Assembly (NCBI RefSeq): GCF_010091945.1
Contig: NZ_WVIE01000004.1
Coordinates: 124,001-188,000, forward strand
Reading direction: 5' to 3'
Length of the DNA stretch: 64,000 bases
Origin: Myxacorys almedinensis A
GTDB lineage: Bacteria; Cyanobacteriota; Cyanobacteriia; Leptolyngbyales; Leptolyngbyaceae
Shown: positions 1 to 64,000 of the stretch, piece by piece
Layout: each line of letters begins with the position of its first letter
How positions within the stretch are numbered: the first letter of the stretch is position 1
Translations under genes and position numbers: made by a program
The notes under the pieces: generated by a model
Told to the model about the DNA's origin: nothing
What the model saw: the letters and a program-made list of their open reading frames with translations, nothing else
The model's database searches: none

Positions 1-770
1 ATCTGGTGCGCGGCGGGCCAGATCAGCGTCGTCAATGGCTCGATGCGCTGCTGATCCAACTTGAGCCGATTTACGCCTACGTTCTCCAGCAATATAACCA
101 AGTCCTGCGCCAGCGCAACGCTTTGCTAAAGGCAATCCAAAAGTCGGCGGCTCACCCGCCCCATTCCTCCTCTTCTGAACTGGCGCTTTGGGATGCTCAA
201 CTAGCGATCGCAGGCTCTAGGGTGATTCGCCGTCGTGCCAGAGTTCTCGATCGCTTGGTGCCGTTTGCCCGATCGTGGCATCAAACGATCAGCGGCAGCA
301 CAGAAGTGTTGGAAATTCGGTATGCCTCGAATGTGACGGCAGACGAAGATACGCCGGAAGCGCTGCAACAGGCATTTTTAGAGAAAATTCAGCAGCGATC
401 GCTTCCAGAGCACTATCAAGGCACAACGCTGGTTGGCCCCCATCGCGACGAAGTGGACTTTACCATCAATCAGACGCCCGCTAGGCAATATGGCTCTCAA
501 GGGCAACAGCGCACCTTGGTGTTAGCCCTCAAGCTGGCAGAACTGAAGCTGATTGAGGATGTCATCGGTGAGCCGCCGCTTTTGCTGCTAGATGATGTGC
601 TTGCCGAACTCGACCTCAACCGCCAAAATCAGCTTCTAGACGCGATCCAAGATCGGTTTCAGACGCTGATTACCTCGACCCATCTTGGCTCTTTCGATGC
701 TCAGTGGATCAACTCGGCTCAGATCCTAGAGGTTAAAGCTGGAACGCTACTGGAGCAAGAGTCGTTTTAG
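1..770 (+). CDS. recF: DNA replication and repair protein RecF (3' part)
   Basis: RecF is an SMC-like ATPase that binds gapped DNA and helps load RecA through RecFOR. Only the C-terminal two thirds (about 255 residues) lies here; the start and the Walker A site are upstream of the window. Visible family marks are GPHRDE in the middle, the signature-like [16 protein letters not shown] stretch, and the Walker B/D-loop [12 protein letters not shown], followed by the STHL segment near the end. The reading frame is open from base 3 to the stop at 768-770, and the first in-window GTG at base 6 is internal to the gene. A tandem-repeat array begins about 27 nt after the stop. Identification is by motifs and is firm. 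Confidence 0.95.
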
Positions 771-796
771 CGATCCTCTGGCTTTTGAAAGGAAGG

Positions 797-1012
797 TTCC
801 CTGATCAAACAGAAACATTCCCTAATCAGACACAAACATTCCTTGCTCAAATAGAAGCATTGCCTGATCAGATAGAAGCATTGCCTGATCAGATAGAAAC
901 ATTGCCTGATCAGATAGAAACATTGCCTGATCAGATAGAAACATTGCCTGATCAGACACAAACATTGCCTGATCAGATAGAAACATTGCCTGATCAGACA
1001 CAAACATTGCCT
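797..1012. repeat. Minisatellite: ten 21-bp units
   Basis: Ten consecutive 21-nt units plus 6 nt of an eleventh. Unit boundaries are 797, 818, 839, 860, 881, 902, 923, 944, 965, 986 and 1007. The core of most units is TTGCCTGATCAGA, then either TAGAAACA or CACAAACA; the first three units are the most diverged. Most units contain the palindrome TGATCA. Because the unit is a multiple of three, both strands stay open (LPDQIET-like heptads on plus, MFLSDQA-like on minus). No ribosome binding site or flanking gene makes coding likely. The array sits between the recF stop and the 3' end of the Hsp70-like gene. Confidence 0.9.
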
Positions 1013-1022
1013 GGCTCCAAGT

Positions 1023-1047
1023 CCCCCAAATTGGGGAATTTAGGGGG
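1023..1047. other. GC-rich hairpin of a common cyanobacterial intergenic type
   Basis: CCCCC (1023-1027) and AATT pair with AATT and GGGGG (1043-1047) around a GGGG loop. It lies between the convergent recF and Hsp70-like genes, so it may act as a transcription end signal, though neither side has a convincing T tract. Similar C-rich/G-rich snippets are widely scattered in cyanobacterial genomes (general knowledge). Confidence 0.45.
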
Positions 1048-1051
1048 TTAA

Positions 1052-1087
1052 AGCCCCGAACAACGAAGCAGATAGTTTACATCGAAC
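1052..1087 (-). repeat. 36-bp dispersed repeat, copy 1
   Basis: This segment matches 23565-23600 at 32 of 36 positions (my alignment by eye). It starts with AGCCCCG and ends with TACATCGAAC. It lies 5 nt beyond the stop codon of the minus-strand Hsp70-like gene. The second copy lies at the stop codon of another minus-strand gene, in the same orientation. Strand is given as that of the adjoining genes. Confidence 0.8.
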
Positions 1088-1092
1088 TCTCG

Positions 1093-2697
1093 TCAACTCA
1101 ACTGCACAACCGGCTGATCTTCGACCAACGTTCTGGCGGTGAGCAGATCTTCTACCGTGATTCGTAGAAAACGTTGTTCGTCAACTTGAAACTGAACTTT
1201 GATGCGATCGTTCCCTGGCACTCCCGGCGGATCAAGCTCAGCGATCGCGCGTGCCCCGTCTCGATCGTTTAATGGCTGCACCAAGGTTTGACCACTCGAT
1301 AAATTGCGCGTGATTAAGCGATCGCCATCAAAATAGACCTCTGTTTGCAGGGTTTCTGTCCCCAACTCTCCCACGATCAATTCAATGCTGGGCTGGTTAT
1401 CGACCGATGCACCCAACACCAACTCCACCGAATTGCTCATCGGGTAAGGCTGCCCCGCTTTGATCAGAGGATGCCAACTATGCCCTTTTTGCCGCCGATC
1501 CCAATAGCGAACGCCGTACCCGTGGTAGAGAAAGTCTTTGAGTTGTATCCCTTGGCTCAGGTGCAGCGCCCCTTGAGCGATCGCTTCAAACGGCTTCTCG
1601 CACCGCACTTTCGAGGCATCAAAATATTGCTTGACCCACGTTTGTACAGCCGGAATCTGCACCGTGCCACCGACCAGCAGCACAGCATCAATATCACTCA
1701 CAGTCAATCCTTGCCGTCTTGCCTGCTGAAGCACTTGCTCCATCGCGGTGGTAAGGCGATCGAAAAATTGGTGATCTTGAAGAATGTTCACGAAGCGATC
1801 GCGGCTGATCGACAAATCGTAGCTCTCAAACGTTTCATCATTGAAATAGACTTCCTGGGCCTGGGGCTGCACCGAAAGCTGAATTTTGAGCCGCTCAGCT
1901 AACCGGGTCGTGAGTGGGGTCACCGCTAAGCCCTGGGTTTCAGCAAAGTAATCAACCAACCAATTATCTAGATCTGAGCCGCCCAAATTTTGTCCTGCTT
2001 TTGCTAGCACTCTCGCAATTTTTGGCTTCTGCCCCGACTGTTCGGCAAACGATTTCTGCCCCCACTTGAGAATAAATCCCAGGGGTTTTGCCGTGGTCGA
2101 GTCGCCGCCACCATCTAGCTGAACCAAGGATAAATCTAGCGTGCCGCCCCCAAAATCGATCACCAGCAGAATTTCCCGATCAGCCAAGCCATAGCCCAGC
2201 GCGGCGGCGGTTGGCTCATCGATCATGCGGACTTGGTTGATATTGAGCGATTGAGACACTCGCCCCAACCACAGCCGGTACGCCTCAAAACTATCGACCG
2301 GAACGGTAAACGTCAGCGAATCCGTCACGTCTGGATCGTTGACCTTGAGTTGATTGATGACTTCAGTGAGAAACCATTCTCCGACTTGCTCAAAGCGAAT
2401 GGTTTGCCCATCAAGTTCGGATAGAAACCCTTGAATGTTGGTGCCGATGCCACGCTTAAAGTTGCGGAAAAATCGAGCATCGGACGTAATGTCTAAGGCG
2501 CGATCGCGCACGGCTTGCCCAACGATCACTCTGGGGGTTATGGCATTTTCAACGTATGCCAGACTCGGAATCAACGGAGGATTTTGCCCCGTTCGCACCG
2601 ACGTATTAGGCAATGCCAACGTTTCTGGCTGTTGGGTCGCGCGATTCCAGCGGGTAATAACCGTATTGCTGGTGCCAAAATCAATAGCGTAGGACAT
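1093..2697 (-). CDS. Hsp70-family (DnaK-like) ATPase without canonical lid
   Basis: 534-residue actin-fold ATPase related to DnaK. The N-terminus SYAIDFGTSNT is the phosphate-1 loop, DEPTAAALGYG is the conserved Hsp70 helix signature, VIDFGGGTLDLSLV is phosphate-2, and VLLVGGTVQIPAVQ is the adenosine motif. The last 130 residues resemble a short beta-rich substrate-binding region, and the helical lid and acidic tail of DnaK are missing. I chose the ATG at 2697 because homology starts there; the TTG four codons upstream is less likely. Family knowledge supports an ATP-dependent chaperone-like or scaffold role; substrate is unknown. The gene stands alone, with no grpE or dnaJ nearby. Confidence 0.82.
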   Translation of the reverse strand: MSYAIDFGTSNTVITRWNRATQQPETLALPNTSVRTGQNPPLIPSLAYVENAITPRVIVGQAVRDRALDITSDARFFRNFKRGIGTNIQGFLSELDGQTIRFEQVGEWFLTEVINQLKVNDPDVTDSLTFTVPVDSFEAYRLWLGRVSQSLNINQVRMIDEPTAAALGYGLADREILLVIDFGGGTLDLSLVQLDGGGDSTTAKPLGFILKWGQKSFAEQSGQKPKIARVLAKAGQNLGGSDLDNWLVDYFAETQGLAVTPLTTRLAERLKIQLSVQPQAQEVYFNDETFESYDLSISRDRFVNILQDHQFFDRLTTAMEQVLQQARRQGLTVSDIDAVLLVGGTVQIPAVQTWVKQYFDASKVRCEKPFEAIAQGALHLSQGIQLKDFLYHGYGVRYWDRRQKGHSWHPLIKAGQPYPMSNSVELVLGASVDNQPSIELIVGELGTETLQTEVYFDGDRLITRNLSSGQTLVQPLNDRDGARAIAELDPPGVPGNDRIKVQFQVDEQRFLRITVEDLLTARTLVEDQPVVQLS

Positions 2698-2900
2698 TCG
2701 GGTGATCAACCAACGGTGAACAGAATCAGTAACTCTCGCTTGCCGTCTCAGGCAACAGCTAATAGTACTGATACCAGTTCACGAAACCATAACCCATACA
2801 CCCATAGCAAGAGTTCCGTCAGATGGGCAAGATGGGTGGGGCGATCGTTCGCAGCCTCACCCAGCAACTTGAAGGTAGGTGGGCAGCCGCGCCCTCCAGA

Positions 2901-3533
2901 TCAATTCATAAATCGGAACTTGCCGATCGTATTTTGGAAGTCCCAGCGCACCGCATCACCGGGCAGGTCGTACACAGCGCTTAAGACGATGATGCGTTTA
3001 CCATCGCGGCTGGGGAAAACCACGCTATCGCCGCACTCGGTTGCGCACCAAGAATAAGCGATCGCATCTTGCCCAGCAAATTTGCGGCTTTGGTAGTTGC
3101 TTTGCCGCCCGGTCTCAAAAAATGACTTTTCGCCGTTTTGCTGTGCCCACGCCAAAGCAGACAAATTGGTTGGGTTGTCAAAGGCGGCGGCAACAATGCT
3201 GCCTGCTTGCCCCCCAGATTCAGCTTTTGTGGTGGGTTGGGTTGCCTCGGCTTCAGGAGCGCTTGCCGGCTGCACAAACCGAAGATATCCCTCACCGACA
3301 TTGCTCGTATCGACCGTATACCCTTTCGGGTAAGCAATTCTAAAGCCCAGTTCGGGGGTTTGGTAGATCTGATAGGCGTTTGACTCAGATTCGGCACTAG
3401 ATTGGGCAACGAGAGCAGGTTTGGCTGTTGCTTGGTGGGGTAGCGCAGCAAAAACGAGGGTTGGAACGAGTGCAGAAATAACTCCTGCTAATAGGTAAGG
3501 CGAGGACGTACGCCAGGAACTCATAGGTTTCAT
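2901..3533 (-). CDS. Exported protein of unknown function
   Basis: 210 residues. The first 37 form a Sec signal peptide: positive start, hydrophobic LLAGVISALVPTLVFAA core, and a likely cut after the Ala-rich segment ending ATAKPA. The mature part begins with an acidic low-complexity linker, then YQIYQTPELGFRIAYPKGY, a pattern seen in small secreted cyanobacterial proteins with a PsbP-like or DUF1795-like look. Two cysteines (CATEC) could form a disulfide. I do not recognise a function. A second Met three codons in is an equally possible start. It probably acts in the periplasm or at the outer membrane. Confidence 0.7.
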   Translation of the reverse strand: MKPMSSWRTSSPYLLAGVISALVPTLVFAALPHQATAKPALVAQSSAESESNAYQIYQTPELGFRIAYPKGYTVDTSNVGEGYLRFVQPASAPEAEATQPTTKAESGGQAGSIVAAAFDNPTNLSALAWAQQNGEKSFFETGRQSNYQSRKFAGQDAIAYSWCATECGDSVVFPSRDGKRIIVLSAVYDLPGDAVRWDFQNTIGKFRFMN

Positions 3534-3886
3534 AGGACAGTCTGATGCTGGTTAAATACAGTGAAAAGAAAGTAGAAACATTAACGGTAGATTCTTCTTA
3601 AATAGTAAAACAGTCTTTGAAATTATGGGGTTTTAATCAACAGAATTTCAGTCATCTTTCACACTGAAAGTGGGTTGTGAAGTTGAGCAATAGCAGATAG
3701 TTGAATTTAAGTTTATGGTTGTTCTAAAAAACACTCCTGAGAGGGAGGTACGTAGTGCCGTAGGCAGTCTAAACTCTAGTAAACGTAGACGACATGAGAC
3801 CAAAGGGCTATATAGTTAGTTAGATAAATCGGTTTAATTGTTAGCGCTGACGTGTAAGTATCGATATTAACAAGCACTAAAGAAAA
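3534..3886. other. 353-nt divergent intergenic region
   Basis: AT-rich gap between the exported protein (minus) and the HEAT-repeat protein (plus). It must hold both promoters. A plausible plus-strand promoter is listed separately. No ORF, RNA gene or repeat was seen. Confidence 0.6.
3786..3814 (+). promoter_or_regulatory. Sigma70-type promoter candidate for the HEAT-repeat gene
   Basis: TAGACG (3786-3791), 17-nt spacer, TATATA (3809-3814). The predicted start near 3821 would give a leader of about 66 nt before the ATG at 3887. The -35 matches consensus at 4 of 6 bases. Inference from sequence only. Confidence 0.4.
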
Positions 3887-4519
3887 ATGAATATCTTATT
3901 AATTTTTTTAAGCTTTGTTGCCTTTCTAGCGGCGATCGAGGCAGCATTAAGAACACGAGATCAATTTGTTTCTAAGTACGCACACTTTGATTCTGCAACT
4001 ATTTCTCCTCGTCAAGCAAAAACTGTAGAACGTGCCATATTAGAGCCGGAGATAGAGCCATACTCTGTAAATGAGCCTGTTAACAACGTATCAAATATTA
4101 CGTCAGAAATTGTAAGTTCTGACCCTAGTTTTCTATTAGCAACGTCCTTGACTATTTCAGAATCCCTTGACGAGTCCCTTCATCCGGAAAAATTAACCAT
4201 TCCTGACCTTTACCCTGATTACCCTGTGGAGGCTGAGTCGCCTACCCATGCCCACCATGCGCCTGATGTACTGCAAGAGATTGCTCAGTTAGAACAAGTC
4301 GAACCGAATGAGCGAATTGCCCATTTGGCGCAGCATCTTCAGCATCCAGATAGTGCATTGCGAGGTGCGATCGCAGCGACGCTAGGCGAGCTTTTCCCCA
4401 AAACCCACGGCAGCGATCGCCAAGAACTAATCCGCATTCTCACTCAGTTAAGTCAGGATGCGAATGTCCAGGTTCGGGTGCAAGCGGCGGCGGCATTGGG
4501 CAAAGCCAATGTCATCTAG
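3887..4519 (+). CDS. Membrane-anchored HEAT-repeat protein
   Basis: 210 residues. An N-terminal hydrophobic segment (about residues 2-22, ILLIFLSFVAFLAAIEAAL) looks like a membrane anchor. A long acidic, Ser/Pro-rich linker follows. The last 80 residues hold two helical repeats of the HEAT/PBS-lyase type (RIAHLAQHLQHPDSALRGAIAATLGEL and a second ending VRVQAAAALGKA). In cyanobacteria such repeats serve in protein-protein contacts or phycobilin lyases; this protein is too short and lacks the lyase body, so a scaffold or adaptor role is more likely (inference). A promoter candidate lies 70 nt upstream, and a strong hairpin follows the stop. Confidence 0.7.
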   Translation: MNILLIFLSFVAFLAAIEAALRTRDQFVSKYAHFDSATISPRQAKTVERAILEPEIEPYSVNEPVNNVSNITSEIVSSDPSFLLATSLTISESLDESLHPEKLTIPDLYPDYPVEAESPTHAHHAPDVLQEIAQLEQVEPNERIAHLAQHLQHPDSALRGAIAATLGELFPKTHGSDRQELIRILTQLSQDANVQVRVQAAAALGKANVI

Positions 4520-4589
4520 AAAATGTCATCTAGAACTTGTGGTCTGTCAAGATTGAAATGATGGACTGGGCGATGAGTGAATGAGTAGA

Positions 4590-4644
4590 TGAGTGGATGG
4601 GTAACATCTCCCTCTATCCTCTCACTCCTCCACCCATCCACTCA
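4590..4644. terminator. Bidirectional hairpin between convergent genes
   Basis: A perfect 13-bp stem: 4590-4602 (TGAGTGGATGGGT) pairs with 4632-4644, with a 29-nt pyrimidine-rich loop. It lies between the convergent HEAT-repeat gene and gyrA. The left arm is preceded by related GAGTGAATGAGTAGA sequence. There is no strong T tract, so termination is inferred from position and symmetry. Confidence 0.6.
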
Positions 4645-4664
4645 ACGTTAACAATCTACTAGAG

Positions 4665-7265
4665 TCATTCCTCTGCTTCTTCAACCCCGCAATCGGCGAG
4701 ACCAACCTCTTCAGCCGAGGGAGGAACTAGCGCCACCGCCGCGATCGCATCGTCTTCATCCAACCGTTGCACCTTGACCCCGGTTGCGCCGCGAGACTGA
4801 GACGAAATTGCCTTGACCGATTGGCGAATGATGATGCCGCGACTCGTAATAATCATTAGCTCGTCGTCCTCATTGACAATATGCAAGGCTGCCAATGTAT
4901 CGCCTTTCTTGCGAAACTTAGTTGCCAAAATGCCCATTCCTGCCCGGTTCTGCAAGCGGAACTGCGTCACGGGCACCCGCTTCCCTAAACCGCCAGTGGT
5001 GATCACCAACGCCCACGGCCCAGATTGAAGCGGAAGTTCAGCATTATCTTCCACCAAAATGTCATCATCCCCTGTCAGCCCTGCCGCCTCTGCCTGAACC
5101 ACATTTTCAACCACTTGACTCGGCAAAATCGCCATGCCAACTAAGCTATCGCCTTTGCGGAGATTCATCGATCGCACCCCCCGTGTCGCCCGACCTAGCG
5201 GACGCAACTGCTCATGATTGACGCGGAAGTGAATTGATCGTCCTTGAGCCGAGCCGATGATGATACTGTCATCCACCCGCGCTAAGCGAACCCATCGCAA
5301 CTGGTCGCCCTCTCCCAGAGAAATTGCGATTAACCCGTTGGAGCGGATGTTTCCAAATGCCGAAAGCGCCGTTTTTTTGATAAAGCCTTTCTGCGTCAGC
5401 ATTACCAAATATTCATCGTCGGTAAACTCTGTCACCGGAATCACCGACGTGAGTTTTTCAGCGTGGGGAATCGGCAGCAGTTGCACGATCGGCGTTCCTC
5501 GCGAGGTGCGCGATCCGATGGGAATTTGGTAGGCTTTGAGCGCGTAAACAACACCGCGATCGCTAAAAAAGAGAATGCTATTGTGATCGCAACAGGTGAT
5601 GAAATGTTCAACAACGTCATCTTCCTTCATTCGCGCTCCCGCTTTGCCGCGAGTTGCCCGGCTCTGCGCCTCAAACGAGTCAACCGGCATCCGCTTGATG
5701 TAGCCCTGCTCGGTGATCAAAATCAGCGACTTTTCGTTGGCAATCAAATCAATATCGCCGAGTTCGTCTTCCGATTGCTCGATCACGGTGCGGCGGGGTG
5801 TCGCATGAGTCTCACGAATCTGTGTGATTTCAGTGGTGACAATTTCTAAAATCCGCTCTCGCCGAGCCAAGATATCCAGCAAATCGATAATCTGCTCTCG
5901 GAGGGCATCGTGTTCTTGCTGGATCTTATCGGCTTCTAAGGCCGTCAGGCGGCGCAACTGCATTTGCAGAATGGCGTCTGCCTGCTGCTCTGAGAGTTCG
6001 TACGTAGAAATTAGTTCTTGTTTTGCCGTTGTCGTATCTGCTGCATGACGAATCAAGTGGATGATCGCATCAAGATTTGACAATGCAATCAACAAACCTT
6101 GTAATAAGTGATCGCGCTCTTCTGCTTTGCGGAGTTGATAGCGAGTCCGTCTGGTGATCGCTTCGATCCGAAAGTCAAGGAAGACGCTGAGAAACTGCTT
6201 GAGCGTCAAAAGCTGCGGCTCGCCATTGACAAGCGCCAGCATATTTGCCCCAAAGTTGGCTTGCAGAGGCGTCTGCTTATAGAGGTTGTTGAGCACAACT
6301 CGGGCGTAAGCGTCGCGCCGCAGTTCGATCACGATTCGCATTCCGTCGCGATCGCTCTCATCTCGCACATCCGAAATGCCGTCGATCTTGCGATCGTTCA
6401 CCAATTCGGCAATCCGCTCAATCAACGCCGCTTTATTGGTTTGGTAGGGCAATTCAGTGACGATGATCGCATCGCGATCGGGGCGTCCCCGGTGTTCGAT
6501 GGTCTCGATCGAACAGACACCTCGCATCGTAATCGAGCCGCGTCCTGTGGTGTAGGCATCGCGAATGCCACTGCGTCCAAGAATCTGTCCTCCCGTCGGA
6601 AGATCCGGACCCGGAATGTAGTGCATCAACTCTAAATCCGTGATATCTGGATTTTGAATCAATGCCGATAAACCATCGATCAACTCCCCCAAATTGTGGG
6701 GGGGAATATTGGTTGCCATGCCGACAGCGATTCCCGATGAGCCGTTGAGCAGCAGTTGCGGGATGCGGGCAGGCAAGACAAGCGGTTCTTGCTGCGATCC
6801 GTCGAAGTTATCGCCAAAATCAACGGTTTCTGCCTCAATATCTTGCAGCAGGGCGTTGGTGGTGAGGGCAGTCAGGCGCGCCTCCGTATATCGCATCGCC
6901 GCCGGTGGGTCATTGTCCACCGAGCCAAAGTTGCCGTGCCCGTTGATCAGCCGCTCCCGCATCGAGAAATCTTGCGCCATCCGCACCAGCGCATCGTAAA
7001 TCGACGTGTCCCCGTGGGGATGGTATTTACCCAGCACATCCCCCACAACCCGAGCCGACTTTCTAAACGGGCGATCGTGGGTCAACCCCAGTTCGTGCAT
7101 GGCGTAGAGAATGCGACGATGCACAGGTTTCAGCCCGTCTCGTGCGTCTGGGAGCGCCCGCCCCACAATCACGCTCATGGCGTATTCCAAGTAAGACCGT
7201 TGCATTTCGTTGCGTAAGTCGGTTGGAATAATCCGATCTTGAGGCGGGTCTTGGGAGAAGGTCAT
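4665..7265 (-). CDS. gyrA: DNA gyrase subunit A
   Basis: 866-residue type IIA topoisomerase subunit that breaks and rejoins DNA while GyrB supplies ATP energy; it introduces negative supercoils. The catalytic tyrosine is Tyr126 in [10 protein letters not shown]. The quinolone region reads [13 protein letters not shown], with Thr87 at the place of E. coli Ser83 and Asp91 at the place of Asp87. The C-terminal domain has repeated beta-pinwheel blades; its GyrA-box is degenerate (SRATRGKAG), as I recall for cyanobacterial GyrA. The ATG at 7265 is preferred over an upstream in-frame TTG at 7304 because GGAG lies about 8 nt before it. ParC is the alternative, but the CTD sequence fits gyrase. Confidence 0.95.
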
Positions 7266-7317
7266 AGAATACTCCGAAAATGTCAGTGCTATCCTGTCAG
7301 CCAAATCAAGCCTAGAA

Positions 7318-7346
7318 AGTATACTCGCTAGGTTCGAGATTGTCTA
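7318..7346 (-). promoter_or_regulatory. gyrA promoter candidate
   Basis: On the minus strand, TAGACA (plus 7341-7346), a 17-nt spacer, and TATACT (plus 7318-7323). The predicted start near 7311 gives a leader of about 46 nt to the gyrA ATG. Both hexamers match the sigma70 consensus at 5 of 6 bases with ideal spacing. Confidence 0.7.
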
Positions 7347-7555
7347 AATTTTATCATATTTTGATAGGGTTTGAGGGGGCTGAATGCCCTGTGGAATGTG
7401 GGATTGGGGGAAATGGAGGAGGGGTATAGGGTGTGGCGCGCAGACCCCAAATTTTGATAGAGGCGTTGCAGAAATTCAATCCCATCCCAAAGGTTTAGAG
7501 TGCCGAATAGAGGAGCACCCCACCTAAGCCACAGCCACCCTTTGTCGAGTGCCAG

Positions 7556-8884
7556 TCACACTGTAAATTCTGCAAACTCGCTATCTGCGTCTACTTGTGG
7601 CAGGTTGGACGTAGGGTTTGCGGTTTGAACGCTTTGGTTCTTTAGCAACTCACTCAAGGTGAGGCTGGGGTTGTGATGGAGAACATTGAGCACGCCCACA
7701 AAATCTCGAACAATTTCACCTGGGGTAAGTAGGGTTTCAGCGCCGGCGCGATCGCGCAGTGCTGCCACAAACATGTGTAATTCTTGCTGGGTCAACGTTT
7801 TGTCAGACTCGTAGTGATCGTTGTGGAGATCAGAAAGGCGGTGCAGCAGTTTCACCACATGCTCATCCTGTAAGGGTTCTAATCGAATCACAGGCGCATC
7901 AACATCTCTGACCCCCGCTTGCGCTGTAAATCGACTTTGGGTGGTGCGGCGCTGCCAAGCCGGGTCGCTGTAGAGACCCCGGCGCGGATCTTCTAAAAAC
8001 TGCGGTGTGCCGCCGATCAAGGTTCCGAGATACTTGACCTTGCCCTGCATCGCATCGTTAAACATGGCAAGCAGTTTATCGTAATTATTTTGACGAGAAA
8101 CCGTTGTAGAAATCTTAAACAGATGAATCACTTCATCCAAAATGATGATCAAGCCTTTGTAGTCAATATCTGCCACAAATCGCGCAAATAATTTGATGTA
8201 GTCGTACCAGGTGTCATCATCAATAATGACCCGCACGCCTAACGCCGCTTTTGCTTCGGTCTTGGTAGAAAACTCGCCCCGCAGCCACCGCAACGCCGCC
8301 TCTTTTTGCTCGTCGTTATTTGTGCGATAGCCCGACCAATAGGCAATAATCACTGTCGCAAAGTCAAAGCCATTCACGAGATCCGAAACATCTTGGGTCA
8401 CTTCGCGAATCCGCTCTTCTACGTGCTGATCAAACCCGTCATCGTTGGGGTGCTTGCCGGTGGCTTGGGCAACCTGGGTTTGGATCGCGGCGATCCAGCG
8501 CTCTAGAATCGTTGCCAATGCACCGCCATCGGGTCGGCTTTTGGTAGCAAGATTGTGCATCAACTCTCGGTACGTGGCGACGCCTGACCCGTTGTTTCCG
8601 GTGAGGCGGCGCTCTGGGGTGATGTCTGCATCAGCCACGACAAAGCCTCGTTCCATCGCTGCACTCCGAATCAGTTGTAGGGTAAAGCTTTTTCCGGCTC
8701 CGTAGCGCCCAACCACAAACCGAAAGGCGGCTCCCCCCGCCGCAATCTGCTCTAGATCCTGAAGAATGATGGCAAGCTCTGCCTCCCGACCCACTGCCAG
8801 ATGTTCTAAGCCCGATCGCGGCACAACCCCTGCACTGAGGGCATTGATCAAAGCCGTGGAAATGCGTTTGGGAAGTTTGGGCAT
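7556..8884 (-). CDS. BrxD/DUF2791-type P-loop ATPase
   Basis: 442-residue AAA-like ATPase. Walker A is VVGRYGAGKSF (residues 58-67); Walker B is the hydrophobic run ending IIILDEVIHLF. The N-terminal ALSAGVVPRSGLEHLAVGRE matches, as I recall, the DUF2791 family, which includes BREX BrxD and the ATPase found beside TerB-domain proteins and a large helicase. The real start is the ATG at 8884; a TTG six codons earlier is in frame. In this window no helicase, BrxC, PglX or PglZ is present, but a TerB-C coiled-coil protein lies 1.2 kb away. A role in DNA-associated stress response or phage defence is inferred from family context only. Confidence 0.78.
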   Translation of the reverse strand: MPKLPKRISTALINALSAGVVPRSGLEHLAVGREAELAIILQDLEQIAAGGAAFRFVVGRYGAGKSFTLQLIRSAAMERGFVVADADITPERRLTGNNGSGVATYRELMHNLATKSRPDGGALATILERWIAAIQTQVAQATGKHPNDDGFDQHVEERIREVTQDVSDLVNGFDFATVIIAYWSGYRTNNDEQKEAALRWLRGEFSTKTEAKAALGVRVIIDDDTWYDYIKLFARFVADIDYKGLIIILDEVIHLFKISTTVSRQNNYDKLLAMFNDAMQGKVKYLGTLIGGTPQFLEDPRRGLYSDPAWQRRTTQSRFTAQAGVRDVDAPVIRLEPLQDEHVVKLLHRLSDLHNDHYESDKTLTQQELHMFVAALRDRAGAETLLTPGEIVRDFVGVLNVLHHNPSLTLSELLKNQSVQTANPTSNLPQVDADSEFAEFTV

Positions 8885-9296
8885 AGCGGATGGGGGCGAC
8901 AAAACTGGGAACGACGGCGCGATCGCGAATAAACCGATAGGGTAGCATTGTTCGGTAAGGTTTGATCGCGGAGGCTTGGCTTGGGCAACGCTGGGTGAGG
9001 AGAAAAGCAGACGATGAGGGTGCCAGCATCGATTAGTTATATTTGCCTCTTTCAGTAAACTGGGAGGGCAAGCAGCGAAAATTCATACCGCCTCCGTAAA
9101 ACTGCTGATTGATCTTCGTAATTCCTCCGGACTTCTCATCAGAGTGTTCGTAATAATGGATGGAGTTTTTGAACATGGGTCACGATGCTGTGGGGGATGC
9201 CACTTCATGATTCAACAATGGGTAGCTGTTTTAGTAGCGCGAGGTTTCACGCCCCTGGCTCAGGCTGAGTTTGGCGCAGTCAATATTGGGCAGAGG
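8885..9296 (+). other. Divergent gap upstream of the PEP-CTERM gene
   Basis: About 400 nt between the divergent ATPase and PEP-CTERM genes. The frame of the latter stays open back to a GTG at 9144, but the extra 51 residues look unlike protein of this family. Two CCTCCG blocks 39 nt apart (near 9090 and 9125) are the only pattern I saw. No RNA gene was found. Confidence 0.4.
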
Positions 9297-10031
9297 ATGC
9301 TAACCGCCGCCTTTGTATTTGCAGCTTCGATGGGTGGATTAGCCGCGTCGCCCCATGCCCAAGCTGCGGTGTTGTACCAAATAGATGATGGCAAAAGCGA
9401 AGCAGGGGTCGGCATCTCAGACACGACTTGCAGTTTGGAGACCGGCACCGCGATCGCAGATTTTATCTGGCTCAACCAGTTTGAGGTGAGAGAAGGCACG
9501 AACACGATCGATGGGGTCTCGATCGCTTGGGGAACTCCTGCCGCGATCGCACCATGCAGTGGGCAACCCTTACCGCAAAGTGGCTTAACAGAAGGGCTAG
9601 CGGCAAAAGTTTTGGTATATGAAGAGCGGGGAGATGGCACCCTTCAACTGTTGGCGCAGCAAGATACGCCGATTGCCAATCCGGGAACGGATGCTTTTTT
9701 TGATGTCAGGTTTGATACACCAGCGCGGCTTCAAGGCAAGACGTTTTATGTGGGGGCGCTGTTGCCAAATCAGCTTCAAAATCAGTTTCCGGCAGCGTTG
9801 GATAGCCGCGATCGCTCTGGTCAACCCAATTCTAGAAACCAGTCTTACCTGGCGTTTAATCCATTTTTTCCGCAACGGGCTGACTACGACTACAGCGTGA
9901 TTACGCCGACGCTCTACAGCGATGGCAACTTTTTGATCCGGGCGTCTGGGCAGCGCGTGCCAGAACCCTCAGTCGCGATCGCGCTGTTGACGATCGCAGC
10001 AGGGGCAGTGATTTTGAAAAAACGCCAGTAG
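9297..10031 (+). CDS. PEP-CTERM sorted exported protein
   Basis: 244 residues from the ATG at 9297, chosen because a signal peptide starts there (MLTAAFVFAASMGGLAAS, cut after the Ala-rich HAQAA). The C-terminus is a textbook PEP-CTERM tail: VPEPS, a hydrophobic helix AIALLTIAAGAVIL, and a basic KKRQ end. Such proteins are moved to the surface and processed by exosortase, usually alongside EPS. The body reads as a beta-sandwich, and I recognise no catalytic motif. In-frame upstream starts (GTG 9144, ATG 9156, ATG 9207) are possible but would put 30-51 residues before the signal peptide. Exosortase is not in the window. Confidence 0.75.
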   Translation: MLTAAFVFAASMGGLAASPHAQAAVLYQIDDGKSEAGVGISDTTCSLETGTAIADFIWLNQFEVREGTNTIDGVSIAWGTPAAIAPCSGQPLPQSGLTEGLAAKVLVYEERGDGTLQLLAQQDTPIANPGTDAFFDVRFDTPARLQGKTFYVGALLPNQLQNQFPAALDSRDRSGQPNSRNQSYLAFNPFFPQRADYDYSVITPTLYSDGNFLIRASGQRVPEPSVAIALLTIAAGAVILKKRQ

Positions 10032-10052
10032 TTCGCAAATAGTTACAGTAGG

Positions 10053-11297
10053 CTAAGGCTTTCGTAAATGCTCTAGCAAGGCGTGGATCGTCTCGGCATA
10101 TTCTGGAGCCACGATCGGGGCGCTAGCACTGGGATCGATAATTAAATCTCCGACCGTATCCATGGCATGTTCGTTAATCGAGTCGATCAGCAGCGCGGGC
10201 ATAGTCAGGTGATCTTCTGAAATTTGCTTGAGGGCAGGGCTAGGGTTGGTGTGTTCTGCGATCGCAATCAAGGCTTTAAATTCAGAATCAGAAAGCTGAT
10301 TGAAAAAATTCATCCATTCCATCGTGGGCAGGGCAGAATCGGCACCCGCCTTGGGTTGAGATGGGGGCTGAAGGGGCGGGGTCTGCGCGGATAGTGGGGT
10401 TTTGCTGGTGAGTTCGCCCTGGAGGGAGGCTAGCTCTTGATCGAGCATTTCTTTTTGGTCGCGCCGTTCTAAAATCTGGGTTTCGAGTTGCCCCAACTCC
10501 CCGTGGAGCGAAGAGATCTGCACCTGGAGATGCTCGATCGCCCCTTGAAGCGATCGCGAACTATTTTCCACCTGCTGTCGCTTGGGTTCGGCAGAGGCTA
10601 AAAATTGATTCAGTTCGGTGCGGTAGCGTTCCAGGTCGCGAACTCTGGGTTCTAGGGCGACCAGTTCCATCTCTAGCTGCTGCTTTTGAGTAGTCAGGGT
10701 AGCGATTTCTTTGTCTAGGTCGTCTTTGCGGTGGGCATGGTCGAGCAGTTGGGCTTGAATCTGGTTGAGTTCGGCTTGGGTGGTTTTAACGGCAAGCTCG
10801 GCGCGTTGTTTAGCAGAAAGCGTTGCCGAAAGGGCGTTGTTTAGCTCTGCTTCTTTCTGCTCAAGTTCTTTGAGTCTGACTTGCAGCCCATACATTTGAT
10901 TTGCCGTGGGCGGCAGTTCGGTTGTGCCCAGATTCCAACTCAGTTCTTCTTTTTGTTTCCAGAGATTAGAGCTTTGGATCTGCAACGTGCGAAGCTGCGT
11001 TTGCATAGAGTTCAAGCTATTGGCGATCTGATCGCGCTCTGTAGTCATGATCACGAGGGCTTCGTAAGCTTCTGCCCGTCTGCGTTGCAGCGCCCGAATA
11101 TGGAGTTTCAATTCTTCACTGCGTTGGCTCAGGGCATGGCGATAGCGTCCTTCTGTGGCTGCCACGCCGATCAGACTGGCAACAACGGTGATTGCCCCCA
11201 TGAGTAGCGCTCTGCCGAAGTCTCTTGCGGTGAGTAGCCCGATGAAGAAACTAACGCTGAAGGCGGTTAAGCTGAGAAGCAATCGACTTTTGAACAT
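10053..11297 (-). CDS. Membrane-anchored coiled-coil protein with TerB C-terminal-like domain
   Basis: 414 residues from the ATG at 11297. Residues 4-50 form two membrane segments (LLLSLTAFSVSFFIGLL and ALLMGAITVVASLIGVA). About 240 residues of Glu/Gln/Leu-rich coiled coil follow, then a Pro-rich linker. The last 85 residues (EWMNFFNQLSDSEFKAL through MPALLIDSINEHAMDT and GDLIIDP) match the TerB_C pattern seen in cyanobacterial proteins annotated as tellurite resistance TerB C-terminal. The frame is open upstream to an ATG directly after the MFS stop (11438), but that 47-residue extension is basic and unstructured. It may be cotranscribed with the MFS gene. TerB_C proteins are usually linked to the DUF2791 ATPase, which lies 1.2 kb downstream here. 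Confidence 0.72.
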   Translation of the reverse strand: MFKSRLLLSLTAFSVSFFIGLLTARDFGRALLMGAITVVASLIGVAATEGRYRHALSQRSEELKLHIRALQRRRAEAYEALVIMTTERDQIANSLNSMQTQLRTLQIQSSNLWKQKEELSWNLGTTELPPTANQMYGLQVRLKELEQKEAELNNALSATLSAKQRAELAVKTTQAELNQIQAQLLDHAHRKDDLDKEIATLTTQKQQLEMELVALEPRVRDLERYRTELNQFLASAEPKRQQVENSSRSLQGAIEHLQVQISSLHGELGQLETQILERRDQKEMLDQELASLQGELTSKTPLSAQTPPLQPPSQPKAGADSALPTMEWMNFFNQLSDSEFKALIAIAEHTNPSPALKQISEDHLTMPALLIDSINEHAMDTVGDLIIDPSASAPIVAPEYAETIHALLEHLRKP

Positions 11298-11438
11298 AGG
11301 GTTGTGAGGTGCACCTGGCTCTGCCAAGCTTCGGGAATCGGGAAGAAAGGCTGAGGAATGACCCGATCGCTGCTGCCCGCGCCTTTTTTCTTGGGAATTA
11401 AGCTGGTGAGTGCAGGGCGGTTTCGCATCTATCCTCAT

Positions 11439-12686
11439 TCATTCATTTGTACTGGAATTTTCGCGGCTGCGAACCATCATTTTATCCAACGTCCACAAAA
11501 TGCTGAGCGCGATCGCAACACTAAGTATTAAAAATAACCAGTAGCGATTGGCAACGGGGCGGGGTTGGTCGAGCGCCCAGCCGCCGAGGGGAGGGCCGAT
11601 CAGGTAGCCAAGTGCCCAACATTGGGAGTTGATGCCTAAGTAGACGCCGCGCAAGGATTCGGGGGCTAGCTCAACCACCAGGGAAGCGGCGGATGGGGTG
11701 TAAGTGACGATGGCAAACGACAGCACACTTAAGGCGATCGCGGCCCAGGTTAAGGTGTTTTGAGGGGATGTTCCGGTGATCCAGATGAGCAAGAAGCCCA
11801 GGCTCCAAAACAGGGCAGAGACCATCAGCACTTGCGATCTCCGCCAGCGATTGAGGGCACGGGCAATGGGAAGTTGAATTAAAACCGCCAGGGTGAGATA
11901 GCCGGTGAACAAAATACTAATGGTTGCGGGTTCAAATCCGCGATCTGATCCGTCAACACGAACGAAGTTACTAAAATAAAGCGGTAATGTGCTGTCGATT
12001 TGCACAATGTAGGTGGTAAACATCGTGTTTGCGATCGCATAGATTACCAGTCTGCGATCGCTGAGGGCAGTTTTCCATCCACTCAATTGAGAGTGCTGGT
12101 TAAATGACCGATTGGTTTCTGCGATCGCAACATAGATCATGCCAAAAAACACAACAAAGGAAATGCCATCTACAACAAATAGCAATCGATAAAGTCCGGT
12201 GGTGCTGATCAAGATGCCACCCAGAACGACGCCAATGCCCAACCCCAAGGAATCGCAGAGGCGGGTGATAGAGTAGGCTTCGTTGCGCTGATCGGGGGTG
12301 GTGAGGTCTGCTACAACGGCTTCGGTGGCAGGCCAATAGATGCCAATGCCCAACCCCATGAACAGATTGCCAACAACGAAGGTGGGAAAGTTGTAGGCTG
12401 AGGCGAGGAAGACATCTGCGATCGCAGATATAGCGGCAGACAGCAGTAAGGTGCGGCGGCGTCCCCAAAATTTTGAGTCAGCAAAGCTGCCGCCCAGTAC
12501 CCGCCCAATGATGCCCGAAATCGAGGCGCTGCCAATGCCAAGCCCTACGGCAGTTGCCGAAAGACCAACTTGGTTGACAAAGAAAATGGGCGCATAGAAG
12601 AGCGTGAATCCTGTGCCAATTTGTGAGAGGAGCCGACCAAAGGCAAGCAGCCAAACCTGACGCTGTAGACGCGGGAGAAATGACAC
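11439..12686 (-). CDS. Major facilitator superfamily transporter
   Basis: 415 residues with about 12 membrane helices in two halves, typical of a drug/H+ antiporter-like MFS exporter. The loop between helices 2 and 3 carries a weak motif A (GGSFADSKFWGRRRTLL). I placed the start at a GTG (12686), just before FLPRLQRQVWLLAFGRLLSQIGTG, where homology should begin; the frame is open to a TTG at 12827, which would add 47 unlikely residues. The stop is directly followed by the possible early start of the TerB-C gene, so the two may share a transcript. Substrate cannot be told from sequence. Confidence 0.8.
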   Translation of the reverse strand: MSFLPRLQRQVWLLAFGRLLSQIGTGFTLFYAPIFFVNQVGLSATAVGLGIGSASISGIIGRVLGGSFADSKFWGRRRTLLLSAAISAIADVFLASAYNFPTFVVGNLFMGLGIGIYWPATEAVVADLTTPDQRNEAYSITRLCDSLGLGIGVVLGGILISTTGLYRLLFVVDGISFVVFFGMIYVAIAETNRSFNQHSQLSGWKTALSDRRLVIYAIANTMFTTYIVQIDSTLPLYFSNFVRVDGSDRGFEPATISILFTGYLTLAVLIQLPIARALNRWRRSQVLMVSALFWSLGFLLIWITGTSPQNTLTWAAIALSVLSFAIVTYTPSAASLVVELAPESLRGVYLGINSQCWALGYLIGPPLGGWALDQPRPVANRYWLFLILSVAIALSILWTLDKMMVRSRENSSTNE

Positions 12687-12969
12687 AGTGCTAACGATGA
12701 CAAAATGGTATGTCTGAAAGGATAACAGTCTTACGGCTGGGTGGATGGGGGTGCTTGGGCGATCTGTGGGTGTTGGATTTGCGCGATCGGTCGTCTGTAG
12801 TGCTTGCAGCAAAATGATGAGGCGCAAGAATTACAGCAAGTTCTGGAGGCTTGGTTTGAAGCCTCGTCGTTTAGTTGTCAATTCAACACCTTCCGAGATC
12901 AGAGCTTGACCTTTCGCCTTCAGAACCTGGAACTCCGAGATCAGAACCTCATTCTGCTGCATTAGAAAT

Positions 12970-12999
12970 GCCGAGGATTAGACTACTCCAACCCTCGGC
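12970..12999 (-). terminator. Terminator candidate after pilQ
   Basis: GCCGAGG (12970-12976) pairs with CCTCGGC (12993-12999), with a 16-nt loop. Read on the minus strand the stem is followed by ATTTCTAAT. It lies 30 nt beyond the pilQ stop, so it likely ends the pilMNOQ transcript. The T tract is weak. Confidence 0.55.
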
Positions 13000-13028
13000 G
13001 ATCGATTGTGACGACGTGACTAACTCGG

Positions 13029-15428
13029 CTAGCGCTGCTGTTGGATGTACTCTCGCACCTCTTTACCCGGCACATAGCCATAACCGTAGGTAGAGCGATC
13101 GCTATCATCCATAATTCTTGGTGTCAGCATCACAATCACTTCTTGACGCTGCTTGTTGCGATTTGTGCTTCTAAACAGCGAACCTAGGATCGGGATGTCA
13201 CCAAGAATCGGCACCTTGCTAACCGTAGCGCGATCGCTTTCCTGAATAATTCCAGACAAAATCAACGTTTGCCCATCTCGCACTCGAATCGCACCAGACT
13301 GAATACTCCGACCATTGATCAACGTAATTTGACCTTGAGGAGTTTGCACAGATGATCCGGGTGATGAAATGATCGGATTGACGCGGAGAGTAATAAATCC
13401 GTTGTCGTCAATGCGATCAACCTGCATATTGAGAATCAAACCTGCTTCTTTGATAATTGGCTCGTCAACGGTTGTACTCTGCGCACCGTTGGCTTGGATG
13501 TTTCGCTTAAATCCTGCGAAAACTTCGCTCGTTAGACGAACACTCGAACTTTCACCATCCTGAACCACCACCGTAGGATCTGACAACACCTTCGCGTTAC
13601 CGCTCACCACCTGAGACTGCAAGCGAGACAAAAACTTTGAAGGAAACTGGAACAAAGAAGGTAAGCCGTAAGTAATGGTGCCGGGTGTAGTGACAATTCC
13701 CGTCGTGCCATCAATAGTTGGAGGAGTAATCGCAGTTGGCCCCGGAGCAAAGGGATCGCTATTTGTTCCAAAGGGGGCGCGTGCGCCAGTTCCAGGCGTG
13801 CCAAACGGAGAGTTACTATTCTCTCGAACAAAGGGCCCTGAACTTGACGTTTCTGGGAATAAGCTCCCGGTGACAGGCGCAGAAGCTAAGCTACCCCGCA
13901 CTTCTGCACTGGTTGGAGGTCGAACAGAGCCGAAATTAAAAACGGCGGCTCCTTGATCAACACTAAAGAAGTTGTTGCCAACACCAAACGAGAAACTCGT
14001 GTTGAAGTCTTCTGTTTTCAGTAGGTTAATATCTACAATCTTGACATTGACTGCCACTTGACGTTTACGAGCATCAAGCTGAGTCAGAAACCCAGTCGCA
14101 ATTTCTACCTTTTTCGGCGCTCCGGTGATCGTGATGGAATTTAGGCGATCGTTAGTCGAAACAGACAATCCCCTTAAAACTAGCGCACCTGTTCCTTCGG
14201 TAGGTCTCAATGCCAAAATGGTTGGCGTCCGGGTTTCAACCGTTCGTGCTGCCGCTCCTTCGCCAATCGTTTGAATTTCAACTTGTTCAAATGGGCGTTG
14301 GGTTTCAGCCCCTTGCGTTGTCAAGAAAGCAGCCGCCTCACTCGAATTCACTTGATTCAGGCGAATTGTCCGAGAAATCAAATTACGCGCTTCATCCGGG
14401 AGGCGAGTGCCCACAAAGATAGTCCGTCCGACTCGGTTTGCTTCAAGCGCTGCACACTGTCCGCCTCCGCCTGCGGCTCCACCTTGTGCCATTACAGGAA
14501 CGCAAGTAATCCGCAATACATAGTTGAAAACATCCTGAACGGCTTCATTCTCAATATCGAGCGAAATGGTCGGGCCGCCAGATTTTGCGGCGGCTCCGGT
14601 GGCTCCGGCGGCAGCGGCTCCATTTCCATTAGAAGCCTCACTATACGCCAAGTTCAAGCCTGCCGCTTTTGCCAACAAAGCCAATACCTCTCGCACCGGC
14701 GCATCTCGCAGCACTAGGCGAGGAATTCGTTCATTTGTCCCAAGATCGATCGCTGAAGGCGAGGCATCCATCTGAGCTACCGATTGATCACCAACCGGAG
14801 GCGCAACGGCACGCGGCATCAACGGCGGAACAGGTGCAGTTGGCACAAACGGTGCGCCACTCGGCTGAATCTGAGCATTGGGCACAAACGGCGCAACAGG
14901 CGTCCCCGGAGGACGAGGCGTCACCTGCATCATCACCGTACCCGGAGCCGCCGGAGCCACTTGGGTTGGAGCCGCTTGAGCCACAGTCGGAGTCACTTGA
15001 GCCACCCTACCGTTTCCAGCCGTTGCCACACCACCCGTGCTCGCCACACTCAAAATCACACCCTGAGCATTGCGACTCGCCACTTGCCCAGTCGGCACTC
15101 CCCCTTGCCCAACAACCACTACCTGCACTCCATTCCCGCCCATCGAACTGACCGAAACCGACGCAATTCCCGGTGCAGGATTCGCCTGCTGAAACGGTCG
15201 AGCAATCTGAGCATTAAAAACATAAGCCGTCCACGTATTGCCCCGATTCACGTTAAACACTTGCGGCGCTTTGTTGCCACCTTGGGTCTCTAACACCACA
15301 TCCACCCCTGATCCCGTCGGATTGAGCTTGACATTGCTCACTTGGGTGGGGGCAGCCATAGCAGGCTGACTGGCAAATAGTGCGATCGTAGCGGCGGTCA
15401 TTGCGCCGAGTCCTCGAAGCTCTTTCAC
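13029..15428 (-). CDS. pilQ: Type IV pilus secretin PilQ
   Basis: 799-residue outer-membrane secretin that forms the pore for type IV pili, needed for motility and DNA uptake. A signal peptide (ATIALFASQPAMAA) is followed by an AMIN-like beta domain, a long Pro/Gly/Ala-rich linker, an STN/N0-type domain (VLALLAKAAGLNLAYS), an N1-like domain, and a C-terminal secretin domain with VPILGDIPILGSLFRS and IVMLTPRIM. The start is GTG, with AGAGGAG 7 nt upstream (plus 15436-15442). It is last in the pilM-N-O-Q operon, 83 nt after pilO. Glycine/serine-rich inserts around residues 500-590 are typical of cyanobacterial secretins. Confidence 0.93.
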   Translation of the reverse strand: MKELRGLGAMTAATIALFASQPAMAAPTQVSNVKLNPTGSGVDVVLETQGGNKAPQVFNVNRGNTWTAYVFNAQIARPFQQANPAPGIASVSVSSMGGNGVQVVVVGQGGVPTGQVASRNAQGVILSVASTGGVATAGNGRVAQVTPTVAQAAPTQVAPAAPGTVMMQVTPRPPGTPVAPFVPNAQIQPSGAPFVPTAPVPPLMPRAVAPPVGDQSVAQMDASPSAIDLGTNERIPRLVLRDAPVREVLALLAKAAGLNLAYSEASNGNGAAAAGATGAAAKSGGPTISLDIENEAVQDVFNYVLRITCVPVMAQGGAAGGGGQCAALEANRVGRTIFVGTRLPDEARNLISRTIRLNQVNSSEAAAFLTTQGAETQRPFEQVEIQTIGEGAAARTVETRTPTILALRPTEGTGALVLRGLSVSTNDRLNSITITGAPKKVEIATGFLTQLDARKRQVAVNVKIVDINLLKTEDFNTSFSFGVGNNFFSVDQGAAVFNFGSVRPPTSAEVRGSLASAPVTGSLFPETSSSGPFVRENSNSPFGTPGTGARAPFGTNSDPFAPGPTAITPPTIDGTTGIVTTPGTITYGLPSLFQFPSKFLSRLQSQVVSGNAKVLSDPTVVVQDGESSSVRLTSEVFAGFKRNIQANGAQSTTVDEPIIKEAGLILNMQVDRIDDNGFITLRVNPIISSPGSSVQTPQGQITLINGRSIQSGAIRVRDGQTLILSGIIQESDRATVSKVPILGDIPILGSLFRSTNRNKQRQEVIVMLTPRIMDDSDRSTYGYGYVPGKEVREYIQQQR

Positions 15429-15435
15429 GGATTCA

Positions 15436-15442
15436 CTCCTCT
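15436..15442 (-). promoter_or_regulatory. Strong ribosome binding site that fixes the pilQ GTG start
   Basis: Minus-strand AGAGGAG with 7 nt to the GTG at 15428. It is one of the clearest Shine-Dalgarno sites in the window and decides the non-ATG start. Confidence 0.75.
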
Positions 15443-15511
15443 AGGGAAAAATAGGGGTTGGGGGTTGGGAAAAAGACAATGCCTCTCCCGGTCTAAAATG
15501 GCTGACTTGGC

Positions 15512-16390
15512 TCAGGGTGTCGGCGTTGGAGTTGCTGCGATCGCCTTGCGATCGCCATCATTAAGGGGCAACAACGCCTGCATCTGGAAAGATGTCGTAA
15601 TCTTTGTATCCGGCTGACAGTTGGTCAGATAACGAATGCGCCCATCCGGTTCAACTTCAAATAGCTGCGTCCCCGCCTTGGCACCGTCACCCACCTTCAC
15701 ATCAAGATTTCTAACGAGCAACAACGGCTGCAATCGCTCGATCGTTCTAAAAATCGATTGAGTTTGATTAAAATTGCCCTCAAACTCCACATCGATCGAT
15801 TGGCGCTTTAGCTTGTTGTCTACCGCCGCGCCCAAAGAACCATCGTTAACCACCTCGACACCCTTTTCGCTCGGCTTAAACTTGCTCAGTTGGGCTTGGG
15901 CAACCAACGCCCCAAACTCTTGATTAAACTTGTCTGCCCCTTCACTACTTGCAAAGGCTTGCCGCACATAAATCGGACAAGCATTTAGCTTTGACTGCTT
16001 TGCAGTGAGTAAGCCAACGTTGTTTTTTTCAATCTGTTGATTTAAATCTAGCAACAGTGTATCCATAGATTTCTCATTCGCAAACAATGCATAAACCTGC
16101 TCACGCTGTTGTTTCGATTTTTCTAACTTAGCCTTCGCTTCTTTAATCTGCTGACGAATTGCATCTTGTTGCTTAACTTGTTCGCTTTTTTCCTTCACCT
16201 TGGCATCTAATGCCTGATAGTTTTCCCACGTCGGGCTAACCAAATACATGACGATCGCCCCACACGCCAGCACTCCGCCCAGCCCAAACAAGACACCCTG
16301 CACCACCGGAGTCATCGTCAACCCAAACACCGTTGGATAACTCGGACTCAACTCAAACTCTGAGTCTTGAATAAAATCTCCGCCGTTCAT
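15512..16390 (-). CDS. pilO: Type IV pilus inner-membrane protein PilO
   Basis: 292 residues. A short cytoplasmic N-terminus is followed by one membrane helix (VLFGLGGVLACGAIVMYLV), a coiled coil rich in Lys/Gln (about residues 60-105), and a periplasmic ferredoxin-like domain. PilO pairs with PilN to align the pilus across the periplasm. The ATG overlaps the pilN stop by 4 nt, showing tight coupling. The product is longer than proteobacterial PilO (about 200), and no pilP follows, which is usual in cyanobacteria as I know them. Confidence 0.88.
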   Translation of the reverse strand: MNGGDFIQDSEFELSPSYPTVFGLTMTPVVQGVLFGLGGVLACGAIVMYLVSPTWENYQALDAKVKEKSEQVKQQDAIRQQIKEAKAKLEKSKQQREQVYALFANEKSMDTLLLDLNQQIEKNNVGLLTAKQSKLNACPIYVRQAFASSEGADKFNQEFGALVAQAQLSKFKPSEKGVEVVNDGSLGAAVDNKLKRQSIDVEFEGNFNQTQSIFRTIERLQPLLLVRNLDVKVGDGAKAGTQLFEVEPDGRIRYLTNCQPDTKITTSFQMQALLPLNDGDRKAIAATPTPTP

Positions 16391-17253
16391 GGTTTGCTTG
16401 CTCCCTTGTCTTGCTTGCCCTCTGCCGCACCTTTAGACCCAGCCGCCTGCGCCGATGGGGTCGCAATCACGCCCCGATCTTGCAACGTTTCGATCCGAGT
16501 GACTAGCCCAACCGCGCCCTTGCGATCGAGTTCCCGAATCAAGTCAGACGCCGGAACATCGCTCACCGCCGTCACGATCGAAAAATTAACCGGCTTGGGT
16601 AGCTTGAGCGAGTCTCCGGTTCGCTTGAATGGGACATTGGGCAGGTCGGGTATTTTCAGCGGATTCTCTTCTCCCAATTGGGCATTCACAATCTTTGTCA
16701 CTTCTGGTCTGAGAAAGTTAGACTGTTGCAGCGTTAGCAGAAAATCGTTGACATCATTAAACGAGTTGGCAGATCCATCAATTTGCACAACGTTAGACAC
16801 CTTCGCTGTCGTCGCCGCCGCGCTGCCTGTATCTTGCGGCTCTAGCTGCTTGATCGTCAGAAGCCGCACATTAGCTGGCAAGCGATCGCGGATATCTTGC
16901 GCCATCGCTGACCACGGCTTAATTTGGTTAAACACCGTTGCCAGTGCCTGCGCCTCTTCAGATGCCTGCTTTGCCTGGGTTTCGATCGACTCTAAATTTT
17001 TCTTCTCAACCTCTAGGTTGCCTAACTGGCTGTCTAGCGTTGCCTGCTGTTGCTCTAGCTCTCCCGTTTTCAGCAGCAAAATGCCATAAATTGCGCCAGC
17101 AAACACCGGAAAGGCAACCAGAGCCGCCAGCCCAATATATAGAGGGCGCTTGTCGCCACTCGAAATCGCAATTTTTGGTACCCGCCCCGCTCGGCGACCG
17201 TTAGGCTTGATCTCTGGGCGATCGTTGAGAAAATTGACATCTAAACTATACAT
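16387..17253 (-). CDS. pilN: Type IV pilus inner-membrane protein PilN
   Basis: 288 residues. The N-terminus carries the PilN peptide that binds PilM: DVNFLNDRPE, a version of the conserved INLLP-type motif. A single helix (LYIGLAALVAFPVFAGAIYGILLL) is followed by a coiled coil and a periplasmic fold. The C-terminal 30 residues are Ala/Gly/Lys-rich and probably disordered. It starts 1 nt after the pilM stop and overlaps pilO by 4 nt. Function: couples cytoplasmic PilM to PilO and the secretin. Confidence 0.88.
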   Translation of the reverse strand: MYSLDVNFLNDRPEIKPNGRRAGRVPKIAISSGDKRPLYIGLAALVAFPVFAGAIYGILLLKTGELEQQQATLDSQLGNLEVEKKNLESIETQAKQASEEAQALATVFNQIKPWSAMAQDIRDRLPANVRLLTIKQLEPQDTGSAAATTAKVSNVVQIDGSANSFNDVNDFLLTLQQSNFLRPEVTKIVNAQLGEENPLKIPDLPNVPFKRTGDSLKLPKPVNFSIVTAVSDVPASDLIRELDRKGAVGLVTRIETLQDRGVIATPSAQAAGSKGAAEGKQDKGASKP

Positions 17254-17254
17254 T

Positions 17255-18373
17255 TCACCATGCCTCCCGTAGTCCTAATCCCAACACCACGCCCAATCCA
17301 GACCGAGCCGTGTCCGAAATCTCTGCCGCTTCGAGCGATAGGGCAGCCACCGGATCGATCTGGCTACAGGGCAAACTCAAGCGCTGGGTAAAGAATTCGT
17401 CGAGTTGCCCGATCGCGGCTCCCGGTCCGGCGAGCAGAAGCTGTGCCACTTCTAAGTTTTCGCCCTGGTTGAGATAGAAATCGATGGAACGGCGCAGTTC
17501 GTCGGCGAGTTCTCCTAACACACGCATCATGGCGGCTGCCCCAGGACTCGCGCCACCAGCACCACCACCACGGGGTGCCCCTACGGTTTCCATCGTATTG
17601 AGTGGAACGGTCATGCCTTGTAACAAATCTGCGTTGCGTGATGGTGGCAAATTCATTGCCCGCGACAACGCCCCTTGAATTTGGAATGTACCAATCGGCA
17701 CAGTTCGCGAAAATTGAGGAACGCCATCGACTGCGATCGAGATCTCTGTACTCTCAAATTCGATGTCTACTAATGCCACTGCTTCTTGAGGCGCAAACTG
17801 TCGCAATTGCTCTCGAATAGTGCGGATGAGCGAGAAACTACTGATTTCTAAAACGTCAACTTCTAAGCCAGCTTGTTGAAAGGTTGCGAGATAGCTATCG
17901 GTGATTTCTTTGCGAGTAGCAACTAATAAAACTTGAACTTTCTCGATCCCATCTTCATCAATAAATAGCCCTAGCTTTTGATAGTCAACATCAGCTTCCT
18001 CACGGGGAAACGGGAGATAGAGTCCGGCTTCTTGATTGAGTACCATTTCGCGCAGTTCTCGATCGTCAAGTTCTGCCGGGACGGGAATAATTCGGGTGAC
18101 GGTATCTCGCCCTCCCGGAATGGCGGTTGCTACACGTTTTACCTTTATTTTGCTTTCTGTCAGAGCAGTTTGGATCAACTCAGCCATCGCAGGCGGATCA
18201 ATGATTTCACCCTCCTTAAACACACCATCAGGAACCGGAACCGTAATGTAGTTTGCTAGCTTAAACCCTTGTCCTTGCTTGCGTAGCTGCACAATGTTGA
18301 TGCGATCGGGAGCCAGTTCTATCCCGATGCCCTTAGACTTTTTAGAAACCAGACTTTTTAGACCGTTAACCAC
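17255..18373 (-). CDS. pilM: Type IV pilus assembly ATPase-like protein PilM
   Basis: 372-residue actin-like protein of the FtsA/PilM fold that forms a cytoplasmic ring below the pilus base. Visible marks: IGIELAPDRINIVQL at the N-terminus (phosphate-1), ALVDIEFESTEISIAV (phosphate-2), and LLLAGPGAAIGQLDEFFTQRL (adenosine site). The start is a GTG with no clear Shine-Dalgarno. It is first in the pilM-N-O-Q operon. A perfect 10-bp inverted repeat lies 107 nt upstream and may be part of its control region. Confidence 0.92.
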   Translation of the reverse strand: MVNGLKSLVSKKSKGIGIELAPDRINIVQLRKQGQGFKLANYITVPVPDGVFKEGEIIDPPAMAELIQTALTESKIKVKRVATAIPGGRDTVTRIIPVPAELDDRELREMVLNQEAGLYLPFPREEADVDYQKLGLFIDEDGIEKVQVLLVATRKEITDSYLATFQQAGLEVDVLEISSFSLIRTIREQLRQFAPQEAVALVDIEFESTEISIAVDGVPQFSRTVPIGTFQIQGALSRAMNLPPSRNADLLQGMTVPLNTMETVGAPRGGGAGGASPGAAAMMRVLGELADELRRSIDFYLNQGENLEVAQLLLAGPGAAIGQLDEFFTQRLSLPCSQIDPVAALSLEAAEISDTARSGLGVVLGLGLREAW

Positions 18374-18991
18374 AGCGTTGTTAGCCCACTAGAAGATAGT
18401 TTGATGACCAGGATTAGCATCAAAAATAGTGGCAAGGGTGCCGATGCTAACGCACAGTACTCAATTTAATTCACGTTGAAATGTTTGATCAAAAAGAATC
18501 AAACATTAAGTGTTAACACAGAGAAAATCTATTGATTGCCAATAATTTTTCTAAGGCTTAACGAGCTTAGACTACCCAAGATTTACAAAAACCACACAAT
18601 TCAATCTAATACTAAAAATCTTATTTGTTAACTGAAAAAACTGCATTTTCAGCGCAAAAATCTCCGATCTGAAATAGGCGTATTCTGTCGAAGAACGCTC
18701 TTATGTCTGCTTCTGAGAATATTTTCTAATTTAATGGATTGGGTTGCTTTGCATAGGTAAAATCTGATTCAACAAAACTTGAAGGGCAGCTTACCAAATG
18801 CATCGTATACGCAATGTTTAAAAGTGATCAATCGTTTTTAGTTTGTATCCGAGTTAATACTGATCATAAATGCAGACAGAGCCGCGTAGTAGTACTGAAT
18901 TGCCTTGTCTACTGAAGGATGGCGATTGCAAATGTGCAGAGTTTGTTTCACAGTTAAGAGCAGATGCAGTTCTTTGGGTTGAGTACTCCCT
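18374..18991. other. 618-nt AT-rich divergent region upstream of pilM
   Basis: This gap separates the pil operon (minus) from the FAD oxidoreductase (plus). It is AT-rich, poor in HIP1 sites, and holds one strong inverted repeat (listed separately). I saw no ORF, tRNA or repeat copy. Promoters for both sides must lie here, but I could not place them with confidence. Confidence 0.6.
18480..18507. promoter_or_regulatory. Perfect 10-bp inverted repeat upstream of pilM
   Basis: AATGTTTGAT (18480-18489), an 8-nt A-rich spacer, and ATCAAACATT (18498-18507). No T tract follows on either strand, so it looks more like an operator or leader hairpin than a terminator. It lies 107-134 nt before the pilM start. 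Confidence 0.5.
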
Positions 18992-20158
18992 ATGCATGAT
19001 TGGATCGTGATTGGCGCAGGAATTACGGGTGCAGCGCTCGCCTACGAATTAGCCAAGCAACACTTCTCAGTGCTATTAATCGATCAATCAGCGCAGCCCG
19101 AATCGGCAACGCGCTTGAGTTATGGCGGCATCGCCTACTGGTCAGGTACAACTGAGCTAACTACACAACTCTGTGGTGAAGGTCTTGCCATTCATCGTTC
19201 GCTCTGCGCCGAGCTTGATGCCGACACGCAGTTTCGGGAGTTGGATTTACTACTAACGATTTCATCTGACTATGACCCAGACCAAATCGCCACAAATTAT
19301 GCCCAGTTTGCCATTCCTCCCACGCTCCTCACCATCAACGAAGCTTGGGAGCTAGAGCCATTGTTGAATCGAGACGCGATCGCAGGAGCCCTCACCGTCA
19401 ACCACGGGCATATCGAACCTGAAGTGACAACACAAGCCTACTGTCAAGCCTTTCAGCGATTGGGTGGAGACCTAAAAATTGCCCACGTTGCCCACCTTCA
19501 GAAAACGGTCGCTAAAATCACCGGCGTGATTACGCCGACCGAAACATTTTCTGCAAAAAACGTCGCGGTTTGCACAGGAGGCGTGACCCGGCAGTTTCTC
19601 AATGCTGCCAAAATTTCGGTAAACCAATACTTTACCCATGCCGAACTGCTCGAAACGCCGCCCGTTGATCTGCGCTTACGCACCTTGGTGATGCCCGCCG
19701 AAGCGGAGCGCTTTGCTCTAGAAGCCAATGCCACTTGCCCAGATGTGGAGGCACTGTGGGATGTTCCTGGCAACGAACCTGCGCCGGCTATTTTGGACGC
19801 AGGAGCCGTGCAGTTTTTAGACGGCAGGATTCGCATCGGTCAAGTCAGCCGCACTTTGACTGATGCAGCGGCTCAGGTGAATGCCGCTCAAAGCGAAGCA
19901 GTTCTGCGGCAAAAGATTGGTCAGATCTTGCCAAAACTCGGTACGCTTTCGGGAACGTGGCATCACTGTTTGATTGCATTTAGCCGCGATCGCTTACCTC
20001 TAATCGGCGAAATTGAGGGCTATGAAGGGCTTCATCTCTTCTCCGGTTTCAGCAATCCTCTAGCGATCGTGCCTCCCCTCGCCCGCCGATTTGCGGCTCA
20101 CGCCACGGGACAACGCGACCCCCTGCTTGCGCCTCTATCCCCGTCCAGATTTATGTAA
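18992..20158 (+). CDS. FAD-dependent oxidoreductase (DAO family)
   Basis: 388 residues. The N-terminal VIGAGITGAALAYELAKQ is a Rossmann FAD site, followed by LLIDQ at strand 2. The C-terminal LPLIGEIEGYEGLHLFSGFSNPLAIVPPLARR matches the DAO family, which includes glycine oxidase ThiO and related amine oxidases. It would oxidise a small amine or amino acid with oxygen or a quinone; the substrate is unknown. No thiamine genes are nearby, so I do not call it thiO. It converges with the protease gene downstream, separated by a hairpin. Confidence 0.8.
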   Translation: MHDWIVIGAGITGAALAYELAKQHFSVLLIDQSAQPESATRLSYGGIAYWSGTTELTTQLCGEGLAIHRSLCAELDADTQFRELDLLLTISSDYDPDQIATNYAQFAIPPTLLTINEAWELEPLLNRDAIAGALTVNHGHIEPEVTTQAYCQAFQRLGGDLKIAHVAHLQKTVAKITGVITPTETFSAKNVAVCTGGVTRQFLNAAKISVNQYFTHAELLETPPVDLRLRTLVMPAEAERFALEANATCPDVEALWDVPGNEPAPAILDAGAVQFLDGRIRIGQVSRTLTDAAAQVNAAQSEAVLRQKIGQILPKLGTLSGTWHHCLIAFSRDRLPLIGEIEGYEGLHLFSGFSNPLAIVPPLARRFAAHATGQRDPLLAPLSPSRFM

Positions 20159-20251
20159 GGTTTATACAGGGCAGTGCGATCGCGCTAAGATTTGCCCTCA
20201 CCCTTGCATGCTAGAACTATCCCATAACGCAGAGTCTATAGCGCTACAACA

Positions 20252-20287
20252 AAGCCATCCTGCTCAGGGTAAGAGCTAAGATGGCTT
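20252..20287 (-). terminator. Hairpin after the C-terminal processing protease gene
   Basis: AAGCCATC (20252-20259) pairs with GATGGCTT (20280-20287), loop 20 nt. On the minus strand it lies 33 nt past the protease stop and is followed by TGTTGTAG. It also faces the convergent oxidoreductase gene. Position and stem support termination; the T tract is poor. Confidence 0.45.
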
Positions 20288-20319
20288 CTCCGATTTGTGC
20301 TGTTTGCAAACCCAAAGTC

Positions 20320-21615
20320 TTAGCGCAAGCTTTGCTGAGCAGTCGGTTTCACGACGGGTTTTGCCAATGCTGTTTTCTGGATCACAGAGATAGCACGGGC
20401 ATACTGCGGATCTTGCGGTGTCCCAATCAACTTCGGATTAGACGACAAGAACTTTTGCTGCGCGTCCGACAGGTCGATTTTGACATCGGGGGTCACTCCT
20501 GTTTGGCTGATGTCTGTGCCTTTGGGCGTGTAGTAGTGAGCGATCGTGACCGCCAAGCCCGATCCATCCGATAGAGAATGAACCGACTGCACCAGTGCTT
20601 TTCCAAAGGTTTGGCTGCCAATCACGGTAGCGCGTCCATTGTCCTTCAGCGCGCCGGTGACAATTTCACTAGAGCTTGCCGACTGACCATTGACCAGCAC
20701 CGCCAAGGGCAGTTTTGTAAGTGCCGTATTTCGGGCTGTAAATTCTTCGCTGCCTCCCTGACGGTTCACCGTTTTAACGATCGCACCTCGATCCATCCAC
20801 ATCCGGGTGATGTCGATACTTGCTTGCAGTAACCCCCCCGGATTTCCTCGCAAATCAAGCACAAAAGCATCCACTTTCTGAGCGGTCAGATCCTGGATAG
20901 CACGGCGCATTTGATCCGATGCATGACTGCTAAATTCGTTCAAGCGGATGTAGCCAATCCGGCTTTTGCCTTCTTGCTTGAGGCTATAGCGGACGGTCTG
21001 AAGCTCAATTTTGGCTCTCGTGATTGCCAAATCAAAGGCAGAGGCAGCCCGACCGATCTTGAGCGTTACCTTCGTTCCAGCTTCGCCCCGAATTAGGTTG
21101 GAAGCATCTTCTACGGTCATGCCTTTGGTGAGCTTGCCGTTAATGGCTAAGATGCGATCGCCCGACTTGATCCCTCCTTTAAAGGCTGGAGAATTTTCAA
21201 TCGGCTCAACCACGGTCAGTTCTTTGGTCTGCTCATTGAGTTCTAGCCGAATGCCGACGCCAGAGAGTTCGCCGGATGTTTGGTTGCTCAATGCCTCAAA
21301 CTGCTTAGGATCCATGAAGCGACTGTAGGGATCGTTCAGCTTCTTTAGAGCACCCCGTAGCGCGTCATAGGCTTGCTCACGGGAGGTATAGTTTTTACTG
21401 AGCAACTCCTGCCGAACTTGTGACCAGTCATTTTTATTAAACGTTCCATCTACGTACTCACGATTCACAATCTGCCATGCTTCATCAAGTACTGCCTTGG
21501 GGCTATCTTGCAAAGCGGCACGGACTGAGCGACCAGGAGCAAACACAGTGGTGGTAGCTGTGGCGGCGATCACACCACTACAGAAGGCTACTTGGAGAAG
21601 CGAGGGTCGATTCAT
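20320..21615 (-). CDS. C-terminal processing peptidase (S41 family)
   Basis: 431 residues. A signal peptide or signal anchor (VAFCSGVIAATATTTVFAPG) is followed by a CPBP-type helical region, a PDZ domain (VEPIENSPAFKGGIKSGDRILAINGK), and the S41 core. The catalytic serine is in NGQSASSSEIV and the lysine in GSQTFGKALVQ. It is a periplasmic or lumenal Ser/Lys protease. In cyanobacteria one paralog (CtpA) trims the D1 precursor of photosystem II; CtpB and CtpC also exist. The sequence alone does not tell which one this is. It is monocistronic and ends at a hairpin. Confidence 0.9.
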   Translation of the reverse strand: MNRPSLLQVAFCSGVIAATATTTVFAPGRSVRAALQDSPKAVLDEAWQIVNREYVDGTFNKNDWSQVRQELLSKNYTSREQAYDALRGALKKLNDPYSRFMDPKQFEALSNQTSGELSGVGIRLELNEQTKELTVVEPIENSPAFKGGIKSGDRILAINGKLTKGMTVEDASNLIRGEAGTKVTLKIGRAASAFDLAITRAKIELQTVRYSLKQEGKSRIGYIRLNEFSSHASDQMRRAIQDLTAQKVDAFVLDLRGNPGGLLQASIDITRMWMDRGAIVKTVNRQGGSEEFTARNTALTKLPLAVLVNGQSASSSEIVTGALKDNGRATVIGSQTFGKALVQSVHSLSDGSGLAVTIAHYYTPKGTDISQTGVTPDVKIDLSDAQQKFLSSNPKLIGTPQDPQYARAISVIQKTALAKPVVKPTAQQSLR

Positions 21616-22046
21616 TGAGGTGGTGCTGATTTTAAGGTGGACAGCTACATACAGATAGATTCACCCTCGTTCAGCGCATTCAGTAAGCCTAGTCAACGAA
21701 TTTAAAGACCCGACTGCGGCGGCTGAAACCCAGGGCTGCTATATGGTATGACCAGAGAATAGGATAGCCAAAGATACTAAAGGAATGACCCAAGATACTG
21801 AGGGCATGAAGCAGAGGAGACTGCTACTCAACCCCAAGCGTTAGGTACAGAATACACAGGTGACTTGAAGAGATTGTGACAGTTTCAGGACAGTTTATAA
21901 AGTGTCTTTGCTGCAAAAGTAATGTAGCGTAATCTGGGGAAAATCGCACACAGTCGTTACCCTCTTCACAACAATTCCATTCAGTCTGGGCATATTAACC
22001 AGGACAATGCCCAGATTTTGGTTAAGTTTTGTGGTGAGGTTGCCCT
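21616..22046. other. 431-nt divergent region
   Basis: Gap between the protease gene (minus) and the 275-residue protein (plus). It holds a plus-strand promoter candidate and, near 21760-21805, an imperfect two-copy repeat built on CAAAGATACT/CAAGATACT followed by AGG or GAGGGC. No other element was seen. Confidence 0.5.
21874..21901 (+). promoter_or_regulatory. Promoter candidate for the 22047 gene pair
   Basis: TTGTGA (21874-21879), 16-nt spacer, TATAAA (21896-21901). A start near 21908 would leave a 140-nt leader. Inference from hexamers only. Confidence 0.35.
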
Positions 22047-22874
22047 GTGGAATTTAGCATAAAACCGTTGGTTAGACCGTGGATGATGATGGTGGTAGAG
22101 GGTGCGATCGCACTTGCCGCGATCGCGGGGATCATCTCTATGCAACGCACTCAGCTTCAAAAGCCATCCCTCTGGGTGGAAAGCCCGACCCAAGCCGAGC
22201 AGCAAGAATCGATCCGCTTAAGCCTGTTGAGCAAATCGCCTAGTTTCGGCTTCGAGAATTTGATTGCAGATTGGGCGTTTTTGAATTTCCTGCAATATTA
22301 CGGGGATGAAGCCGCGCGATCGCAAGCAGGCTATGGGCTGACCCCAAAATATTTTGACATTGTGACCCAGCGCGATCCCCGCTTTGCAGAGACCTACCTT
22401 TTCTTATCAGGAACCCTATCGCATCAGTTAGGACAGCCCGAACAAGCCCTGACCTTGATGCAGCGAGGGATGGCAGCCCTTTCGCCCCAGATGACACCGA
22501 AAGCGTTCACCGTGTGGCGGTTTGCTGCTCTAGACCAGCTTTTGCTGTTGGGCGATGTGCCAGGGGCGGTGCAGTCGTTAGAAATGGCGGCAGCGTGGAG
22601 TGGTGAAACCGAGGAATATCAAGCCATTGCCCCTGTTTTTCGGGAAACGGCAGCTTTTTTAAAGACCAACCCCGATAGCAAACTCGTCCGCTTTCAAGCC
22701 TGGACGACGGTTTTTGCTCAAGCGGGAGCGATCGGAGATCGCAAAACGCAGGCACGGGCAAGGCAAGAAATTTTAGCACTAGGCGGGATCGAAAAAGCTG
22801 ATGAGCAAGGGCAACCCTTCTTTACGCTGCCAATACCGGCTCAACCTGCGAAGTCAACATCCAAAACTCCTTAA
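22047..22874 (+). CDS. Membrane-anchored cyanobacterial protein with TPR-like helices
   Basis: 275 residues, GTG start with GAGG about 9 nt upstream. An N-terminal membrane segment (VEGAIALAAIAGIIS) is followed by a conserved patch (FENLIADWAFLNFLQYYGD) and helix pairs resembling tetratricopeptide repeats (ETYLFLSGTLSHQLGQPEQALTLMQRG and a weaker one). It reads as a conserved hypothetical of cyanobacteria; no catalytic residues are evident. It overlaps the downstream YdcF-type gene by 74 nt, which suggests translational coupling and a shared role at the cell envelope (inference). Confidence 0.68.
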   Translation: MEFSIKPLVRPWMMMVVEGAIALAAIAGIISMQRTQLQKPSLWVESPTQAEQQESIRLSLLSKSPSFGFENLIADWAFLNFLQYYGDEAARSQAGYGLTPKYFDIVTQRDPRFAETYLFLSGTLSHQLGQPEQALTLMQRGMAALSPQMTPKAFTVWRFAALDQLLLLGDVPGAVQSLEMAAAWSGETEEYQAIAPVFRETAAFLKTNPDSKLVRFQAWTTVFAQAGAIGDRKTQARARQEILALGGIEKADEQGQPFFTLPIPAQPAKSTSKTP

Positions 22875-23499
22875 ACGCCTCTTCGGGCTGCTCGCGGGAT
22901 TGCTAATTGGCTGGGTAGTATCGATCTGGCTGTCGCTATGGATAGCGTCTTCATCTCCAGTCGATGCTGTTTTGGTACTAGGAGGCAGCATCCAGCGCGA
23001 AATTGCGGCTGCACAACTGGCAAACGGCTCTCCAACCACGCCAATTCTGATTTCCCAGGGATCAAGCGATCCCTGCATCCGGTCAGTGTTTCAGCAGGCT
23101 CACGCTCCAGTAGACCAGGTGTGGCTTGAGAAATGCGCCCGTTCGACGTTTGATAACGTTTGCTTTAGCCTGCCAACGCTGCGATCGTGGAAAGTTCACC
23201 ATGTGAAGTTGATCACTTCCGAGAGCCACCTTCCACGGGCGGTTTGGCTGGCACAAATTGTGTTAGGAGCACATCGGATTTGGGTGGAGCCAGCGATCGT
23301 GGCAGAGCCAGGGGTTCCCGGCAATCGAGAATTTGGCTGGAAGACTGGATTAGATGTGGCTCGGAGCTTGGTTTGGGCGGGGATGAGCCAGGTTTACTCA
23401 CCAAGATGCTCGAATATGGTGCGCCTCAACGAGGTTGATTTGACGGCTTGGGCAAGACAAGGATTTAGCTGTGAGCGGCGCGGTATTCCTCGGATCTAG
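22801..23499 (+). CDS. YdcF/SanA family (DUF218) membrane protein
   Basis: 232 residues. A helix (LLAGLLIGWVVSIWLSLWIA) anchors the protein; the DUF218 core follows with VDAVLVLGGSIQREIAAA, PTTPILISQGSSD, CARSTFDNVCF and VKLITSESHLPRAVWLAQ. These match the strand/loop pattern of YdcF and SanA, linked in other bacteria to envelope integrity. Start choice: the ATG at 22801 gives a 74-nt overlap with the preceding gene in another frame. Homology starts only near the helix, so a downstream non-ATG start is possible. Confidence 0.78.
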   Translation: MSKGNPSLRCQYRLNLRSQHPKLLKRLFGLLAGLLIGWVVSIWLSLWIASSSPVDAVLVLGGSIQREIAAAQLANGSPTTPILISQGSSDPCIRSVFQQAHAPVDQVWLEKCARSTFDNVCFSLPTLRSWKVHHVKLITSESHLPRAVWLAQIVLGAHRIWVEPAIVAEPGVPGNREFGWKTGLDVARSLVWAGMSQVYSPRCSNMVRLNEVDLTAWARQGFSCERRGIPRI

Positions 23500-23564
23500 A
23501 CGCTTAAACGTTTAATAAAACGTGGCTTTGACAGAGTTCTTTCGCTGCGATCGCACCTCCAGGA

Positions 23565-23600
23565 AGCCCCGCACAACAAAGCAGATAATCTACATCGAAC
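23565..23600 (-). repeat. 36-bp dispersed repeat, copy 2
   Basis: This matches 1052-1087 at 32 of 36 positions. Here the repeat contains the stop codon and the last codons (R-S-M-stop) of the fructosamine-kinase-like gene, while copy 1 lies just past a stop codon. Orientation relative to the gene is the same in both. Confidence 0.8.
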
Positions 23601-24468
23601 GCACATTTAATAAAAGTTGCCCAATCATGCGATCGGCTTGAGCGGCGTAGCCCCCACCAAACAAGTTGAAATGATTCAAAACATGGTAGAGGTTGTAGAG
23701 AACTTTTCGCTGCGAATAACCGGTGTTAACTGGGAAAACCGCGTTGTAGCCCTGGTAAAACGCAGGCGGAAACCCACCAAATAACTCAGTCATGGCGAGA
23801 TCTACCTCGCGATCGCCCCAGTAGGTTGCCGGATCAAAAATCACGGGTTGACCAGAGGTTGTGACTGCCGCATTGCCTGACCACAAATCGCCATGCACCA
23901 AGGAGGGTTTCGGCGCGTGACCGGCAAGCAGTTCTGGAACGGCAGCTAGTAAGCGATCGCAGTTGGGAAACCGCCCTCCTCGCTGTTGGGCAAGCTGCAA
24001 CTGATAACCGATCCGATGGTGGGTAAAAAACTCGCTCCAACTCAAAGTCCAGGGATTGTGCTGAGGCGTAGACCCGATCGTGTTGTTTCGCTCCCATCCA
24101 AACGCCGTGGCTTTTTGAACGTGATGAAGCCTGCCCAGTTGCCGACCCATTTCCTCCCAAGCAGGGCTGCTAGCCTGACCAAGCTCTAACCAGGTTTGCA
24201 CCAGGTAAGACGAGTCTTCTGCTACTCCCCAACAAATCGGTTGAGGTACTAAAATCGCGTTTGCCTCTCTCAGGTGCTGCAACCCAAGCGCTTCTGCCTC
24301 AAACATGGCAAGCTGATCGGCGCGGTTCAGCTTGATAAAAAATGTGCGATCGCCGTCTGACACGCGGTAGCCTTGGTTGATGCATCCGCCACCAACAGCC
24401 CTGCGATCGCGGCTCTCGAAGGGCTGGGCGATCGCCTGGGAAATTTGGGTGTCGATAGAAGACCACAT
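23590..24468 (-). CDS. Fructosamine kinase family protein
   Basis: 292 residues with the aminoglycoside-phosphotransferase/FN3K fold. Seen: GGGCINQGYRVSDGDRTFFIKLN (nucleotide-binding hairpin and lysine), LVHGDLWSGNAAV (catalytic loop with Asp), and FDPATYWGDREVDLAMTELFGGF (metal-binding DPA motif and the FN3K signature). Members phosphorylate ketoamines such as fructosamine or ribulosamine on proteins, starting deglycation. It starts 7 nt after the M16 peptidase stop and is likely cotranscribed with it. The final codons derive from the 36-bp repeat. Confidence 0.88.
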   Translation of the reverse strand: MWSSIDTQISQAIAQPFESRDRRAVGGGCINQGYRVSDGDRTFFIKLNRADQLAMFEAEALGLQHLREANAILVPQPICWGVAEDSSYLVQTWLELGQASSPAWEEMGRQLGRLHHVQKATAFGWERNNTIGSTPQHNPWTLSWSEFFTHHRIGYQLQLAQQRGGRFPNCDRLLAAVPELLAGHAPKPSLVHGDLWSGNAAVTTSGQPVIFDPATYWGDREVDLAMTELFGGFPPAFYQGYNAVFPVNTGYSQRKVLYNLYHVLNHFNLFGGGYAAQADRMIGQLLLNVRSM

Positions 24469-24475
24469 AAGACAG

Positions 24476-25807
24476 TTATGATTCGCCAGGTTTAATCACG
24501 ACGATGCCGTAAGCGTTGGTCGGCAGGTAGGTCTGGGCGGCGGTTTGTAGAGCCGAGGCAGACAGCGACTGAATGGCAGCCGAATAGTTGAAGGCAGGTT
24601 CTAAACCCCCGACCAGGGTTTGGTAGTAGCCGTAGAGTCCAGCGCGATCGCTCGGCGTTTCGTTGCCAAACGTGAAATGGTTGGCAACTTGAGTTTGAAC
24701 GCGAGCCATCTCTGACTCTGTAACGCGACCGGATTGGAGATGTTGGATATGAGCTACGATCGCCGCTTCGACTGCCTCAACATGCTCGACCGGTAGTTGC
24801 GCCGAAACCGCAAACACGCCTTGATGTAAGTAGGTCAGGTTGCTGGCTGACACACTAGAAACCAATCCCCGCTCTTCGCGTAAATCTTTGACCAATCGCG
24901 CCGTTCTGCCCTGCCCCAACACACTCGTCAACACATCTAGCTCGTACGTGTTCTGTATATCCGTTAAGCCCGGAACCCGCCAGAGCATCATCAGCCTAGC
25001 TTGCTTGAGAGCCGGATCGACGTATTCTTGGCGGACGATGTGCGTGAAAGGAGATTCGGCAGCAGAACCGGCAAGGTTGGGGAGCCGGTCGGGAACAGGA
25101 TGAGACGAGGCAGGCAAGAGTTGGGTTACGCTCTCTTCGATGATGTGGATCAAGCGATCGACGGGAAGATTGCCTACTGCTACTGCTGTCATCGATGCAG
25201 GACGATACCACGTCGAGTGAAAATCTCGCATCTGTTGCGGTACAAGCTGCTCGATCACCGAGGTGGGTCCTAAAACTTGGCGGCGATAGGGCAGTGTCTC
25301 GAAGGTTAGTTCTGCCATGCGCTGATAGCTGCGGCGACGCGGATTGTCTTCAGAGCGACGAATTTCTTCTAAAACGACAAACCGTTCGCGCTCAAAGCCT
25401 TCGTCTGGAATGCTGGCATTGAGCAAAACATCAAGCTGAAGCGGCGCTAACTCAGCAAAATCTTTGGGAGCGGTTGTGATGTAGTAGTGAGTGTAGTCTT
25501 GGCTGGTCGCCGCATTGGTGACTGCGCCCCGTTGCTCGATCTGTTGCTCAAATTCGCCGCTCTTGAGCCGCTGGGTTCCTTTAAAGATCATGTGTTCTAA
25601 AAAGTGAGCCATGCCGTTGATCGCGTTAGGCTCGATCGCAGAGCCAACATTGAGCCACACATTTAAATTGACCGCATCGACGGGAATCTGTTCAGCAATG
25701 ATCGTTAAACCATTGGGTAAGCGATGAACGGTAGGCGAATTGAGTTTCGGAGATTTGATGAGAATCGAAGTCATATCCCGTCCAGAATTGGCAAGTGCTT
25801 CATCCAT
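24476..25807 (-). CDS. M16 family zinc peptidase
   Basis: 443 residues. The inverted zinc site HFLEH is near residue 88 (GMAHFLEHMIFKGTQ), with the third ligand in the downstream Glu-rich helix. The C-terminal half is the inactive partner-like domain with the R/Y pair near the end (TPSDRAGLYGYYQ). The length fits a single-unit processing peptidase of the PqqF/YmxG group. I keep the ATG at 25807 because GGAG lies 5 nt upstream; an ATG 11 codons later is also possible. Cyanobacteria often have two adjacent M16 genes; only one is here. Confidence 0.87.
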   Translation of the reverse strand: MDEALANSGRDMTSILIKSPKLNSPTVHRLPNGLTIIAEQIPVDAVNLNVWLNVGSAIEPNAINGMAHFLEHMIFKGTQRLKSGEFEQQIEQRGAVTNAATSQDYTHYYITTAPKDFAELAPLQLDVLLNASIPDEGFERERFVVLEEIRRSEDNPRRRSYQRMAELTFETLPYRRQVLGPTSVIEQLVPQQMRDFHSTWYRPASMTAVAVGNLPVDRLIHIIEESVTQLLPASSHPVPDRLPNLAGSAAESPFTHIVRQEYVDPALKQARLMMLWRVPGLTDIQNTYELDVLTSVLGQGRTARLVKDLREERGLVSSVSASNLTYLHQGVFAVSAQLPVEHVEAVEAAIVAHIQHLQSGRVTESEMARVQTQVANHFTFGNETPSDRAGLYGYYQTLVGGLEPAFNYSAAIQSLSASALQTAAQTYLPTNAYGIVVIKPGES

Positions 25808-25947
25808 CTTACTCCGTAGTAAAACTTAAAACTTTGTTGGAGGAGGGGTATTTTCATCCTCTAACTCTGTGAACTCATAGCGACCAAATTCTTGAATAGC
25901 ATGGTAATCATTCGTCTAATCGCTATGACTTGTAATGACTATGACTT

Positions 25948-26478
25948 GTGAGCCATAGCTGCGATCGCATTACTTTTCTGCGGGTCTGTTCTGGCAAGTT
26001 TGAGAAAGCTATGGTGGTGACTCACGTCCGCACGGGCAAAACAATGCGCCTGTCTCATCCTCAGAAACTCTTTGCCCAAGACCGGGAAACAGTTGAGATC
26101 GCATATGCCGGAGACGTAGTGGGGCTGAATAACCCTGGCAGTTTCGTCATTGGCGATCCCGTGTATAGCGGTGCAAAGCTACAATATCCTGACATTCCCT
26201 CTTTCTCTCCTGAACTGTTTGCTTTCCTCAAAAACACCGACCCAACGAAGTACAAGAACTTCAACGAAGGAGTATCGGAGTTGCAAGAAGAAGGTGCGGT
26301 GCAAATTCTTAACTCAACGGATGAGAGTAAGCGCGATCCCATTTTGGCAGCGGTCGGACAGCTTCAATTTGAGGTCGTGCAGTTTCGTCTGGCGCAAGAG
26401 TATGGCGTTGAAACTCGTCTGGAAGTCTTGCCTTATTCCGTCTGCGCTCAAATCCTAGGATTTTGCCATCTATATTAA
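25948..26478 (+). pseudogene. prfC: Internal fragment of peptide chain release factor 3
   Basis: The reading frame (GTG 25948) matches RF3 from about [19 protein letters not shown] through [29 protein letters not shown]3 is a GTPase of about 530 residues that recycles RF1/RF2; this stretch corresponds roughly to residues 330-480. The whole N-terminal GTP-binding domain is absent, and the last 13 or so codons (after LPYSV) do not match RF3. The match begins right at a GCGATCGC octamer. The preserved frame suggests a recent event. A functional prfC must be elsewhere if the cell needs one. I treat it as a pseudogene. Confidence 0.8.
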
Positions 26479-26513
26479 AATTGGGAGTGTTACGGAATGT
26501 AAAATGTGTCGCT

Positions 26514-28043
26514 ATGGTGAGTCAGCAGGGTTCGTTAGAACGCAAGGCATCTTTAGGACGCAAGATCGTAGTGGTTGGTGCAGGAATAGGTGGACTGACG
26601 GCAGGCGCTCTGCTGGCGCACCGGGGCTACAACGTTACCGTGTTTGACCAAGCGATCGTACCGGGCGGATGTGCTTCTACGTTCAAACGCAAGGGCTTTA
26701 CCTTTGATGTGGGAGCCACGCAGGTAGCAGGATTAGAACCGGGCGGCATTCATCACCGTATTTTTTCAGAACTTGAGATTGATCTGCCTAAAGCGACATT
26801 TTGCGATCCGGCGTGTGCGGTGTATCTACCCGGAGAAACCGAGCCGATCAATGTTTGGCGAGATCCGGAGCGGTGGAAGGCAGAGCGACAGCGACAATTT
26901 CCTGGAAGCGAACCGTTTTGGCAACTGCTTGCGGATCTGTTTCGTCGTAGTTGGGCGTTTCAGATGCGAGATCCGGTGCTTCCTCCGCGCAGTGGCTGGG
27001 ATCTGTGGCAACTCACCAAAGCGCTTCGCCCAGACACGCTGTTAACCGTGCCTCATACGTTTTCTACCGTGGGTGATGCGCTGCGAGGCTATGGCTTAGA
27101 GCGCGATCGCCGCTTAAAAACTTTTCTCGATTTGCAGCTTAAGCTCTATTCCCAAGTCGATGCCGATGAAACAGCACTCCTGTATGCAGCAACGGCGCTA
27201 GGCGTTTCTCAGCAACCCCACGGATTGTTTCACCTGCACGGGAGTATGCAAGTTTTGAGCGATCGCTTAATGGATGCGCTAAAGCGCGACGGCGGCAAAT
27301 TGGTGATGCGGCATACGGTTGAGCAGATTCATACCCAAGGCAAGCAGACCCTAGGGGTGACGATTCGTGATCAGAGCACCGATGAAACCTGGCTAGAACC
27401 GGCTGATCATGTGGTTGCAAACGTCACACTTCAAGATTTGGTGAGGCTGTTGGGTGAGAATGCTCCCCACGGGTATCAGCGCCGAGTTGAGAAACTGCCG
27501 CCTGCCTCCGGGGCCTTTGTGCTTTATCTGGGCGTTGATCACTCCGCAATTCCGGAAAATTGTCCGCCGCATCTACAGTTTTTGTATAACTACGACGGCG
27601 CGATCGCAGAGAATAATTCGCTCTTTGTATCGGTGAGTCGTGCGGGAGATGGTCGAGCACCGGAGGGCAAAGCAACGATCATTGCGTCTTCGTTTACCGA
27701 TGTGATGGCATGGGAGCAAGGTAACTATGACGCGATGAAACAGCGCTATGCCGAGGCTGCGATCGCGCGGCTAGGGCAATTCTTCACGCTCAACACAGAG
27801 ACAATTATTCATCAAGAATCTGCTACGCCCCGCACGTTTCAGCGTTATACGGGTCGCGCCCAAGGCATCGTTGGAGGAATTGGGCAACGGATTCCAACGT
27901 TTGGTCCGTTTGGCTTTGCAAATCGCACTCCAGTACATCATCTGTGGCTTGTGGGCGACTCAACCCATCCAGGAGAAGGAACGGCGGGAGTCAGCTATTC
28001 TGCGCTAACCGTAGTTCGACAGATCGAGGCAGCAAAGAGATAG
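26514..28043 (+). CDS. crtD: Carotenoid desaturase of the CrtD (C-3',4') type
   Basis: 509 residues. The FAD site VVVGAGIGGLTAGALLAHRGY is at residues 19-39, then PGGCASTFKRKGFTFDVGATQVAGLEPGG, which I recall from cyanobacterial CrtD; the C-terminus has HHLWLVGDSTHPGEGTAGVSYSA. CrtD adds the C-3',4' double bond in myxoxanthophyll synthesis. The related prolycopene isomerase CrtH is the main alternative. The ATG at 26514 is preferred; the frame is open to a TTG at 26463 that overlaps the RF3 fragment. It has no operon partner downstream. Confidence 0.8.
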   Translation: MVSQQGSLERKASLGRKIVVVGAGIGGLTAGALLAHRGYNVTVFDQAIVPGGCASTFKRKGFTFDVGATQVAGLEPGGIHHRIFSELEIDLPKATFCDPACAVYLPGETEPINVWRDPERWKAERQRQFPGSEPFWQLLADLFRRSWAFQMRDPVLPPRSGWDLWQLTKALRPDTLLTVPHTFSTVGDALRGYGLERDRRLKTFLDLQLKLYSQVDADETALLYAATALGVSQQPHGLFHLHGSMQVLSDRLMDALKRDGGKLVMRHTVEQIHTQGKQTLGVTIRDQSTDETWLEPADHVVANVTLQDLVRLLGENAPHGYQRRVEKLPPASGAFVLYLGVDHSAIPENCPPHLQFLYNYDGAIAENNSLFVSVSRAGDGRAPEGKATIIASSFTDVMAWEQGNYDAMKQRYAEAAIARLGQFFTLNTETIIHQESATPRTFQRYTGRAQGIVGGIGQRIPTFGPFGFANRTPVHHLWLVGDSTHPGEGTAGVSYSALTVVRQIEAAKR

Positions 28044-28361
28044 TTTGAGTAGAGCTTTGTACGGTTCTGTACCGTGCGAAATTCCTCAAGTTTCGACCCA
28101 ACTGCTAAACCGCTTGAGGGGACTCTTATGAATAATAAGTCAAAAAAAAACAGCCTTTTGCAAGGCTGCCGAAAAACGCTCCGAAGCAAGTCTTCTACTA
28201 TAAAAGCAAACTTTTCTAAAAATGAGTATCACTCATTCCGGTGATATTTTTAGGTTTGTAGAATTATTAAGAGTACATTTAGATTGAGTTTTAGCGATCG
28301 CACCCAACCCAAAAGCGCAACTTAGCACCAGCATCTTGAGCGTTAGGCTTCAATAGAAGAG
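28044..28361. other. 318-nt gap between convergent genes
   Basis: Between crtD (plus) and the orphan AT-rich gene (minus). It contains one strong minus-strand terminator (28141-28168) and a short GTACGG/CCGTGC-type hairpin near 28055-28078 just after crtD. No coding signal. Confidence 0.6.
28141..28168 (-). terminator. Strong rho-independent terminator
   Basis: On the minus strand: CAGCCTT, a GCAA loop, AAGGCTG, then nine T residues (plus-strand A run 28142-28150). It is the most classical terminator in the window. It lies about 190 nt past the stop of the 220-residue gene, so that transcript has a long 3' tail. Confidence 0.85.
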
Positions 28362-29024
28362 TTAGCCTTTGATTCTTCCTCTGCCTTGGCGAAAAATAGC
28401 ATACTTACACTTACGGAGAGCACTATGCAAAGGCAGAACTAGCTTTAGAAGCATCATGTCTTGATGGAGAAGGACGCTGTAAGCTAGCGATCGCAGGTTT
28501 ATCCAAAGGGTATGACCTTGCCCAGAGACAGTGACAACAAGGGGTATATTTTGCTCTGAAAATGCCCAAGCGATTTGATAGGTTTCCAAGCGATTTGTTA
28601 CATCAAATTTGTAGACTGCACCATAAAGTTCTCCTTGGTATCGAATTCCTTTTCTGACTTCATTCTCATAGTAAAAATAGAACATTGAAGTCATTGTTTC
28701 TTGCACAATGATAGGCAGTTGAGATGGAAAACATCTATGTTCTCTAAAGCCTAAAATATTAAAAATTCTGCGTTTAATTTCCGAAAAATCTGCTTCATCA
28801 CTGCCATTTTTTTCGAGATCAGCATAAATTTTAGTTAATGCTTCTAATTCATTAACTTTAATAGAAATTTCGGCATCGTCTAAGTAAATGTGATTAATAA
28901 TCTTATCTAAATCGACATTAAGAATTTGATAGCTAGCGTCTGTACCAAAAATTTTACTTAAGTCATTGAGGTTTTGACGAACCAGTTTGCGAACAGAATA
29001 CTTGGCTAAAGGTGATAAAGGCAT
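28362..29024 (-). CDS. Orphan AT-rich hypothetical protein
   Basis: 220 residues; I recognise no family. The N-terminal third is helical and charged (VRKLVRQNLNDLSKIFG). The middle has MTSMFYFYYENEVRKG, and the C-terminal part has alternating hydrophobic strands (IPLVVTVSGQGHTLWINLRSLAYSVLLHQDMMLLKLVL). A good Shine-Dalgarno (AAGGA, about 11 nt before the ATG) and a strong downstream terminator argue it is a real gene. Its base composition is AT-richer than its neighbours, with only one HIP1 site, which hints at horizontal origin. No transmembrane helix or signal peptide is clear. Confidence 0.6.
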   Translation of the reverse strand: MPLSPLAKYSVRKLVRQNLNDLSKIFGTDASYQILNVDLDKIINHIYLDDAEISIKVNELEALTKIYADLEKNGSDEADFSEIKRRIFNILGFREHRCFPSQLPIIVQETMTSMFYFYYENEVRKGIRYQGELYGAVYKFDVTNRLETYQIAWAFSEQNIPLVVTVSGQGHTLWINLRSLAYSVLLHQDMMLLKLVLPLHSALRKCKYAIFRQGRGRIKG

Positions 29025-29584
29025 GGCTTAAAATCCTTAGGGCAAAGCACATATGGTTTAAGCTGTTCTTATTTTTGCAGTTCATTAATGGTGCGGATAG
29101 CATTCACATTTAATAACTCTAAATAACTTGTAAGGTGCGCGGCTGTCGCATTTCACTCATTATTTAGGTTTGCTATGTCTGCAATGGAAAACTGGGATTT
29201 ATAGCTTTCAAGCCTGTGTTGGGCTGGCACTTAGGGTTCCCTATCAGGTTAAGTAATTCTCGCTAAGTTTCATTTTTTGAAGACCTAGGTGAGATTGTGG
29301 GCAGCTTTTGCAATGTTTTTGCTAGGAAATATTCTAAACTAGCGCTTGGAATATCTTATCGTCGCTAGATGCTGCGTTTCTCCTGATTTACTGATGGGGT
29401 TATGTGTTGGTCAATATTTTATGGTTCCTAAGGTATGCAGACAAACTGCAAATTCAACCCTTTTGAACGGGTAGATCTGCAAATAGATAGACTTTTAGCC
29501 AACCGCACAAAAAATTTGTCATATTAAATTCTGGTTTTGCTAAAACGCAGTTTTGAGATCTCGGTTGAACAAGGATTGTTGTGA
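29025..29584. other. 560-nt AT-rich gap
   Basis: Between the orphan gene (minus) and the broken acyltransferase (plus). AT-rich, with small hairpins only (for example TGCAG/CTGCA near 29435). No ORF, RNA gene or repeat recognised. It has no HIP1 octamer that I could see. Confidence 0.55.
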
Positions 29585-29914
29585 ATGCCCCGTTTAGAGA
29601 CCCATTTAAAGACAGCATGGCTCGCTTCACAAAGCTCTAAAAAGTCGCGGCGTTTGCCTTGGTTAGAAGGAATTCAGATATTTGCGGCTGTGGTGATCTT
29701 GCTTTATCACGCTCAGTTGCTATTTGCCGACTATGGTTACTCCCCGCAACCCACGGGCTTAGTTGATAACATTCAAAAGCTTTTGATTGGATCTAGCACT
29801 CTTGGCGACGGTTGGCTACGGCATCCCCCCTTGCTCAGGAGGGACTTTCCGGCTCCCCTCCTGACTCAGGAAGAGTTGGGGGAGGTCGCCCGTCTGGCAG
29901 CATTTACAGATTAA
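29585..29914 (+). pseudogene. Acyltransferase-3 family fragment ended by inserted repeat
   Basis: The first 80 residues look like the start of an acyltransferase-3 membrane protein: a basic N-terminus, then LPWLEGIQIFAAVVILLYHAQLLF, the first helix with the family histidine. After GDGWL the frame changes character to PPLLRRDFPAPLLTQEELGE, which is the translation of a GC-rich repeat, and stops 25 codons later. A full protein would be 350-400 residues with about ten helices. None of the rest follows. I read this as a gene cut off by repeat insertion plus deletion. Confidence 0.65.
29822..29890. repeat. GC-rich C/G-tract repeat inside the broken acyltransferase
   Basis: This segment holds CCCCCC, CAGGAGGG, CTCCCCTCCTGACTCAGG and GGGGGAG, which fold into imperfect hairpins. 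It resembles the C-rich repeated snippets common in cyanobacterial intergenic DNA (general knowledge). Only this copy is in the window, so repeat status is inferred from style. Confidence 0.45.
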
Positions 29915-29967
29915 TTTGGTATTAGTTAGCGAGAATTTAGGAACGGCAACTCTGTATTTTTCTTACC

Positions 29968-30603
29968 ATGACCAATCTTTATGCGCGTTGGCTGTTTCCC
30001 CGCCTGATGGATCTTGCCATGTCGGGTGACGAACTTTCGCAGTATCGCCGAGACGTGTTGGCAAATGTGAAGGGAACCATTTTAGAAATTGGGTTTGGGA
30101 CAGGATTGAATCTGCAACACTATCCCGCATCAGTTCACGCGATTACAACCGTTGATGTGAACCCAGGAATGAGCACGATCGCACAACGCCGAATTCGCGC
30201 CTCTGCGATCGCGGTCAATCATCAGGTTGTGAATGGTGAATCGTTGCCCCTGCCCGATCAGTCGTTTGATAGTGTCGTCAGCACATGGACACTGTGCAGC
30301 ATTGCTAACCTTGACCAAGCTCTGCAAGAAATTTATCGCGTGTTAAAGCCCGATGGAGCCTTTTATTTTATTGAACATGGGCTGAGTCGTGATCCGAACA
30401 TTCAAGTGTGGCAACATCGCCTTACTCCCGTTCAAAAACTGATTGCCGATGGCTGTCATCTTGATCGCGACATTCAACACCTGGTTGAAAAGCAGTTTGG
30501 GCAAGTGACAGTGACTCAATTTCCAGCAAAAGGATTACCAGCGATCGCGGGGTATCTCTATCAAGGAATAGCTCGAAAAACAGATGCGGCGGCTGAAAAA
30601 TAA
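29968..30603 (+). CDS. Class I SAM-dependent methyltransferase
   Basis: 211 residues of the Methyltransf_11 (UbiE-like) fold. Motif I is ILEIGFGTGLNLQHYP (residues 34-49), motif post-I VDVNPGM, and the acidic motif III region SFDSVVSTWTLCSIANLDQALQEIYRVLKPDGAFYFIEHG. The C-terminus (QVTVTQFPAKGLPAIAGYLYQGIA) matches the group of small cyanobacterial methyltransferases close to phosphatidylethanolamine or menaquinone enzymes. The substrate cannot be read from sequence. It stands alone, 50 nt after the broken acyltransferase. Confidence 0.82.
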   Translation: MTNLYARWLFPRLMDLAMSGDELSQYRRDVLANVKGTILEIGFGTGLNLQHYPASVHAITTVDVNPGMSTIAQRRIRASAIAVNHQVVNGESLPLPDQSFDSVVSTWTLCSIANLDQALQEIYRVLKPDGAFYFIEHGLSRDPNIQVWQHRLTPVQKLIADGCHLDRDIQHLVEKQFGQVTVTQFPAKGLPAIAGYLYQGIARKTDAAAEK

Positions 30604-30704
30604 AGCAAAAATTAAGCTACGACTTCTGCGTCAGCAAATCCGTCTTCAGTAAGAGATCAGTTCCCTGGAGAACGCCTATAACTTAGCTGGAGTGTGTTTT
30701 CTAT

Positions 30705-30738
30705 AGTTCTATATAGTCTGGAGTTCTATATACTCTGA
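30705..30738 (+). repeat. Two tandem 17-nt repeats upstream of the response regulator
   Basis: 30705-30721 and 30722-30738 agree at 15 of 17 positions (AGTTCTATATA, G or C, TCTG, G or A). The second copy contains TATACT (30729-30734), a good -10 box 42 nt before the ATG. The array may be a binding site as well as a promoter part. Confidence 0.6.
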
Positions 30739-30775
30739 TGTTTTGGTGTGGTGTTTATTCAGCGTTTAACTCACA

Positions 30776-31165
30776 ATGGCTAACAATTACCGCATCTTGG
30801 TTGTCGATGACGTGCTAGACAATCTGTTCTTATTACAAGCTGTTTTAGAAGATGAAGGATACAGCGTCGATACGGCTTTAGATGGCACGATCGCGTTGCA
30901 CAAAATTCAATACGCCCCGCCTGACTTAGTGTTGCTCGACATTATGATGCCAGGGTTGACGGGCTACGATGTGACTCGCCAAGTTCGTCAGCAAAAACCG
31001 GCTACCGAATTGCCGATCGTGCTGCTCACGGCATATGACGAGTTTTCTCATTTGCCCTATTCCGAAATTGGTGCAAACGATCTGATTCGCAAACCCGTTG
31101 ATTTTGACGAACTTTTGACCACGGTAGAAACGCACTTGCGGTCTCCGGTCACGGCTCACACCTGA
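30776..31165 (+). CDS. Single-domain response regulator (CheY-like)
   Basis: 129 residues, receiver domain only. The acidic pair is Asp11/Asp12, the phosphoacceptor Asp55 (LVLLDIMMPG), with Thr85 and Lys106 (LIRKPVD) in the expected places. It would receive phosphate from a histidine kinase encoded elsewhere and act by contact with a partner. It overlaps the HAD gene by 10 nt, tail to tail. Direct repeats lie in the promoter area. Confidence 0.9.
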   Translation: MANNYRILVVDDVLDNLFLLQAVLEDEGYSVDTALDGTIALHKIQYAPPDLVLLDIMMPGLTGYDVTRQVRQQKPATELPIVLLTAYDEFSHLPYSEIGANDLIRKPVDFDELLTTVETHLRSPVTAHT

Positions 31166-31929
31166 ACAATCTGGCTAACGGTATGAGCGATCGCAGTGGC
31201 TGAGGCAAGTTGCTTGGCGGTAACCCCTCCCCACGTAACCCCAATGCTACCGAGGGCATTGCCATGGGCGGCAAGCTGAATATCTGCGATCGCATCTCCA
31301 ATCACGAGAGTGTTTTGGGCAGGGGTTTCTAGCGCCGTGCAAACCGAGTGCAGCAATTGGGCATCGGGTTTGGTGAAGATGTGGTGTGCGCCTGCCAACA
31401 CTTGAAAATAGGGGGCAAGGTCATATCGCGTCACAAACTCTTCTACGTTGGTTTGGCTGTCACTCGATAGAATGGCGAGTTTTAGGGCGCAAGCACGGAG
31501 CGATCGCACCAGATCGATGATGCCCTCGAACGGTGGCGTGAGGTCTGCTTTGGTGAGCATCGAGCCGTTTGCCAACTCCTGGTCGGCTTGCTGAAAGGCA
31601 GAACGTGCGATCGCGAGGGCTTCGATCCAATCTCGCCCCGTTTGGGCAATGAGTGCCGCCACGCCAATTTCGTTTTCCAGGCGTGTGCCCACGGCTAATA
31701 GCCCTGCCGGGTTGAGCGCCGGTGGGGTGAAGCTTGGCGTTTCCCCTAAAAATCCAAAGCAGCGCAAAACCTCATGCTCTAATCCAGGCAGTTCGGCAGC
31801 TACCGCTTGGGCGCGGTTTTGCCCCAACTTATGCAAAAAGCCAAGAGAGTTGGCAAGCGTTCCATCTTTGTCGAAGACGATCGCTTGCACATGTTGAAAC
31901 TGAATGCCGTTGCAGTAGATGGTGACCAA
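31156..31929 (-). CDS. HAD family hydrolase
   Basis: 257 residues. Motif I is VFDKDGTLANS (nucleophile Asp), motif II the Ser in LAILSSDSQ, motif III the Lys in FTKPDAQLL, and motif IV VIGDAIADIQLA. It is a phosphoglycolate-phosphatase-like HAD with a helical cap between motifs I and II. The substrate is unknown. The start is a TTG; no ATG fits upstream of motif I. It begins 16 nt after the M20 peptidase stop, so M20-HAD is likely one transcript. The 3' end overlaps the convergent response regulator. Confidence 0.85.
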   Translation of the reverse strand: MVTIYCNGIQFQHVQAIVFDKDGTLANSLGFLHKLGQNRAQAVAAELPGLEHEVLRCFGFLGETPSFTPPALNPAGLLAVGTRLENEIGVAALIAQTGRDWIEALAIARSAFQQADQELANGSMLTKADLTPPFEGIIDLVRSLRACALKLAILSSDSQTNVEEFVTRYDLAPYFQVLAGAHHIFTKPDAQLLHSVCTALETPAQNTLVIGDAIADIQLAAHGNALGSIGVTWGGVTAKQLASATAIAHTVSQIVQV

Positions 31930-31945
31930 ATTAGGAAGGACTCAG

Positions 31946-33121
31946 CTAGTGTCGCCAGTAGTTGTAGGCTGCCCACGCCATCGCGATCACACCCGTGACG
32001 ATCGCTGACTCATCCACCTCAAACTGAGGATGATGGAGGGGATAATTGCGCTTTTCGTGAAAGCCTACCCCCAGGCGGAACATACTCCCCGGAGCGTGCT
32101 TGAGATAGCAAGAAAAATCTTCGGCTCCCAGCGATGGCTCTTGAATAATCTGAATGCTCTCGGCTCCTAGCACTTCTTTAACCGACGCTTCTATCAACCC
32201 CGTCAGCTTCAAATCATTTTGCACCGACGGCGTTCCACGACGATAGTTTAGCTGATAGGTTGCGCTGTAGGTTTGGCAGACGTGAGAGAGAATGTTTTCG
32301 ATCCAATCGGGCAGGGCTTCGCTGGTTTCGGGATGCAGCGATCGCACCGTTCCTTGCATCGTCACTCGGTCGGCAATCACGTTTGGCGCTCGTCCGCCGC
32401 TAATTTTGCCGATCGTCAGCACCACCGGGCGTAACGGATTTTGGGTGCGGCTGATCGCCTGTTGCAGGGCGGTAATCACCTGAGCCGAAATCCAAATCGC
32501 ATCGACCGCTTCATGGGGGCGCGCTCCGTGTCCCGATTCTCCTGTAATCGTTATTTCCAGATCATCGGCGGCGGCGGTGAGCGCTCCGTAGCGAATGCCA
32601 ATTTTGCCAGCAGGAATCGAGGGAAAAACATGCACTCCCAGAATGGCGTTCACATTGGTCATTGCGCCATCTTGCACCATCCATTCTGCCCCTTGAGCAA
32701 TTTCTTCAGCAGGCTGAAACAAAAAGCGAACGGTGCCGGGGAGGGCTTCTCCGAGTTGAGACAAAACCATTGCGGTTCCCAAGCCTACTGTCGTATGGAC
32801 ATCGTGACCACAGGCGTGCATCACCCCAGGCTGCCGAGAGACAAATTCTAGCTGGGTGCGTTCTTGAATGGGCAACGCATCCATGTCGGTGCGAATTGCC
32901 AGCAAGCGCGGATCTTGACCTCGCCCGTCTAATTCTCCTAAGACGCCCACTTTCCCGATCGCTTCTTTGACCCGCAATCCACAAGATGATAGAACGCCCG
33001 TGACATACGCTGCTGTTTGATATTCCTGCCCACTTAGCTCTGGATGGCTATGCAGATGGCGACGAATTTCAATCAAACGCGGAGCGAGAGCAAGAGCAAG
33101 ATCTTTGATGCGGTCTTTCAT
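31946..33121 (-). CDS. M20 family amidohydrolase
   Basis: 391 residues, the hippurate hydrolase/N-acyl-L-amino-acid amidohydrolase type. Metal ligands: MHACGHDVHT, FQPAEEIAQGAEWM, and the C-terminal EPSLGAEDFSCYL; the dimerisation domain starts at GESGHGARPHEAVDAIW. Enzymes of this group remove acyl or indole-acetyl groups from amino acids. It is likely cytoplasmic. Gene order CDF, M20, HAD on one strand may be an operon, with gaps of 93 and 16 nt. Confidence 0.9.
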   Translation of the reverse strand: MKDRIKDLALALAPRLIEIRRHLHSHPELSGQEYQTAAYVTGVLSSCGLRVKEAIGKVGVLGELDGRGQDPRLLAIRTDMDALPIQERTQLEFVSRQPGVMHACGHDVHTTVGLGTAMVLSQLGEALPGTVRFLFQPAEEIAQGAEWMVQDGAMTNVNAILGVHVFPSIPAGKIGIRYGALTAAADDLEITITGESGHGARPHEAVDAIWISAQVITALQQAISRTQNPLRPVVLTIGKISGGRAPNVIADRVTMQGTVRSLHPETSEALPDWIENILSHVCQTYSATYQLNYRRGTPSVQNDLKLTGLIEASVKEVLGAESIQIIQEPSLGAEDFSCYLKHAPGSMFRLGVGFHEKRNYPLHHPQFEVDESAIVTGVIAMAWAAYNYWRH

Positions 33122-33214
33122 GAATAGCGCTGATAAAGTGCTTCATTCAATGATAAGACTTGTGAACTTGCGCGCGTTGTTCTCAGGTGACGATTCTCAG
33201 GTAGGTTAGGCGAT

Positions 33215-33889
33215 CTAAAGTCCCCGCAATTCTTTGAGGCTCTGGGCAATCAGGGGAACCGCCGAACCGAAAATCAGCAGGGCGATCGCGAGGCTAATTA
33301 CACTATCTGCCCAGACCCAATGAAACCAGGCAACAGCGATCGCAGCAATGATCACCCCAACGGCTCCGAGGGCATCGGCAACCACATGCAAAAACGCGGC
33401 GCGGAGATTCAAATCGCGATCGCTGCCCTGGTGCAAAACAGAGATGTTGATCATGTTGATGATCAGCCCTGCGATCGCGGTGATCAGCATCGGTTGGCTG
33501 GCAATGTCTGGCGCGGGCAGGTGAAACCGTGCGATCGCTTCCCAAGCAATCCACAGGGTGACGGCAACTAGCCCACAGCTATTGATTAGGGCTGCCCAGG
33601 TTTCTAGAGAGCGGGTTGGCTTGACGGCAATAGCATCCACACCAATCCAGCCCCACTGCAACGATGACTGCGATAGGCGAGTGGCAAGAAAGGCGAGCAG
33701 CAGCGCTATGCAGTCAGACACCATGTGCCCAGATTCGGCGAGGAGCGCGAGGCTATGGCTGGCAAGCCCGATGTAGAGTTCGACTCCAGCGAAACTGCTA
33801 ACCAGGCTCAACGCGATCAAGAGTTGCCTTTGCTTGGTTTTGGGGTCGTGGATCAAACAAGCGCAGTCTGTAGAATGGGGAGCATGCAT
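33215..33889 (-). CDS. Cation diffusion facilitator transporter without C-terminal domain
   Basis: 224 residues with six predicted helices. The zinc-type transport site is intact: His55/Asp59 (SGHMVSD) in helix 2 and His168/Asp172 (FLHVVADALGAVG) in helix 5. The N-terminus has His5, Cys9, Cys11 and His14, a possible metal-binding patch. The protein ends (SLKELRGL) exactly where the cytoplasmic ferredoxin-like domain of about 80-90 residues normally begins. It exports Zn, Cd, Co or a similar cation (family knowledge). CTD-lacking CDFs are known, so this need not be a truncation. Confidence 0.85.
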   Translation of the reverse strand: MHAPHSTDCACLIHDPKTKQRQLLIALSLVSSFAGVELYIGLASHSLALLAESGHMVSDCIALLLAFLATRLSQSSLQWGWIGVDAIAVKPTRSLETWAALINSCGLVAVTLWIAWEAIARFHLPAPDIASQPMLITAIAGLIINMINISVLHQGSDRDLNLRAAFLHVVADALGAVGVIIAAIAVAWFHWVWADSVISLAIALLIFGSAVPLIAQSLKELRGL

Positions 33890-34156
33890 CGATACTTATC
33901 AATTTTGGTATAGCCAATGTACCCTACTCTAGCTTTACCAGAACGCGAATGAGAGTCATTCTAATAAAGGTTGAGGCGTGATAGTAGTGACTGGTGCAGC
34001 GTGAGCCAAGTTTCCGATCGCGCTGCTTTTTATGTCTTCTAAGGCGGATGAACGCCCTCCAAGACCCTCACCCTACCCCGCTCCCGCCGAAGAGGAAACG
34101 AGAGGTAGAGGTAGAGCGATTTTTGCTCCTCTAAAGTTAAAGTGGTTCAGCTACAT

Positions 34157-35857
34157 TTAATTCAACTGAATGAAGGCACCGCCCCGTTGAACGCCCGATT
34201 CGTTGCCATAGTTGCTGATCGTGAGCGATCGCAGGTGGTTAAATAAAGGCTGCCCGGCTAATTCGACCAGTTGAACGAACGGAAATTGGCGTTCCATCAC
34301 CGGTTGTGCCTTGTCCCAATCAACATAAAAATAGCCGTTGTTTGGCGTTTGGATCGGCGCGATCGCGCGAGCAAATTTTGGGCTATCGGCTAAGGCATCT
34401 TTCTCAGCCGTGAGAGCCGCATCCATCGCTTCAAGGGAGGTGGCAAAAATTTCATACTTGCCCACCGACGTGTGAACCCCGGTGACCTGCGCCTCTACCG
34501 AAATTTCTTGTTTTGGCAGCGTTTCAGCCGCTAGGCGAGTCCACACGTTAACCGTACGATCGCCCAGAGGTAGAGAACCCGGACTGATGCCTTGCTGTTG
34601 CGCGATCGCATCAAGATGGGCGATTACCCCATCGGGGAACTGCGTTGCGATCGCACCTTGAGCCGCCGGGTCAGACGTATCCGCCACAAAGACCCAATCC
34701 AAACGGTGCTCGGTTCCGGGTTGGGGCACTAATCCCAGCGCATAGTCTCCGGTTGCCCAGCTAAAAATATCGTCTTCAAGCTTGATGTGCCATTGCTTCT
34801 CTAAATCTACCAAGGGTTGCTGCACCAGTTGAGCCACAAAATCGTACTGGCTGGCGGTGTTAGAAAGCCCTGCCCACAGGTGATCTAAATGGCTGCCCGA
34901 TGCTGACAGGGGGCTAGTCGCGGGAATATACTGCAAGGCTCCAACTGGCTTCGACAAGCTGGCTTGAGTTGCCGGTTCAGACCCATCTAGCAAGGCGGTT
35001 TCTGCGATCAGCCCTTGGCGGTTTAACCCCAGAGCAATCGTCAGGCTGCCCTCTTGGGGAAGCTCTTCCCCAGTCAGGGTTTTGAGTTGGGGCAGATTGA
35101 GAAAAACAACTCCCACTCTGCCATCTTTGAGGGTAGATATCGCACGCTGATAGTCAGCCGAACTGGCGAGATTTAGCTCGGAAGCCTGCACATTGTTGAT
35201 CGCGTCTTTCAGCACCTTTGGGCTGTTGGCAAATAAAACGTAGCGGCTGCCGACCACACCCGTCGAAAGCGGGGTTGACTCTGAAGGTTCGGTTGCGGTT
35301 TCGTTGCCCTGCGCTACATTGCCGCTAATAATCGTGGTGCCTTTGTAGGATTCAAACGCTAAGTCTGTTCCGGCGAGGGCGCGTTTTTGCCAGAACAATT
35401 GCAGAAATTCTCGCGATCGCTGGGGGTCTTTGGTCAGCATCGCCAGCAAATATCCGCGTTCGGCTCCGTTGCTCTCATCGCGATCGAGATCCAAACTGGT
35501 AATCGCCGCCGTGACTTCATCTCCCAACCAAGGCTGCACATCTCGCTGATAGTCTAAATCAGTGCTGCCGAGGATGCCTTGTTTAAACTGGTCTAACTCC
35601 GCTCGTGCCGCCCTGCGATCGCTCGGTTTAGCGATGACCTGCCGCAGGGTTTGCAAGCGATCAGGATTGACCAGCAGCGATGCCACAAGCGGGGCTTGAC
35701 GGGGGATAAACATCGCGGCGGTCGGACTTTCGATCGGGCTACCGCGCAAGAGGGCAAGCGGGCTTTGGGCAAAAATCCGGACGAAGCCAAAAGAGCCGAT
35801 CAGAAAAAGGAGGCTCGCGATCGCGGCTAGAATAGTTAAAAACGAGCGGAACTTCAT
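34157..35857 (-). CDS. DUF3352 domain protein
   Basis: 566 residues. An N-terminal membrane segment (FLTILAAIASLLFLIGSFGFV) acts as anchor or signal. The rest matches, as I recall, the cyanobacterial DUF3352 family: SPTAAMFIPRQAPLVASLLVNPDRL, LDYQRDVQPWLGDEVTAAITSL, FSWATGDYALGLVPQ. The internal layout suggests two similar halves. Function is not known. It is probably periplasmic or membrane-bound. A solitary gene; the region downstream holds C-rich repeat-like sequence (34050-34100). Confidence 0.82.
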   Translation of the reverse strand: MKFRSFLTILAAIASLLFLIGSFGFVRIFAQSPLALLRGSPIESPTAAMFIPRQAPLVASLLVNPDRLQTLRQVIAKPSDRRAARAELDQFKQGILGSTDLDYQRDVQPWLGDEVTAAITSLDLDRDESNGAERGYLLAMLTKDPQRSREFLQLFWQKRALAGTDLAFESYKGTTIISGNVAQGNETATEPSESTPLSTGVVGSRYVLFANSPKVLKDAINNVQASELNLASSADYQRAISTLKDGRVGVVFLNLPQLKTLTGEELPQEGSLTIALGLNRQGLIAETALLDGSEPATQASLSKPVGALQYIPATSPLSASGSHLDHLWAGLSNTASQYDFVAQLVQQPLVDLEKQWHIKLEDDIFSWATGDYALGLVPQPGTEHRLDWVFVADTSDPAAQGAIATQFPDGVIAHLDAIAQQQGISPGSLPLGDRTVNVWTRLAAETLPKQEISVEAQVTGVHTSVGKYEIFATSLEAMDAALTAEKDALADSPKFARAIAPIQTPNNGYFYVDWDKAQPVMERQFPFVQLVELAGQPLFNHLRSLTISNYGNESGVQRGGAFIQLN

Positions 35858-36183
35858 AACAATTTAGGGATAGGGGGTTTTAGACAGCAGCCACACCTGA
35901 CAGACATTTCCTGACAGACATTTATTTATAAAGACATACCTTACAGACCTTGAAAGACATACCTCAAAAATAGCCGTCATCGTGAAGCGGGTCGAATCTC
36001 TCCCCCAGCGGAAAGCCAAACCTCGCGTTCTCCTCTCCTGCCAGAACGCAGGGCTAAGTGTCAGGGCTTCGGGAAAAATTGCCCTAATAAAAACATTATT
36101 CCAGGACGCTGCTTTCTCTGCCATTTCGTGTCCCTGAAAAACGGATGTCCCCTCGATTGTTCCATCAAAACCGAACCTAATCC
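35858..36183. other. 326-nt gap with repeat-like sequence and tandem duplications
   Basis: Between DUF3352 (minus) and rhodanese (plus). It contains a perfect 14-bp tandem duplication (35896-35923) and a second loose pair (GAAAGACATACCT near 35950, AAAGACATACC near 35930). The stretch 35980-36080 has a codon-like pattern on the minus strand (AFWQERRTRGLAFRWGR) that I recognise from spurious ORFs in many cyanobacterial genomes. I take it as dispersed repeat DNA, not a gene. Confidence 0.5.
35896..35923. repeat. Perfect tandem duplication of 14 bp
   Basis: CCTGACAGACATTT occurs at 35896-35909 and again at 35910-35923. It lies about 40 nt upstream of the DUF3352 start on the minus strand. Confidence 0.85.
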
Positions 36184-36540
36184 ATGCCTGACCCAACCCA
36201 CCAACCTTTACCGCACATCACCGTGATAGAACTTGCTCAAAAGTTAGCCGAATCTGCTGCTTCGCTTCAACTCGTAGACGTGCGCGAACCGTGGGAAGTC
36301 GAAACCGCCCACCTAGATGGATTCGTTAACCTGCCTTTAAGCAACTACGCAGACTGGTCTAGCGATATTCAAACCCGGCTAAATGCAGAGACAGAAACCC
36401 TGGTGTTGTGTCATCATGGCATTCGATCGGCGCAGATGTGCCAATGGCTGATCATGCAAGGCTTTTCCAACGTCAAAAACATCTCAGGCGGCATTGCAGA
36501 ATATTCTCGCCAGGTCGATTCGTCAGTTCCCCAGTACTAA
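36184..36540 (+). CDS. Rhodanese-like domain protein
   Basis: 118 residues, one rhodanese domain. LVDVREPWEVETAHLDG is the CH2A region, and the active-site loop is Cys76 in VLCHHGIRSAQ, so it should be able to carry persulfide sulfur. It is the GlpE-like single-domain type. It sits 150 nt before hrcA on the same strand. Possible roles are sulfur transfer or redox protection; no partner is visible. Confidence 0.88.
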   Translation: MPDPTHQPLPHITVIELAQKLAESAASLQLVDVREPWEVETAHLDGFVNLPLSNYADWSSDIQTRLNAETETLVLCHHGIRSAQMCQWLIMQGFSNVKNISGGIAEYSRQVDSSVPQY

Positions 36541-36694
36541 TCCCCGCTTCATCTCTTCTTTGCAACAATCTCAAGGCAAACTTAAGAATCTGTTATGTTA
36601 GATTGAAATCCATAATTGAAACCCTTCTAGGGTGCTGGTTTCCTGGCATTGGGGACTTCACTTTGCTCGCTCGATCCATCCCGCTTATGGAGCC

Positions 36695-37777
36695 ATGACT
36701 ACACACGTTAATCTCACCAATCGTCAGCAACAGGTTCTCTGGGCAACTGTGCGCCACTATATTGCCACAGCAGAGCCGGTTGGCTCGGAGGCATTGGTTA
36801 AGGAATATAACCTGAGCGTCAGTTCGGCGACGATTCGCAGCGCCATGGGCAACTTGGAAAAAGCCGGGCTGCTCTACCAACCCCATGTTTCGGCGGGGCG
36901 GGTGCCGTCGGATTCGGGCTACCGGATCTATGTCGATCGCTTGATTCAGCCTGCCACCGAGGTGACGATTCAGATCGAGCAGTTGTTTAGCGATCGCTTG
37001 AATTGGGACAAGTGGAGTTTTGAAGCCCTGCTTAAGGGGGCGGCGCAAATTTTATCCACCCTGAGTGGCTATATTGTGCTGATGACCATGCCCCTCACCC
37101 ATACCACTCAGTTACGTCATGTGCAGATCGTTCAGGTGGATGCGCGGCGAGTCATGCTGATTGTGGTGACAGATACCTACGAAACCCAGTCGGCAATGCT
37201 AGATCTGCCCAAGGCGGAAGATGGGTCAGAGTGGGATGCCGATTTGCTTGATCGAGAACTGCAAATTTTGTCCAATTTTCTCAACGATCAGCTACGGGGG
37301 CGATCGCTAGCGGAGTTAAGGGTACTCGATTGGAGTGAGTTGGGTCGAGAGTTTGATCGCTACAGCACGATTTTGACCTCGCTGCTCAAAGACCTGTCGC
37401 AACAGTTTGCCCAGTCTTCATTACCGACGCAATTGCTGATTAGCGGGGTGTCTGAGGTGCTACGGCAACCCGAATTTTCAGAATTAGAACAGGTAAAAAC
37501 CTTGCTGCATTTGCTAGAAGCAGAACAGCATCAACTGGTGCCTCTGATTTTTGATCAGCTTGGCTCGGATGCCTCTAGACGCCGAGTGTCGATTCGGATC
37601 GGGTCTGAGAATCCTCTAGAGCCAATTCGCACCTGCACGCTGATTTCTTCGACCTATCATCGGGGGTCGGTTCCGGTGGGGAGTGTGGGGGTGCTCGGTC
37701 CGACGCGGATGCTGTACGAAGATACGATCGCGCTGGTGAAAGCGACAGCAGATTATTTGTCAGAAGCGCTGAGTTAG
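36695..37777 (+). CDS. hrcA: Heat-inducible transcription repressor HrcA
   Basis: 360-residue repressor of groE and related chaperone operons, which binds the CIRCE inverted repeat. The N-terminal winged helix has [32 protein letters not shown] and [18 protein letters not shown], then [18 protein letters not shown]; the GAF-like middle and the C-terminal [18 protein letters not shown] are typical. The ATG at 36695 is chosen because homology starts at TNRQQQVL; upstream in-frame codons are unlikely. No CIRCE element is visible in the window, so its targets lie elsewhere. Confidence 0.95.
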
Positions 37778-37965
37778 AGTTGGGGCGCTGCTTTCAATTA
37801 AATTCTTCACAGGTTAGCAGGATTGTGCAACGGGTTCTCGTTGCCGATGCCTGAGTGCTGGTCAACGGTGTTGTGCTGCCGTCTAGTGCTGCGATCGCAA
37901 TTAACATTTCATAATTCTTTCATTTTCTTCTTGCCCTATGGTAGATTTCAGAAAGTGAAACCATT

Positions 37966-38994
37966 ATGAAAATAGGTATGAACTATAAATTTCGCTTTAG
38001 CGGAGGATTTCCAAGCTTGAAACGCTATCAGGTTGGTGTACTTGGGCTGTTGATAGGAATTTGGCTCAGTGGGTGTAGCACTCAAGTTGCTCCGACCCAA
38101 ACCAGACAGGATGAATCCTCTACTCCCGCCCCGGCGGTTGACCCCGCCCAAACCGATAAACCCGCCCAAACCGATAAAAAAGTGATTCTCACCACGTTTA
38201 CCGTTTTGGCAGACATGGCGCAAAATGTGGTGGGCGATAAAGCGATCGTAGAATCTATCGTGAAGCCTGGGTTTGAAATTCATGGCTACGAACCCACCCC
38301 TAGCGACCTCCGCCGAGGGCAACAGGCAGATCTGATCTTAGACAACGGCTTAAACCTAGAACGTTGGGCATCTCGGTTTTACAACAGCTTTCCCAAGGTT
38401 TCCCGCATCACCTTGAGCGAGGGAGTGCAACCGGTTTCCATTGCAGAAGATGCCTACCGAGGGTTGCCAAATCCCCATGCGTGGATGTCGCCGCAAAATG
38501 CCTTGATCTACGTCGAAAATATTCGTACAGCGCTGGGAAATCTCGACCCAGCGAACGCTTCGACCTATGACGCTAATGCAGCAACCTATAGTCAGCAGAT
38601 CCGAGCGATCGATAGCCAGCTCAAACAAGCGATCGCAGCGATTCCGCCTGAGCGCCGCTACATCGTCAGTTGTGAAGGCGCATTTTCCTACATTGCCCGC
38701 GACTATGGCTTAAAGGAAGTCTATATCTGGGCAGTCAACGCCGAACAGCAAGCTACCCCGAAACAGGTAGAACAGGTGATTAATACGGTGAGGGCAAACC
38801 AGATTCCGGCGGTGTTTTGCGAAAGCACGGTCAGCAATGAAGCACAACTTCAGGTTGCCAAAGAAACAGGCGCAACCTTTGCAGGGGTGTTTTATGTCGA
38901 TTCTCTCTCTCCACCCGATGGAGCCGCACCGACCTATCTCAGGCTATTGGAATATAACATCAACACCTTGATCAAGGGTTTACAAGGCAACTAA
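37966..38994 (+). CDS. mntC: Manganese ABC transporter substrate-binding lipoprotein MntC
   Basis: 342 residues. A lipobox (LSGC, Cys37) anchors it to the membrane. Metal ligands fit the cyanobacterial Mn2+ binder: His106 (EIHGYEP), His171 (NPHAWMS), Glu237 (SCEGAF) and Asp312 (YVDSLS). The linker after the lipobox contains a perfect 18-bp duplication (PAQTDK twice). It delivers manganese for photosystem II and other enzymes. The order mntC-mntA-mntB is that of Synechocystis. The ATG at 37966 or one four codons later could be the start. Confidence 0.93.
   Translation: MKIGMNYKFRFSGGFPSLKRYQVGVLGLLIGIWLSGCSTQVAPTQTRQDESSTPAPAVDPAQTDKPAQTDKKVILTTFTVLADMAQNVVGDKAIVESIVKPGFEIHGYEPTPSDLRRGQQADLILDNGLNLERWASRFYNSFPKVSRITLSEGVQPVSIAEDAYRGLPNPHAWMSPQNALIYVENIRTALGNLDPANASTYDANAATYSQQIRAIDSQLKQAIAAIPPERRYIVSCEGAFSYIARDYGLKEVYIWAVNAEQQATPKQVEQVINTVRANQIPAVFCESTVSNEAQLQVAKETGATFAGVFYVDSLSPPDGAAPTYLRLLEYNINTLIKGLQGN
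38143..38178 (+). repeat. In-frame 18-bp tandem duplication in mntC
   Basis: CCCGCCCAAACCGATAAA at 38143-38160 and again at 38161-38178, giving PAQTDKPAQTDK in the linker between lipobox and folded domain. Perfect copies imply a recent event. Confidence 0.9.
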
Positions 38995-39005
38995 GGAAAA
39001 AGGGC

Positions 39006-39779
39006 ATGAATGGGATCAGCATCGATATTGAAAATGTTACGGTTTCTTATCACGGCAAAGTAGCGCTGCACAATGCCTCGCTGCAACTCAGACCCGGAAC
39101 CATTTGCGGCTTAGTTGGGATGAATGGTGCAGGTAAATCGACCCTGTTCAAAGCCATTATGGGGTTTGTGAAGCCAGCCGCAGGGCGAATTTTAATTCAG
39201 GGCTTGCCGATTCGCCAAGTTCAGAAACGGAATTTGGTGGCGTATGTGCCTCAGTCGGAGGAGGTAGACTGGAATTTTCCGGTGAGCGTCCATGATGTGG
39301 TGATGATGGGGCGCTACGGATACATGAATCTCTTGAGGATTGCCCATTCGACCGATAAGCGCGCTGTCAAAGACAGCCTCGACCGGGTGGAAATGTGGCA
39401 GATGCGCGATCGCCAAATTGGGGAGCTATCGGGCGGGCAAAAGAAACGCACCTTCTTTGCACGGGCGCTAGCACAGCAAGGAACCGTGTTGCTGCTAGAC
39501 GAACCGTTTGCTGGAGTGGATATCAAAACCGAGAAAATGATGATCGATTTGTTGATGGAACTGCGGCAAGCAGGGCATACCATTTTGATTTCTACCCACG
39601 ACTTATCCTCAATCACAACGTTTTGTGATCAGGTCGTGTTGATTAACCGCAGTATCCTCGCCTATGGCAATACGTCTGAGGTGTTTACAGAAGAGAATCT
39701 TTCCCGCACCTTTGGCGGCCCGGTTGGCAATTTATCGTTTACTAAACCCCGGCTTCAGGTTCATCAGGAGGAGCGGTGA
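39006..39779 (+). CDS. mntA: Manganese ABC transporter ATP-binding protein
   Basis: 257 residues. Walker A is GMNGAGKST (residues 38-46), signature LSGGQKKRTFFARALAQ, Walker B VLLLDEPFAGVD, H-loop STHDLSS. It powers import through MntB. AAGGA lies 8 nt before the ATG. It begins 11 nt after mntC and overlaps mntB by 4 nt, so the three genes form one operon. Confidence 0.94.
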   Translation: MNGISIDIENVTVSYHGKVALHNASLQLRPGTICGLVGMNGAGKSTLFKAIMGFVKPAAGRILIQGLPIRQVQKRNLVAYVPQSEEVDWNFPVSVHDVVMMGRYGYMNLLRIAHSTDKRAVKDSLDRVEMWQMRDRQIGELSGGQKKRTFFARALAQQGTVLLLDEPFAGVDIKTEKMMIDLLMELRQAGHTILISTHDLSSITTFCDQVVLINRSILAYGNTSEVFTEENLSRTFGGPVGNLSFTKPRLQVHQEER

Positions 39780-40687
39780 TGGACGTGATTCAGTGGTTTG
39801 CAGCACCGTTGCAGTACGAATTTATGGTGAAGGCAATTTGGGTCAGCGCCTTGGTTGGGGTCGTCTGTTCTGCCCTTTCTTGCTATATGACCTTAAAAGG
39901 TTGGGCGTTGATGGGGGATGCGGTTTCCCATGCGGTGATGCCCGGCGTTGTGATTGCCTATGTGCTAAACATTCCGTTTGCGGTGGGTGCGTTTATTTTT
40001 GGGGTGGGTTCAGTGATTGCGATCGGCTTTATTAAGGCGAAAACTCGTGTTAAGGAAGATACGATCATTGGCGTGATATTTACCGGCTTTTTTGCGTTGG
40101 GTATCGTGCTAGTTTCCAAGATTAGAAGCTCGATCGATCTGACTCATATTCTGTTTGGCAATGTGTTGGGTATTTCAGATGCCGATATTGTTCAAACAAT
40201 GATCATTAGCGTAATCACACTAGTCACTTTAGCGATTTTACGCAAAGATTTAATTTTATTTTGCTTTGACTCAACTCATGCCCGTTCTATTGGTCTAAAC
40301 ATTAGCTTTCTTTACTATACTCTGTTATCTTTGTTGTCGCTTACCGCCGTTGCTGGGCTTCAGACCGTCGGCATTATCTTAGTTGTGGCGATGTTGGTGA
40401 CTCCGGGGGCAACTGCTTATTTGTTGAGCGATCGCTTTGATCACCTGATGGGGATTGCGATCGCAACTGGCGTTTTTTCCAGTGTCATTGGCACCTATAT
40501 CAGCTACCACCTTGATGCCTCAACGGGGGGGTGTATTGTTGTCTTGCAAACGCTGTTATTTTTAACCGCCGTGGTTTTTGCGCCCAAACATGGCTTGCTA
40601 GTCAGAGCTAAAACAGTGCGAATAGGGGAGATGGCAGCCTCGGCTGAGCTAGATGCAGGCGCATCAAAACGAGATGAAAGACACTGA
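39776..40687 (+). CDS. mntB: Manganese ABC transporter permease
   Basis: 303 residues of the ABC-3 permease family with about eight membrane helices, including the conserved ALMGDAVSHAVMPGVVIAY near residue 43 and VGIILVVAMLVTPGATAYLL. It forms the channel for MntC-delivered Mn2+. The ATG overlaps the mntA stop. It converges on the rhomboid gene with only 31 nt between stops, and I see no terminator in that space. Confidence 0.93.
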   Translation: MMDVIQWFAAPLQYEFMVKAIWVSALVGVVCSALSCYMTLKGWALMGDAVSHAVMPGVVIAYVLNIPFAVGAFIFGVGSVIAIGFIKAKTRVKEDTIIGVIFTGFFALGIVLVSKIRSSIDLTHILFGNVLGISDADIVQTMIISVITLVTLAILRKDLILFCFDSTHARSIGLNISFLYYTLLSLLSLTAVAGLQTVGIILVVAMLVTPGATAYLLSDRFDHLMGIAIATGVFSSVIGTYISYHLDASTGGCIVVLQTLLFLTAVVFAPKHGLLVRAKTVRIGEMAASAELDAGASKRDERH

Positions 40688-40718
40688 TGCTCCTAGGATG
40701 ACCAGAGTTAGCAATGCC

Positions 40719-42314
40719 TTATTTTTGCGCTGATTTGATCCATCTTGGTTTTGCAAATCTCGGTTGATGGCGGGGATTGAATAACATCAGCCCGATCAAG
40801 AATCCTAAGGCGGCTCCCGAAAGGTGCCCCAACAAACTCACCTGGGGTGTCACCAGATCAAACGCAGATTGCAGACCGAGGCACAGCAGCACCCATCGAA
40901 ACTGCTTGCCTGCAACCTTTGCTTTGTCATAGCGCCAGCCTTGGAGCGAAATTGCGCCGACGCCGCCGATTAAGCCCAAAATTGCTCCTGATGCCCCAAC
41001 AATCAGTTGATCAGTGGCTCCAGTAAACGTTGCGATCAAAGTCAGCAGCGCCATTGAGCCAATGCCACAGAAAAAGTAGGCGATCAGAAATTTACGACTG
41101 CCCAGCACAGTTTCTACAAACGTTCCCAGGTAGTAAAACCCCAGCATGTTGAGCATGAGATGCAGCCAGCCTGCGTGGAGAAACGTTGCACTTACTAACC
41201 GCCACCACTCTCCTGCTACGACTACTTCTGGCACCAACCCGCCCAAGTGATAAAGCACGATCGAGTCTTCTGAGCCGCCAGCCCAGAGTTCGATGGCAAA
41301 TACGATCGCATTAATCGCAATCAAGATCAGCGTGATGGGTGCGTTTCGTCGGGCTAATACGGTTCGGATATCGTAGCGATGCTCGTGAGCGAGATCGGCT
41401 TCAATTTGAGCCAAAATTTGTGCAGAAGCAGGGCTGAGGATGGCTTGAGGATCGACAGGAGGCTGCGCTAGACGCCAATCGATCGCCTGCTGGAGTGACC
41501 GATCGCACCGTTGCCGCAGCGCCAAGAATTGCCCTTGTGCGATCGCGTCTGCACCTGCTGCTTGGGTAGCCGTTGCCATCCAAAATTCGCGAGTGGGCTG
41601 GGGATAAAGCGATAGTACGCCCTCCAATAAACGCTTGACCTGGGCGGGTTGCCCACAAAAGGCAAAGGCATACAATCTGCACAAATTAAGGATTCTCGGA
41701 TCGCGCGACTTTGAGCGGCGTTGAAATTGGTCTAAGCCTTGGATTAAGCCATTTAGATCGCCGGTTTCACCCAGCGATCGCAGGTAATACCCGATCAAGC
41801 TCGGATCGCTCAATGCCATTTTTCCCGGCAGTTGATGGCTGATCCAATCTCGGCATTGATCCCATTGAGCCGTCGATCGATAGAGGAGCGCGGTTGCCAT
41901 GCGCCCTGTGCCAGATTGGTTAGATTGGTGGCGGCTTAGCCGTGCGATCGCGGCATCCATTTTGCCGTCTTGGGCTAGCTCCAACCCTCGCAAGACGCTT
42001 GGAAACTCCACAAAGCCATCCGCAGGATGAAGCCACCGCACCACTTGTGCAACCCGATGTGCCCTGCCATATCGTTCTTGAGTCATCAGCCGATTTACAT
42101 GAACGATGCCCATCATCGGCAGACCCACCAACGCGATCCACAAACTGCCGCTAATGATCCCCGCAGCAGCAGGAACCCAGCCATAAGCTATGGATAAGAC
42201 TCCTACCAGGATTGCAGCGATGACTCGCCAACCTTTGGGAGTATGCCGCCAGCGCAGCAGCGTGATGGCGCTCCAAAACGCAACTAGCTGAATAAAAAAG
42301 ATGTTGAGATTCAT
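40719..42314 (-). CDS. Rhomboid family intramembrane serine protease with long N-terminal region
   Basis: 531 residues. The C-terminal 200 residues are the rhomboid core: WWRLVSATFLHAGWLHLMLNM, active serine in VGASGAILGLIGG, and active histidine in LLGHLSGAALGFLIG. The N-terminal 300 residues start with two membrane helices (IAAILVGVLSIAYGWVPAAAGIISG region), then a soluble helical segment with TPR-like pairs (MDAAIARLSRHQSN and following). The extra domain may choose substrates. Standard bacterial rhomboids are 200-300 residues. A 17-nt-period direct repeat lies just upstream. Confidence 0.9.
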   Translation of the reverse strand: MNLNIFFIQLVAFWSAITLLRWRHTPKGWRVIAAILVGVLSIAYGWVPAAAGIISGSLWIALVGLPMMGIVHVNRLMTQERYGRAHRVAQVVRWLHPADGFVEFPSVLRGLELAQDGKMDAAIARLSRHQSNQSGTGRMATALLYRSTAQWDQCRDWISHQLPGKMALSDPSLIGYYLRSLGETGDLNGLIQGLDQFQRRSKSRDPRILNLCRLYAFAFCGQPAQVKRLLEGVLSLYPQPTREFWMATATQAAGADAIAQGQFLALRQRCDRSLQQAIDWRLAQPPVDPQAILSPASAQILAQIEADLAHEHRYDIRTVLARRNAPITLILIAINAIVFAIELWAGGSEDSIVLYHLGGLVPEVVVAGEWWRLVSATFLHAGWLHLMLNMLGFYYLGTFVETVLGSRKFLIAYFFCGIGSMALLTLIATFTGATDQLIVGASGAILGLIGGVGAISLQGWRYDKAKVAGKQFRWVLLCLGLQSAFDLVTPQVSLLGHLSGAALGFLIGLMLFNPRHQPRFAKPRWIKSAQK

Positions 42315-42331
42315 AGATGGGTCATAAACAG

Positions 42332-42362
42332 AAATCGGTCACAGATAAAAATCGGTCACAGA
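42332..42362 (-). repeat. Direct repeat upstream of the rhomboid gene
   Basis: AAATCGGTCACAGA at 42332-42345 and 42349-42362, period 17 nt. It lies 18-48 nt before the rhomboid start on the minus strand, where an operator or leader would be. One-and-a-half helical turns apart, it could bind a dimer (inference). Confidence 0.7.
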
Positions 42363-42487
42363 CAGAGCAGTTATGAGTGTCTGCGATTGCGAATGTCTGG
42401 AGCCTAGCTTTCCCATCCTATGCTGCTCACAGAGATGCCTGACACACTCCACAAACCCTGCCTTATCAACCTTAGCGCAGTCAGCAG

Positions 42488-43921
42488 CTACGACTCGGCT
42501 TCTTGAGTGTTGCCTTGCTTGCGTTCTTGCAGCTTTAGCAAAATTTCTGCATGAATTTCTTTGGTGATCGGATAGAAATAGGCGAGTGCCAAGCCGATCA
42601 CCAGCACCGCTAGCGGTGCCGGACCAACCAGCAGCCGAATTGCCCAAAGTGCTGAAGCAGGCTGAATCGGGGCGGGTTGACCTGCCCCACTTTCAATAAA
42701 CCCAGACTGCTGGAGTACCCAGCCAACGATAAATAGCCCGATCGCTAGAGCAACCTTCTGCAACAGCACCATAAACCCGTAAAATACCCCTTCGCGGCGC
42801 TGCCCGGTTTGCAGTTCGTCTAGCTCAATCACATCTGGAATCATCGACCATGGAATTAGATAGGCTGTAGACACTCCAAAGCCTGCGAGCACTGCCAAGA
42901 CATACATCAAGCCGATCTGACCCGGTTGCAACATAAATAGCCCAATTTGGGCAATGATCCAAACCGTCATTCCCATAAAGTAGACTGCTTTTTTACCCAC
43001 TCGTTTGCTGACGGCACTCCAGACAAACAGCATGACTAACCCTGTCACCTGAACGGCAATGATCACCTGGGTAAACGCAGCATCGCTCAAGCCCATCCAG
43101 TTTTTAACAAAATAGGGAATCACAGCAACCGTGTTTTGCACGGCGAGCCAAGAACATAAATAAATCCCGATCACGTATAGAAATGGTTTGTTAGAAAATG
43201 CAATTTTGAGTTGCTCACGATAAGGCAATGTATCTTCTCTGCTAACCACGATGCGGTTTCGCTCGGTTTCTTGAACTCGTTTGCGCGTTCCCCATACGCA
43301 CCAATACAACGGCAGCACAGAAATAACGGCACACACGGCACCCAGCACCCAATATTGCTTGATCGGATCGTTTGGAAACGCGCCCAAAATAACAAGTGCT
43401 AACACAAGCGAGAGAATGCTGCCGCTAATCGAGAAGGCAAAGCGGTAGCTGTTGAGACTGGTGCGCTCGTCATAATCTTGCGTGAGTTCGGGGGTCAGTG
43501 CGGTGTAGGGCAGGTTTACAGCGGTGTAGAAGGTGTTGAAGATGACAGAAATTGCAATGTAGTACCAGAACAGCCCCCACTGATCAAAATTAGGGACAAC
43601 CCACTGCAAGAAAAAGAAGATGCCGAAAGGAATTGCCCCAAAAATCATCCACGGATGACGACGACCCCATTTGCTGCGAGTGCGATCGCTCATCATCCCC
43701 ACGATCGGGTCGTTAATCGCATCCCAAACTTTGCTGATGAGTAAAATGCTGCCTGCGATTCCTGGCTTTAAGTTGGCGACATTGGTAAAGAAGATCAGCA
43801 GAAAGACGCCTAAGAGATTTGCTGTGATTGCAGGTCCCAAGTCTCCTGCACCGTACGCCAATTTTGTACTAAAGCTTAATTTTTCGGTCTTTGCACCAGG
43901 TAGGTCGGCAGAATTATTCAT
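42488..43921 (-). CDS. GPH-type (MelB-like) sugar:cation symporter
   Basis: 477 residues with 12 helices. The N-terminus LAYGAGDLGPAITANLLGVFLLIFFTNVA and the loop GMMSDRTRSKWGRRHPWMIFGAIPFGI are signatures of the glycoside-pentoside-hexuronide family, close to MelB; LTQDYDERTSLNSYR follows. It likely takes up a sugar or glycoside with Na+ or H+, but cyanobacterial members are uncharacterised to my knowledge. It is divergent from the phosphoribosyltransferase gene, with about 100 nt between. Confidence 0.88.
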   Translation of the reverse strand: MNNSADLPGAKTEKLSFSTKLAYGAGDLGPAITANLLGVFLLIFFTNVANLKPGIAGSILLISKVWDAINDPIVGMMSDRTRSKWGRRHPWMIFGAIPFGIFFFLQWVVPNFDQWGLFWYYIAISVIFNTFYTAVNLPYTALTPELTQDYDERTSLNSYRFAFSISGSILSLVLALVILGAFPNDPIKQYWVLGAVCAVISVLPLYWCVWGTRKRVQETERNRIVVSREDTLPYREQLKIAFSNKPFLYVIGIYLCSWLAVQNTVAVIPYFVKNWMGLSDAAFTQVIIAVQVTGLVMLFVWSAVSKRVGKKAVYFMGMTVWIIAQIGLFMLQPGQIGLMYVLAVLAGFGVSTAYLIPWSMIPDVIELDELQTGQRREGVFYGFMVLLQKVALAIGLFIVGWVLQQSGFIESGAGQPAPIQPASALWAIRLLVGPAPLAVLVIGLALAYFYPITKEIHAEILLKLQERKQGNTQEAES

Positions 43922-44022
43922 ACAAGAGTCGTAGAAACCGGGTTATCAGTTGTATTATCGTCCTCAGCTTTGGTTCTGATCACACGGTTTGTTCTAAATC
44001 TTATTCATCTTTAGCGATCGCA

Positions 44023-44547
44023 ATGTCTGATCTTTTCGTCAGTTGGGCTGATTATTACGAAATCGTTGAAAAACTTGCCGCTGCGATCTATCGCTCTGGT
44101 TGGGAGTTTAATCAAATCGTCTGCCTTGCCAAAGGAGGGCTACGAGTTGGCGATACATTGGCGCGTCTTTATGATGTGCCTCTAGCAATTTTGTCTACGT
44201 CGTCTTACCGCTCTGGTAGCCATGGGCGGAGTACGCTGGTGTTTTCGCGGGATTTAACGATGACTACGCTAAACCTTGGGTCGCGGGTGCTGCTCGTCGA
44301 TGATCTTGTTGATTCGGGAGTGACGTTGCAGAAGACAATTCCGTGGATTCATCAGCATTACGGGTTTTACGTCGAAGAAGTGCGAACGGCAGTGCTGTGG
44401 TACAAAGCGTGTTCCGTCATTCAACCTGACTACTACGTAGATTATTTGCCAGACAATCCGTGGATTCATCAGCCGTTTGAAAAGTACGAAGCTATGGAAC
44501 CCAAGGATTTAGCTCAGTCACGCTTTGCCGACCCAGCCCAAGGGTGA
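44023..44547 (+). CDS. Phosphoribosyltransferase family protein
   Basis: 174 residues of type I PRTase fold. The PRPP loop is VLLVDDLVDSGVTL, and FNQIVCLAKGGLRVGDTLA holds the PPi loop. It resembles xanthine-guanine phosphoribosyltransferase-like proteins of purine salvage; substrate is not certain. The ATG at 44023 is chosen because the fold starts at LFVSWADYYEIVEKLA; 44 codons of open frame upstream have no features. It is divergent from the symporter. Confidence 0.8.
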   Translation: MSDLFVSWADYYEIVEKLAAAIYRSGWEFNQIVCLAKGGLRVGDTLARLYDVPLAILSTSSYRSGSHGRSTLVFSRDLTMTTLNLGSRVLLVDDLVDSGVTLQKTIPWIHQHYGFYVEEVRTAVLWYKACSVIQPDYYVDYLPDNPWIHQPFEKYEAMEPKDLAQSRFADPAQG

Positions 44548-44795
44548 GGACGGATACCGTTGAAGGTGCCCTCAGATTTACGGATGAGCCTTCGGATTTT
44601 AGGGACACGTTAAAGGCGTTTATGCTTTTCTCTCGCCGGCGATCGAGGAAATACCGAGAAAATTATGCACGTCTCAGTGAGTTCACAGAGCCAATTGAGG
44701 CAGAAAACCGATTCAGACAATCTTTAAAATAGGAACATGCGTAATTATACTTGCTATACTGCAAGGCAATAGTATCTTTCTTGCACTCAGTAACT

Positions 44796-45146
44796 ATGTC
44801 GCAGCACCAAAGTCCGCTAGGAACGTATTTTGTTGAAGCAGGACTCATTACACCTGCTCAAGTAGCAGTGGCACTGAATGACCAAATCCTGATGAATCAC
44901 ATGCGATTTGGGGAGGTTTTGGTGGCGAGAGGATGGATCAAGCAGCAGACGCTAGACTATGTGATTCGACGGGTGATCGAGCCAGAACGAAAAGCGGTGA
45001 AAGCCTCCCACAGCGCTGAACAAAAGCAGGCGCATTTGTTATCTCGCGGCTCACGAGGGGCGTCTCTTGCGAACGATACGTGGGGAAACGATCGTAAGGC
45101 ACTCCCCTCACTGCCATCTGGAGATGGGGTCAGTTGGGTTGGTTAG
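44796..45146 (+). CDS. Small MshEN-like protein
   Basis: 116 residues. The first 65 (LGTYFVEAGLITPAQVAVALNDQILMNHMRFGEVLVARGWIKQQTLDYVI) follow the helix pattern of the GspE/MshE N-terminal domain, which binds c-di-GMP in some ATPases. The rest is a Ser/Gly/Lys-rich tail, probably disordered. It recurs in cyanobacteria as a stand-alone protein, as I recall. A c-di-GMP or adaptor role for pili or EPS is inference. It precedes the polysaccharide locus by 600 nt. Confidence 0.6.
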   Translation: MSQHQSPLGTYFVEAGLITPAQVAVALNDQILMNHMRFGEVLVARGWIKQQTLDYVIRRVIEPERKAVKASHSAEQKQAHLLSRGSRGASLANDTWGNDRKALPSLPSGDGVSWVG

Positions 45147-45763
45147 GCTGCATTCCTTCAGAGTTCTTACAGCATAAAGCGCGCCGTTGGGGTTCGCAAG
45201 CGCACTTTAACCTGCGATCGCAATCACGGTTGCAATAATTTGCTGCGATCGTAAGTTAAATTATTTTTTGTAGAATATTACACTAGGTCTTTCTGCACCC
45301 CTCCTCGACTCGTGACTAGCGACACATCTCTTTCTACGAGGTAGATCTATCAATTGGATGATGCTTATCCACTAGCAGGAAAATTACAGTTCTTCTTTGA
45401 TAGTCATTAGAGCCAAGTGACAATCGACTGAGTCAAGCCTTCGTAACGCTTTGCTTTTACCGCTAGTTGACAGTTATTCGCTGAGCTTCCTGTGGATGCG
45501 CTGGACTCTCTAAAGTTTATGTTTTATAGCTTTATAGAGATGTTGCGATTCGTTGCACGTCATCTGGTTGTCGCAGGTTGTTCTGATCCAATTTTTTAAA
45601 TCACTCGATTGGCAAACTGGCGTTTTTATCACAGCGCCCAAGTTGGCTTGCTCAGCCTTAGTTTAAGGTCTGAGCAGAGGGATAGAGCATTGCCCAGAAC
45701 TGATTGCTCTGCCCAGCCCTGCTTGGTGGTGCGGTAAAACCCTTCTACCCGTTGCAAGAGGTC
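45147..45763. other. 617-nt gap ahead of the polysaccharide locus
   Basis: HIP1-poor, moderately AT-rich. It contains TTGACA near 45465 without a convincing -10, and an imperfect CTCTAAAG/CTTTATAGAG hairpin near 45511-45539. An AGAGCA/TGCTCT hairpin sits near 45683. The frame of the first glycosyltransferase is open from 45704, but AGAGG at 45757-45761 favours the ATG at 45764. No RNA gene seen. Confidence 0.5.
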
Positions 45764-46852
45764 ATGAAAGTAGCCCTAGTCCATGACTACCTGACACAAC
45801 GGGGTGGTGCAGAGCGAGTGTTCGAGTTGCTTTGCAAACGCTACCCTGATGCGGATGTCTTTACGTCTCTCTATGATCCTCAATTATCTGTTGACCTAGG
45901 CGATCGCATCGTCAACACCACCTATTTGCAGCGACTTCCCAAAGCACCGCATTACTTCAAGCTGCTTGCGCCTTTTTATTACGCGGCATTTCGGGCGCTA
46001 GATTTGCGAGACTACGATTTGATCATCAGCAGCACAACCAGTTTCGCCAAAGCCGTCAGAAAGCGCCCCGACGCCAAGCACATCTGCTTTTGCCACAACG
46101 TGACTCGGTTTCTGTGGGATACCAAAACGTACCTGCGAGAGTACAGTGCCTACCGTCGCTTTTATCCGCTTCTAGAAAATATTTTTCAGCTAATGCGGCG
46201 GGCAGATCTAGCCCATGCTCAAGAGCCAGATTTATATGTCGCCAACTCTTCTACCGTTGCCCAACGGATCGAGAAGATTTACAACCGACCTGCTCTGGTG
46301 ATCAACTATCCCATCGACAGCCAACAGTTCACCTTTTCCGACCAAAAAGAAAATTTTTATCTCGCCTCAGCCCGCTTGCTCAGCTACAAGCGCATTGATG
46401 TAATTGTGGAAGCCTTTAACTGGCTGGGCTGGACGCTGCTAGTGACAGGCGAAGGGCCTGAGCGGGAGGCGCTACAATCGAGGGCAATGAAAAACGTGAA
46501 GTTTCTCGGTCATGTGAGTGATAGCGATCGCAAGTGGCTGCTCTCTAGATCTCGCTCGGTGATTGTGACGGCTCTAGAAGATTATGGGCTAGTTCCGATT
46601 GAGGCAAATGCCAGCGGCACGCCTGTGATCGCGTTTGGCGAAGGTGGCGTTTTAGACACCCAAATTCCTGGCACAACGGGAGTCTTCTTCAAGTCTCAAA
46701 CCCCCCATGCGTTGTATCGTGCTCTGCTGCAAGCAGCGTCGATCCCCTGGGATTATCAAACCATTCGTAACCATGCGCTCAGCCACTTTTCTGAAGAGGT
46801 CTTTTTTCAGTCGGTCGAGCGGGTGATCGGGGATGCCTGCGGCACTGGATAA
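45764..46852 (+). CDS. Glycosyltransferase, GT4 family (WbaZ-like)
   Basis: 362 residues with two Rossmann halves (GT-B). KVALVHDYLTQRGGAERVFELL is the acceptor-binding start; YLASARLLSYKRIDVIVEAF, LLVTGEGPEREAL, and EDYGLVPIEANASGTPVIAFGEGGVLDT hold the donor site with the E-x7-E type motif. It matches mannosyl- or similar transferases of O-antigen and EPS loci. AGAGG precedes the ATG. It opens the one-direction polysaccharide locus, 170 nt before the BY-kinase gene. Confidence 0.86.
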   Translation: MKVALVHDYLTQRGGAERVFELLCKRYPDADVFTSLYDPQLSVDLGDRIVNTTYLQRLPKAPHYFKLLAPFYYAAFRALDLRDYDLIISSTTSFAKAVRKRPDAKHICFCHNVTRFLWDTKTYLREYSAYRRFYPLLENIFQLMRRADLAHAQEPDLYVANSSTVAQRIEKIYNRPALVINYPIDSQQFTFSDQKENFYLASARLLSYKRIDVIVEAFNWLGWTLLVTGEGPEREALQSRAMKNVKFLGHVSDSDRKWLLSRSRSVIVTALEDYGLVPIEANASGTPVIAFGEGGVLDTQIPGTTGVFFKSQTPHALYRALLQAASIPWDYQTIRNHALSHFSEEVFFQSVERVIGDACGTG

Positions 46853-46899
46853 ACCCCCTTCAGATGAAGGCAGCACGGCACAACAGCGACGAAAACAGA

Positions 46900-46925
46900 C
46901 CTGGATCTATCTCCTGGATCTATCT
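46900..46925. repeat. Perfect tandem duplication of 13 bp
   Basis: CCTGGATCTATCT at 46900-46912 and 46913-46925, in the gap between the glycosyltransferase and BY-kinase genes. Confidence 0.85.
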
Positions 46926-47020
46926 ATGGCAGTGGTAAAACCGACAAGATGAGACAGGCAACGGGTGTACATGGCTAATTTATTTTCACTCTTTTTTATT
47001 CAGTTTAGGGAGTAAGCAAC

Positions 47021-49246
47021 ATGGCTCAAAGCAATTTAACACTCTATAACGGAAATAATTCACCCTTGCCTCAACCGGCAGAAACCGAGCCAGGATATGG
47101 TCATTTATTGGGTGTGCTGGTACGACGACGAAACTGGGTGTTGGGCACGCTGATTGCCACGTTGGCAGCAACCGCCGCCGTTACCCTGGTGATGAGACCC
47201 ACCTACCGCAGTACCATGCAGTTGATGGTGGACTCGAATTACCGCACTCGCAAAGCAACGCCAGAAAGTCCGAGTTTTTCCTATGCCGATCCCAACGTTG
47301 AGATTGACAATGCCACGCAACTAAATGTGATGCGAAGTGCTCAGTTGCTGCAACGGGCGATCGATGATCTCAAACCCCGCTACCCAGATTTAACCGTTGA
47401 AAAGCTGCGGAAAAAGCTAGCCGTTAGCACGATTCAAGAGCAAAAAGGGAACGAGAAAGTTAACACGAGTATTTTTCAAGTGACCTACACAGAGAGCGAT
47501 CGCACCAAAACACGGGATGTCTTGAGCGCCCTCGAAAAGGTGTATGAGCAGTACAACGTGGAGCAGCAAAAGCAGCGCTTGACGCGGGGCTTGTCGTTTA
47601 TTAACGCTCAGATTCCGCAAGCAGAGGCACGAGTAGCTCAAGCAGAAGCGGCGTTAGAGCGGTTTCGCGCGTCTCAAGATTTGATTGATCCAGAGATTCA
47701 ATCTCAGTCGTTGATTGAGTCGTTGAGCACCTTGCAGAAAGATCAGCTAACTAATCGAGCCACGTTGGCGGCGGCTCAGGCTCAGTATGGAGCGTTGCAG
47801 GGACAGCTTGGGCGTGATCCGCGTCAGGCATCGATCGCGGCGCGGCTCAGCCAATCGTCTCGCTATCAGGCACTGCTCGACGAGATCCAAAAAACTGAAG
47901 TGGCATTGGTGCAACAACGGCTGCGCTTTACCGAGAAAACGCCGTTTGTGCAGACCTTGCTAGAGCAGCGCCAGCAGCAAAGCTTGTTGCTCAGACAAGA
48001 GGCACAGCGAATTTTGGGAGCAGACGCAGGAGCGCTGGCTTCGGCAGGAGGAAACCTGGTCTCGATCGGGCAAATGGGAGAAAACGATCTGAAATTTGCC
48101 AGTGGGCTGGTAGAGGCTCAGGTGAACTTTCTGGCAGCACAAGCGCGCGATCGCACCTTGGCTGCCAACGAAGCTCAGCTACAAGGCGACCTCAAGCGCT
48201 TTCCAACCCTGCTTGCCGAGTACAACCGGCTCCAACCCAATGTCAAGATCAATCGCGAAACCTTGGAACAGTTACTCACCGCACGGCAAGAGCTTGGCTT
48301 AGAAATTGCTCGGGGTGCGTTTGATTGGCAGACCCTAGAGCAACCCAGACTAGGTAGAAAGGTTGGTCCTAGCTGGCTGAGAAACCTGCTAGCAGGCGGC
48401 GCTCTAGGGCTAATGCTGGGCAGCGCAGCGGCACTGATGCGCGAGTCGTCGGATGATTCGGTTCGCACGTCTGAAGACCTCACCAAACAGTTGCCCGTGC
48501 CACTGTTGGGCATGGTTCCAGAGTTGCCGCTACCTGAGATGGGGGTGTCGTCTCGCAGCTTGCCATTCCAGCGATCGGATGTGCTTGATCCATCGATGAT
48601 GCAGGTGTTGCACTGGGCACCGTTCCGAGAATCGCTGGATCTGATTTACAAAAACTTGCAGTTGATGACAGATGGTGCGCCCATCAAATCCTTGGTGGTT
48701 ACGTCTGCGTTGGCAGGGGAAGGAAAATCTACGGTGGCACTAGGGCTGGCGATCAGCGCGGCGCGGCTGCATCAACGGGTGTTGCTGATCGATGCGGATC
48801 TGCGTCGCCCAGGGTTGCACAAGCAGTTAGATTTGCCCAACGAACAGGGGCTATCGACGCTGTTGATCAGCGATCGCTTCTTAGGAACCAATGCGGTGCA
48901 AAATGCGAATACTTACAGCGATCTGCCTATCTCTGTGCTGACAGCAGGACCGACGCCGACCGATTCTGTGAAACTGCTCAGTTCTAAACGGATGCGCGAT
49001 TTGATGAGCATGTTTGAGCAGAGCTACGACTTGGTGATTGTGGATGCGCCGCCCACCTTGGGGATTGTCGATGCGATTTTGGCAGCGTCTTTTTGTGATG
49101 GGGCGTTGCTAGTCGGGCGAATGGGTCGGGTGACTCGTCACGAGATTGCAGAAGCGGCACACACCCTCAACCGACTGAACCTACTGGGCATTGTGGCGAA
49201 TGGGGCAAGCAATACCGGAAGCTACTATTACGATCGCATTGCCTAA
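47021..49246 (+). CDS. Wzc-type polysaccharide co-polymerase and tyrosine kinase
   Basis: 741 residues. Wzz domain at the N-terminus with helix VLGTLIATLAATAAVTLVM, a long periplasmic coiled coil (about residues 170-420), a second helix (LRNLLAGGALGLMLGSAAAL), then a BY-kinase: Walker A SALAGEGKSTVALGLA, Walker A' VLLIDADLRRPG, Walker B LVIVDAPPTLG. The tail SYYYDRIA gives the tyrosine cluster for autophosphorylation. It controls chain length and export of Wzy-type polysaccharide. GGGAG lies 9 nt before the ATG. A terminator follows 80 nt after the stop. Confidence 0.92.
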   Translation: MAQSNLTLYNGNNSPLPQPAETEPGYGHLLGVLVRRRNWVLGTLIATLAATAAVTLVMRPTYRSTMQLMVDSNYRTRKATPESPSFSYADPNVEIDNATQLNVMRSAQLLQRAIDDLKPRYPDLTVEKLRKKLAVSTIQEQKGNEKVNTSIFQVTYTESDRTKTRDVLSALEKVYEQYNVEQQKQRLTRGLSFINAQIPQAEARVAQAEAALERFRASQDLIDPEIQSQSLIESLSTLQKDQLTNRATLAAAQAQYGALQGQLGRDPRQASIAARLSQSSRYQALLDEIQKTEVALVQQRLRFTEKTPFVQTLLEQRQQQSLLLRQEAQRILGADAGALASAGGNLVSIGQMGENDLKFASGLVEAQVNFLAAQARDRTLAANEAQLQGDLKRFPTLLAEYNRLQPNVKINRETLEQLLTARQELGLEIARGAFDWQTLEQPRLGRKVGPSWLRNLLAGGALGLMLGSAAALMRESSDDSVRTSEDLTKQLPVPLLGMVPELPLPEMGVSSRSLPFQRSDVLDPSMMQVLHWAPFRESLDLIYKNLQLMTDGAPIKSLVVTSALAGEGKSTVALGLAISAARLHQRVLLIDADLRRPGLHKQLDLPNEQGLSTLLISDRFLGTNAVQNANTYSDLPISVLTAGPTPTDSVKLLSSKRMRDLMSMFEQSYDLVIVDAPPTLGIVDAILAASFCDGALLVGRMGRVTRHEIAEAAHTLNRLNLLGIVANGASNTGSYYYDRIA

Positions 49247-49324
49247 AATTGCAAGGTAACACCTGCCCTCTGTTGCTCTATGTAACTAGTTGGTGATAGT
49301 TTCCCCTCAAACTGAAAAGCTAAT

Positions 49325-49369
49325 CCGTGCAGAGCAAGGTCATACCGTGGTTCTGCACGGTTTCTTTTT
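49325..49369 (+). terminator. Terminator after the BY-kinase gene
   Basis: CCGTGCAGA (49325-49333) pairs with TCTGCACGG (49352-49360), 18-nt loop, followed by TTTCTTTTT. It lies about 80 nt past the stop and separates the kinase transcript from the HepC/HepA part. Confidence 0.8.
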
Positions 49370-49456
49370 AGGATTAGGACAAATCTTGGCTTGTCAAACT
49401 AAACGTTAGAGAGACAGTTTAATTGACTGGTTTTAAGAAGAATTGGAGGGGGAGGG

Positions 49457-49528
49457 ATGCCAATCAAAAAACTAGCAGTTCAGCAGCAAGCCTTATTCAC
49501 GGTCATCAAGCAATATCTAAATATCTAG
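49457..49528 (+). CDS. Possible 23-residue small protein or leader peptide
   Basis: ATG at 49457, stop TAG at 49526. GGAGG (49445-49449) lies 7 nt before the ATG, with more G-rich sequence between. The peptide begins MPIKKLAVQQQALF and ends QYLNI; it is basic with no membrane segment. It lies 90 nt beyond a terminator, so it would need its own promoter. No homology is recognised; a chance ORF is possible. Confidence 0.25.
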   Translation: MPIKKLAVQQQALFTVIKQYLNI

Positions 49529-50192
49529 ATAGATGTCTAGTTATAGATATAGCCTTTTAGGCTCATGCCAAAAGACCTAATTTCTACGTTTTGATAGGTT
49601 AGATTTAGCGATTTAAGGCTGCTTTTCGAGCCTAATTTTTACCGTTTTAACGATATGAAAAATATCTGTTCTCAGTAGTGATTAATAATACGCCTCAGCC
49701 GTCGATACCCAAAAATCATGTAGAGATCAAGCGGAGTTTTGAGCAGGTTAGATTTTATTAATCAGTTACAAAGTCTTAATATGCTCCTACTAAGCCTGAG
49801 GTGTGGGGTCTGAAATGCCTATAAGTAGGTACCAAATTATCTTTTCCCTTTTAGTGTGATTTTTTATACATATGATGTTTGTTATTAGTTTACGTAGTTA
49901 CGATCGCAGCTTTTCTACTAGTAAAAATTTAACCAATTCCAACATTTTGAAATCGAAACATTTGGGCGTAAACTTAAATTTGTGGAAAATTTGTGGATCT
50001 AACTTTTAGATGATTTCTTTCTGAATTAGCAACCTATATTGGAGTTACTTAACGTGTTCGTGTAAGTAGACAACTGCTCTAACAGCTTCTTGGGAAGCAA
50101 GTGCGTGAGATGGGGCGATCAAGTTCCAGATACAAGCGGCTCAATCCGGTTCGCATACTTGGCTCTGTTTGCGATTTTATAGTCGAGTACCT

Positions 50193-51119
50193 ATGACAAC
50201 TTCTGATTCCCTTTTTTTGCAAGAAGACAAGCTCGCAGCACGAGAGCAACGGAGTCTTGAACTGTCTGCGTGTAGCCTTTACTGGCGGCACAAGCAGTTG
50301 CTAGTCTTGCGATCGCAACCTCGTTACCCATTATATTTTCCAGTGTCTTCAGACACTCATCAGATCGCTGAGCGCCTCCAGCGATCGCCGGTGCACCTGG
50401 TGCGCGTTGATGCCGCGTTAAGCGAATCAGACATTTGCACCTGGGCAGATGCCTGTGAAACAGCTAACAAAGCCATCTACCTGCGTGTACCCCCTGCCAC
50501 CCGGTTGCCTCAGCTTAGCCATCTCTGGTGGCTCAAACGAACCATGGACTGGGGCTTAGCGGTTCTAATGCTGGCTTTGCTTAGCCCGGTGATGCTAGCG
50601 ATCGTGGTGTTGACGCAGATCTACACACCCGGACCAGTCTTCTTCAAGCAGTGGCGTGTAGGTCAACGCGGTAAACTCTTTAAGGTGCTGAAATTTCGGA
50701 CGATGGTGGTGAATGCCGAACAGCAACACCATCAGGTGATGGCGAGTCAAGCCAAAGGCTATTTGCACAAACGGGAAGACGATCCCCGTATTACGCCGCT
50801 AGGTCGGTGGTTGCGCCGCTATAGCTTAGATGAGTTGCCCCAATTGTTGAATGTGCTGCGGGGTGAAATGAGCCTCGTGGGTCCTCGTCCTTGGGCATTG
50901 TATGATGCCGTTCGGATTCGCCCAGAGATGCGATCGCGGCTCAATGCGCTTCCCGGCATTACCGGCGCTTGGCAGGTAGAAGCGCGCTCTACCTTGCTTG
51001 ACCTCGATAGTGTCAATCATCGCGATTTAGAATATCTCCACAACTGGTCATTTACAGGCGATCTAAAGATCCTGCTTCAGACAGTTCCCAAAGTGCTGTC
51101 TGGCTTCGGAGCCTATTAG
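50193..51119 (+). CDS. hepC: HepC-like polyprenyl-phosphate sugar-phosphate transferase
   Basis: 308 residues. The N-terminal 100 residues form a soluble domain (LYWRHKQLLVLRSQPRYPLYFP, WADACETANKAIYLRVPP) that I recall from Nostoc HepC. Then a membrane helix (LAVLMLALLSPVMLAIVVL) and the catalytic core of the WcaJ/PglC type: VFFKQWRVGQRGKLFKVLKFRTMV, SLDELPQLLNVLRGEMSLVGPRPW, LPGITGAWQVEAR. It starts lipid-linked repeat-unit synthesis by adding a sugar phosphate to undecaprenyl phosphate. The HepA-like exporter follows. In Nostoc hepC and hepA act in heterocyst envelope polysaccharide; no heterocyst genes are in the window. Confidence 0.75.
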   Translation: MTTSDSLFLQEDKLAAREQRSLELSACSLYWRHKQLLVLRSQPRYPLYFPVSSDTHQIAERLQRSPVHLVRVDAALSESDICTWADACETANKAIYLRVPPATRLPQLSHLWWLKRTMDWGLAVLMLALLSPVMLAIVVLTQIYTPGPVFFKQWRVGQRGKLFKVLKFRTMVVNAEQQHHQVMASQAKGYLHKREDDPRITPLGRWLRRYSLDELPQLLNVLRGEMSLVGPRPWALYDAVRIRPEMRSRLNALPGITGAWQVEARSTLLDLDSVNHRDLEYLHNWSFTGDLKILLQTVPKVLSGFGAY

Positions 51120-51249
51120 CTAGCCATCTAGCCTACTCAGTTGGTGTGGTCTCAATATTAGGTTCTCTCCCACACAGCAGACTGGTCAAGTCTAGGCTCT
51201 GTGGCTTTTTAGATTGCCCTTGACCCCTTAACCAAAGGTATGACTGCCC

Positions 51250-53103
51250 ATGCGATTGAAGCTTCCCCGTCTGTTGAGGAATGTGTTGAGATCAACGAGT
51301 TTTTGGCAAGAAAATCGCTTGATTTTACGAGAGTTTGGGCATTTCCCCTGGGTTGTCGTTGCCGCGATCGCATTTGCTTTGTGCTCAGCCGCCTTTGAAG
51401 GATTTGGGTTTGGCTTTCTGTTAGCATTTTTGCAAAGTCTCGTTGGGGGGGCATCTGCGCCGCCGTTTGAAACCGGAATTGCCTGGTTTGATGTCGCCAT
51501 TCTGGGGATCGATCGCTCCAAAAATGAGCAACTCTATCGCATTTCTGCTCTCATCTTGTCTACTACCTGGGTTCGGGCAGTCTTTAACTATTTAACGCAG
51601 GTCTACACCGAGCTATCGCAGCAAAAACTGATCGATCGCCTCCGGAAGCAAACCTTTGAACAACTGCAAGCAGTAAACCTCAGCTACTTTGGGCAGACCA
51701 ATTCTGGAGAGTTGATCAACACACTCACCGGAGAGATTGGCAAGATTCAGATCGCGTTTGGGCTGATGGCATACATCATCACCAAAAGTCTGACGCTACT
51801 CGTATATACCTTTTTGCTGTTTGCAATTTCTTGGCAACTCACGATCGTCTCGGTGGTGCTGTTTGGCATTGTGATTGTCGGGCTAACAAAGCTCAATCGG
51901 CGAGTCCGAGAAAGCAGCTTTGCCGTGACGGCAGCGAGCGGAAAATTTGCAACGATCGCCCTAGAGCTAATTAGCGGAATTCGCACGGTTCATGCCTTTG
52001 CAACCCAAGATTACGAGCGGAAGCGATTTTATCGAGCCAGTTCTGAGGTGTTGAAAACCGGGATGAAAGCGTCTCGGCGGTGGGCACTGGTTCGACCGAT
52101 GGCAGAAGGCTTAGCCACTACGGTGCTGATCAGCATGATCATTCTCGCTATTACGGTGTTTGTCGCGAATGGAACCTTGCAAACCGCATCGTTATTAACG
52201 TTTCTATTTCTATTGTTCCGACTGGTTCCGGCGCTGCACGAAATTAATGGAAACCGCGCGCAGCTAAGCAACTACACCGGCGCATTTGCCAATATTAGCG
52301 AGGTGATCCGTTCAGACAACAAGCCTTATATGCAGGATGGGGAGCGCTGGTACAACGGCTTAGATCGATCGATCGATTTCGTTGCGGTAGAGTTTGGCTA
52401 TACGCCTGGGCAGCCGGTTCTTAAAGATATCACGCTGACCATTCCCAAAGGCAAAATGACGGCACTCGTCGGCGGATCGGGAGCCGGAAAAACCACCCTG
52501 GTGGATCTCATTCCTCGGTTTTACGACCCAACCCATGGACAGGTGCTTTTTGATGGCGTGGATGTGCGATCGCTGGCGATCAAATCGCTGCGGCGTAAAA
52601 TGGCGATCGTCAGCCAAGACACGTTTGTGTTTAATGCGTCGGTGCGCTACAACATTGCCTACGGGCTAGACGACGTGACCGACGAAATGATCTTTAAAGC
52701 GGCGCAACAGGCGAACGCGCTAGACTTTATTTTGGATATGCCAGAACAGTTTGAGACCTCCCTTGGCGATCGCGGGGTGCGGCTGTCTGGGGGTCAGAGA
52801 CAGCGTTTAGCCATTGCCCGCGCCCTCCTGCGCGACCCCGAAATTTTGATTCTCGACGAAGCAACGAGTGCCCTTGATTCGGTTTCCGAACGACTGATTC
52901 AAGCATCCCTAGAGCAACTTGCGGAAGGCAGAACAGTGATTGCGATCGCGCACCGCCTGTCTACCATTGTCCGAGCCGATAAGGTGGTGGTTTTAGAACA
53001 AGGTCAAATCGTGGAACAGGGAACCTATCAAGAACTTCTCAATCTCCGGGGGCGGCTCTGGAACTACCATCGGATGCAGCACGAACTGGGAGTGACGGGG
53101 TAA
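51250..53103 (+). CDS. hepA: HepA-like ABC exporter (fused permease-ATPase)
   Basis: 617 residues. Six-helix ABC transmembrane domain type 1 (residues 30-330), then ATPase: Walker A VGGSGAGKTTLVDLI, Q-loop VSQDTFVFNASV, signature VRLSGGQRQRLAIARALL, Walker B ILILDEATSALD, H-loop AHRLSTI. It is an MsbA-like half-transporter for lipid-linked sugars or lipids. Its place after the HepC-like gene mirrors Nostoc hepC-hepA. It may flip the lipid-linked saccharide in place of Wzx (inference). Confidence 0.85.
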   Translation: MRLKLPRLLRNVLRSTSFWQENRLILREFGHFPWVVVAAIAFALCSAAFEGFGFGFLLAFLQSLVGGASAPPFETGIAWFDVAILGIDRSKNEQLYRISALILSTTWVRAVFNYLTQVYTELSQQKLIDRLRKQTFEQLQAVNLSYFGQTNSGELINTLTGEIGKIQIAFGLMAYIITKSLTLLVYTFLLFAISWQLTIVSVVLFGIVIVGLTKLNRRVRESSFAVTAASGKFATIALELISGIRTVHAFATQDYERKRFYRASSEVLKTGMKASRRWALVRPMAEGLATTVLISMIILAITVFVANGTLQTASLLTFLFLLFRLVPALHEINGNRAQLSNYTGAFANISEVIRSDNKPYMQDGERWYNGLDRSIDFVAVEFGYTPGQPVLKDITLTIPKGKMTALVGGSGAGKTTLVDLIPRFYDPTHGQVLFDGVDVRSLAIKSLRRKMAIVSQDTFVFNASVRYNIAYGLDDVTDEMIFKAAQQANALDFILDMPEQFETSLGDRGVRLSGGQRQRLAIARALLRDPEILILDEATSALDSVSERLIQASLEQLAEGRTVIAIAHRLSTIVRADKVVVLEQGQIVEQGTYQELLNLRGRLWNYHRMQHELGVTG

Positions 53104-53144
53104 AGTTGTGAGGGGTGTTTGGGCATGCCGAGGGATTCTAGCAG

Positions 53145-54338
53145 ATGCATCTGATTGTGCTTGAAAATGAGCTAACGTCGCAGCGGGGTGGACAAGAGCT
53201 AAACCTACTTGAGGTCTGTCGCGGGCTAGCCCATCGGGGACACCGCATCAGTTTGCTGTACCTCAAAGCTGGGGATTTGCTGGCGCAGTATTGCCTCTTT
53301 TGCGATCGCACGATCCAGATCGGCTCGTTCGGCTTTGATCGGCGCAGCGTTAAAGATATTCTCAAGTTTTTACCAAGCATGGCGCAGGTCTGGCAGGTTC
53401 CTGTATCGCCAGATAGCGTTGTGTTTTGCAACGACTATCACTTTTCGTTGTTTGGCTCTGCGCTGTCCTACTTCCGCAACCTTGCGTATGTCTGTTACCT
53501 GCAAATTCCGCCCTGCGATTTCAATCGACAGCGCACCTTTGGCTTAAGTCGGGTCGATCGCTTTATTGCCGTTTCCCAGCAAACCAAGCGAGACTGGGTG
53601 ACGGCAGGCTATGCGCCCGACGCGATTGATGTGGTTTACAACGGCACGAATGTAGAGAAATTTCAGCCCCCTGCTGATCCGGCGGCACTGCGCCCCCTGC
53701 GGGGCATCTGCGATCGCGCCACGCTCATTTCGTATGTCGGTCGGATCGATACCGAGAAAGGGTTGGAAACGCTGATCAAGGCGGTTGCTCTGCTGAGCGA
53801 TCGCGGCGTTGATCTGCACCTCTGCCTCGCGGGTAAACCGGTGGTGCATTACAGCGCCTCAAAAGGGCGGCTGTGCGAGGAGGAAGGCAGGAAGTATCAG
53901 CGATCGCTTGAAGCCCTGGCACACCGGTTGGGAGTGCGCGATCGCATCACCTTTTTAGGGCATCTCGCCGATCCGGTTTCTCTCTATCAAGCGAGTGATG
54001 TCACGGTATTGCCGAGCGTGTGGGCAGAACCCTTTGGGCGCAGCATCATTGAATCTCTAGCCTGTGGAACGCCAGTGGTGGCAAGCGCGATCGGTGGCAT
54101 TCCCGAAATTTTGACGGGCGAGTTTGCCGCCTATCTGTTTGCGCCGGGAAATGCGGAAGCGTTGGCAGATCGCCTAGAGCAGGTGATCGGTTGGCGCGAT
54201 CGCGATCCTCAGTTTTGCGATCGCGCTCGTCGCCATGTGGCAACGCACTTTAGCGACACTCACATGGTCGAGGGGGTAGAGCGATCGCTGGTCGAAACAA
54301 TTCCGCTCGGTCATACTCGGATGAGTCAGACAAGTTAG
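53145..54338 (+). CDS. Glycosyltransferase, GT4 family
   Basis: 397 residues, GT-B fold. VLENELTSQRGGQELNLLEVCRGLAHRGH opens the acceptor half; VVYNGTNVEKFQPP, LISYVGRIDTEKGLETLIKAV and VTVLPSVWAEPFGRSIIESLACGTPVVASAIGGIPE form the donor half with the E-x7-E motif. Donor and acceptor unknown. It begins 41 nt after the ABC exporter and ends 2 nt before the next glycosyltransferase. Confidence 0.88.
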   Translation: MHLIVLENELTSQRGGQELNLLEVCRGLAHRGHRISLLYLKAGDLLAQYCLFCDRTIQIGSFGFDRRSVKDILKFLPSMAQVWQVPVSPDSVVFCNDYHFSLFGSALSYFRNLAYVCYLQIPPCDFNRQRTFGLSRVDRFIAVSQQTKRDWVTAGYAPDAIDVVYNGTNVEKFQPPADPAALRPLRGICDRATLISYVGRIDTEKGLETLIKAVALLSDRGVDLHLCLAGKPVVHYSASKGRLCEEEGRKYQRSLEALAHRLGVRDRITFLGHLADPVSLYQASDVTVLPSVWAEPFGRSIIESLACGTPVVASAIGGIPEILTGEFAAYLFAPGNAEALADRLEQVIGWRDRDPQFCDRARRHVATHFSDTHMVEGVERSLVETIPLGHTRMSQTS

Positions 54339-54340
54339 CT

Positions 54341-55561
54341 ATGAATGCTCACGTTCTCTCTGTGATCGAAGCCTACATTGGGCATCAGACCTATGGCTAC
54401 CTGATGCGAGACTATTTTCAACAGGTAGACTCTTGCCCGGTCGATTTCTACTGGTTTAACGAAGACCGAGAACTGCACACGCGGATCTTGAACCGGTTGT
54501 TGAGTTACTATTCATCCAACCGATGGATACAGCAACATAATATTGATTTATTTTTGTTTCGCTATCAAATTGGCTTAGCCTACATGGTACGGCGATTAGT
54601 AATCCGAAAATTAGCCCAGGGTGACTATTCTGCTTTGCATTTTCACACCCAGCCGTTGGCGTTTCTGTGTCTAGACGTGATGCGAACCGTGCCGACGATC
54701 GTAAGCCTCGATCGCACGATCGCTCAAGTTGCTCAAGAACGCACCCGCCCTCCGTTTTCCTGGACGTTTCAACCCAATATTTATTTAGAACAAAAAGTGT
54801 TTGCCGCCGCTCAGCAAATTGTTAGTTTTTCAGATGCGGCTCGGCGCTCTGTGATCGATGACTACGGCATCAGACCCGAAAAAGTGATCACCGTATATCC
54901 CGGTGTAGATAGCGATCAGATCTTGCCTGCCGAGCAGAACGCCAACCCTGAGCGATCGCTGTGCAATATCTTATTTATCGGCGGCGATTTTGAGCGTAAG
55001 GGAGGCTACGACGTTCTCGATGTATTCTTAAAACAGTTTGCCAATCGGGCTAAGCTCCATCTTGTCACTCCAGCCTCTATCCCTGGTTTCTCTAACGGTG
55101 CGCTGGGCGATGACTGCACCAATATTCACCCCAGTGCTCACCCCAATGTTCACCTCTATCCCACCATCACAGCCTACACCCCTGACTGGTTAACGCTTTA
55201 TCAACTGGCAGATCTGTTTGTCATGCCCACCTATTCTGAGCCGTTTGGCTGGGTGTTTATCGAGGCAATGGCGGCAGGGTTGCCCATCATTGCCACCCGC
55301 CACAATGCTATTCCCGAAATTGTGATCGAAGGAGAAACCGGATTCTTGATCGAACCTGGCGATCGCACAGCCTTAGCCGATCGGATCGAGCACTTGCTTG
55401 AGCATCCTGATCTCAGGCGAGAGATGGGGGCAAAAGGTCGGCGGGTTGCTCAGCAAAAATTCAATCACCGCACCCATTTTGAGCACCTGAAACGGTTATT
55501 CACCACCGCCATGGAAGCACCCACATTAAAGCCATCTCCAGCAAAAGCCGCTCCGCCATGA
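54341..55561 (+). CDS. Glycosyltransferase, GT4 family
   Basis: 406 residues, GT-B fold. N-terminal half ends with FSDAARRSVIDDYGIRPEKVITVYPGVDSDQI; donor half has NILFIGGDFERKGGYDVLDVFL and LFVMPTYSEPFGWVFIEAMAAGLPIIATRHNAIPEIV. The FERKGG segment is common in cyanobacterial EPS transferases. It overlaps the next gene by 4 nt (ATGA), so the three glycosyltransferases 53145-56700 are one unit. Confidence 0.87.
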   Translation: MNAHVLSVIEAYIGHQTYGYLMRDYFQQVDSCPVDFYWFNEDRELHTRILNRLLSYYSSNRWIQQHNIDLFLFRYQIGLAYMVRRLVIRKLAQGDYSALHFHTQPLAFLCLDVMRTVPTIVSLDRTIAQVAQERTRPPFSWTFQPNIYLEQKVFAAAQQIVSFSDAARRSVIDDYGIRPEKVITVYPGVDSDQILPAEQNANPERSLCNILFIGGDFERKGGYDVLDVFLKQFANRAKLHLVTPASIPGFSNGALGDDCTNIHPSAHPNVHLYPTITAYTPDWLTLYQLADLFVMPTYSEPFGWVFIEAMAAGLPIIATRHNAIPEIVIEGETGFLIEPGDRTALADRIEHLLEHPDLRREMGAKGRRVAQQKFNHRTHFEHLKRLFTTAMEAPTLKPSPAKAAPP

Positions 55562-56700
55562 AAACCTTATTTACCTGCCAGTATCCGTTCGATCTCAATT
55601 CAGGAGCCGCCGGGGTGACGTGGCGCTTGGGGCGCGAATTTGAGCAGCTAGGGCATGATGTGGAATACTATTTCATCAACGATTTGCCAAAGGTGCATCC
55701 CCTGGTCAAGTTTGCGTCGTTTCCAGCGTTTGTCGGGTGTCACCTATCCCAACGGCTTCGGCAAGATGCGATCGATGTGATTGATACCTGCACCGGCGAT
55801 GCTTGGCTGTGGGCAACGGCGCTGCAACGGTTTCAGCCGCACCGCCCGTTGCTAGTGGTTCGTTCTCACGGGCTTGAACACACTCAGCACCTCGATGAGT
55901 TAGAAGAAGCCCAACGCGGCAACCTCACGTTAGGGTGGAAATATTTTATGTACAGAGGCAGCCTTCGCTTGTGGGAAGCCGCAACCTCAATGCGCCATGC
56001 CGATCTGGTCTTGCTATTAAATCAGCGCGATCGCAGCTACGCCATCGAACAGTTGGGCATTCATCCCGATCGCGCTCACATCGTTGCCAACGGCATTTCT
56101 GCTGCCATGCTCAATCTTCCCTTTGAGCCAACCCCTGCCGCAGGAGAACCGGTGCGGATCGCGCAGGTGAGCAGCTACATTTTTCGCAAAGGCATTCAGT
56201 ATGGAACGCCGATTCTCAATGCTATTTTGAGGCGCTATCCCCAGGTCGAAGTGAGTCTGCTGGGCACAGAGCGTCCGGCAGACGAGGTGTACGCTGATTT
56301 TGCGCCGGAGGTGCGCGATCGCGTCAAGGTGGTTCCTTATTATGTCAACGACACGCTGCCAACCTTGCTGAAAGGACACCACATCAAACTTTTTCCGACG
56401 GTTTCAGAAGGGTTTGGCGTTGCCTTGATCGAAGCGATGGCGTGTGGATTGGCTCCCGTCACGACCGACGCCGCCGGTCCTTTAGAAATCGTGCAGGAGG
56501 GCTACGATGCATTGGTTGTGCCAAGACGCGATCGCGCGGCATTAGAGCGGGCGTTAGACACCCTGATCTGCGATCGCGCCTTGCTCGATCAGGTGCGACG
56601 GAGGGCTTATAAAAGCGCCCAACGGTTTAGCTGGTCGCGCATTGCTCAAGACAATTTACACTACTACGAAAAAGCGGAGTTTAACCGCCTACCCCGATAG
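55558..56700 (+). CDS. Glycosyltransferase, GT4 family
   Basis: 380 residues, GT-B fold. GAAGVTWRLGREFEQLGHDVEYYF is the acceptor-side loop; HIVANGISAAML, RIAQVSSYIFRKGIQYGTPIL and IKLFPTVSEGFGVALIEAMACGLAPVTTDAAGPLEIV are the donor-site marks. Overlap with the preceding gene shows coupling. Sugar specificity cannot be assigned. Confidence 0.87.
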   Translation: MKTLFTCQYPFDLNSGAAGVTWRLGREFEQLGHDVEYYFINDLPKVHPLVKFASFPAFVGCHLSQRLRQDAIDVIDTCTGDAWLWATALQRFQPHRPLLVVRSHGLEHTQHLDELEEAQRGNLTLGWKYFMYRGSLRLWEAATSMRHADLVLLLNQRDRSYAIEQLGIHPDRAHIVANGISAAMLNLPFEPTPAAGEPVRIAQVSSYIFRKGIQYGTPILNAILRRYPQVEVSLLGTERPADEVYADFAPEVRDRVKVVPYYVNDTLPTLLKGHHIKLFPTVSEGFGVALIEAMACGLAPVTTDAAGPLEIVQEGYDALVVPRRDRAALERALDTLICDRALLDQVRRRAYKSAQRFSWSRIAQDNLHYYEKAEFNRLPR

Positions 56701-56744
56701 AGTCGAGAACCGAATTCATCCCCCACCTTTGCTAGTGATGGCTT

Positions 56745-58175
56745 ATGTCTACAACCCAACCGCGCTCTAACACCCAACTTTTTCAGCCTGCGATCGCATG
56801 GCTAGTGATTCTCAGTTTCTCCCTGTTTGTGGCGGCAGGCATTGCCCTCAACCTGGGCAGAATTTTAGTCTTGGCATATCCGATCGCGTGTTTGGTGGTG
56901 GGGGCATTTCTCTATTTTCGGTATCCCATTTTATATATTGGGTTTACCTGGTGGATTTGGTTTCTCAGTGCTTTTCTACGGCGCGTGATCGAAATGCCGA
57001 TTGGGCTGAGTGAGCCAAGTCCTATTCTGCTGGCTCCCTTTTTTGTCACCTTCGTGTCGGTCGTCACGCTAGCGCGCCAACTGCCTGTTGCCCTCTATGG
57101 CACTGGTCTCCCGTTTATCCTCTGCCTTGCCAGCGTTTGCTACGGGGGCTTCATCGGGCTGATGTCTCTGTCTATCCCATCGGTGATCGTTGCCCTGTTA
57201 AATTGGCTGTCCCCGATTTTGTTTGGGTTTCATTTATTTGCAAACTGGCGGCAATTTCCTGCCTACCGCCAGGTGACGCAGCGGGTGTTTGTCTGGGGCG
57301 TTTTGGTAATGGGACTCTACGGCATCGTGCAGTTTCTGATTGCACCGCCCTGGGATCGCTTTTGGTTGGAAAATATCACCGAGCAGGCGTTTGGGACGCC
57401 CAACCCGCTCGGAATTCGGGTGTTTAGCACGATGCAGTCACCGCAGCCATTTGCAGCAACGATCGTCGCAGGGTTGTTTCTTTTACTTGCGGCTAAGACT
57501 CCCCTCAAATTTCCAGCGTCTGCAGTGGGGTATTTAGCGTTGCTGCTTTCGTTGGCGCGATCGGCGTGGCTGAGTTGGTTTGTTGGCATTGTGGTATTGC
57601 TGCCGTCGCTGAAGCCGCGATTGCAAATGCGGTTGCTTGTAACGTTGCTAACCATGATGTTGCTCGTGTTGCCTTTAGCGACTATTGAACCCTTTTCAAC
57701 GGTGATTGGTTCCCGGCTTCAAACTTTGGGATCAGGCGGGGACGATATCAGTGTGGCAGAGCGGCAACAAGGCTATAACAGGCTGCTGGGGGAAGCGCTG
57801 GTGCAGATCAAAGGGCAGGGGTTGGGATATGCGATCGCAGATGACTCGATCGGAAGTAACGATAGTGGCGTATTGACAATCTTGCTCAATCTGGGATGGG
57901 TGGGAACCTTACCCTATATGGGTGGATTGCTGCTGTTAATGATTAGCATCCTTCAAAGCCGAGAAGCCGCGTTTGATCCCTTCGTGAGTGCCGCGCGAGC
58001 AATCGCGATCGCAACGTTTTCGCAGTTTAGCTTAAACAACGTAATTCTCTCTGTGTTTGGGATGGTGCTGTGGGGTTTCGTTGGGTTATCGCTGGCTGCC
58101 CGTCTTTACTACGCCAAGCAACGCCAATCTTCTCACCAGGAGCTATTAGAAAATAGGAATTCATTCAGCAATTAG
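56745..58175 (+). CDS. Wzy/O-antigen ligase-type polymerase
   Basis: 476 residues with about 11 membrane helices. The large periplasmic loop follows helix 7-8 and includes WLENITEQAFGTPNPLGIRVFSTMQSPQPFAA, as in O-antigen ligase/polymerase proteins; a second conserved site is LGEALVQIKGQGLGYA. It would join lipid-linked repeats into chains. It is 45 nt after the last glycosyltransferase. The ligase/Wzy split is not decided by sequence. Confidence 0.8.
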   Translation: MSTTQPRSNTQLFQPAIAWLVILSFSLFVAAGIALNLGRILVLAYPIACLVVGAFLYFRYPILYIGFTWWIWFLSAFLRRVIEMPIGLSEPSPILLAPFFVTFVSVVTLARQLPVALYGTGLPFILCLASVCYGGFIGLMSLSIPSVIVALLNWLSPILFGFHLFANWRQFPAYRQVTQRVFVWGVLVMGLYGIVQFLIAPPWDRFWLENITEQAFGTPNPLGIRVFSTMQSPQPFAATIVAGLFLLLAAKTPLKFPASAVGYLALLLSLARSAWLSWFVGIVVLLPSLKPRLQMRLLVTLLTMMLLVLPLATIEPFSTVIGSRLQTLGSGGDDISVAERQQGYNRLLGEALVQIKGQGLGYAIADDSIGSNDSGVLTILLNLGWVGTLPYMGGLLLLMISILQSREAAFDPFVSAARAIAIATFSQFSLNNVILSVFGMVLWGFVGLSLAARLYYAKQRQSSHQELLENRNSFSN

Positions 58176-58715
58176 CTACTCATTAGCCATCAATTGGGCA
58201 TGAATTAACGATGACGTTAGTTAACGATTGTGATCAGCTAATTTCTGAGAAGTTATAGATCAAACGGCATACAACGGTGCGATCGCAGTTCTGATATTTT
58301 TATTACTTAGCTTGCTCAGGAAGGCAGCTAACCTAGTGCTTTCACAGACTGTTCGACAACTGTTAAGTAGTTTTTGCTGAAAAATTATCTAAATTATCTA
58401 TAGTAAACGTGTAGAATTATATCTTTAAAACTATTTCCTCGGAACTATTTTACAATTCAAAACCTTTGTAGTAAATTATCCAGGGGTTTGTGTAGCGAAA
58501 GGCTGAAAGGTAAAGCATAATTTTGTTTGTAAATAACAACATTATGCTTTTTTCAGGTGAGTTACACCAACGCAAGTTAAAAATGTCGAAAATTCTCGTT
58601 TTTAGATAAAATAAAGCCAGCATCAAAATTGCTTTTCCACGGAAAAAATTTTGGAGTAAGGGCAACTAAAGCGATCTGTTTCTATAAGAGTTATCTACAA
58701 CATTGGTTTACAAAA
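58176..58715. other. 540-nt AT-rich gap
   Basis: Between the polymerase and methyltransferase genes. It contains a hairpin followed by T residues (58512-58553). The methyltransferase frame is open back to 58629, but these 29 residues look unlike protein. A TAAAAT -10-like box lies near 58608. No other feature. Confidence 0.5.
58512..58553 (+). terminator. Hairpin with T run, possible terminator or attenuator
   Basis: AAAGCATAAT (58512-58521) pairs with ATTATGCTTT (58541-58550), 19-nt loop, six T residues at the end (58548-58553). It lies 340 nt after the polymerase stop and 160 nt before the methyltransferase start, so it may end a long 3' tail or act as a leader element. Confidence 0.6.
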
Positions 58716-59471
58716 ATGGGGTTAGACATTCAACAATTAGACATTCAACAAAAAGAGCAAATTGAGATCCAATTTTGGCAAGATTCTCCCCTTGAAAATC
58801 CAGAATCTGAAGCAGTTGAAAACCTGGTTAACAAATTCTGCGAAGCGAGGATTTTGCTAGAAAAGCTTAGCTATCATCGGGCGTTTTTTGAGCAGGCAAG
58901 TTCAATTTTAGAGTTGGGGGCGGGTCAAGGTTGGGCGTCGTGCTTGGTGAAGCAAAAGTTTGAAGGAACATCTCTAACGGCGACCGATATTAGCCCTTAC
59001 GCGATCGCGTCTCTTCCCAAATGGGAGCACGTCTTCAAAACTCAGTTAGATCATGCTATATCCTGCCGTTCGTATGACATTCCGCTTAGCGATGAGACAG
59101 TTGATCTAATCTTTTGTTTTGAGGCGGCGCATCACTTTGTGAAACATCGACGCAGCCTTGCAGAAATCTATCGAGTGTTGAAAAAGGGCGGCGTGTGCTT
59201 GTACTTGCATGAGCCTGTATGCCGATCGTTTATTTATCCTTTGGCTTACGCACGAGTCAATAAGATCCGCCCCGAAGTGCCAGAAGATGTGCTGATTTAT
59301 CCCAAGATTAAACAGTTGGCAACGGAGGCAGGCTTTGAGACCAAAATTCGCTTTGATCCGACCGTGACAAATCGAGGCTTAAACCAAACGTTTTATTATG
59401 CGGTGCTCAGTGCTGTTCCTGGGCTTCGTTATGTGCTTCCGTGTAGTGCAGATTTTATTTTTATAAAGTAG
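58716..59471 (+). CDS. Class I SAM-dependent methyltransferase
   Basis: 251 residues. Motif I is SILELGAGQGWASCLV, motif II TATDISPYAI, and the PLSDETVDLIFCFEAAHHF-EIYRVLKKGGVCLYLHEP region is Methyltransf_11. The N-terminal QFWQDSPLENPESEA resembles methyltransferases in sugar or polyketide loci. It may methylate a sugar of the polysaccharide made by the adjacent genes (inference). ATG at 58716 preferred. AT-richer than its upstream neighbours. Confidence 0.78.
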   Translation: MGLDIQQLDIQQKEQIEIQFWQDSPLENPESEAVENLVNKFCEARILLEKLSYHRAFFEQASSILELGAGQGWASCLVKQKFEGTSLTATDISPYAIASLPKWEHVFKTQLDHAISCRSYDIPLSDETVDLIFCFEAAHHFVKHRRSLAEIYRVLKKGGVCLYLHEPVCRSFIYPLAYARVNKIRPEVPEDVLIYPKIKQLATEAGFETKIRFDPTVTNRGLNQTFYYAVLSAVPGLRYVLPCSADFIFIK

Positions 59472-59545
59472 AATCAACTTTATCAAGTAGAGCTATTAGA
59501 AAAGTAGCTGATGAGAATTACGCTGATTGGTTTGTCGCCAAAACT

Positions 59546-60097
59546 ATGAAAGCTCTGGAGTATATTTGGGCTGAAAATCTTTTCTTTTTTGCGATCGCAA
59601 CTGCTTTCCTAGCGGTTCTTGGTTGGCTTTGGCGGCACACAAAATCGTTTGATATTCCCCTGCCATTGCCGATTTGGTTGAAATTCTGGTTTTTTACGGT
59701 TCAAGTTTTTGGGGTTTTAGTGCCGATTGGTGTTGCCATTTGGTTAAGGCTTTCGTCGGCAGATACACTGCCATTTGCTATCCTGCTATCGTATCTATTG
59801 ATGCTAGCATTACAGATTACTACTGAAGTTGTATTGCTCCGGCAGTTTCACTCAGTCGCCTGGATTGCGATTCCTTATTTATATCTACCCTATCGGGTGT
59901 GGCAGCTTTATCAGGGCATTGTCATGACTACGGCGGTCGGGCAGGTAGGCTGGTTTCAGGCTCTTTTAGTTCTCGAAATTGGGCTTTGGATTGTCAACTA
60001 TAGTTTCAATTTAATTCAGTTGCCTGGGCTGCTGCGTTGGGATCAGCCCGTGATTGGCGAGGAAGAGGGTAAGCTTGGGAGTACGTTGCAAAATTAA
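59546..60097 (+). CDS. Small multi-pass membrane protein
   Basis: 183 residues with about five hydrophobic segments (FFFAIATAFLAVLGWLW, FWFFTVQVFGVLVPIGVAIWL, FAILLSYLLMLALQITTEVVLL, and two more around 115-165). No catalytic motif or family recognised. It follows the methyltransferase by 74 nt on the same strand and is the last gene before a strong hairpin. Confidence 0.65.
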   Translation: MKALEYIWAENLFFFAIATAFLAVLGWLWRHTKSFDIPLPLPIWLKFWFFTVQVFGVLVPIGVAIWLRLSSADTLPFAILLSYLLMLALQITTEVVLLRQFHSVAWIAIPYLYLPYRVWQLYQGIVMTTAVGQVGWFQALLVLEIGLWIVNYSFNLIQLPGLLRWDQPVIGEEEGKLGSTLQN

Positions 60098-60111
60098 CCC
60101 GGTAAAATTAA

Positions 60112-60152
60112 CAAAAGTTCTGCCTTCTCTTGTGCAGAGGGCAGAACTTTTG
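60112..60152. terminator. Strong 13-bp hairpin between convergent genes
   Basis: 60112-60124 (CAAAAGTTCTGCC) pairs perfectly with 60140-60152, loop 15 nt. Four T residues in the 3' arm on each strand are part of the stem. It lies 14 nt after the membrane protein stop and 45 nt past the aminotransferase stop, so it can serve both. Confidence 0.8.
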
Positions 60153-60196
60153 CCGATCATAACTGGGCTATCACAGGGCGACGGATGGGTAGAAAA

Positions 60197-61351
60197 CTAC
60201 AGCGCATTGAAAGATTTTGCCGCCGCCGCAATTCCGGCACCGGGGCTAAAGCTCTCGTAACCCAACTCTTGAAGCGTTGCTTCTAATGCCGCGATCGCAC
60301 TTAAGATATCGCGATCTGCTACAAATCCTAGATGCCCAATTCGGAAAATCTTGCCTTTGAGGTGGTCTTGTCCGCCAGCTAGAGCAATATCAAACCGCTT
60401 TCGCATCACCGAGCGAATTTGCTCAGCGTCTACCCGGTCGGGGGCAACGGCTGTAATTGCTGGGCTAGAGCACTCGTCGGTGGTAAAGAGCGGCAAACCC
60501 AACGCCGCGATCGCGCTCCGAGTCGCCCTCGACTGCCGATGATGCCGCGCAAAGATGGTTTCCAATCCTTCTGCTTTCATCATTTGCAAGGCCGTTTGCA
60601 AGGCAAAAAACAAGTTAATGGCAGGAGTAAACGGGGTGGTATCTTTGGCGGCAGACTTACGATATTTACCCAAATCTAAATAATAGCGGGGCAGTTTTGC
60701 TGTCTTATACGCCTCCCACGCTTTCGCGCTCACAGAGACAAATCCTAGCCCAGGAGGCATCATGTAGCCCTTTTGGGAACCCGAACCGACTACATCCAAC
60801 CCCCACTCATCCACAGGTACATTCGTTGCGCCTAAACTCGTGACCGTATCCACAATGATCAGCGCCTCACCATGGGCTTTGACGTGGCGATTAATCGTTT
60901 CTAAGTCATTAATTACCCCGGCGGATGTTTCGCTGTGGGTGATGATCACCGCTTTGATTTGCTTCTCGCGATCGCGCTCCAATCTCTCGCGAAACTGCTC
61001 TGGACCGAGGGGCTGCCCCCACTCGGCGGTAATGCGCTCGGCGTTCACCCCGTAAGCGTCACACACTTCTGCCCAGCGATCGCCAAATTTGCCATTACAG
61101 CCCACCAACACGCGATCGCCCGCACTCAGAAAATTAATAATTCCGGCTTCCATTGCCCCCGTGCCGCTTGCTGCCAAAATCAACACATCGTTTTGCGTTT
61201 GGTGCAGCCATTTCAGATTTTCAACAATCTCAGCCTGAATTTTGCTAAAGTCGCCGCTTCGGTGCCCGATCGGGTGTTTTGCCATTGCCGACAAGACTTT
61301 TTCGGGCACGGGTGTAGGACCCGGAATCATCAGCATTAGCTTGTCGTCCAT
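60197..61351 (-). CDS. Alanine-glyoxylate aminotransferase family protein
   Basis: 384 residues, class V PLP enzyme. The PLP lysine is Lys194 in VGSGSQKGYMMPPGLGF; LAASGTGAMEAGI holds phosphate, and IIVDTVTSLGA contains the PLP-ring Asp. It matches the cyanobacterial group close to serine-glyoxylate aminotransferase, once called soluble hydrogenase small subunit. It may work in photorespiration (glyoxylate to glycine). Monocistronic; start ATG 61351. Confidence 0.87.
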   Translation of the reverse strand: MDDKLMLMIPGPTPVPEKVLSAMAKHPIGHRSGDFSKIQAEIVENLKWLHQTQNDVLILAASGTGAMEAGIINFLSAGDRVLVGCNGKFGDRWAEVCDAYGVNAERITAEWGQPLGPEQFRERLERDREKQIKAVIITHSETSAGVINDLETINRHVKAHGEALIIVDTVTSLGATNVPVDEWGLDVVGSGSQKGYMMPPGLGFVSVSAKAWEAYKTAKLPRYYLDLGKYRKSAAKDTTPFTPAINLFFALQTALQMMKAEGLETIFARHHRQSRATRSAIAALGLPLFTTDECSSPAITAVAPDRVDAEQIRSVMRKRFDIALAGGQDHLKGKIFRIGHLGFVADRDILSAIAALEATLQELGYESFSPGAGIAAAAKSFNAL

Positions 61352-61599
61352 GAGAATGTGTCCTTTTTTAGGTGCGAAGGTTCAGTTTGTTGTGCATGAT
61401 CCAGGATTACACAATACCTGAAATTCGCAATTTGTAAATTTCAGATTACGATTGCGGCTCATTGGGGTTAGGACATACACAAGGGTTAGGACATACACAT
61501 TAGTAGCGGCTTGGGGAGGGCTGGAGATCAAGGCAATTCCTAGCCTGATTTAGCAATGCCGGTTTTCCAGCGATCGCATCCCCTCACAAATTCAGCCCC

Positions 61600-62631
61600 T
61601 CACGAATTCAGCTTCCGATTGCGGCGTCGCGCTAGAAAATCAGGCAGATCAATCTTTAAATCTTCATTAAAGGGGTTTCGGCGCGGCGTTGATTGCGGCT
61701 CAGCCGTCGGAATTTCTTCAAACAATGCCAAAAATTCTGTGATTTCTTCTGGCAAGGCTGACCCTTTTTCTTCCAACCGTTTTTTCAGATCCAATGCCTC
61801 ATCTTGAATCCCATAAAACCGATTTTTCCAATGCTGAATTGCCGTTTCATACTCACTTGCCTGCTGAGCCTGACTCAAAATCTGCTCTTGCATCTCTGCT
61901 GCCTGCCGTTCTAATGCCGCCGTGCGCTGCTGGCTTTGCTCGCGATCGCGCTCCGATTCTTGACATGCCTGTTGCAGCATCGCCTGCGTCGTAATCTGTT
62001 TGGCAATCTGGGTCTCTAATTCCTGAACCTGGCTTTCCAGTTCAGCCACCCGCTCTTTGGGGGCATGGCGCAACCAGTCCTTCGGCGTCAACCAGTCGTG
62101 AGGCTTTGATTTTTGCGATCCCCGCGACGGTGCCTCCTTCGAGGATCGCTCCGGTGAGGTCTCTGCCTCAGGGGGGGCGGGGGAAAATTCGCCAGAGCGC
62201 AGTTTTTCCAGTTCAACCTGCTGCGCTTGGGCTAAGGTCTCGGCTGCCGTTAACTGGTCTAGAGTATGGCAAATCTGCGCTTCTAGGTCTACCTTCTGCT
62301 GCTCAAACTGAACCCTAAGCTGATGAATCGCCTGTTCTTGAACGTTGGCATATTCTTCGGTTGAGGCAAGCTGCCGTTCTAAGAAGCACTGATCCACACT
62401 CTGACGCCGCAACTCATCAAGACTGGCAAGCGACTGATCCAAAGCGTTTTCCAAATCTCGGATGCGTCGCATCTGGCGCTGCACACACTCTTGCATCCCA
62501 ATGAGATCGGCGATGCCATTTTCTGGGAGCAAAATCGGGTGAGATCGGGCAATCACGCTGTTTTCAGACCCATCTAATTTGAGGTCTTCTGCCTCAAACT
62601 CGACTTGCTCAGCATTATCCGGCTCAGCCAC
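61600..62631 (-). CDS. Cytoplasmic coiled-coil protein
   Basis: 343 residues. No signal peptide or membrane helix. Coiled coil about residues 55-145 and 190-290, with Gln/Glu/Ala-rich heptads; a Pro/Ser-rich linker (residues 150-180) separates them. The C-terminus is basic (FLARRRNRKLNS). ADLIGMQECVQRQMRRIRDLENALDQSL looks like a conserved patch of a cyanobacterial family I cannot name. The start is a GTG with weak ribosome site. Downstream of the DUF5340-like gene by 70 nt, perhaps one transcript. Confidence 0.62.
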   Translation of the reverse strand: MAEPDNAEQVEFEAEDLKLDGSENSVIARSHPILLPENGIADLIGMQECVQRQMRRIRDLENALDQSLASLDELRRQSVDQCFLERQLASTEEYANVQEQAIHQLRVQFEQQKVDLEAQICHTLDQLTAAETLAQAQQVELEKLRSGEFSPAPPEAETSPERSSKEAPSRGSQKSKPHDWLTPKDWLRHAPKERVAELESQVQELETQIAKQITTQAMLQQACQESERDREQSQQRTAALERQAAEMQEQILSQAQQASEYETAIQHWKNRFYGIQDEALDLKKRLEEKGSALPEEITEFLALFEEIPTAEPQSTPRRNPFNEDLKIDLPDFLARRRNRKLNS

Positions 62632-62701
62632 TTAAAAAAATCCTCCCAGAAAAGCAATGAATGGGATTGATCGTCATCACGTCGTTTTTAGCTTACCTAG
62701 C

Positions 62702-62974
62702 TCACATTTTTTTTACCTCCGTAGGCACTTTAGCCACGCCTTCTGGGGCATCGACACAATTGAGCGACCAGCGATACTCAACCGGAAGCCGCAAGCGATC
62801 GCAGGTCTGTTCTAAATGCTTTTGCTGAGACAGCGCTTTCCGGAGGATGATGATCAGTTGCTGAACCTGTTCGCGTTGGTGAGAATTTTGGCTAACGGCG
62901 ACCATGGTTTGGCGCTCTAAAAGTTGCAATAGTAGCTCGTAGTGGATGTGCGACGGAAGGGGAATTGGCTCCAT
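62702..62974 (-). CDS. DUF5340-like small cyanobacterial protein
   Basis: 90 residues. IPLPSHIHYELLLQLLERQTM and VQQLIIILRKALSQQKHLEQTCDRLRLPVEYRWSLN resemble the small family I recall as DUF5340. It is helical and soluble. AGGTGA lies about 9 nt before the ATG, supporting the start. Function unknown. On the same strand as trpC and the coiled-coil gene. Confidence 0.7.
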   Translation of the reverse strand: MEPIPLPSHIHYELLLQLLERQTMVAVSQNSHQREQVQQLIIILRKALSQQKHLEQTCDRLRLPVEYRWSLNCVDAPEGVAKVPTEVKKM

Positions 62975-63107
62975 GTAACGCTCACCTATCGCGGTAAAGA
63001 ATAAGACTCTAGACTTTAGTATCTAAAGAGTGAATTAGCAAAAACGCAACCTTTCTTAAAATTGCAGACCTCATCGGGTCTGTCTAGCGTCTTGAGGCTT
63101 AACTTCT

Positions 63108-63992
63108 CTACGTTACTAGCTGAATGAGGGCTTGTCCGGGGTTATCTTGCTTAACCAACGATTCTCCCACCAAAACCGCCGTTGCCCCTGCTGCTCGCAC
63201 CACCGCAATATCGTCGGGGCGATGGATGCCAGACTCGCTGACTGTGACAATTCCGCGCTCTGCCAGCCGAACGCTCCGCGCGGTCAGAATGTCGTGGGTG
63301 GTGCTTAGGTCAACCGAAAAATCTTTGAGATTGCGATTGTTAATCCCGATCGCCGTTACCCCTTCCAAGGCAAGGACGCGATCGATCTCGGCTAGGGTAT
63401 GCACTTCGATCAGTGCCGTCATGCCTAGCGTTTTGACGATCTTTAAGAAATACTGTAGATCTTTATCGGGCAAGACAGCGGCGATCAAGAGAACGGCATC
63501 GGCTCCGTGCAGTTTTGCCCAATACATCTGGTAGGGATAAATGATGAAGTCTTTACACAAAAGCGGTAAGTCAACCGCCGTGCGGATGTTCGCCAAATTC
63601 TCAAAGCTGCCTTGAAAAAACTTCTCGTCGGTTAAAACGGAGAGACAGGATGCCCCACCAGCAACGTAAGACTGGGCGATCGCAACGGGGTCAAAATCTT
63701 CCCGAATCACGCCTTTGCTGGGAGACGCTTTTTTGACTTCGGCAATCACGGCGGGCGTCGTTTTGCCGTTTTGCAAGGCTGCCAAAAAGTCGCGGGGCTG
63801 AGTGGGCTGCTCTGCCATCTGTTTCTGCAATTTGCTCAGGGGCAGTTTCTCTCGCATTTGAGCCACTTCGATTTCTTTGTGCCACACGATTTCTTCAAGA
63901 ATGTTCTGAGGTTCATTTTCTGGCGCTTTGACCTGGTATCGCAATTGCTCTACCGCGATCGCAGGATTAGGACGACGACGACGAATTTCCAT
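63108..63992 (-). CDS. trpC: Indole-3-glycerol phosphate synthase
   Basis: 294 residues, TIM barrel that closes the ring of carboxyphenylaminodeoxyribulose phosphate in tryptophan synthesis. Seen: [12 protein letters not shown] (catalytic Lys and phosphate site), [44 protein letters not shown], and the C-terminal [26 protein letters not shown]. Full length, start ATG 63992, 8 nt from the window edge. It is a single gene here, not in a trp operon, as is usual in cyanobacteria. Confidence 0.95.
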
Positions 63993-64000
63993 GGTGCACA

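What the first reader, a model, noticed from the sequence alone, without database searches (positions are those of the whole stretch)
7556..11297. BrxD/DUF2791 ATPase near a membrane coiled-coil TerB-C protein, with no helicase
The ATPase at 7556-8884 and the protein at 10053-11297 are on the same strand, 1.2 kb apart, with a surface PEP-CTERM gene inserted between them on the other strand. Elsewhere DUF2791 ATPases go with TerB-domain proteins and a large helicase in stress or defence sets. Here the TerB-C-like domain is tethered to the membrane by two helices and a long coiled coil. This could be a membrane-linked, stripped-down form of such a system.
Basis: partly seen in the sequence, partly recalled or inferred. 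Interest (0 to 1): 0.65.

Follow-up and report, generated by a model that had tools for sequence, protein, structure and literature searches.

The report
Membrane-tethered Shango defence-like set, cyanobacteria
Two genes of a filamentous cyanobacterium, together with a helicase gene elsewhere in its genome, make up a rebuilt version of a known anti-virus gene set called Shango, in which one part has become a membrane-anchored rod and which is found in most members of a large cyanobacterial family instead of being a rare mobile extra.

Summary
The two genes are real: an intact BrxC/BrxD-family ATPase (7556-8884) and a membrane-hairpin, coiled-coil, TerB_C protein (10053-11297) flank a PEP-CTERM gene. 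The ATPase is SngB of the anti-phage system Shango (574 bits; BrxD misses its cut-off); the other is a divergent SngA (61 bits). 'No helicase' is wrong: the genome encodes the third Shango protein, SngC (803 bits), on another contig. All 30 full-SngB genomes of the phylum sample also have SngC and TerB_C. In family f7, SngB is in 134 and SngC in 131 of 147 genomes, often far apart, and mostly lost together. Core cyanobacterial SngBs form one clade; SngA there lacks TerB_N and has a predicted membrane segment in 59 of 60 cases, against 3 of 41 elsewhere. So this is a lineage-specific, membrane-tethered, dispersed, apparently mainly vertical Shango variant. Whether it still fights phages or is now housekeeping is open; the membrane-surveillance mechanism is inferred.

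The parts
7556..8884 (-). sngB: Shango-type ATPase (BrxC_BrxD/DUF2791), 442 aa, Walker A GRYGAGKS at about 8687-8710 and Walker B LIIILDE at about 8132-8152
   Evidence: Pfam PF10923 543.6 bits; PADLOC SngB 574.4 bits; only PF10923 match in the genome; G59, G62, G64, K65, D250 and E251 invariant in the 12-row alignment; dN/dS 0.07 against the same-genus genome G179
10053..11297 (-). sngA-like: membrane hairpin, coiled-coil, TerB_C protein, 414 aa
   Evidence: PF15615 46.8 bits; PADLOC SngA 61.1 bits over its C-terminal part; AlphaFold2 model; start supported by the G179 orthologue beginning MFKSRLLL
11157..11294 (-). residues 2-47: two predicted transmembrane helices (hairpin)
   Evidence: hydropathy and model helices 2-24 and start of 27-124
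10419..11156 (-). residues 48-293: long helices / coiled coil
   Evidence: model helices 27-124 and 134-293; coiled-coil families in Pfam/NCBIfam lists
10056..10325 (-). residues 325-414: C-terminal part of TerB_C, predicted winged-helix-like, net charge -10
   Evidence: domain model pTM 0.79; matches are mostly winged-helix regulators, best Z 7.4; charge
9144..10031 (+). PEP-CTERM protein gene lying between sngA and sngB on the other strand; keeps this place in some relatives; a role in the system is not shown
   Evidence: TIGR02595 21.2 bits; homologues in the same place in L098, L258, L267, L268 and beside sngB in L266
11439..12827 (-). context only: MFS transporter next to sngA, also next to it in the same-genus genome G179
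   Evidence: PF07690; neighbourhood
4665..7304 (-). context only: DNA gyrase A-like gene downstream of sngB; a homologue sits in the G417 locus too
   Evidence: ORF; homologue in L258; the name is recalled from the sequence, not searched

Best explanation
The two genes are the SngB and SngA parts of a cyanobacterial variant of the three-protein Shango system; the third part, the SF2 helicase SngC, is encoded elsewhere in the same genome. Shown: identity, co-occurrence, co-loss, purifying selection, the changed SngA architecture. Inferred: SngA sits in the inner (or thylakoid) membrane with both ends in the cytoplasm, holds out a rod of roughly 250 residues, and presents an acidic winged-helix-like TerB_C head that docks the soluble SngB ATPase, which in turn works with SngC on DNA. 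The tether would place the helicase-ATPase pair next to the membrane, where phage DNA enters and where the nucleoid meets the envelope, so that incoming or damaged DNA is seized and processed there. The set appears mainly vertically inherited and acts as a resident, constitutive defence (or DNA-integrity) machine, not as a mobile island system.
For: SngB 574 bits, SngA 61 bits; SngC 803 bits in the genome. 30 of 30 full-SngB genomes have SngC above 700 bits and TerB_C. Family f7: SngB 134, SngC 131, TerB_C 142 of 147; SngB and SngC absent together in 12 genomes, present together in 130, discordant in 5, although 18 of 43 assemblies of at most 10 contigs have them more than 290 kb apart on linear coordinates. 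SngB and SngC distances correlate at 0.95 for the 15 genomes in which the genes are on different contigs or over 50 kb apart, 0 of 1000 permutations as high. One SngB clade of 77 rows; of 56 with a TerB_C protein within 3 kb, 55 have the membrane type and 1 a split SngA. TM segment in 59 of 60 cyanobacterial SngA against 3 of 41 others. TerB_N absent in 36 of 38 genomes with core-type SngB (30 of the 38 placed by the tree, 8 by family only). dN/dS 0.05-0.22 over 11 comparisons of the three genes. Acidic head in all 24 rows examined, net -6 to -15. Shango protects P. aeruginosa PAO1 from several phages (PMC10250203, passages).
Against: No experiment shows defence by this variant. Presence in about nine tenths of a family is unusual for a defence system and fits a housekeeping role as well. 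The distance correlation is also high with the unrelated DUF815 gene (0.89 for SngB, 0.85 for SngC), so it speaks for vertical descent, not for interaction. SngA outlives SngB/SngC in 8 of 147 genomes, so it may have another partner (DUF815 ATPase beside it in many Nostocales loci). In the window's own family a TerB_C protein was seen in the fetched stretch in only 4 of 17 core loci, and SngC in 7 of 17. Docking of TerB_C on SngB and the membrane topology are predictions; fold matches stay below Z 8.
Confidence: 0.5

Rival explanations
1. Housekeeping machine: in filamentous cyanobacteria the set has been domesticated into a DNA-processing or envelope-nucleoid complex with no present role in phage defence; mobile Shango is its defence cousin.
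For: One SngB in each of 134 of 147 genomes of f7 at E<=1e-100 and SngB in 32 of 42 genomes of the window's family; genes scattered; conserved neighbours in Nostocales and in the window's genus; 692 plasmid records hold SngB homologues but the best listed is 51-53% identical (Paenibacillus), below the 57-72% of the core cyanobacterial SngBs aligned; both SngB and SngC absent from six small genomes (3.8-4.5 Mb).
Against: Also lost in genomes of 5-6 Mb (for example one of four in g59, one of two in g53), so not essential; full SngB in only 30 of 291 genomes phylum-wide; its nearest named relatives are defence genes.
Confidence: 0.35
2. SngB and the TerB_C protein are not one system: the TerB_C coiled-coil protein works with the adjacent DUF815 ATPase in envelope biology, and SngB-SngC is a separate two-protein pair that only shares the locus.
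For: In many Nostocales loci DUF815 lies beside sngA; SngA persists without SngB/SngC in 8 of 147 genomes, and the two such loci read keep DUF815 near it; G056 has sngA with DUF815 on one contig and sngB with sngC on another; in the window's family SngA is often not near SngB.
Against: A TerB_C protein is present in all 134 f7 genomes with SngB, and under 1 kb from it in 43 of 43 assemblies of at most 10 contigs; the TerB_C head matches that of true SngA; DUF815 also occurs without Shango (48 strong matches in 64 genomes, 27 of them in genomes with full SngB) and is on another contig in the window's genome.
Confidence: 0.12
3. Ordinary mobile Shango that happens to be split by assembly or rearrangement in this strain; nothing lineage-specific.
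For: Shango-type SngB is common on plasmids elsewhere (692 records, 542 predicted conjugative).
Against: Unlinked SngC and the same SngA architecture recur across genera, one SngB clade, no TerB_N in 36 of 38 genomes; the two that have TerB_N carry a second, canonical-type SngB besides the core one.
Confidence: 0.03

Closest known systems
Shango (SngA-SngB-SngC) anti-phage system of E. coli and Pseudomonas aeruginosa PA14
   Same: SngB-type ATPase (574 bits), SngC-type helicase (803 bits), a TerB_C-bearing SngA (61 bits)
   Different: Genes dispersed in this genome; SngA lacks TerB_N and TerB and has a membrane hairpin plus coiled coil; found in about nine tenths of one family, whereas in P. 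aeruginosa it is one of many systems in a variable hotspot
BREX (BrxD, BrxC, BrxHI/BrxHII)
   Same: SngB shares the PF10923 ATPase family and SngC resembles BrxHI/HII (426 bits)
   Different: BrxD equivalog cut-off not reached (193.5 of 350); no second PF10923 match in the genome, hence no BrxC seen; SngC scores 803 bits with its own model
TerB/TerB_N/TerB_C proteins of tellurite-type stress systems
   Same: TerB_C domain present
   Different: No TerB (PF05099) or TerB_N match in the protein (25 of 38 families shown) and no TerB_N in the genome

Membership tests
Shango | SngB-type BrxC/BrxD-family ATPase | tested here: met
   PADLOC SngB 574.4 bits, BrxD 190.3
Shango | SngC-type DEAD/DEAH helicase in the same genome | tested here: met
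   802.8 bits at G000:C10:87960-90125; best PADLOC model SngC 802.9, next BrxHI/II 425.8
Shango | SngA with TerB-like protein architecture (TerB_N/TerB/TerB_C) | tested here: not met
   Only TerB_C seen; SngA model 61 bits against 310 and 345 for two TerB_N-type SngA; TerB_N absent from the genome
Shango | three genes in one operon | tested here: not met
   SngC on another contig, PEP-CTERM gene between sngA and sngB; met in other cyanobacteria, e.g. G019
Shango | anti-phage activity | not testable with these tools
   needs phage assays
BREX | BrxD equivalog score | tested here: not met
   193.5 bits, cut-off 350
BREX | BrxC (second PF10923 protein) | tested here: not met
   single PF10923 match in the genome
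BREX | PglX methyltransferase and PglZ phosphatase | not tested
   not searched
TerB_C domain (PF15615) | score over gathering cut-off | tested here: met
   46.8 bits against 26.3
winged-helix fold (C-terminal head) | structural match to solved winged-helix domains | tested here: inconclusive
   the listed rows are mostly winged-helix regulators, but best Z is 7.4 and best Foldseek E 0.034

The most novel reading that the evidence does not exclude
Filamentous cyanobacteria have turned Shango into a core, membrane-anchored DNA-surveillance machine: an ancestral TerB_N-type SngA was replaced by a membrane hairpin, coiled-coil rod and TerB_C head, once, at the base of the clade, and the unlinked SngB-SngC motor has since been inherited with the chromosome as resident innate immunity or as a housekeeping envelope-nucleoid complex. 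It implies that SngA in all Shango systems acts by positioning the ATPase-helicase pair.
Probability: 0.4. Interest if true: 0.75.

Novelty: new variant of a known kind. Interest (0 to 1): 0.57.

Why it matters
The paper listings I saw (one search showed 20 of 4,604) gave no mechanism for Shango, and defence systems are usually thought of as patchy and mobile. Here a Shango-type set is found in about nine tenths of one cyanobacterial family, with its parts often scattered yet lost together, and with an SngA reduced to an anchor, a rod and the TerB_C head. That gives a direct handle on what SngA does (tethering and docking) and on whether a defence system can become core immunity or housekeeping. 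A tool that requires the three genes side by side would be expected to miss it in genomes such as this one (inference; no such tool was run).

Tried and rejected
Rejected: 'no helicase' (SngC found). Rejected: BREX membership. Considered that SngA was split into a separate TerB_N protein: no TerB_N in 36 of 38 core-type genomes; the TerB domain alone (PF05099) was not searched genome-wide. Considered DUF815 as a fourth obligatory part: it also occurs without Shango and is unlinked in the window's genome. Considered phage carriage: no match among 50,697 phage records. Defence-island context was not searched: neighbours were clustered among themselves and ten neighbours or relatives scanned with Pfam, and only five proteins more with PADLOC. 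Solved-structure sequence searches gave nothing for SngB; for SngA the 60 of 95 rows shown are mostly generic coiled coils. Foldseek for the whole SngA and for its head gave no match with E at or below 0.001. Literature: (titles and abstract beginnings of the listed papers only: 4 of 4, 20 of 4,604, 0, 2 of 2, 10 of 105, 15 of 98, 10 of 15, 2 of 2) showed no report of Shango as a core cyanobacterial system; of the papers I opened only PMC11291487, whose passages say nothing of Shango in cyanobacteria. The 2012 Ter-domain paper is not held and is known to me by recall only. Rows left out: L125 and L126 (short or cut SngA), L255 and L257 (second, canonical-type copies) were in neither set of the membrane count; proteins of 250 aa or less were dropped there; at least two genomes are in that set and in the tree twice (L111/L197, L169/L258). 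TerB_C proteins in fetched loci were found with an HMM of my own, so divergent ones may be missed. The FastTree is midpoint-rooted and warns of long branches; no careful tree or AU test was run. Distances are linear, so some large ones may be shorter on a circle. Several dS values exceed 1, so those ratios are rough.
Full report
1. What is in the window. The minus strand carries a 442-aa ATPase gene (7556-8884) and a 414-aa gene (10053-11297); a PEP-CTERM gene (9144-10031) lies between them on the plus strand. The ATPase matches Pfam BrxC_BrxD (543.6 bits) and, best of all, the PADLOC model SngB of Shango (574.4 bits); the NCBI BrxD model scores 193.5 against a cut-off of 350. The second protein matches TerB_C (46.8 bits, cut-off 26.3) and the C-terminal part of the PADLOC SngA model (61.1 bits).

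2. The missing helicase. A search of the whole genome with SngC found one strong match (802.8 bits) at G000:C10:87960-90125, against 71.7 bits for the next helicase. It has the DEAD/DEAH and helicase C domains, helicase motifs AGTASGKT, DEIH, SATL and QRLGRSGR, and SngC is its best PADLOC model. Motifs DExH, SAT and QRxGRxGR are in 26 of 26 cyanobacterial SngC looked at; the exact SGKT of motif I is in only 4, one other read shows AAGKT. The genome has one PF10923 match and one TerB_C match, both in the window.

3. Co-occurrence. Of 291 genomes of the phylum, 30 have a full SngB (at least 510 bits). In a panel of 64 of these genomes (30 with full SngB, 34 without), all 30 have SngC above 700 bits and a TerB_C protein. 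Among the 34 others, 3 have a weaker SngC-like helicase (about 400-465 bits) and 2 have TerB_C (G044, G058). In the family f7 (147 genomes at least 95% complete; it holds Nostocales, judged from a named record with identical SngB and contig length) SngB is in 134, SngC in 131 and TerB_C in 142. SngB and SngC are both present in 130, both absent in 12, SngC alone in 1 (G322, with 9 stops) and SngB alone in 4 (two with stops). A TerB_C protein is present in all 134 genomes with SngB and in 8 without SngB and SngC, one of those a match below the cut-off. In the window's family SngB is in 32 of 42 genomes and 14 of 19 genera; SngC and TerB_C were searched genome-wide there only for three genomes, all positive.

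4. Dispersal and coupling. In 43 f7 assemblies of at most 10 contigs, TerB_C and SngB are under 1 kb apart in all 43, while SngB and SngC are under 5 kb in 18, about 15-125 kb in 7 and above 290 kb in 18 (linear coordinates). Losses strike both unlinked genes in several genera (g15, g53, g59 among them). Protein distances of SngB and SngC correlate at 0.96 in 26 genomes and 0.95 in the 15 with the genes on different contigs or over 50 kb apart, none of 1000 permutations as high; this shows shared, mostly vertical history and is not by itself proof of interaction, since SngB and SngC also correlate with DUF815 at 0.89 and 0.85 (21 genomes). dN/dS is 0.06-0.08 for sngB (4 pairs), 0.05-0.13 for sngC (3 pairs) and 0.06-0.22 for sngA (4 pairs). 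In the window's family the coupling of position is looser: of 17 core loci fetched, 4 show a TerB_C protein and 7 show SngC within the stretch.

5. The changed SngA. In the 8 non-cyanobacterial SngA that I scanned with Pfam, TerB_N and TerB_C are present; G018 and G116, of the phylum but outside the class, also have TerB. In the cyanobacterial set, 59 of 60 TerB_C proteins have a predicted membrane segment in the first 110 residues (52 have two), against 3 of 41 in the others (Kyte-Doolittle, window 19, threshold 1.6). Of 42 genomes searched for TerB_N, 4 have it: G018 and G116, and G423 and G417, which carry a second SngB; 36 of the 38 genomes with core-type SngB lack it (30 of the 38 are in the tree, 8 are assigned by family). 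In the tree of 125 SngB rows (122 different) the core cyanobacterial rows form one clade of 77 (support 100), 55 beside a membrane-type SngA, 21 with no TerB_C protein found within 3 kb, 1 with a split SngA; the second SngBs of G423 and G417 fall with G018, G016, G116 and G288. G288 has a short SngA beside a SngB of that other clade, so shortening of SngA may have happened twice.

6. Structure. The AlphaFold2 model of the window SngA (26 rows, mean pLDDT 82.9) shows a hairpin, helices 27-124 and 134-293, a disordered linker of about residues 294-325 and a compact head; the low pTM (0.29) means that the relative placing of the parts is not predicted. The head alone folds with pTM 0.79 and its nearest solved folds are mostly winged-helix regulators at Z up to 7.4, below the level that would settle it. 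The head is acidic in all 24 rows (net -6 to -15), which argues for protein docking over DNA binding (inference). In 12 of the 18 rows the second membrane helix is followed by DKRRR or a near variant (the window has EGRYR), which suggests that the rod is cytoplasmic.

7. Mobility contrast. Homologues of SngB are on 692 plasmid records (all under 60% identity, 542 predicted conjugative), with Klebsiella, Salmonella and Escherichia leading; the best listed rows are Paenibacillus at 51-53%, and the 40 of 692 rows shown hold no cyanobacterium. None is in the phage records. The window's SngA matches only three Tolypothrix/Microchaete plasmid records, through its anchor and coiled coil (residues 1-295) without TerB_C in the one examined.

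8. Known biology. Shango is a TerB-like protein, ATPase and helicase that gave 10-100-fold protection against many phages in P. aeruginosa PAO1, and about 10-fold against two phages in E. coli (PMC10250203, passages). SngC forms a possible SF2 clade with BrxHI, DruE and DpdJ (PMC12278908, passages). TerB in Shango has no assigned function in a domain review (PMC10952713, passage).

9. Reading. Identity as a Shango-derived set is well supported; strict membership is not claimed, because operon structure and SngA architecture were tested and not met. The mechanism (membrane tether, docking head, helicase-ATPase working on DNA at the membrane) is inferred. Defence against housekeeping is undecided: about 0.5 for resident defence or DNA surveillance, 0.35 for housekeeping.

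Noticed in passing
window 9144-10031; L098, L258, L266, L267, L268: A PEP-CTERM (surface-sorted) gene keeps its place between sngA and sngB, or beside sngB, in five other genomes of the window's family, at 27-62% identity: 4 of the 17 core loci, plus G179.
   Followed up: partly
G044, G058, G097, G143, G147, G278, G321, G351 (family f7): TerB_C protein kept although SngB and SngC are both gone (8 of 147, G143 below cut-off); in the two loci read (L129, L130) DUF815 is still near it.
   Followed up: partly
L255 (G423) and L257 (G417): A second, TerB_N-type Shango locus besides the core one elsewhere in the genome, with TerB_N split over two reading frames in both and SngC split over two ORFs in G423.
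   Followed up: partly
L101, L102, L110, L122 and other Nostocales loci: Recurrent divergent neighbours of the DUF815-sngA-sngB locus: a Tmemb_14 protein, an APH-type kinase and a HopA1-like protein.
   Followed up: no
L275:6001-8568 (Tolypothrix sp. PCC 7712 plasmid): 855-aa protein resembling the SngA anchor and coiled coil (29% over residues 1-295) without TerB_C, in a row of genes with two large DEAD/DEAH helicases.
   Followed up: partly
G300, G324, G390, G394 (family f7): A second SngC-like helicase at 456-474 bits besides the true SngC.
   Followed up: no
L125 (G288): A short (289 aa) TerB_C protein with a hydrophobic N-terminus (below my threshold) and charged helices beside a SngB of the other clade: perhaps an independent shortening of SngA.
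   Followed up: no
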